The notes beneath the pieces are model-generated. The model worked only from the letters and a program-made list of their open reading frames with translations. It did no database searches and was not told the origin of the DNA. The position numbers and the translations under genes were made by a program. From a virus, in the IMG/VR virus record IMGVR_UViG_3300044958_000589, positions 1-26,288 of that record: a stretch of 26,288 nt of DNA, one strand, 5' to 3'. Positions 1-26,288 of this stretch are shown in pieces. The first letter of the stretch is position 1, and each line of letters opens with the position of its first letter.

Positions 1-3000
1 TCTGACGGTCGTGCATATGGCATGGTATTTAGTCCGCAAGACACTAACGACTCTGCTCTTTCTGCAGCTGGAGGATATGGTCCGGTTGCTAATTATTATG
101 TTGACCTTTCAGAGATACCATTTGCCCCAACATTTTATAGAATACCGGGCCCAAGCATAAGTGTCTTGGATTTAGTAAGCCAGATTTGTGCTGAAACTGG
201 ATGTGATTATTATATAGAACTTTTAGTAACCTCTACAGGTCAAAAATGTATTAAAGTTAGAGTAGCTCAAAGAGCTACGCAGCCATCTTTAGGTGAAATA
301 GAACAATTTGTTTCAGCGACCGACAATGTTGTTTCAAAGAATGTTGGTAGAGAGCTTAGGAACGAACCTTCTCAAGGTTTTGTTTATGGCGGTTATGTGC
401 AAACTATATATCAGCAATCTGCAGCCTCATCACGCATTATACAATTCTGGGGATACGACTCCGCTAAAAACCTAACAATTGCTGATAATACTAGTTTAAC
501 AGGTAGAGAAGAGGGCGACTGGAAGATATATCTAGATATCAGGCCTCTCTCTGCTAGCTTGACGACTCCTATTGCAGGTAACTCTATTCCGGGATACGGT
601 TCTTATGGCTCTCACTATTTTGAAATCCATGAAAAAGAAATCAGGATGGCTATAGGTGGATATGATGAATGGTTTAACTATGCTATTGCATATAACCAAG
701 GGACAGGGACTATATTTGGCCAATGGATCAGAGGGAATTTAGATATAAAAGGCCCTAATATTCATTTTCCAGACTTCACTGGAATGGGAATTGGACCAGA
801 TGCGCTCTCAGCAGCCTTGTTGAATATGATAGGTTATAATCTAGCCTTTCAACCAGATCAAGATCCTACAGACAATAGAAATGAAGACCTTAAAAAGATT
901 CACCAATTTATTGTAGATTGGGCCGAGACATACTATGGTAAGCAATTCCTAGCACAGCTTCCTTATGTTTGTTATAGAACCGATTCAGATTCTGGTCAGG
1001 TAATATATAGCGATAACCCAACTAACGACGGTGGATGGCCTGCTCAAGGCATAACCGATGTCTTAAAACTTCCTTGTAGCACAGAGGGTCAGCCCGAAGA
1101 AAAGTTATCGTTTTTTGCAGACGAGACGAATAAAGTTACTCCCTTCTGCAGATTTTATGAGATAGGAACTGGAATAGGTTCAGGAGTTATCGTACAGCAG
1201 AGCGAATATGTAGCTCACAATGCTGGCGATGGTAGAGGTCTTTCTATATACCTTAAAGGTTCTGTTGACGAGAAGCCTCTTGAATACGGCTCATATGCTA
1301 CAGCTCTATTTAAACTTGATAGCCCAGTAATAGAAAGTGGTCTCGAAAGCGATTTAGGCGGTATAAATCCAAACTTTGGCGGCTTAATAGAAACAGCTAT
1401 AACTTCAGGTGTTAGTGGTGCAAATCTAAGTGTTCTTAAAGGCGGCTTGCAATTTAATGCAGACGGAACTAGAGGTACTGATGGGACACTTGCTATTGCT
1501 GTAAGAAGAAAGACTCCAGATGAAGTTGCTGTTCCAATGAGAAGTAATACAACTAGGTATGGGCCAATATTTAAAAAAGGGCCTCCGGGACAAGTTCACT
1601 TTGTGGCTGACGACCAGCTCGTACCTTGGGAGTATGATGGCTATTTGAATCTGATGAATGCTCCTGTTAACGCTATGTCAGAAAAAATTAAAGATGCTGT
1701 AACCTACATGCAGGAAGGTGAAAGGGGTTCTATTAACTTCCCCGGAACACCAACTAGAAGACTCGGTTCTGAGTTAAGATCTAGTCGGAAAACAATGAAT
1801 TTCATAAACATGCAAGCTAGTAGCTTCACTGCTGGCGGAGGTAATCACTCCTATAATGGAATTGTTAGCGTTCCTTGGGATGGTAGTTTTGGTCCTAATA
1901 TAACTAATATAACTGTAAACTATGGTGAGAATGGCTTTACAACAGCCTATACACTCAATACCTTTACCCCTTCTTTTGGAAAGTTTGCTAAATACAATGC
2001 TAATAGACTTTCTAAAATGGGTAAGAGAGCTCAAGAAATTAGGAAGATTCAAAGAGAAAGAAATAAACTTCAAAAAGCTTTAGCACAAGCAGAGCAAAGG
2101 GCAGCTCTAGCCAGAAAGCAGATGAAGCAGAGATCGAAGCAAAACGCTAGCAATGGAACCACAATAAAAACAGGGCAAAATGTCGAACGAAATATTGGTC
2201 CCGGTGGCTCGGGCACCTCTGCTGGTAGCGTAAGCAATACAACCCCAAGATCTCTTGCTCTAGCGAACAGTGCTCGCTGGGCTCATATGGGAGGGGTCAG
2301 TGATGATGCTTTAATGAGCGCCGTAACTCACAAAAAATCGGGCACCGACAGCAACTATGGGTATAGTTGGTCCACAGAACTCCCTCAATATGCCAGTGCT
2401 CAAGGCGTCGATTACGGAGATTGTGTAGAGCATATACAGTCGGGAGGCGGGGGACTACCTATGATACGACCCCCTGTTACGGGAAACCACCTTACCGCAA
2501 TCGGACGGGATTATCTTGATCCGTATGCTACCGCAAGAACACCTAAGAATGTTAGGGATGGAGTCGATCCAGAGAGCTTCCATTGTGGGCATGAAGTAGT
2601 CTTTCATGGACAGGTTCCTCCGGGACCTCAGAGTCTTGAGGCATTCAAAGATGCTTCTGGACACTTTCCAGAAAACTTGAGAATGATGGCCCACAAAGGG
2701 CCTTTGCTTCTTCACGGATGGGGCTATGACCTAGAAGGAAAGCCTATACCCAACGACGCAGACACCGAGGCAGCCGCATCGGGAGGCGCGTTCACAAACG
2801 AGAAACTCACAAACTACTTTCCATCAGGATGGCTTCAAAAGCCCCATACTTGGCCAGTGGCCCCAGTGGATTTAAGATATGATAGAGCTAGAAATGTTTG
2901 GTCTCAACCTATTCAATACAGACTTATGCAGGCCCATAACACAGGGGTTGCTATTTCAGGGGGTTATTCGGGAACCTCCGTTCCCTTAAGTTCTAAAATG

Positions 3001-6000
3001 ACAGAGCTAACAGATGAGTACGGAGAAACAATACTGGACCCTCAGCTATCCATAAAAGTTCCTGACTGGATGGACCCTATTAAGTCGGGCGAAAAGTATT
3101 GGACTATGTATGATTCAGCAGACTGTTGTTATTATCCTATAACTGTTAAACCCTCAATAACATGGGAATCAAACCAATCTGGTGAATGCGTTACTACTGG
3201 TCTTGCCATATCTGGCAGTTTCACTGGAATTAACTTTAGATCTGGTCTGATAGTTACTGTTGATAGCGGAGATCCAGCTAAGATACATGTTGACGCAAGG
3301 ACAAGAATTAGTGGAGGATTTAGAGGAGAGTGTTCTGGCGGCGACACCGATTTACCTCTTTTTGAGAACTTTAGAAATATAGCCTTTGGAACAGGGCTTG
3401 TAATAGATACTCTTCAAGATGACTGCACTTATCAGATAAGCGCGAATCCTTCTCTTACTTGGAATTCCACTAACAGCTGTCTTCCTTATGACTCCGCAAA
3501 TGGAAAGTTTTCGCAGATTCACTTTAGATCGGGTCTAACAGTAGAAGAAGATTCTGATAACTCATGCCTTATACATGTAGACGCCAAGACAAGAATTATG
3601 GGCGGTATGACCGGATGTAGGCCCGGAGTTAATTATCAGATCAACGATTGGGACTGGTATAGGAGTCTGCTTGTAGGTTCCGGATTAAAATTAAAACAAA
3701 ACGTAGCTAAGTGTGAATATGAGATACAGGGAATTTTGCCGGAGCTGCGTGGGTACGGACCATTTGATTCACTTAATTTTGGAACCGGACTTACAGTCAC
3801 ACCAAGCGTAGCCGATGATTGTGATTATGACATTAATGTCAATTTCTTCATTAAGGGTGGAAACACGGGCACGGGATGCGGTGATATTTCCAGTGGAGTG
3901 CTAACTTATGAACCATATACCAAACTGAACATAGGAAGTGGCCTCTCACTAGCCAAAGTAGATACTGGTATATATTCATTAGATTTGGCTTCAGGAACAA
4001 GATTATTCAACGGCAGTGGATTTGGCAATATCATACCTCGGAGTGGATTAACTTTTACAGCTCATCACGGTTCTTGCGACTTCTTCCTAGATGCTTTGGC
4101 TATAAGTGGTGGTTCTACAGGATGTGCCGACACAGCTGACCAGATAACTTCTCCTGTTAGCGTTACTCAACTTCAAGTCACTGGAAACGGCCTTAAATTA
4201 GAAGACTTAGGCAGTGGCACTATTGCTCTTTCACACGCTCCTCACAGAGCATTGTTTAGTGGATTTGAATATGGTAACATTACACCTCGAACTGGTTTGA
4301 GCTTTGTCAGAACTCAAGACGGGCAAGACTGTGACTGGTATCTAGATGGCCTAGCTATAAAAGGAGGAAGGACTGGTTGTGATGATACTAATGATGAAAT
4401 AGCTAGCTATCTTAGCGTTACAAGACTTAAGGTTACTGGGAATGGACTGCAGTTAAGAGACGAAGGTGCTGGAGAAGTATCTCTTGGCTTGTCTGAGCAG
4501 AGGGCTCTGTTTAGCGGATATGCGTTTGGCAATATAATTCCTCGGAGTGGTCTCAATATGGTAGCCGCTGAAGGCGGTACAGACTGCAATTGGTATCTTG
4601 ATTCTGCCTCCACTACAGGAAGAATTATGGGCGGTATGTCTGGGTGTAAGCCCGGAACAAATTATCAGATCAACGACTGGAAAACTTATAAGGACTTGCT
4701 TGTAGGTTCTGGCCTAAAGTTAGTTGAGAATACAGAAAATTCTCAGTATGAGATACAGGGGATATTGCCGCACTTAAAGGGCGCTAACAGTTGCGGTTAT
4801 CACACGACTCCGGGAGGGCCATTTGATTCCCTTAATTTTGGAACCGGATTTGAAATCATAGCAAGCCCAAGCGAGTACTGTGACTATGATATCAATGTCG
4901 GTATGTACATTAAAGGTGGACGAACCGGATGTCATGATTCTAGTGATGAAATAGCAGCCTATAAACCATATACAAAACTGGAAATAGGAAGCGGTCTCCA
5001 ACTAGGCGAAGTAGATGCCTGTACATATTCATTAGATTTGGCTTCGGGAACAAGATTGTTTAGTGGTATTGCGTTTGGCAATATCATACCTCGAAGTGGC
5101 TTGAGCTTTGCCAGAACTGAAGGAGGACAGGACTGCGATTGGTATCTTGACTCAACAGCTGGTGCTTTATACGCAGGACATAGCGGCACATGCATGAGTT
5201 CAAATGCTGCTGGGTGCGTAGACACCATTAATGCAATAGGCACTTTCAATGATCTTAATCTGATTATGGGCAAGGGTATCACAGGGGTTAATACCGCTAT
5301 GAATGATGCTCAAAGAACTGCTCTTGGTTTTCAGGGAGGTAATGCCCTTGAAATAAGAACAAGACTTCCTATAATGATACAGCCTGATGACCAACATGCA
5401 ACAGGCGATGCTACTACCGATTGTATCATAGACTGGGAACAGATCAAATTCCCAGAGAATCAGTTTACTCTCTTCGAAGGTCATACATCTGGATGTGATT
5501 ATGTAACAGTTTCAGGAAAATTCGGCAGTGTTCAAGACCTTGTTGTAGGAGACGCATGTACGCCTCAGTTCCACTGGAAAAATTCAGAGCCTTGTAGTGG
5601 CTTCGATTGTTTAGCTTTTGGAACCGGACTCTCAGTTGATGATATGGGAGGTGGTAAGTTCCGTATTGATGCATCCGTTGCGCCTCGATTCGCTAATGCA
5701 ACCGCTTGTAATACTAACGCTTACAGCCAAATTCCTAATCCAACAAGTGACAGGTATCAAAAAATTACCTTTGGAACTGGTCTTAAAGCTGGAGAATATG
5801 ATTCAACAAAACCATGCGAGATCACACTTAACAGCACTTTCTCTGTAAAGGGAGGAATGACAGGTTGTAAACCTAACGGAACGAATGAGACAATTAGTGC
5901 TAGTGTAGGTGGAGCTGTCACTGAAACCGCTCAACTACTTCACTTTAGTGATGGCCTCAAAGTGACCAGAACTGCTACTGGGTGTGAATATAAAATAACT

Positions 6001-6879
6001 GCACCTCAACCAACGATAAATACTCAGACATTTGATAATATAACTCTTGGAACCGGATTGTTGCTTAGAGAAATATATCAAGGCGATGGAGTGCAAGAGG
6101 ACTGTGACTACACCCTTGATGTTAATATGCTTCTTAAGGGTGGTATGACTGGATGTAAACCAGTAGGAACTAACTACACCTTTACTAACTATATACCGTT
6201 TGATCAAATTGTTGTTGGAAATGGACTCAAGGTCGCAGGTAGCAATGGAACCTATACTTTATCTGCACCTCAACCAGAAATAGGCGGCAATATATTTGAT
6301 GATATAGAAATAGGTACTGGGCTGTATCTACAGTCTACGGATGGGTATTGTGGGTATAAACTTAATGTAGATCATCAAATTAAAGGTGGAATGACAGGCT
6401 GTAAGCCGGGTTCTGCCTATTCATATCCAAACAATAGCGTTTTTGAAAATATAGTTGTTGGAGATGGACTTAAACTTGCAGTGGGAGGAACTACAGCTAC
6501 ACTATCGGCTCCTCAGCCTACGATAGGTGGTAATATATTCGACTCACTTACGGTTGGTTCAGGTTTAGAGCTAGTAGGTAATTCAGAATATTGTGATTAT
6601 ACAATTAATAGTAAACTCAAGTTCTTTAGTAGCTGTGACGGAGGAGGCCATCAACTTGGAAGTGATAGGATAGAAACAGTTACTCTTGGTCCCGGATTGA
6701 GCGGAGTAGGATCATCTAACAGTGTATCTATCACTCTTGATAAAACAGCATGTAGCGGAGCGCCAACTAAAGTAGACGTTGTTAGGGGAATAACTTGTGT
6801 AGGTTCAGGATTTGAAGTGCAAATGAAAAGACTGTATTTTACTTCAGAGGGACTATTCATAGGGTCAGAAAACATATAA
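1..6879 (+). CDS. Giant repeat-rich phage virion (tail/fibre-type) protein, 5' partial
   Basis: The reading frame is open from base 1, and the ATG at 22 has no ribosome site before it, so the true start lies upstream. Residue numbers below count that ATG as 1. At least 2285 residues are encoded. Residues about 38-80 (IPGPSISVLDLVSQIC, then a tyrosine-rich stretch) look to me like a tail-hub-type domain; this is weak. Residues about 652-710 are a charged Lys/Arg/Gln-rich probable coiled coil. Residues about 945-961 (WPVAPVDLRYDRARNVW) resemble a segment I recall from large phage structural proteins. From about residue 1045 to the end there are roughly 26 short beta-type units centred on G-x-G-L, alternating with I-K-G-G-x-T-G-C turns. 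About 41 cysteines lie in this half, against about 8 before it. It is probably a tail tip, baseplate or fibre component. It ends just before another cysteine-rich gene whose ribosome site overlaps its stop codon. Structural role is likely; exact position in the virion is unknown. Confidence 0.75.
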   Translation, partial: SDGRAYGMVFSPQDTNDSALSAAGGYGPVANYYVDLSEIPFAPTFYRIPGPSISVLDLVSQICAETGCDYYIELLVTSTGQKCIKVRVAQRATQPSLGEIEQFVSATDNVVSKNVGRELRNEPSQGFVYGGYVQTIYQQSAASSRIIQFWGYDSAKNLTIADNTSLTGREEGDWKIYLDIRPLSASLTTPIAGNSIPGYGSYGSHYFEIHEKEIRMAIGGYDEWFNYAIAYNQGTGTIFGQWIRGNLDIKGPNIHFPDFTGMGIGPDALSAALLNMIGYNLAFQPDQDPTDNRNEDLKKIHQFIVDWAETYYGKQFLAQLPYVCYRTDSDSGQVIYSDNPTNDGGWPAQGITDVLKLPCSTEGQPEEKLSFFADETNKVTPFCRFYEIGTGIGSGVIVQQSEYVAHNAGDGRGLSIYLKGSVDEKPLEYGSYATALFKLDSPVIESGLESDLGGINPNFGGLIETAITSGVSGANLSVLKGGLQFNADGTRGTDGTLAIAVRRKTPDEVAVPMRSNTTRYGPIFKKGPPGQVHFVADDQLVPWEYDGYLNLMNAPVNAMSEKIKDAVTYMQEGERGSINFPGTPTRRLGSELRSSRKTMNFINMQASSFTAGGGNHSYNGIVSVPWDGSFGPNITNITVNYGENGFTTAYTLNTFTPSFGKFAKYNANRLSKMGKRAQEIRKIQRERNKLQKALAQAEQRAALARKQMKQRSKQNASNGTTIKTGQNVERNIGPGGSGTSAGSVSNTTPRSLALANSARWAHMGGVSDDALMSAVTHKKSGTDSNYGYSWSTELPQYASAQGVDYGDCVEHIQSGGGGLPMIRPPVTGNHLTAIGRDYLDPYATARTPKNVRDGVDPESFHCGHEVVFHGQVPPGPQSLEAFKDASGHFPENLRMMAHKGPLLLHGWGYDLEGKPIPNDADTEAAASGGAFTNEKLTNYFPSGWLQKPHTWPVAPVDLRYDRARNVWSQPIQYRLMQAHNTGVAISGGYSGTSVPLSSKMTELTDEYGETILDPQLSIKVPDWMDPIKSGEKYWTMYDSADCCYYPITVKPSITWESNQSGECVTTGLAISGSFTGINFRSGLIVTVDSGDPAKIHVDARTRISGGFRGECSGGDTDLPLFENFRNIAFGTGLVIDTLQDDCTYQISANPSLTWNSTNSCLPYDSANGKFSQIHFRSGLTVEEDSDNSCLIHVDAKTRIMGGMTGCRPGVNYQINDWDWYRSLLVGSGLKLKQNVAKCEYEIQGILPELRGYGPFDSLNFGTGLTVTPSVADDCDYDINVNFFIKGGNTGTGCGDISSGVLTYEPYTKLNIGSGLSLAKVDTGIYSLDLASGTRLFNGSGFGNIIPRSGLTFTAHHGSCDFFLDALAISGGSTGCADTADQITSPVSVTQLQVTGNGLKLEDLGSGTIALSHAPHRALFSGFEYGNITPRTGLSFVRTQDGQDCDWYLDGLAIKGGRTGCDDTNDEIASYLSVTRLKVTGNGLQLRDEGAGEVSLGLSEQRALFSGYAFGNIIPRSGLNMVAAEGGTDCNWYLDSASTTGRIMGGMSGCKPGTNYQINDWKTYKDLLVGSGLKLVENTENSQYEIQGILPHLKGANSCGYHTTPGGPFDSLNFGTGFEIIASPSEYCDYDINVGMYIKGGRTGCHDSSDEIAAYKPYTKLEIGSGLQLGEVDACTYSLDLASGTRLFSGIAFGNIIPRSGLSFARTEGGQDCDWYLDSTAGALYAGHSGTCMSSNAAGCVDTINAIGTFNDLNLIMGKGITGVNTAMNDAQRTALGFQGGNALEIRTRLPIMIQPDDQHATGDATTDCIIDWEQIKFPENQFTLFEGHTSGCDYVTVSGKFGSVQDLVVGDACTPQFHWKNSEPCSGFDCLAFGTGLSVDDMGGGKFRIDASVAPRFANATACNTNAYSQIPNPTSDRYQKITFGTGLKAGEYDSTKPCEITLNSTFSVKGGMTGCKPNGTNETISASVGGAVTETAQLLHFSDGLKVTRTATGCEYKITAPQPTINTQTFDNITLGTGLLLREIYQGDGVQEDCDYTLDVNMLLKGGMTGCKPVGTNYTFTNYIPFDQIVVGNGLKVAGSNGTYTLSAPQPEIGGNIFDDIEIGTGLYLQSTDGYCGYKLNVDHQIKGGMTGCKPGSAYSYPNNSVFENIVVGDGLKLAVGGTTATLSAPQPTIGGNIFDSLTVGSGLELVGNSEYCDYTINSKLKFFSSCDGGGHQLGSDRIETVTLGPGLSGVGSSNSVSITLDKTACSGAPTKVDVVRGITCVGSGFEVQMKRLYFTSEGLFIGSENI
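3592..4092 (+). repeat. Long internal duplication, copy 1
   Basis: This segment, from the codons for R-I-M-G-G-M-T-G-C to those for F-F-L-D, is repeated about 1.03-1.06 kb downstream at 4621-5151. Shared landmarks in the same order include NYQINDW, LLVGSGLKL, YEIQGILP, GPFDSLNFGTG, YSLDLASGTRLF and FGNIIPRSGL. DNA identity is high in patches, for example around 3630 and 3985. It is a block duplication of about six repeat units rather than a single unit. Confidence 0.85.
4621..5151 (+). repeat. Long internal duplication, copy 2
   Basis: Second copy of the block at 3592-4092. It differs by a short insertion near 4784-4812 that carries an extra cysteine (N-S-C-G-Y-H) and by scattered substitutions. 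The stretch between the two copies (about 4100-4620) contains two further related modules ending in FGNI(I/T)PR(S/T)GL, so that motif occurs four times between 4020 and 5110. Confidence 0.85.
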
Positions 6880-6891
6880 GGAGTAATAAGT

Positions 6892-7803
6892 ATGACTAGT
6901 ACTATAATAGTCGTAGGGCCAAGTGGTGGCAATGAATGTTGTATGTGTGGGTCGATTGGGACTAATCTGGCAATTTCAGGTTGTCCTTCAGGCGAATGTA
7001 AATCGTCTATGGATCTTTCTAAAAGTGATCCCAGCCTTCACAGCCCATGCGCAGCTTATACTTGTTGCCCTTGTCCATCAGGAGGGCATAGCCTAACGGC
7101 AGACATAAGCTTTGTTGGTGCATCTGGAAGTGTATCAGCTAGCATATCTCTTCAAGACGGAGAGCTCGGGTATCAGGCTTGTGTAAGCGGTAGATACGAT
7201 AATCAATATGTGAATCTAGGCGGTCAGGGATCATTGGATGCAGGATGTTATGCTACTGAAAATGCAAAGGAAGACCTTGATGGCTTCGTGCCAATAGATA
7301 TTAGGGAGCATAGATATGAAAAGTGGGTAGGCTCAGGAACTTTATGTAATGCTGACGATCCCGGAGGAGACGACCCCTATGGAGATCCCTTCGCTTGTAG
7401 CGGAATGGACATTCTTGTTAGCCTATGTTGTTGTGGGTCAGCAGGAGGGCCGGTGCAAGTCGCAGGTGGACTGAAGGAATGTGCTGTCTGCAATTTTGCG
7501 CTCGATATTGTTTTTGTACCATATGATCATAATTGGAGTGCTTCTAGAGATTATGACAACTGGGCATGTTCTCCTAATTGCTGGGGACATGCAGATGGAG
7601 TTGGGCCAAGGCTTGAAATTGGTAACTATCATAAGTTTCGACCTAGTCTAGTGGGAGGGACATGTAGCAACAATGTTGATTTATTAACATATCGTGGAAC
7701 AATAGGTGTCTGGGATTGTGAGTGCCTTCATAATGGTCAAATAGAAATAGGTGGAGGTGGAGGCTACCAAGATCCTGTAACAGGAACAGTAACAATAAGT
7801 TAA
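6892..7803 (+). CDS. Cysteine- and glycine-rich protein, probable virion component
   Basis: A 303-residue protein of a family I do not recognise. It starts at an ATG with AAGGAG (6878-6883) overlapping the stop codon of the giant virion gene, 8 bases before the start, so the two are probably translated together. It has about 23 cysteines (roughly 1 in 13 residues), several in tight clusters: N-E-C-C-M-C-G, Y-T-C-C-P-C-P, S-L-C-C-C-G, E-C-A-V-C-N and D-C-E-C-L. Glycine-rich stretches end in a G-G-G-G-G run near the C-terminus. There is no signal peptide or membrane segment. Clustered CxC, CCxC and CxxC motifs suggest bound metal (zinc or iron-sulfur) or post-release disulfides; this is inference. 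Its position and shared cysteine-rich character suggest it sits next to the giant protein in the particle, perhaps at a tip. Confidence 0.7.
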   Translation: MTSTIIVVGPSGGNECCMCGSIGTNLAISGCPSGECKSSMDLSKSDPSLHSPCAAYTCCPCPSGGHSLTADISFVGASGSVSASISLQDGELGYQACVSGRYDNQYVNLGGQGSLDAGCYATENAKEDLDGFVPIDIREHRYEKWVGSGTLCNADDPGGDDPYGDPFACSGMDILVSLCCCGSAGGPVQVAGGLKECAVCNFALDIVFVPYDHNWSASRDYDNWACSPNCWGHADGVGPRLEIGNYHKFRPSLVGGTCSNNVDLLTYRGTIGVWDCECLHNGQIEIGGGGGYQDPVTGTVTIS

Positions 7804-7817
7804 AAGGAATTTTAATT

Positions 7818-8252
7818 ATGGAAGAAACAAAAAATATACTTGATGGCTGTCAATGTAGATATGAAGGACATTGTCCTATATTTAATTGGCCTATGACCAA
7901 AAACTTATTTCACAAGTGTCAAAACGATCATAAATTTAGAGCAAACTTTGCTAAAATTCATCGTGTGACAGAAATTAGACAGGAGGATAATATATTCGTG
8001 GCAGAACCGAATAAAGAAAAGCTCAACGAAGAAGAGGCTATCGCAGAAATAGAAAGCGAAGGTTACTCTCTTGATGACGATATGTCAAAAGGTCTTGGAG
8101 ACACTATAGAGAAAGTTCTCAAGAAATTTGGAATAACAGACGAAAGAGTCAATAAGATAATGGGCGATAGTGAATGTGGTTGCACCGACAGAAAAAAATG
8201 GTTCAACAAGATATTTAGCTATAAAAAAGATAAGTCCAAAGAAGAGGAATAA
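7818..8252 (+). CDS. Small CxC-motif protein, function unknown
   Basis: A 144-residue protein preceded by an AAAGGA ribosome site and ending just before the hairpin terminator. The N-terminus has a cysteine set C11-x-C13-x5-C19-x14-C34. The middle is acidic and probably flexible (about residues 55-90). The C-terminus carries G-D-T-I-E-K-V-L-K-K-F-G-I then S-E-C-G-C-T-D-R-K-K-W-F-N-K-I-F (C120, C122), followed by a Lys/Glu tail. I recall similar C-G-C-x-x-R-x-x-x-(L/F)-N endings in small uncharacterised proteins of other large phages, but no function is known to me. The paired cysteines could bind a metal. It is the last gene of the + strand unit. Confidence 0.65.
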   Translation: MEETKNILDGCQCRYEGHCPIFNWPMTKNLFHKCQNDHKFRANFAKIHRVTEIRQEDNIFVAEPNKEKLNEEEAIAEIESEGYSLDDDMSKGLGDTIEKVLKKFGITDERVNKIMGDSECGCTDRKKWFNKIFSYKKDKSKEEE

Positions 8253-8284
8253 AAAAAGGGGGTATAAAACCCCCTTCCTTTTTT
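8251..8284. terminator. Bidirectional intrinsic terminator between convergent units
   Basis: Stem AAGGGGG (8256-8262), loop TATAAAA (8263-8269), stem CCCCCTT (8270-8276). On the + strand it is followed by CC and six T. On the - strand it is followed directly by a run of T (complement of A at 8251-8257), giving the cleaner terminator in that direction. It lies between the stop codons of the two converging transcription units (8252 and 8307). Confidence 0.85.
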
Positions 8285-8306
8285 AAAACAAGATGTCTGA
8301 TGGCCT

Positions 8307-8690
8307 CTAGGACGCTGGAGGCTTATATATAAACCATCCTTTATCGGGTAGATACCCTCTATTCTTTTCAGAATATCCTTTTTCATTAGCTCTCTGTTCT
8401 TGCTGCTTTTGAGAAAGCTGATCCCATCTAATCTTAGGATAGATCTGACCGCCCTTCTTGGTTCTTCCAAAGATTAATTTAGCCCTGCAGTCTTGACATA
8501 CAACTTCAAGCCAATCATTTTCAGAACTATCAAATCTGCAGATGAACTTCACATTGTCTGAAGAACATTTTCCACATCTATTATGTTGAAAAATTTCTTG
8601 GATTCTAGCGACTTGCTTGAATAGATCTTCTTCTGTTTCAGCATCTGCTTCAAACCATAAATCGTTAGACGCTCTAACTCTCGCTCTCAT
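8307..8690 (-). CDS. Small zinc-finger protein downstream of annealing protein
   Basis: A 127-residue protein with two CxxC pairs (C39-x2-C42 and C65-x2-C68), about 22 residues apart, typical of a zinc ribbon. An N-terminal segment with L-W-F-E-A-D-A-E-T-E-E-D-L-F precedes the finger. A basic segment (F-G-R-T-K-K-G-G) follows it, and the end is rich in Trp, Tyr and Gly. I chose ATG at 8690 rather than an in-frame ATG at 8720. It lies one base after the stop of the upstream gene and has a strong GGAGGT site (8698-8703) 7 bases before it. I recall similar small proteins beside phage annealing proteins, which suggests an accessory role in DNA recombination; this is inference. It is the last gene of the - strand block. 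Confidence 0.7.
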   Translation of the reverse strand: MRARVRASNDLWFEADAETEEDLFKQVARIQEIFQHNRCGKCSSDNVKFICRFDSSENDWLEVVCQDCRAKLIFGRTKKGGQIYPKIRWDQLSQKQQEQRANEKGYSEKNRGYLPDKGWFIYKPPAS

Positions 8691-8691
8691 G

Positions 8692-9432
8692 TTATTTACC
8701 TCCGGTATCAAATGTTTCACGCCAGTTTGAATCGTAACCTAATACATCTTCTGGGATGATTGAAGGGTTACGCTGGTATTCGGACAGAGATGATAGAATC
8801 ATTCTTCCCTGCAGGTTGCTGACAGCCCGAACTGACTCAGCGCCAGCACAGGAAGATTTAACAGCCTTTTCCAAATTAACATCAAGTCGCTTACACATCT
8901 GATTAATGGCTAGAATTTGTTGATCTGTGATATTCTCTTCAGCTGCGAGAAGATCGTCCTCATCGGAGTTTTGCATCTCTTCTGCGGTAACAACTCTAAT
9001 CTTCAGAGCTCTTCGGATAGCTTTACCTTCAGCTCTAGTATCTGCTGTAGCAACCAAGTGTTGGTTGAAAGGGTGTGGAATATTGCTTCTATTAACATCT
9101 ACACATCCGTCTACAGTTATTATATCGCCCGTAGAGTGTTTTCGTATCTGTAAAGTATGCTTAATTGTGCATACTCCACGAGAAGTATCATGATTATAAA
9201 TGTGACTTGATGATGTAATAATATCACCAAAGACCTCTTCTGTAACTCTACGCAAGCCATCTACTGTAGGATTTCCATCGCGCAGCTCACTATCGTCAAG
9301 ATGGTCTAAAACATATTCGCTCCATCCGGGATTATAAGGCCCAATTGCTTGATCCTCAGAACCTTCTGCAGCTTCAGCAATTTCTTCCTCTACGTCCATT
9401 ACAATTTGATCTAGATCGCTTTTCTTATTCAT
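8692..9432 (-). CDS. Putative Rad52-like single-strand DNA annealing protein
   Basis: 246 residues. The core (about 50-150) reads N-P-T-V-D-G-L-R-R-V, a series of beta-type segments, then H-P-F-N-Q-H-L-V-A-T-A-D-T-R-A-E-G-K-A-I-R-R-A-L (120-143). The A-x-A-(D/E)-T-R-A-x-G-(R/K)-A-(L/I)-R signature is typical of Rad52/Erf/Sak-type phage annealing proteins. The C-terminal part (I-T-D-Q-Q-I-L-A-I-N-Q-M-C-K-R-L, about 168-183) resembles the small helical tail domain found after many such cores. The N-terminus is acidic. Proteins of this kind coat single-stranded DNA and pair complementary strands during phage recombination and replication. The gene overlaps the endonuclease gene upstream by 4 bases (ATGA). 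I am fairly confident of an annealing role, less so of the exact family. Confidence 0.6.
   Translation of the reverse strand: MNKKSDLDQIVMDVEEEIAEAAEGSEDQAIGPYNPGWSEYVLDHLDDSELRDGNPTVDGLRRVTEEVFGDIITSSSHIYNHDTSRGVCTIKHTLQIRKHSTGDIITVDGCVDVNRSNIPHPFNQHLVATADTRAEGKAIRRALKIRVVTAEEMQNSDEDDLLAAEENITDQQILAINQMCKRLDVNLEKAVKSSCAGAESVRAVSNLQGRMILSSLSEYQRNPSIIPEDVLGYDSNWRETFDTGGK
8698..8703 (-). promoter_or_regulatory. Shine-Dalgarno GGAGGT deciding the start at 8690
   Basis: GGAGGT on the - strand, 7 bases before the ATG at 8690 and inside the end of the upstream gene. It favours the shorter, non-overlapping form of the zinc-finger protein. Confidence 0.8.
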
Positions 9433-10223
9433 ATTTCTATATACCTCTTATTTTCCTCGGGAAACTTTTTCTCAATCCTGTCTATAACCTCAAGCAACTC
9501 ATTCAGTACAGTTCTCATGTATCTGTTTGAGATCCTCTTAGTCTGTTTAATTCTAATCAAAACAAGTCCTTGTTCCAATACTAATCCTGTCTTTTCTAAG
9601 TCAGACCGCTGATTCTTTATTAAGTTCTCCTCACCCCAAACAGGTTCAAAATGAGAAGGGCCATCTACTTCTATTACTGTCCTGAGATCCTCTATAAAGA
9701 GGTCTGTTTCGAGATTTTGGTTTTTAAGCCACTGCTCTCTATGAAATTGTACCTTATATTTCCTCTTTGTTAGCTCACTAAGTATAAATTTTTCTAATTT
9801 AGAACCCTCCCTAGATGCTCTCCGTATAGCGTCACTCCCCTTGGCGATGATGTCCTTTTTCTGCGAGTCGGTTTTTTTCTCCCAAGATTCTCGACCTAGC
9901 TTAGATCTTTTTGCCCTTTCTTTGTCACTAAGACTGTCCCAAACTTTACCTTGACCATCGCTAATTTTTATTCTAGTTTCTTCACTCCTCTGAGTTCCTT
10001 CTGTTGGATGGTCAGATCTTCCTTGTTTAAGAGCTACCTTCTGAGCTTGGCTTTTGTCTCTAGAGTCTATACCAAGTCTCTTAGCTTCTCTGCGAACCTT
10101 ATTTGGATATGTAGAAAGCTCCTTAGATATGGCTATCCAGCTCATATTTTTATCATAATAAGACTTTTTCAAATATGCCTTTTTCTGAGTGTCCGTTAGA
10201 TTTCGATATTTTTCTTCGTTCAT
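9429..10223 (-). CDS. Free-standing homing-type endonuclease (HTH + NUMOD-like + Vsr-like nuclease)
   Basis: 264 residues, strongly basic. Residues about 24-52 (M-S-W-I-A-I-S-K-E-L then K-V-R-R-E-A-K-R-L-G-I) form a helix-turn-helix. Residues about 65-118 (S-E-E-T-R-I-K-I-S-D-G-Q-G-K and related) look like a NUMOD3-type DNA-binding segment seen in phage homing endonucleases. Residues about 140-230 look like a Vsr/EDxHD-type nuclease domain: S-K-L-E-K-F-I (E144), then L-E-T-D-L (D174), V-I-E-V-D-G-P-S-H (E185, D187, H191) and V-L-I-R-I. Such enzymes cut a specific site in DNA lacking the gene and so spread it. No intron or intein surrounds it here. It shares 4-base overlaps with genes on both sides (9429-9432, 10220-10223), tight for a mobile gene. 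Its ribosome site is weak, suggesting coupled translation. Confidence 0.65.
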   Translation of the reverse strand: MNEEKYRNLTDTQKKAYLKKSYYDKNMSWIAISKELSTYPNKVRREAKRLGIDSRDKSQAQKVALKQGRSDHPTEGTQRSEETRIKISDGQGKVWDSLSDKERAKRSKLGRESWEKKTDSQKKDIIAKGSDAIRRASREGSKLEKFILSELTKRKYKVQFHREQWLKNQNLETDLFIEDLRTVIEVDGPSHFEPVWGEENLIKNQRSDLEKTGLVLEQGLVLIRIKQTKRISNRYMRTVLNELLEVIDRIEKKFPEENKRYIEI

Positions 10224-10630
10224 TTTTCTATCTCACTAAAATCCCAGTTCTTTACAATAAACTTCGGCTCTTTGAACAAGTTATTTACAATCCTATAGTC
10301 GCTTTCGTTTGAGACTATAAGGTCTAGCTCTTCGTTAAGATATATCTCTTTCAGTTCTTGATATACCAATGGCTTATGACCTACCCACTCAAGGTCGGTT
10401 ATGTAGTAGTACCTCTTTTTGGGCAGCATTAGTGTTGATGCAAGCATAGCCGTTGTTATGTCAGTAGCTACTACAGTTTCTTTAAAGTCGTAAACTCTCA
10501 GAGCTTGGAAAAAAGGCTTCTTAAAATTTGGTGTCGGAGAACCCATACTGAATACACAGCACTCTTTGTTATCCTCAATTTTTGGTAGCACCGATGAATC
10601 AAAAGCTTGTCTTAATAAAAATCCTATCAT
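10220..10630 (-). CDS. Unknown small protein in sugar cassette, possibly half a glycosyltransferase
   Basis: 136 residues with a GAGAGG ribosome site 7 bases before the ATG and 4-base overlaps at both ends. No family recognised with certainty. The pattern V-V-A-T-D-I-T-T-A-M-L-A-S, then R-Y-Y-Y-I-T-D-L-E-W, then D-L-I-V-S-N-E-S-D-Y and P-K-F-I-V-K-N-W-D is typical of the N-terminal Rossmann domain of GT-B glycosyltransferases. There is no C-terminal nucleotide-sugar domain. It may work with the preceding gene product or be a reduced enzyme; this is inference from context. Confidence 0.5.
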   Translation of the reverse strand: MIGFLLRQAFDSSVLPKIEDNKECCVFSMGSPTPNFKKPFFQALRVYDFKETVVATDITTAMLASTLMLPKKRYYYITDLEWVGHKPLVYQELKEIYLNEELDLIVSNESDYRIVNNLFKEPKFIVKNWDFSEIEK

Positions 10631-11424
10631 ACCGATGCCTCTCTTTTCTTTTCCATTAAAAAGTTTGATTCATTTTGCAGCCCTAAAAAAGTCAAAACTT
10701 GTGCGCATAAATCAAAATATGTTTTATTTTTAACTCTTATTTTTCCGATAATATTTTCATCTTCTGTAATAAGATTATCAATGTCTTTTTTTAATTGTAG
10801 TATACTTGACGGACTTGTTATTACATGCTTACCTAACCACATAGCGTCGTAGCTAGAGCCACCATCTAAATCTACAACAACTTTTGTTGAAGCAAGAGCA
10901 TTTGCTCTTTGTTGATCACTAACTATGCCAAGATAACTAGGAACATTAAAATGTCCACTACCAAATATTTTTGTATTATATGACGCGCTGAGAAACTCCA
11001 ATATATTAGCATTTTCTTTTGTTTCTTGCACATAGTCCGTAAGACAAAGAACGTCAGACGATAAGGCTTCATCGTATTGAGGCCTTCCAATCTTGCCTAG
11101 CATAACTCCTTTGTCAAAGTTGATGTTTGGAAACTCAGAGCTATCGCTATTTATAGACAAAACTGGGCTAATCAAATTATCTTTTACATTTCCTACGCAT
11201 ATAACAGCTGTATTAGGATATCTAGAAGAGGCTATTGAAAAATCTTCGTTCCCAAGAATACTGGGGGAAACAAAAGCTAAATCAGGTTTGAATTCGTCGA
11301 ACATATCCATAGCCGGTTTAGCACTAACATCCCAAAAAGAGACATGGAATTCTGGGACTAGAGCTAGAGAGCTAGCAATACCAAGACCAACCCTACTTAA
11401 GCTTTGCTCTATCATTATCTTCAT
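10627..11424 (-). CDS. GT-B/CgeB-like putative glycosyltransferase
   Basis: 265 residues. An N-terminal Rossmann-like part begins with M-K-I-M-I-E-Q-S-L-S and includes F-K-P-D-L-A-F-V-S-P. A second domain (about 140-215) has L-E-F-L-S-A-S-Y-N-T-K-I-F-G-S-G, then V-S-D-Q-Q-R-A-N-A-L-A-S-T-K-V-V-V-D-L and G-S-S-Y-D-A-M-W-L-G-K-H-V-I-T. This is the layout of the donor-binding domain of CgeB/GT-B enzymes, where a gate residue region precedes a conserved 'reset of name/prestige' helix. At 265 residues it is shorter than typical GT-B enzymes (about 350-400). It has an AAAGGA ribosome site 6 bases before ATG and ATGA overlaps with both neighbours. Sugar donor and acceptor are unknown. Confidence 0.55.
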   Translation of the reverse strand: MKIMIEQSLSRVGLGIASSLALVPEFHVSFWDVSAKPAMDMFDEFKPDLAFVSPSILGNEDFSIASSRYPNTAVICVGNVKDNLISPVLSINSDSSEFPNINFDKGVMLGKIGRPQYDEALSSDVLCLTDYVQETKENANILEFLSASYNTKIFGSGHFNVPSYLGIVSDQQRANALASTKVVVDLDGGSSYDAMWLGKHVITSPSSILQLKKDIDNLITEDENIIGKIRVKNKTYFDLCAQVLTFLGLQNESNFLMEKKREASV

Positions 11425-12143
11425 ATGATATCCTTTGCTTTCTTAATATCTTTAGATGTATCTACATCAACAATGTTTACTGATGGGTCTTCAACGCATT
11501 TGAATATACCACCCTTTTCAATGACTTTATTAATTATCTCAAACATAAATAGTTTGCGATTCTTTTTATTGCAGGCAACAGATCTCAAAATTTCAAGCTC
11601 TTTGTCTTGAAAATAAGCTATTTGTCCCCATTTTATAGGAAGATCATACATCATATTCTCAAGATTTCCTCTAGAGTTGATAATACATCCTACTTCTCCT
11701 TGAGACATTTGTTTTTCTGAAACTATAATTGAAGACCTACTATAATCTATAGTGTTTATTGCGTTGTTAGTAAAGACTAAGTCCCCATTGACAAAAAGAA
11801 CCCTAGCTGAATTAGGAATAGATCTTAAACCAAGACCCACACTTCTAGCTACATTTGTATCCTCATATAGTTCATTCTCGACCTTCACAGCATTTGCAGG
11901 AGAATTGTTTATAAGTTTTTCGGCTTCAAAACCACACACTAGCACAAGACTATAATTTGCCAAGGCTTGGTCTATTATATTAACTTGTCTCTCTAGTATG
12001 TTTTGCCCATATTTTATAGGTATTAAAGCTTTTGGCCCATACGACTTCATTCTCCTACCCAATCCAGCAGCAGGAATCAAGACATCTATATTTGTAATAT
12101 TGTCAAATGTTGCTTTGACTTTTTTAGTATGGCGATAGCTCAT
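11421..12143 (-). CDS. Sugar/choline-type nucleotidyltransferase (NTP transferase fold)
   Basis: 240 residues. Residues 22-44 read L-I-P-A-A-G-L-G-R-R-M followed by G-P-K-A-L-I-P-I, the nucleotide-binding signature of sugar-1-phosphate and phosphocholine nucleotidyltransferases. F-V-N-G-D-L (117-122) supplies the metal-binding Asp, and V-D-V-D-T (225-229) is the usual late acidic motif. The family joins NTP to a phosphorylated sugar or alcohol, releasing pyrophosphate and making an activated donor. It probably supplies a donor for the neighbouring glycosyltransferases. The start follows the upstream stop by one base (TAA-T-ATG) and has no clear ribosome site, so coupled translation is likely. 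The exact substrate cannot be read from the sequence. Confidence 0.75.
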   Translation of the reverse strand: MSYRHTKKVKATFDNITNIDVLIPAAGLGRRMKSYGPKALIPIKYGQNILERQVNIIDQALANYSLVLVCGFEAEKLINNSPANAVKVENELYEDTNVARSVGLGLRSIPNSARVLFVNGDLVFTNNAINTIDYSRSSIIVSEKQMSQGEVGCIINSRGNLENMMYDLPIKWGQIAYFQDKELEILRSVACNKKNRKLFMFEIINKVIEKGGIFKCVEDPSVNIVDVDTSKDIKKAKDII

Positions 12144-12144
12144 A

Positions 12145-12963
12145 TTAGACTTTCAGGCTAGGGCAAATATCTTCTATGTTATGTATATAAGGCTTTACTC
12201 CCTCTTCAAACTCTTTGAGCTTTTCAACGATAGGTATATTAAAAGAGTTCCCTGCATGTTTTATATGCATGTTTATATTTACAATCTCTCCGTTTTCTTC
12301 TTTGTTAGGATATGCATATGCAAGGTTGTTCATATCCTGAACTATATATTTTTGTATTTCATCAGATACAGTCAAAGGAACTTCAAATCCAGATCTAAAA
12401 GTTATATAAAACAACACTTTATATTCATATTTGGTATTATCAATGACCAAGTCTGTGCATTCTCTATTTTCAGCATCGTCGTTAAAGAAGGTCTGCAATC
12501 TCCATTCAATATTTTTATAGCCTTTAGCTGTTAACAATCTGACTAGGTCTTTTTGCGCAACATCAGCTCGTCGATTTATAATAGTTACAATAATAGGTGG
12601 GTTATTTTGACTATCTATACTTTCCATAGTCTTAAACAAGTCTTCAACATCATGTTTGTAATCATAAATTACCATAGCATGATATTTTAATCTCAGCTCT
12701 CTTTCAACTTCTGCTACTCTCTGCTTTTTAGAAACTCCCTTTGACCATTCTTTATCCCTTTTATATACGCAGAGCCTGTCATTTACGACAAAAAACTCAT
12801 TTCCATTATCGTCGTATACGTCAATTACGTCAGCTCCCCGTTCACGGTACTTTTCTATGCGGCCAACCTGACATCCAATTTGTTTTTGTTCTTCGTTTAT
12901 CATAAAAGCACATCCTAGACAGGGAGTGTGCATCGGTGATATTGTATATGTTTCTTCGCTCAT
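12145..12963 (-). CDS. Cysteine-motif N-terminal domain fused to a GT-A-like glycosyltransferase domain (putative)
   Basis: 272 residues. The N-terminal 70 residues carry C15-x2-C18, C31 and C65 within P-C-L-G-C-A-F, Q-I-G-C-Q-V-G-R-I-E-K and N-D-R-L-C-V-Y-K-R. I recall such modules at the head of phage glycosyltransferase-like proteins; four cysteines could bind zinc or an iron-sulfur cluster. From about residue 92, H-A-M-V-I-Y-D-Y-K-H-D-V-E-D-L-F-K-T-M-E-S-I-D-S-Q and I-I-V-T-I-I-N resemble the start of GT2-type domains. The canonical D-x-D is not obvious, so activity is uncertain. It has a TGGAGG ribosome site 10 bases before ATG and a 4-base overlap with the preceding gene. Confidence 0.5.
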   Translation of the reverse strand: MSEETYTISPMHTPCLGCAFMINEEQKQIGCQVGRIEKYRERGADVIDVYDDNGNEFFVVNDRLCVYKRDKEWSKGVSKKQRVAEVERELRLKYHAMVIYDYKHDVEDLFKTMESIDSQNNPPIIVTIINRRADVAQKDLVRLLTAKGYKNIEWRLQTFFNDDAENRECTDLVIDNTKYEYKVLFYITFRSGFEVPLTVSDEIQKYIVQDMNNLAYAYPNKEENGEIVNINMHIKHAGNSFNIPIVEKLKEFEEGVKPYIHNIEDICPSLKV

Positions 12964-13379
12964 TGTCTCTGTGCCTCCAGTATGTATCTGCTTCCAACTA
13001 TTCCCAATAATGTAACATTTAGCCCGAACGAGCTAAGTTTATTTTTTAGTTGATTAGCAGAGATAAGTCTTTTTCTGCCATCAAGAATGAGCTTTGAAGC
13101 TTGTTCTAAATTATAAGCGCCATTAGAAGCCCCACTCAAGACTTGTATAGCGTCGTTTCCAGTAATTTTTATTTTTCCACCATGACGGAGTTTGCTTAAT
13201 ATCTTTTTAAGTATAGAGTCATCATCAAAAAACTCCAGTAGATCTATTGCCTCCAACTGTTCAAAAACAGCATTTGGAAGAGAATCAATTTGCGACTCAT
13301 TTACTATCTTTAAGTTCTCATTCTTACTATCAAATACAGGAGGCGAACTTTTGCCTTCTACATAAATAATACCTTGCAT
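12960..13379 (-). CDS. Methyltransferase-like fragment lacking the SAM-binding front half
   Basis: 139 residues with an AAGGAA ribosome site. The pattern A-I-D-L-L-E-F-F-D-D-D-S-I-L-K-K-I-L-S-K-L-R-H-G-G-K-I-K-I-T-G, broken over residues about 44-74, matches the middle of class I methyltransferases (acidic strand, helix, then L-x-x-G-G-x-x-x-I). The end (L-N-V-T-L-L-G-I-V-G-S-R-Y-I-L-E-A) matches their last two strands. The G-x-G-x-G motif that binds S-adenosylmethionine is absent, and upstream bases are taken by the preceding gene, so this is not a simple wrong start. It could be a non-catalytic accessory protein or a reduced enzyme. Confidence 0.5.
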   Translation of the reverse strand: MQGIIYVEGKSSPPVFDSKNENLKIVNESQIDSLPNAVFEQLEAIDLLEFFDDDSILKKILSKLRHGGKIKITGNDAIQVLSGASNGAYNLEQASKLILDGRKRLISANQLKNKLSSFGLNVTLLGIVGSRYILEAQRQ

Positions 13380-13381
13380 AT

Positions 13382-14344
13382 TTATTTCCTTGTAAAAAAC
13401 GAGTTAGAGACAAAAGAAAGAACCTGATTCCACTTTTTATCGAACTCTTCTTTGTTAGAGTAATTGTCTATTATAAATTGCCTAGCGTTAGCTGAAATGT
13501 GCTGGTGCTTATCTTCAAGACATTCTTTAATTATCCTTTTTAGATCGTCCATGTCCTCAAACAACAGTCCATTTTCACCCTCGATTATAACGGTCTCAGT
13601 CTCTGGGCTTCTTGGAGACAGAGTTATACAACCACAAGCCATAGCCTCAAGAGTCTTATTGTCTATATTATTCCAAGTGTTTATATAAAATTCGAACTCG
13701 GATATGTCGGCTTCAGCCTGTTCTCCAAATCTTACGGCACAACCAAATTCATCCGCTAGAGCTTCTAGTTGTCCAGAAAACTGTGATGGTAAATTATTAT
13801 CTATAATAATCTTGTGTTGCTTTTCATTTTCTACATTTGCAGTAGTCACATAAGGAGGGATTGTAATAGAAATTCCATGAGTGGAACTGTTCCAAGAATC
13901 TTTAATTTCATTAGAATTAGAGATATTAATGTCACCAACTCTAGGCAATATATGGTTGATTTCTGCTTCGGCGCTAGCATTAAAAGGGAGCTTCTGTTTT
14001 ACCCTTTCGCTTACATGATCGACAGTTACAAGAGGAAGATGCAGAGCATTGGATAGAGAGTGTGCAAAATCAAACTCATGTAGTCTTCCATGACACATAA
14101 TAAAATCAAACCCAACCAACTCTGAGTGTTCTACAGCCTTCCTTAAGGCAAAAACATTTTGTGGCATTTTAGATATTGTTGGCTTCCATTCAGAAAGTCC
14201 GTCAGCCAATAGTATGTATATGTCGCAGTTTATATCAGATAGCGTAGATAGGTATTTCTCATTTTCTCTACATACACTTAGACATTTTAATCTATCTTTG
14301 CTTCCTCTTGTGGCCGACCTTATAATGTTGGATGTTATGAGCAT
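13382..14344 (-). CDS. GT4-type (GT-B) glycosyltransferase
   Basis: 320 residues. The N-terminal domain has D-F-I-M-C-H-G-R-L-H (about 80-89) and P-L-V-T-V-D-H. The C-terminal domain carries the donor-binding signature Y-I-N-T-W-N-N-I-D-N-K-T-L-E-A-M-A-C-G-C (220-239), then E-N-G-L-L-F (257-262) and a closing helix. In GT4 enzymes the Glu of the E-A-x-A-x-G motif (here E233) contacts the nucleotide sugar. It has a strong AAGGAG site 5 bases before ATG, placed inside the end of the upstream glycosyltransferase gene, with a 10-base overlap. Substrate unknown. Confidence 0.75.
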   Translation of the reverse strand: MLITSNIIRSATRGSKDRLKCLSVCRENEKYLSTLSDINCDIYILLADGLSEWKPTISKMPQNVFALRKAVEHSELVGFDFIMCHGRLHEFDFAHSLSNALHLPLVTVDHVSERVKQKLPFNASAEAEINHILPRVGDINISNSNEIKDSWNSSTHGISITIPPYVTTANVENEKQHKIIIDNNLPSQFSGQLEALADEFGCAVRFGEQAEADISEFEFYINTWNNIDNKTLEAMACGCITLSPRSPETETVIIEGENGLLFEDMDDLKRIIKECLEDKHQHISANARQFIIDNYSNKEEFDKKWNQVLSFVSNSFFTRK

Positions 14345-15384
14345 AGTATCTCCTTGATTTTGGAAGCTCTAATATCATGAGTGAACTCTAAAGAAGTCTG
14401 TTTCGCTCTCTTAGACTTATTCAAATATGTAAACTTGCTTGAAAAACATTCTCTCATTGCTTGTTTAATAGATGATATTACAGGTCTAAAACATTCTTCT
14501 CTTGCTGTAAATATTTCTTTCATCGGCCTGTCCGGACATAGAACAAGATCCTTAAAAGATTCTATGATAAATCCGCTATCGCTTTTTATATACTCGTCTC
14601 TTCCAGAGCCGCTTACTACAATAGGAACCGAGCCTGCAGACAGAGCGTTTACAGTTTCTGGATTAAAACCTAGAGAGGACGAGCAATCCACAAAAGAGTT
14701 ACATTGTTCATGCAGACCTGTCGCATCTGTGACTACATGGATTCTCGGATAATAATCTTCATCGTACATCCCTAATTCGCTGTAGACTTGATGTATGAGC
14801 TGGTTAGCGTTTTCAGGGTTGTTGGTCTGAAGAACAAATATCACAGGATCGTTCACAATGAACTCTGAACAATATGCCAGTAGAGCTTGCTTCACTCCAC
14901 CTCTGCTCTCTAAATCTCCTCCGATACAATAGAAACTGAAAGGATCAAATGTTTTCTCTTTAGGTTCTATTGTCTGCTCATTTGCTATACCTATACTATA
15001 TATGCTAGACTGCAATTCTTTAGACATTCCTTTTCTTTCTGCTTCTGTAGTCACAAAAATCTTGTCTAAAAAGTCTAGACTATTATCCCATGTCTTACAT
15101 CCTAGAGTTTCAAACCCCGTGATACCTATTACTTGTTTAAATGAAGAGTCATAGACCATGTAGTTTGGAAGCATGTGCTGTATTAGAATATCATACTGCC
15201 CCTTCTTATTAGACTCATGCTTTATAATGTCTGCATCGACAGGCCCTGAAGTTTCGCCTGACAGAAATATAGGTCTAATAGTTAGGCTATAATCTTCAAT
15301 TTTAGATAGAGTTTTTATGAGGCTTTTACTCATATTGCCCCATGCGTCTGTCTGCCGATAAGGGCCTATAAAAAGAATATTCAT
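14335..15384 (-). CDS. GT-B glycosyltransferase
   Basis: 349 residues. It opens with M-N-I-L-F-I-G-P-Y-R and a glycine/asparagine segment (A-W-G-N-M-S-K-S-L) typical of the acceptor-side domain of GT-B enzymes. The middle has F-Y-C-I-G-G-D-L-E-S-R-G-G-V-K (151-165), where GT4 enzymes have their donor-phosphate Arg/Lys loop. F-V-D-C-S-S-S-L-G-F-N-P-E-T-V-N-A-L-S-A-G-S-V-P (231-254) is the nucleotide-sugar signature, with E243 as the likely key Glu. The start codon overlaps the preceding stop by one base (TAATG). It is the second of three consecutive GT-B genes and probably adds one sugar in a multi-step chain. Confidence 0.7.
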   Translation of the reverse strand: MNILFIGPYRQTDAWGNMSKSLIKTLSKIEDYSLTIRPIFLSGETSGPVDADIIKHESNKKGQYDILIQHMLPNYMVYDSSFKQVIGITGFETLGCKTWDNSLDFLDKIFVTTEAERKGMSKELQSSIYSIGIANEQTIEPKEKTFDPFSFYCIGGDLESRGGVKQALLAYCSEFIVNDPVIFVLQTNNPENANQLIHQVYSELGMYDEDYYPRIHVVTDATGLHEQCNSFVDCSSSLGFNPETVNALSAGSVPIVVSGSGRDEYIKSDSGFIIESFKDLVLCPDRPMKEIFTAREECFRPVISSIKQAMRECFSSKFTYLNKSKRAKQTSLEFTHDIRASKIKEILCS

Positions 15385-17024
15385 TAAGCTTTCTCTTTCC
15401 TTTGGTATGCCTCTTTAATAAAATCATCAACAATCATATCCTGTCTTCCCGTCCTGATTTGCTCTACAAGGAACTTGTTCTTTGCTTTGTTTGTTATTAT
15501 ATTCCAAGCAATATCTTCGTTAAATTGCTCTAAGGTCTCAGCATGAGCTCCTAAGCAGATCGACTGAATTAGTTCTGTTGCCTCGTAGGAATATGCTGCC
15601 TTTGGATCTCGAAGCACAGCAGAAAAGCACCATCTTACAAAAGCTTCAGGAGTTAAGCCTTGAGGGCGAGCTTCAGGAATCTGAATATGCTGATAAGGAT
15701 ATGTTTCATATTGACCTTGAGCCCCTGTGGAAATATAATTATCTATATAATTCTCCCATACCTTAGCTGTCCTATCCCAGTCATATCTTTTTAACGTAGC
15801 ATTTCTTACCTGAGCCATTTTCTTATTTCTATCTTCTTCAGACATAGAGAAGTAGTCTATTAAGATTTGAGCTGTATGCTCGTTATCCGGCCTCGCTCTA
15901 TCAGCTCCAGTTTCTAACTCTCTATACAGTCTATATTTTATAGGATAGCCTTCTGTAAGTCTTACAACATCTTCCATAGCACTGTAATTAACAGCAGCTA
16001 CAGGAACACCGCATGCAGCAGCTTCGACTTGAGGCATCCCAAAACCCTCACATATAGCGTATTGGATGTACATATCTAATATGTTATATACTTTTATTAA
16101 GTCAGGTATCTCTAACCCAAACCCTACACTAGGCATGACTGCTCCTCTTTGATTACAATGAGGGCATGTTGTTATTGCATCCTGATACTTTAGGCACGAA
16201 AATTTTCCACAAGCTTTGCACATGTATGTAGATAGGACTTTTTCTTGCAATCCGAATTCTTGAATTCCAGCAGTAATATCCCATCCTGTTTTTTCCGGAT
16301 AACTTGTGTGTAAATATAAAAAAGTTTTTTCCGCAATCTCTTTAGGGGCTTTCTTTAAGAATATTTGAAAAGCCTTCATGAGCTCAAAGAAAAGTTTTCT
16401 TCTTTGGTTTCTCATGACTGTCCCAAAGATGTTTATATCTGGATCAATGCCTAGCTCTTTTCGTAAGGTTTTTTTATTAGGAACTGGTTTGTATACACTT
16501 GGGTCTATAGCAGGAGAGGCACATCCTATGACGTTTAGTTTATCATTAGACTGCTCAAGCAAAACCTTCTCTCCATATTCAGAATATGCTAAAAGAGCAT
16601 CAGGCTTTCTGAAATTTTCCATCCATTTTGTTTTTTGTGGAGCAGAGTCTACAGTTGGCATCCACGCCCAGTGGAAAAATGGTCTTACCGCAGAGTCTCC
16701 TACCCACTGGTCCATCCAAGGATCTCTATAGGTAAGAACAATGTCGGGCTTAAAATTTAAAGCTACATTGTCAAACCTCCAGTAACCAAAATGATTGAGC
16801 GGGGATTGGTTATATGTTTGGTGATCCTTTTCCGTTTTAGGCATGTTAGAAAAAAACAACCAATCAACATTCGGATTCTTTTCCATGTGCGCATAGGAGG
16901 CAAACTCAGCAAGCTCATACTTCCCTGTGGCATGCAGTCTAGGCAGTACTTGCTTAGCATAGGTTCCAAAGCCGGAGGCAACCTGATGAGATTCAGTTAC
17001 AAAAAGCACTTTTTTCTTACGCAT
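15384..17024 (-). CDS. Large GT-B glycosyltransferase with an inserted zinc-ribbon motif
   Basis: 546 residues. The N-terminus (K-V-L-F-V-T-E-S-H-Q-V-A-S-G-F-G-T-Y-A) is the glycine-loop start of GT4-type enzymes. Residues 197-212 (N-I-F-G-T-V-M-R-N-Q-R-R-K) form the donor-phosphate loop. Residues 326-340 (E-G-F-G-M-P-Q-V-E-A-A-A-C-G-V) are the donor signature. Between them lies C269-x2-C272 ... C287-x2-C290, a four-cysteine zinc-ribbon pattern not usual in this family. A C-terminal extension of about 100 residues beyond the normal end (after Y-I-S-T-G-A-Q-G) is of unknown role. It overlaps the sigma factor gene by 8 bases. The zinc motif could aid acceptor recognition or oligomer assembly; this is inference. 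Confidence 0.75.
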   Translation of the reverse strand: MRKKKVLFVTESHQVASGFGTYAKQVLPRLHATGKYELAEFASYAHMEKNPNVDWLFFSNMPKTEKDHQTYNQSPLNHFGYWRFDNVALNFKPDIVLTYRDPWMDQWVGDSAVRPFFHWAWMPTVDSAPQKTKWMENFRKPDALLAYSEYGEKVLLEQSNDKLNVIGCASPAIDPSVYKPVPNKKTLRKELGIDPDINIFGTVMRNQRRKLFFELMKAFQIFLKKAPKEIAEKTFLYLHTSYPEKTGWDITAGIQEFGLQEKVLSTYMCKACGKFSCLKYQDAITTCPHCNQRGAVMPSVGFGLEIPDLIKVYNILDMYIQYAICEGFGMPQVEAAACGVPVAAVNYSAMEDVVRLTEGYPIKYRLYRELETGADRARPDNEHTAQILIDYFSMSEEDRNKKMAQVRNATLKRYDWDRTAKVWENYIDNYISTGAQGQYETYPYQHIQIPEARPQGLTPEAFVRWCFSAVLRDPKAAYSYEATELIQSICLGAHAETLEQFNEDIAWNIITNKAKNKFLVEQIRTGRQDMIVDDFIKEAYQRKEKA

Positions 17025-17469
17025 TCTTTTCTCTTATCTTTCTTATAGCTTTATAAAATATTCTCTTAACATACGAACTTGTTCTTCCTGTTATGTTGGC
17101 CATTTCAGCAAGCTTATAACCCATCTTTCTAAGCTCTAAAAAATGCATCTCTTCTTCAGAGAGAATACTCGTAGGCAAGACCTCCCAAAGTTCATCTTTT
17201 ACATTATAGAAAGGGGGAGAAACTACACTTAAAGAAGTTCCCCTTCCTTTCTTGATACTTTTTATTTCTTTAATTATTTCCCAACGTATAGGATTCCAAG
17301 CGTATGTAGAAAGAACAGCCCCTCTATCCGGGTTGTATTTCCTTAAAGCCTTCCATAATCCTATTCTTCCAGCCTGTATATAATCATCGCGCTCGGTATA
17401 ATTCTGAGGCTTAAATGAGTTGACGACTGAAACGACCAACCCCATGTTTTTTTCAATTAGATCATCCAT
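17017..17469 (-). CDS. Small sigma-70-type RNA polymerase sigma factor
   Basis: 150 residues. Residues about 5-72 match sigma region 2: N-M-G-L-V-V-S-V-V-N-S-F, then D-D-Y-I-Q-A-G-R-I-G-L-W-K-A-L-R-K-Y-N and S-T-Y-A-W-N-P-I-R-W-E-I. Residues about 103-148 match region 4: L-S-E-E-E-M-H-F-L-E-L-R-K-M-G-Y, then a helix-turn-helix (K-L-A-E-M-A-N-I-T-G-R-T-S-S-Y-V-K-R). Region 1.1 is missing and the linker replacing region 3 is short, as in compact phage and sporulation sigma factors. It should bind host core RNA polymerase and steer it to phage promoters, probably the late virion genes. The ribosome site is AAGGAAAAGGG directly before ATG. It sits 29 bases after the polymerase back-half gene. Confidence 0.8.
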   Translation of the reverse strand: MDDLIEKNMGLVVSVVNSFKPQNYTERDDYIQAGRIGLWKALRKYNPDRGAVLSTYAWNPIRWEIIKEIKSIKKGRGTSLSVVSPPFYNVKDELWEVLPTSILSEEEMHFLELRKMGYKLAEMANITGRTSSYVKRIFYKAIRKIREKNA

Positions 17470-17498
17470 CCCTTTTCCTTATTATAGTTCCGCTCAAA

Positions 17499-19133
17499 CT
17501 AACTTGTTAGCTGTTCTACCTTTTTTATTAAAAAACTTCCCCTATTCTTGTCCTTCATCCCTCTCATAAGCACTGTGTTACCTTCGTGCAGCATTTTCTT
17601 GTATTTTTCCCACTCCTCTGAGAAGGCTGTAACGCTATCTAAAGAGCAGCTAGTATCGCTAACGGTAACAAAACCCATCTTCATACCTTTTGCCTTACCT
17701 TTTTTTATCGTCCACTCTCTAACCGAGTCTATCTTGACAGCAAGGACTATGCCTTTTTGTGAATTGAAACCGTCAATAAATTCTTTACATGTGCAGTTGG
17801 CTCTACTAGTGTCATATTCATCCACCTTGTTGCAAGTTAGAGAAATCCCAAGAAGTTCTTCTTCTACCCTTGAGACCCAAGACGGTGAATCATATAGATC
17901 ATATCCCGGATTGTCGTAAGTTGTAAGAAGATCTTCTATGGCTGGAATTCTAGCCTGTCTAAATATAGGTCTAGTTTTTGATTTTACCTTAGAAGCCTCT
18001 ATCATGGCTTCGATACAGTTGATCGCCGTCTTCTCTGGATAGCTTTCTTTATAATTTTTAAGCCACTCAGTCTCTCTTTTTGTGAAGTCCTTTATCAAAT
18101 TAAAATGATGTTGCATCTTAGACCGAGATATTTTAAAACAGTCGAATACGCCAGCCAATATCAATGACTCAAAAGCCTTTTTGTTTACAAACGGCGCTAT
18201 AAGCAAAAGAAAACAATCCCAATCACATGTTTCTAAATCTATATTATTTTCTTTTACATGTTTCATCATTTTCCTAAATACAGAAGACCCAACATTTTTT
18301 ATGTTTGTCATACCATATGTAGGATTTTTACCTATGAGCTTAAACTCTTCATTCATGTGAATGATATTAGGAGGCAGGACTTCTATTCCCATAATCTTTG
18401 CATTGTTTACAAGCTCATTAACTTCCCAAAATGTATCAGGCTTGCCAACTGCATTTTTAAGATATGCAGTAAAAAACTCATGAGGGAAGTGAGCCTTGCA
18501 GTATGCGGTTAGATAGGCATTGTACGCGTAACTAACTGAGTGCGACTTATTAAAAGAATATCTTTGAGACTTCTCAATCCAACTAAATATTTCCTCTGCT
18601 TGCTCTTTGGTAATGATACCTTTGTCGGCAGTCCCTTCTAGAAACGACTTTTTAACCTCGGCCATTACGTCCGCTTTCTTCTTACCAATAGCCTTTCTTA
18701 AGATGTCTGCTTCCTGTAAGTCAAACCCAGCTATTTCCGTAGCTATTAGAATTGCCTGTTCTTGATATACTAAGATACCCTGAGTACTCTTAAGGATGGG
18801 TTCTAGAGAGCTATGCAGATATTCTATAGGTTCACGAAAATGCTTGCGGTCAATATAATGCATTGTGAGACTTTTGCCTTTGACCATAGCTTCTAAACAT
18901 CCCGGCCTCATAATTGCAATAAGGTCGGATAGCTCTTCCATATTTCTAGGCTTAGTCTGTTTAGCTAATGATCTACCTAGCTGAGACTCAAGCTGAAAGA
19001 CACCCTTGGTGTTTCCTTCGCAGATCAAATCCCAAGTAGAAGAACAGTTTAGTGGTATAGATGTGATCTCTGGGTCAAATATTAAACCGCTTTCTCCTTC
19101 ATGGAACTCACATCCGCAGTCATATCTTCTCAT
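17499..19133 (-). CDS. dnaE: DNA polymerase III alpha subunit, back half (fingers, HhH, OB fold)
   Basis: 544 residues that align by motif to the second half of bacterial DnaE. Residues 26-50 contain I-P-L-N-C-S-S-T-W-D-L and G-V-F-Q-L-E-S, and R-P-G-C-L lies at about 76-80. Y-Q-E-Q-A-I (123-128), I-G-K-K-K-A-D-V-M (149-157) and F-N-K-S-H-S (194-199) mark the fingers. A C-terminal stretch (about 450-540, including G-I-V-L-A-V-K-I-D-S-V) looks like the OB fold. The tau-binding tail of cellular DnaE appears absent. It contains none of the three catalytic Asp, which lie in the other half, so it must assemble with that product. Its ATG overlaps the stop of the exonuclease gene (ATGA, 19130-19133), with AAGGAG 10 bases upstream. 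Together the two halves total 1164 residues, close to the 1160 of E. coli DnaE. Confidence 0.9.
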   Translation of the reverse strand: MRRYDCGCEFHEGESGLIFDPEITSIPLNCSSTWDLICEGNTKGVFQLESQLGRSLAKQTKPRNMEELSDLIAIMRPGCLEAMVKGKSLTMHYIDRKHFREPIEYLHSSLEPILKSTQGILVYQEQAILIATEIAGFDLQEADILRKAIGKKKADVMAEVKKSFLEGTADKGIITKEQAEEIFSWIEKSQRYSFNKSHSVSYAYNAYLTAYCKAHFPHEFFTAYLKNAVGKPDTFWEVNELVNNAKIMGIEVLPPNIIHMNEEFKLIGKNPTYGMTNIKNVGSSVFRKMMKHVKENNIDLETCDWDCFLLLIAPFVNKKAFESLILAGVFDCFKISRSKMQHHFNLIKDFTKRETEWLKNYKESYPEKTAINCIEAMIEASKVKSKTRPIFRQARIPAIEDLLTTYDNPGYDLYDSPSWVSRVEEELLGISLTCNKVDEYDTSRANCTCKEFIDGFNSQKGIVLAVKIDSVREWTIKKGKAKGMKMGFVTVSDTSCSLDSVTAFSEEWEKYKKMLHEGNTVLMRGMKDKNRGSFLIKKVEQLTS

Positions 19134-19801
19134 CTAGCAAAAGCTCCTTTGAACTTACCTACAGTTGATTGTCTTCTGTGAAACTTCATAAACTTAACAA
19201 GCAGTTCGGCTTCGTCAATAGTATCAGATAATGCCTCGTGAGCTTGTGCTGCATTCATGCCCAAGAACTTTCTAAAGGCATCTAGCTTCATACTACTAGG
19301 CTCATCTAAGTTTTCGAACCACATAAATAGAATGTCCATCATGTCTATTTTAGTTACTTTAGAGAACGGTGATTTTGTCTTGTATTTTTCTGCAAGACGA
19401 TTGGCAATAACCAAGTCAAATCCTATGATATTATAACCAGAAGGAATAGGTTCTGTATACCACTGTCCGGGCTTCTTATCAACCTCATACTTTGAACAGT
19501 AGTTACAAAAGTTTTTCCAAACTACCTTTTCGCTTTGACCAGTCTTCCAGTCCTTAACTATATCTTCTGTTTCAACGCCTCTTTGTTTAGCATGCCAAGC
19601 AATAGTGTCTTGCCTTTCCTTTGTGAAATATTCTTCACTGTCTATTCCGTCTGGCCTAATGGTTGCTCGAAATGCCTGCTCCTTTTTAATTTCTAAGGTT
19701 CTTGGATTTACAGGTATGGCAGCAAGCTCCACTGGGTTACATGTCTCTGGATTTGGGCTGTCTGTTTCCCAGTCAAATACTATGATCCATCTATTATTCA
19801 A
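19130..19801 (-). CDS. DEDDh 3'-5' exonuclease (DnaQ/epsilon-like) inserted between DnaE halves
   Basis: 223 residues with all motifs of the DEDDh exonuclease family: F-D-W-E-T-D (D10, E12), G-Y-N-I-I-G-F-D-L (D129) and A-H-E-A-L-S-D-T (H188, D193). Such enzymes remove mispaired 3' ends using two metal ions. The setting makes it the likely proofreading partner of the split polymerase. The start codon is TTG at 19801: no in-frame ATG precedes the catalytic D10, and AAGGAG (19809-19814) stands 7 bases before the TTG. It lies 30 bases after the front-half polymerase gene and overlaps the back-half gene by 4 bases, so all three are probably made from one transcript in fixed order. Confidence 0.9.
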   Translation of the reverse strand: MNNRWIIVFDWETDSPNPETCNPVELAAIPVNPRTLEIKKEQAFRATIRPDGIDSEEYFTKERQDTIAWHAKQRGVETEDIVKDWKTGQSEKVVWKNFCNYCSKYEVDKKPGQWYTEPIPSGYNIIGFDLVIANRLAEKYKTKSPFSKVTKIDMMDILFMWFENLDEPSSMKLDAFRKFLGMNAAQAHEALSDTIDEAELLVKFMKFHRRQSTVGKFKGAFAR

Positions 19802-19808
19802 TTTTTAG

Positions 19809-19814
19809 CTCCTT
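19809..19814 (-). promoter_or_regulatory. Shine-Dalgarno AAGGAG supporting a TTG start
   Basis: AAGGAG on the - strand, 7 bases before the TTG at 19801. It is the main evidence that the exonuclease begins with the rare start codon TTG, which may lower its output relative to the polymerase halves. Confidence 0.75.
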
Positions 19815-19831
19815 TTATTCTTACCATCTAA

Positions 19832-21694
19832 TTATACTCCCATAAGTATTTTAGGAATCTCCATAACTTTGTCAAGCATCTTAATTCCAAGAACATCTAA
19901 TTTCAGAAGACCAGCATCTTCGCAGCTAGGCCCTTCGAACCCAGCTAGAAGGTCTTTTTCTTCTCTATCCAAAACCATAGGGCACACATCGTATATTGGC
20001 TGTGGGGAAACCACAACTCCTGCCGCATGTTTAGACTGAATGATTTTAGTGTCTTCTAGTCTTATCGCTTGTTCAAATATTTTTGCAAACTTACCTTGCA
20101 GATTTCCATTATCATCTACATAGCACCAGTCTTTTAGTTTGTCAGATTTATTTTCTAAAGCCCAAGAGATAACCGAGGAAGTTCCAAGTTCATCTCTCAT
20201 GTCCTGTAGCTCGTCAGCAATTTTTGATTCATCTAGTAGGTGGGATGTAATAGCATTTTGCTCATCAAAGCTAATGTTACCACGAGCAGCCATAACTCTT
20301 TTAAGCGCAGCTCTGCCCTTCAGTGTTTGGAAGGTAATGATTTGCGCTACATTGTCTTTGCCGTACTTCTTTTTAATGTAGCTGATTATATCTTCACGCC
20401 CACACTTAGGAACATCAATATCAATATCGGGCATAGACACTCTACCACCCGCATTACGGCCAGCATTGTAGAACCTCTCAAAGATAAGCTCGTATGGAAT
20501 TGGATCAATTTTAGTTATATCCATTAGATATGAAACCATGCATCCTGCAGCACTTCCACGACCGGGCCCAGTTAAATAGCCTTTAGAATCAGCGTACTTA
20601 AGAATATCTCTGACGATTAGAAAGTAACTAGATAGGTTTGTTTCGGTGAAAATCTTAATCTCTTTATTTACCCTTGAACCATAAGCATCAAACATATCAT
20701 GATTCTTATCAATATGATCCATCTTTTCTGTCCATCCCTCACGGCACAAATATCTAAGATAATCGTTTGGAGACATTCCATTCGGACAGTCAAATACAGG
20801 CGGATTAGGAGGGCCTAGAATATTATATTCACTACACATACTTGCGATTTGCAGAGTAGAGTCTAGTTCCTTATCTGTATGGAATCTTTTCATATCCTCA
20901 TAGCTTGGAATATGATAATTATCTGACTCAAAAAATGCTTTAAGTGACTTAGATTTACCTTGTTTTAATTCACTTTGTATTTGACCAATGCTTTTTCTCA
21001 TAGCCGTGCAAAGTAAAACTCTTTGGTCGTGAGCGTCTTCTCGTCTACAATAGTGAGCATCGGGCGTGGCAACGCAAGGAATTCCAGTTATCTCAGAGAC
21101 CTCTCTTAGCTTCTCGGCTACTTCTTTTGCTTCTTTGTTTATTAAAGAATCAATCAGTTGTATTTCTATATAGAAATTGCCTTTACCAAAAGCCCCTTGC
21201 ATCCTCTCGGCTTCTCTAGCTCCATCTTTTTTCCAGTTCGGATTGTCAATTACAGTATTTGCAAGGTGAGATCCAAGATGTCCACTGAATGATACTAGCT
21301 TACTAGACTGCGATACGCTTTCAAGAAAAGTGTCGAGACCTACTCTTGGCTTGTGATAAAAGTGTTCTGGACTATTTGACTCTGAAACTAGGGACAGTAG
21401 TTTCTTCCAACCTTCAAGATCCTTTGCTAAGACTACCTGATGCATTAGTTTTGCGTTGCTTGGATCTTTCAAAGTAGCTTCTTGTTTTGAAAGGTAAAGC
21501 TCACAACCAAGTATTGGCTTAAAACCGTTAGAGATTGTCTTGTGAAAATCTACCGCACCTGAAACAGTCCCATGATCTGTGAGCGCACATGCGTCTACCT
21601 CGATTTGTTCAAGTCGGCTTGCTATATGTTTTGTTTGTGAGAGTCCGTCTAATAGAGAGTACTCGCTATGGACATGGAGTGGCACATATTTCAT
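19832..21694 (-). CDS. dnaE: DNA polymerase III alpha subunit, front half (PHP and palm domains)
   Basis: 620 residues from the ATG at 21694. This ATG overlaps the upstream stop as ATGA; an in-frame TTG at 21709 is less likely. The PHP domain begins H7-V-H9-S-E-Y-S-L-L-D-G, then A-L-T-D-H-G, P-I-L-G-C-E-L-Y, S-G-H-L and P-D-A-H-Y, so most metal-binding positions seem kept. The palm includes G-P-G-R-G-S-A-A-G, M-P-D-I-D-I-D-V (421-428; D425 and D427 as the likely catalytic pair) and L-K-L-D-V-L-G (D600 as the third). The protein stops 20 residues after D600, just where the fingers would begin in an intact enzyme. The rest of the polymerase is encoded after the exonuclease gene. All catalytic acids are in this half, but primer-template and nucleotide binding need the other half. 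Confidence 0.92.
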   Translation of the reverse strand: MKYVPLHVHSEYSLLDGLSQTKHIASRLEQIEVDACALTDHGTVSGAVDFHKTISNGFKPILGCELYLSKQEATLKDPSNAKLMHQVVLAKDLEGWKKLLSLVSESNSPEHFYHKPRVGLDTFLESVSQSSKLVSFSGHLGSHLANTVIDNPNWKKDGAREAERMQGAFGKGNFYIEIQLIDSLINKEAKEVAEKLREVSEITGIPCVATPDAHYCRREDAHDQRVLLCTAMRKSIGQIQSELKQGKSKSLKAFFESDNYHIPSYEDMKRFHTDKELDSTLQIASMCSEYNILGPPNPPVFDCPNGMSPNDYLRYLCREGWTEKMDHIDKNHDMFDAYGSRVNKEIKIFTETNLSSYFLIVRDILKYADSKGYLTGPGRGSAAGCMVSYLMDITKIDPIPYELIFERFYNAGRNAGGRVSMPDIDIDVPKCGREDIISYIKKKYGKDNVAQIITFQTLKGRAALKRVMAARGNISFDEQNAITSHLLDESKIADELQDMRDELGTSSVISWALENKSDKLKDWCYVDDNGNLQGKFAKIFEQAIRLEDTKIIQSKHAAGVVVSPQPIYDVCPMVLDREEKDLLAGFEGPSCEDAGLLKLDVLGIKMLDKVMEIPKILMGV

Positions 21695-22236
21695 TTTACT
21701 AGTTCCCAAATACTTTCATGTAATTCTCGTATAGGTAAATTATACATGTCAACATGAGTTTTAAAATTATTTCTTTTGTCAATTTTACCACTTTTCCACA
21801 ACTTTGCCATATTCCAGTAGTCACATGCTCCCATAAAACCACATAGCCAAATTCTTTTTAAGCCGTAATACTTCCTAGGATGCTCCTTGGTTGCTCTTTC
21901 AAATTCAAGACTTATGAAGGCATATATGTCCGGCTGCTGATGCTTGCTGGTCTTAGCTACAGATACGTCGTAGTGAGGTCTAGGAGAAACGGTTCTTCTC
22001 TTTGTTTTGACTTCTATTCGATGTCCATCCTCCAGCAACAGGTCGTGATTATATTTATCGAGACCTCTATTATTGCTAACTATGTCAGCACCTATATGTG
22101 CAGCTAGAGCCTCTTCGCCTAAATAGCCAGCGAGATTACCAGCGCCTCTTAGTATGGAGTTATTGATAGAGCCTAGAGACTTTGCCTTTAACTTAGCACT
22201 CTCTATCATCTCTTGAGAAAAGGCTAATGATATCAT
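21691..22236 (-). CDS. PD-(D/E)XK nuclease-like protein
   Basis: 181 residues. G-Y-L-G-E-E-A-L-A-A-H-I (37-48, E41), Y-N-H-D-L-L-L (62-68, D65) and R-I-E-V-K-T-K-R (73-80, E75 and K77) are the spaced E...D...E-x-K residues of restriction-type nucleases. A tryptophan/cysteine-rich segment follows (I-W-L-C-G-F-M-G-A-C, 129-138). It sits between the RecB-like nuclease and the polymerase, with ATGA overlaps on both sides, so it is probably a DNA-processing enzyme of the replication-recombination apparatus (for example end trimming or branch cutting). The precise substrate is unknown. Confidence 0.65.
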   Translation of the reverse strand: MISLAFSQEMIESAKLKAKSLGSINNSILRGAGNLAGYLGEEALAAHIGADIVSNNRGLDKYNHDLLLEDGHRIEVKTKRRTVSPRPHYDVSVAKTSKHQQPDIYAFISLEFERATKEHPRKYYGLKRIWLCGFMGACDYWNMAKLWKSGKIDKRNNFKTHVDMYNLPIRELHESIWELVK

Positions 22237-23291
22237 ACTTCACCCGGAGCTTTATATTTTCCGATTACATGATCTGAAGCCATAAGGTTTTGAGTAACCC
22301 ATTCTATTCCATTCTTTTCTATCATATATTTTGTTTGCTCACACTTAGTCATATACTCTCCATATTTAGATACGGCTCCGAAACGACGCTCTATTAAAGG
22401 ATCGACATCCGTATCCTCAAATGTAGTTTTACCTGAAGAGCAGAGCTTGCGGCATTTCCAGCTTTTATTAAGCTGTGGACATTCTGTATCCTTAATTAAT
22501 TCATATTTTTTTCGAATCATCTCTAGAGTGATAGGTATGTCGCTATCTTGAAAGTGTATAGTAAACGCTCCTCCATCATTCATAAAATGTATAGTGACTA
22601 GGAAAGTATCTACATCTGGATAGAGCTTCTTAGCAGCAAGATGATACATTCTAAGCTGAATGTCCTTCTGTAGTTTTGCTGGTGTCTTTTGCTTTCCCGT
22701 CGCCCAGTCCAGCCGCTTACCAGTTTTCCAGTCGATTATCTCGTATACATTATCTCCAACGTCTGTTATCAGGTCTATAGTGCCTTTAAGAGCTAGATTA
22801 CCTTTGAGCTTTGTTCCATCTGCGAGTTCGTACTCGTATTTTGCCCATTCCTCATCTATCTCAAAATCAAAGTGGGGTTCGGCATCTACAACAAGTCTGT
22901 TCTTTGGATCAAACATTCCATTGTCATCATCGAATATTTTCCAGACCCATTTCCGACAGTGCTTCAGATCTAAAGGCTTCCAATCATGATGAGAGGTTCT
23001 AGAGGTGTAATACTCATAGACTTTATCTATAATTTCATCGAGATATCCTGCATCATAATTAGCTGTCTCAATTTCACCAATTTCGTGGTCGTTGAATGTT
23101 TCAAAGCCCTCCTGCAGAGCCTTTTTGCATAAAGCAGTTAGTTCGAGAACTTTGTGGACTATTGTTCCTTTGTCTGCTTTTTTACCAGATGTCCCTCTCC
23201 AGCCTAGAGTGTACTCCATGTAATATTGCATAGGGCACATCCTATGGCAATTAAACGAGCTGCTTCTGAAATAGACTATTGGGATTCCCAT
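22233..23291 (-). CDS. RecB/Cas4-family PD-(D/E)XK exonuclease with Fe-S-type cysteines
   Basis: 352 residues. S-S-F-N-C-H-R-M-C-P-M-Q-Y-Y (11-24) is the entry motif of the RecB/AddB/Cas4 family. G-T-I-V-H-K-V-L-E (42-50, H46), L-K-G-T-I-D-L-I (168-175, D173), Y-E-I-I-D-W-K-T-G (183-191, D187 and K189) and K-D-I-Q-L-R-M-Y (209-216) are the successive nuclease motifs, including the Q-x-x-x-Y helix. Cysteines C15/C19 near the start and C271, C280, C284 near the end match the one-plus-three arrangement that holds a 4Fe-4S cluster in AddB and Cas4. It probably resects DNA ends to give single strands for the annealing protein. No CRISPR array or other Cas gene is present. A weak AGGA ribosome site precedes ATG. 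Confidence 0.8.
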   Translation of the reverse strand: MGIPIVYFRSSSFNCHRMCPMQYYMEYTLGWRGTSGKKADKGTIVHKVLELTALCKKALQEGFETFNDHEIGEIETANYDAGYLDEIIDKVYEYYTSRTSHHDWKPLDLKHCRKWVWKIFDDDNGMFDPKNRLVVDAEPHFDFEIDEEWAKYEYELADGTKLKGNLALKGTIDLITDVGDNVYEIIDWKTGKRLDWATGKQKTPAKLQKDIQLRMYHLAAKKLYPDVDTFLVTIHFMNDGGAFTIHFQDSDIPITLEMIRKKYELIKDTECPQLNKSWKCRKLCSSGKTTFEDTDVDPLIERRFGAVSKYGEYMTKCEQTKYMIEKNGIEWVTQNLMASDHVIGKYKAPGEV

Positions 23292-23292
23292 G

Positions 23293-24135
23293 TTATTTTC
23301 CTACTTTTTCTTGAGCCAAAGAGGGTAACACTCCTTCTAAATGCTCCAGAGAATAATAAATTTTTTCATTTTGCTGCGGTATTGTTAACTTAGTATTGTC
23401 TATGACTGTATCGCACATAGAAAGAGCTTCATCTACTTCAGACTCACTAGAATGATTATCTTTTCCATTATATATATCTCTTTCAAGCCCGATAACATAG
23501 CCTCCTTTATTCTGAATTCCTTGAACTTCGTTTACAAAACGAACATCGGAAACAAGAGCAACCTCTGAGTCGTCGGATTCAACTTTTGAAAAGAAAGAAT
23601 CTAGCCATACATTGTGATTCATTTTCCTAAAGATGTCTGTTCCTACATATTGTAGAACTTCTCTAGCTGTCATCTTGCCTTTTGCATGAACCATAAGACC
23701 TAAGACACTAGCTTGTTCTTTAGTAAAGCCTTTCTTTCTAAGCTCTCCGGGGCTTATAACTCCCGGCATATCTTCCCATCTAAGATTAGTTTTACTATTC
23801 TTATCTTTGTCACTACCAAACACCTGTTCTTCTTTTAAGCCTAGGATACTGATCGCCATCTCTTTCAGGGTATCAGCGAGTGCATACACCTTAACGAAAT
23901 CTCCTAGCTCATTATCAAAGAGAGCCTGTATATCAACATGAGGCTCATCAAAAGCAAAGAACTCTTTACGGCTTGGGTTTTCTCCAAAAATATCACTAAC
24001 CTCAATAAGGCCGTCGTCTGTCATTCTAGACGCTCGGCAAATCGCCAGCTCTGCTAACTTTATAGCGACAACGAAGTTACATGCTGTATTCTTTCCGCTT
24101 TGTTTCTTTCCTGCGAATCCAACTATTTGGGTCAT
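23293..24135 (-). CDS. Deoxynucleoside monophosphate kinase (T4 gp1-like)
   Basis: 280 residues. The P-loop is F-A-G-K-K-Q-S-G-K-N-T (7-17, K15 as the phosphate-binding Lys). Further family-like segments are V-Y-A-L-A-D-T-L-K-E-M-A (adenylate/dNMP kinase core), L-R-W-E-D-M-P, R-E-V-L-Q-Y-V-G-T-D and V-S-D-V-R-F-V-N-E (about 195-203). The enzyme transfers phosphate from ATP to dNMPs from host DNA breakdown or synthesis, supplying dNTP precursors. The T4 enzyme also accepts a modified nucleotide, hydroxymethyl-dCMP; whether this one does cannot be told. It has a GGAG ribosome site 8 bases before ATG and an ATGA overlap with the 73-residue gene upstream. Confidence 0.8.
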   Translation of the reverse strand: MTQIVGFAGKKQSGKNTACNFVVAIKLAELAICRASRMTDDGLIEVSDIFGENPSRKEFFAFDEPHVDIQALFDNELGDFVKVYALADTLKEMAISILGLKEEQVFGSDKDKNSKTNLRWEDMPGVISPGELRKKGFTKEQASVLGLMVHAKGKMTAREVLQYVGTDIFRKMNHNVWLDSFFSKVESDDSEVALVSDVRFVNEVQGIQNKGGYVIGLERDIYNGKDNHSSESEVDEALSMCDTVIDNTKLTIPQQNEKIYYSLEHLEGVLPSLAQEKVGK

Positions 24136-24353
24136 TGTTTAACTCCGTAATATTCTTCAATAACTTCTAGTCGATCAATGGCATCTACTAAGCTATCTAG
24201 AGCCTCATCTAAATTCTCATAGAAATCTCCAGTAGAGTGATCTCCAATTCCGACAGCTTTTTCTAGTAATAATTCTAAAGATAGTTCGGCCTTTGCTTTA
24301 TCTGTGAGTGCCTTCTTCATTAAATAATCAATAGCATTTTCCTTGTGTGTCAT
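24132..24353 (-). CDS. Small helical protein, function unknown
   Basis: 73 residues, almost entirely helix-forming and acidic (A-K-A-E-L-S-L-E-L-L-L-E-K-A, then L-D-E-A-L-D-S-L-V-D-A-I-D-R-L-E). No family is recognised. It is supported as real by a strong AAGGAG site 6 bases before ATG, a start immediately after the primase stop (TAA-ATG), and a 4-base overlap with the dNMP kinase. It may be a small adaptor of the replication proteins; nothing in the sequence proves this. Confidence 0.7.
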   Translation of the reverse strand: MTHKENAIDYLMKKALTDKAKAELSLELLLEKAVGIGDHSTGDFYENLDEALDSLVDAIDRLEVIEEYYGVKQ

Positions 24354-25526
24354 TTAAATCTCCTTATAAATATCCATCGCTTGTTGTATAAAAGGCTTAA
24401 TATCAGATGTGACACTGTCTACATTTAGATCAGCAACATCATTTGCGCTAAAATTGGGGAAGTATAGCCTATAAAGCCTACCGCAGACTTCTTCTATTTT
24501 CTCTGCAGCCTTTTTTCCCGCATCATCATTGTCCATCAAACAAATTATAGATAGAGCGCCAGACTCATCTAATAAATGCTTTTGGTCATTGTTAAAAGCG
24601 GTTCCAAATATAGCAACGGCATTGTGAATTCCAGCTTCAGCGAGTCTCCATACGTTGCCGGGAGACTCAACCAAAATTGCAACTCCTGTATCTAAGATAT
24701 AATCTTTTGCCTTCCAATAATTATACAACCACTTTTCCTTTTGGAAGCCTTTGCTGTGCAACCATTTAGGAAAGTGCCTGCACTTTTGATTAGGATTATG
24801 ATAGTTATTGCATTTGCTGCATTTTTTAAATATACTTCTTCCAGTGCAACCGACTATATACTTATGGTCATTGTCATATATAGGTACGACAGCTCTTTGA
24901 TACATCGGCTTGCCGAGAGTATCGCAGTAGCCTACATCATACTCTTCTAGAATAGCAGGATCAAAACCTCTATTAACATAATACTCAGCAGGAACTGCCA
25001 GTTTTTGTCGATACTGTTCCTGAGTTATGCCAAGGCCTCTAGCCTTCTTGGAGGATATGGAGTTTACTAAACTACCAAATTTCATCTTTTCTATATTGAC
25101 GGTTTCGCTTTTTAGCTGGTCAAAGTCTTGTTTTAAGAATGACAGTAGAAACTCTACAGCTTCACTGAAGGTTGATTCCCTGTCTCCTTCTTTTTCCCAA
25201 TTATATTTGAACCTAGAAAGACAACCTCTTATAAAGTGTATGAGGCTATTCCCAAATATCTCTTCACATTGATGTGTACGACACTTATAATGAACTTTGT
25301 AGTCTCCATTATAATACATATTAAGTGCTGTTGGGTTGTCGCCGCCATGGACAGGGCAGCAAGACTTTATTAGTATATCATTCTTATACCCGGTTTTTAT
25401 TCCGAAGTATTCATACAACTGATCAATATGTTGAGCCGCAAGGGAAGATAACTGTTTTAACTTTCCATAGTCCCCATACTTATACGAATGGGATGTCTTC
25501 TGAGGCTGAGTATTCTTCTGGTTCAT
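24354..25526 (-). CDS. DnaG-type DNA primase
   Basis: 390 residues. The N-terminal zinc domain has C57-x2-H60 (C-C-P-V-H-G-G-D-N-P) and C82...C87 (K-C-R-T-H-Q-C). The TOPRIM domain has V-A-I-L-V-E-S-P-G (282-290, E288) and I-C-L-M-D-N-D-D-A-G-K-K-A (328-340, D332 and D334), the metal-binding acids of DnaG-type primases. It makes RNA primers for the phage replisome. An unusual second cysteine/histidine cluster (C236, C239, H243, C249, H251) sits in the central region before TOPRIM. The C-terminal helicase-binding domain is short or absent compared with E. coli DnaG (581 residues). The ATG lies 47 bases inside the end of the helicase gene with no clear ribosome site, so translation is probably coupled to the helicase. 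Confidence 0.88.
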   Translation of the reverse strand: MNQKNTQPQKTSHSYKYGDYGKLKQLSSLAAQHIDQLYEYFGIKTGYKNDILIKSCCPVHGGDNPTALNMYYNGDYKVHYKCRTHQCEEIFGNSLIHFIRGCLSRFKYNWEKEGDRESTFSEAVEFLLSFLKQDFDQLKSETVNIEKMKFGSLVNSISSKKARGLGITQEQYRQKLAVPAEYYVNRGFDPAILEEYDVGYCDTLGKPMYQRAVVPIYDNDHKYIVGCTGRSIFKKCSKCNNYHNPNQKCRHFPKWLHSKGFQKEKWLYNYWKAKDYILDTGVAILVESPGNVWRLAEAGIHNAVAIFGTAFNNDQKHLLDESGALSIICLMDNDDAGKKAAEKIEEVCGRLYRLYFPNFSANDVADLNVDSVTSDIKPFIQQAMDIYKEI

Positions 25527-26288
25527 CTTCGTAGATATTATCCTCTAATTCAAAGGCTGTTTTACCTTCAGTGATCTGAGCGTAAGCTCCATTCATCATA
25601 ATGTTTATATAATCTTTGTCTTGAAGTCCTTCTCCGTGTCTCGCAATAACGGGAACAAGTTTTCTATTGCCGTTCTCAGGGCCGTCCTTTGCAATTTCTT
25701 CGTCTGATTTATGCTTATAAATACTGAAGTTGGAGCAAAGCCAAATAATCCTGTCTGAGCCAGAGGCGGTATCGGTGGTTTCTTTGTTGATCCCATCCCT
25801 ATTTAATTGCACAAAAGAAAGAATTGGAACTTCATACCTAAGCGCAAAGTTGTGGAGGGCGGTCATCATAAAGCCCAAAACCTGAAACTCTTTCATATCT
25901 CCTCTGATATCAGCAGAATCCATTAACTTCAAATAGTCATATATAATAACGCAATCATTAGCTCTGCCTTTATCATTTATACCCACTACTTTGGCTAGCC
26001 ATCTTCGCATGACGGAAACCTGATCCTCAAAAGACATTCCTCCAATGGACTTGAAGTAATATGGAATGTCCTTCATTTCGCTAGCAGCACCCATTACCTT
26101 TTCGTGTTTAAGATGGCTCTTAGCAAAAGAACCAGTTTCAATATCATTTATTTCAACGCCAGCAAGCATAGCCATTAGTCTATTCTGGTGATCTTCCTTA
26201 CGCATTTCAGTATCTAAGTTGAGCACGGGAATGCCTTGACGAGCTATATGGACACCCATATTATCAGCCAATAAAGTCTTGCCCGTCT
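25480..26288 (-). CDS. DnaB-type replicative helicase, C-terminal part (5' partial)
   Basis: The frame runs to the edge of the window and begins in the Walker A motif: T-G-K-T-L-L-A-D-N-M is encoded at 26286-26257, so the N-terminal domain and the rest of the P-loop lie outside. The visible part is the RecA-like motor: N-L-D-T-E-M, Walker B C-V-I-I-Y-D-Y-L-K-L, S-F-V-Q-L-N-R (sensor-type motif) and S-G-S-D-R-I-I-W, in DnaB order. It unwinds DNA at the phage fork using ATP. The tail is very acidic and ends E-Y-S-A-S-E-D-I-P-F-V, like the partner-binding tip of SSB. The last 15 codons overlap the primase start. A TTG at 26271 could be misread as a start but is the Leu after K-T-L. Confidence 0.88.
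   Translation of the reverse strand, partial: TGKTLLADNMGVHIARQGIPVLNLDTEMRKEDHQNRLMAMLAGVEINDIETGSFAKSHLKHEKVMGAASEMKDIPYYFKSIGGMSFEDQVSVMRRWLAKVVGINDKGRANDCVIIYDYLKLMDSADIRGDMKEFQVLGFMMTALHNFALRYEVPILSFVQLNRDGINKETTDTASGSDRIIWLCSNFSIYKHKSDEEIAKDGPENGNRKLVPVIARHGEGLQDKDYINIMMNGAYAQITEGKTAFELEDNIYEDEPEEYSASEDIPFV

Follow-up and report, generated by a model that had tools for sequence, protein, structure and literature searches.

A large group of uncultured tailed phages encodes the alpha subunit of DNA polymerase III in two proteins. In the member analysed here, whose 26,288 bases make up an entire IMG/VR virus record (hereafter, the window), the front half of alpha, a DEDDh exonuclease gene and the back half lie in tandem on the minus strand. 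Judging from sequence evidence, we consider it likely (probability of about 0.83) that the two chains assemble without splicing into a working alpha subunit and that the exonuclease serves as its proofreader. The features that bear on this reading are as follows.

22233-23291, minus strand: PD-(D/E)XK exonuclease of the replication module (family match)
21691-22236, minus strand: 181-aa gene immediately 5' of the front half, overlapping its start (ORF)
19832-21694, minus strand: front half of DNA polymerase III alpha, 620 aa, with PHP, palm and thumb (Pfam, AF2)
20420-20428, minus strand: palm catalytic D423 and D425 (PDID), invariant in alignments
19895-19897, minus strand: third palm catalytic aspartate, D600, invariant in alignments
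19809-19814, minus strand: ribosome-binding-like AAGGAG shortly 5' of the exonuclease TTG start (sequence)
19130-19801, minus strand: complete DEDDh (DnaQ/epsilon-like) exonuclease, 223 aa (RNase_T)
19144-19148, minus strand: ribosome-binding-like AGGAG for the back half, within the 3' end of the exonuclease gene (sequence)
17499-19133, minus strand: back half of DNA polymerase III alpha, 544 aa, with fingers, HhH and OB fold (Pfam, AF2)
19110-19118, minus strand: CxC (C6, C8) in the new N-terminus of the back half (row comparison)
19044-19046, minus strand: C30 of the back half, an Asp in intact relatives (row comparison)
17017-17469, minus strand: sigma-70 region 2 protein, 3' of the split polymerase (family match)

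Upstream of the front half, on the same strand, a replication module runs in the order DnaB-like helicase fragment, Toprim primase, dNMP kinase, PD-(D/E)XK exonuclease and 181-aa gene. Downstream of the back half come the sigma-70 region 2 protein and then a glycosyltransferase, also on the minus strand. Only 30 bp separate the stop codon of the front half from the TTG of the exonuclease, and the exonuclease stop overlaps the ATG of the back half by 4 bp (ATGA). The three genes are probably arranged for separate translation from a single message. A scan between them was uninformative as to transcription: it gave one terminator-like site, on the opposite strand, and promoter-like sites no more often than expected by chance. 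No family was found for the 181-aa gene in a family search; by eye, look-alikes of it sit between the front half and the exonuclease in three relatives (L134, L143 and L145).

The front half matches the Pfam families PHP and DNA_pol3_alpha, the latter over the full profile, and the back half matches DNA_pol3_finger and HHH_6. By sequence and fold, the split polymerase is a DNA polymerase III alpha (DnaE, C-family) in two-chain form, having a PHP domain, a Pol beta-like palm with three aspartates, and fingers. It departs from DnaE in being spread over two ORFs with a whole gene between them, the single polypeptide being a usual feature of the family and not a catalytic one. All three catalytic aspartates are on the front chain, and they are invariant in 38 aligned front halves and in 58/58 dereplicated split rows. 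When profiles were compared with solved DnaE structures, the two halves matched neighbouring segments; in Mycobacterium tuberculosis DnaE1 (5lew), for instance, the front half matched residues 3-591 and the back half residues 604-915. AlphaFold (AF2) models built from the 38-sequence alignments had mean pLDDT values of 91.8 (front) and 91.7 (back). Structurally, residues 1-620 of the front align with M. tuberculosis DnaE1 8-607 (5lew, Z 42.2; 7pu7, Z 35.1) and residues 12-540 of the back with 605-1099 (7pu7, Z 21.0); on E. coli alpha (5fku), the front covers 4-575/576 and the back 572-1074. Because the halves map end to end onto one DnaE chain, the cut lies at the palm-fingers boundary. The OB fold forms the C-terminal end of the back half, with no domain beyond it. 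Thus the coordinates and Pfam domains uphold the initial annotation, which had described an alpha subunit split around a complete exonuclease gene.

That annotation had also placed the end of the front half 20 residues after D600 and seen no loss of sequence at the junction. Both points are correct. The front stop codon falls 20 residues past D600, the back half has 43 residues ahead of G-V-F-Q, and the distance from D600 to G-V-F-Q is 63 residues, compared to ∼49 in an intact sister enzyme (L240). The surplus corresponds to the N-terminal CxC element of the back half.

The exonuclease matches the RNase_T profile just above the cut-off, and this match together with the D-x-E, D and H-x4-D motifs identifies it as a DEDDh exonuclease. 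Its active site residues (D10, E12, D129, H188 and D193) are invariant in 27/27 homologs, down to 30% identity. Sequence comparison with the PDB gave weak matches only. A search of genome contigs returned chiefly unrelated clostridial nucleases and one relevant match, L167, a short contig within a Flavobacteriales MAG. The locus differs from fractured genes with a homing endonuclease at the break in that the occupant here is a DEDDh exonuclease. In one relative (L093), an endonuclease-like ORF adjoining the exonuclease was seen by eye.

Searching relatives for the same break, as the initial annotation had suggested, revealed that it recurs. IMG/VR scans with each of the three proteins returned dozens of loci sharing this gene order, at identities between 100% and ∼49-60%. 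In a profile scan, the best 80 back-half relatives (down to ∼41%) likewise showed front, exonuclease and back as separate ORFs in that order. Over all scans we counted at least 126 distinct split loci in which both halves could be seen, a number that is not a census, because each scan contributed its best 80 and duplicate removal was approximate. The exonuclease lies between the halves in 124 of the 126. Across loci, the distance from front to exonuclease ranges from a small overlap to 1.6 kb, and that from exonuclease to back extends to ∼1 kb; small unrelated genes also enter these gaps. All members found are environmental contigs. Against near relatives, the polymerase halves gave dN/dS values of 0.019-0.045 and the exonuclease 0.003-0.007 (pairs with estimable dS). 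Each of 29 large records, of up to 224 kb, contained exactly one palm match, and no second palm or intact dnaE was detected elsewhere in any of the records searched, these 29 included. The possibility raised in the initial annotation, that the split is a sequencing or assembly artefact with an intact dnaE elsewhere in the genome, thus finds no support in the records examined. A search of 17 records of the group turned up no gene for a sliding clamp. For contrast, we inspected the best 80 phage DnaE loci near another, intact query: 73 were intact and seven were broken elsewhere, while none was broken at the palm-fingers boundary and none carried the embedded DEDDh exonuclease.

To place the split, we built a tree of 86 DnaE sequences, in which all split rows formed one clade (SH-aLRT 100) beside the intact phage enzymes L240 and L252. 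By eye, these intact sisters have their dnaE in the same neighbourhood as the split phages, with the gene order DnaB, primase, PD-(D/E)XK nuclease, dnaE, SSB, sigma factor and glycosyltransferase. No exonuclease adjoins their dnaE, and the sole RNase_T match in L240 is ∼45 kb away. Using the sister enzymes as queries brought in further intact relatives, along with three split relatives whose break holds different cargo. In L307, the halves are 1 kb apart and enclose a macro-domain-like ORF and a uracil-DNA glycosylase-like gene; in L324, seven genes, mostly methyltransferase- or glycosyltransferase-like, occupy 5 kb; and in L337, the halves are separated by ∼12 kb of mostly glycan-related genes (contents judged by eye). 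There is no exonuclease between the halves in any of the three, and L324 has no RNase_T match in 113 kb. In a second tree, the cargo-split relatives were sister to all exonuclease-split rows (bootstrap/SH-aLRT, 100/100), and the two lineages together formed one clade with the same support. Since all split rows fall in a single clade, the split arose once; and since one lineage carries other genes at the break, the split is independent of the exonuclease. The data are compatible both with later entry of the exonuclease into one lineage and with its loss from the cargo-split lineage. Uracil-DNA glycosylase-like genes occur in the break of both lineages (L307; L091, L092 and L163; ∼31-40% identity), making such a gene a candidate early occupant.

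The CxC element is found in both split lineages and is missing from the intact relatives and from an exonuclease-split subclade with a shortened PHP region. It is present in the cargo-split rows. Among exonuclease-split rows, CxC is accompanied by C30 in 37/58, and Asp30 without CxC is seen in 15/58. Position 30 is an Asp in most intact enzymes and also in most rows that lack CxC. Together, CxC and C30 may form a small metal-bound cap where the back half now begins.

Changes are also evident in the PHP domain. The nine metal positions read HHDHEHCDH in 3/3 cargo-split rows, 4/6 intact sisters and 9/11 other intact enzymes. In the exonuclease-split lineage, the Cys is replaced by His with the other eight residues kept in 35/58 rows, a few more rows have one or two extra changes, and the subclade with the shortened PHP region has lost the site entirely; none of the exonuclease-split rows listed retains the canonical nine. 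The His in place of the Cys may still bind metal. These data suggest that the embedded DEDDh exonuclease took over proofreading from the PHP nuclease, and they favour a functional link of the exonuclease to the polymerase, with physical binding being putative. One caveat here is that two intact sisters (L301 and L304) also have a degenerate PHP site, and hence PHP degeneration occurs outside the exonuclease-split lineage as well.

How might the halves become one enzyme? Cyanobacterial DnaE is also encoded by two genes, with a split intein located before FNKSH, and protein splicing joins the halves. The phage break is at a different site, the palm-fingers boundary, and FNKSH is unbroken at residues 194-198 of the back half, as the initial annotation had noted in arguing against a split intein. 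We rejected a split-intein DnaE on these grounds and because Pfam detected no intein and the ends are too short: the front stops 20 residues past the palm Asp and the back has ∼20 extra residues, leaving only ∼20 aa of additional length at each new end. No Rfam intron family was found in the window, and the 30-bp gap and 4-bp overlap leave no room for an intron or intein at the break. Hence, even with split-intein precedents in cyanobacterial DnaE and phage PolB (PMC6892783), joining by protein or RNA splicing is highly improbable. Still less credible is a decayed or mis-assembled gene, for which nothing speaks beyond the split itself. Recurrence across many IMG/VR contigs excludes an artefact, and the >120 distinct loci, the strong purifying selection and the invariant catalytic residues count against decay. 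The earlier proposal of two unspliced chains is thus supported by the anatomy, the lack of intein or intron, and the recurrence of the arrangement under selection.

According to the two-chain reading, the N-terminal chain would supply the PHP domain, the thumb and all of the palm, including the three aspartates, and the C-terminal chain the fingers, HhH and OB fold. The chains would be made separately from neighbouring genes and would join non-covalently at the natural palm-fingers interface; join they must, because the active site is on one chain and the fingers are on the other. Translated between the two, the DEDDh exonuclease would be the proofreader of the split polymerase, having probably replaced the PHP nuclease in the exonuclease-split lineage. 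The split itself goes back to a single event in the ancestor of the group, in an intact dnaE of the same gene neighbourhood, and in one of the two daughter lineages the exonuclease is the fixed occupant of the break. Assembly, polymerase activity and exonuclease binding are what we infer from these comparisons. An alternative is an obligate three-chain enzyme in which the exonuclease bridges both chains at the break, for assembly as well as proofreading. The exonuclease does stay put in 124/126 loci while small unrelated genes around it vary, and dN/dS indicates stronger constraint on it than on either polymerase half; however, operon inheritance alone could preserve the order, and the cargo-split sisters have no exonuclease between their halves (in L324, none by RNase_T in 113 kb). 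Because that lineage lacks an exonuclease at the break, the chains presumably assemble without one, and with halves up to ∼12 kb apart, linkage is not required for assembly. We therefore regard the three-chain enzyme as unlikely. The same improbability attaches to the more specific proposal that proofreading moved from PHP to the exonuclease within an obligate alphaN-exonuclease-alphaC core, the exonuclease touching the palm/fingers seam and the Cys-rich N-terminus.

A quite plausible alternative, though one to which we give somewhat less than even odds, is that an ancestral gene insertion fractured dnaE, the resulting halves could still fit each other, genes later gathered at the break as they would in any intergenic gap of a phage, and the position of the exonuclease reflects co-expression only. 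It is compatible with the two-chain reading and disputes only a special role for gene order. Many unrelated genes (uracil-DNA glycosylase, exonuclease, glycan genes) occupy the break, the glycosylase-like genes are shared between lineages, and in other phages dnaE is broken at different places, in some cases with endonucleases. Against it, the exonuclease alone is near-universal in its own lineage, PHP changes accompany it, and no refusion of the halves was seen among the 126 loci. Two claims of the initial annotation need qualification in this light. That the exonuclease is fixed between the halves is true of 124/126 loci and not of the sister lineage, where other genes fill the break; that its placement suits co-assembly of alpha and epsilon may hold but is weakly supported, given the cargo-split lineage, in which no exonuclease lies between the halves.

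Split phage polymerases are already known, and they include another split Pol III alpha (PMC7824862). In group 2.2 jumbo phages, a minimal Pol III alpha is divided into NTP-binding and DNA-template-binding proteins, encoded by distant genes alongside a family B replicase, and the authors read it as a model of an ancestral form (Iyer et al. 2021, PMC7824862). That alpha is a minimal module without other Pol III domains, whereas ours is a full alpha with PHP and OB fold; its two genes are adjacent, in one neighbourhood, they encode the only palm found in the records, and they derive from an intact gene. In Rossellomorea phage phiT1 (PV767480), DnaE is cut at the same palm-fingers boundary in neighbouring genes (gp20-gp19-gp18). 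However, a 49-aa ORF and no exonuclease lies between its halves, and on the tree its split has an independent origin. PolC of low-GC Gram-positive bacteria resembles our locus in having a proofreading exonuclease within the polymerase coding region, but there it is a domain inside PHP, in one chain, rather than a separate gene between palm and fingers (PMC3919608). Aeromonas phages 25 and 44RR likewise have a replicase of two chains, in their case a family B polymerase (PolB), with an untranslated spacer or homing endonuclease at the break and no functional partner. The gp43A and gp43B proteins of phage 25 are reported to co-purify and polymerise (Petrov et al. 2010, in PMC2988022), a precedent that supports the two-chain reading by analogy. 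Within the literature covered, which is incomplete, we found no account of this clade or of its palm-fingers cut, nor of the PHP change or an exonuclease fixed between halves of Pol III alpha.

The catalytic subunit of a bacterial-type replicase is thus stably encoded as two chains, cut between palm and fingers, in a deep phage clade, and the split is old enough that the halves now lie from <1 kb to ∼12 kb apart. Intact sister, cargo-split, exonuclease-split, and exonuclease-split without a PHP site together make a natural series for testing directly whether proofreading passed from PHP to DEDDh, and the group offers a two-part Pol III ready-made for biochemistry.

Among relatives of the split Pol III alpha locus, the small-gene content of the gap between the front gene (encoding the PHP, palm and thumb) and the DEDDh exonuclease gene varies by subclade, and includes the following:

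59-aa family, containing RVSCCK
75-aa family, containing NIDDAVNKFLELK
zinc-ribbon-like ORF, 36 aa
SET-like ORF
uracil-DNA glycosylase-like gene

The halves of the polymerase vary as well. In a subclade comprising loci L111, L123, L124, L127, L128, L130, L134, L136 and L138, with further members up to L162, the front is shortened to ∼520–555 aa, its PHP metal site is gone, and the back half (fingers, HhH and OB) lacks the C6/C8 element (CxC) at its new N-terminus. Fronts of the cargo-split sister lineage (L307, L324 and L337), which has other genes at the break, are ∼780–814 aa long and carry an insertion of ∼100 aa immediately N-terminal to the PDID palm motif. Two ORFs make up the front half at loci L095 and L137, and these may represent frameshift errors or additional fractures.

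The gene order front–exonuclease–back is also seen in L167, a 3.6-kb contig of a Flavobacteriales MAG (SZUA-1004) that has a separate intact dnaE of its own. The presence of L167 in this MAG is a weak hint of the host, or else contamination.

Further ORFs in the window include the following:

22–6879, + strand, 2285-aa ORF, no family match
9429–10223, − strand, HNH/homing-endonuclease-like ORF, away from the split polymerase

Searches of Pfam and PHROG returned zero matches for the former, which is possibly a structural protein.

In some other phages, dnaE is broken at other sites. HNH or other endonuclease genes are responsible for fractures at or within the fingers in Bacillus phage vB_BauM_KLEB27-3 (L207) and Alicyclobacillus phage MMB025 (L165). 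In Tenacibaculum phage Larrie (L203), Bacillus phage Jayan (L209) and loci L212, L217 and L238, the break falls immediately upstream of the PDID motif, and this position is a second recurrent break site in phage DnaE genes.
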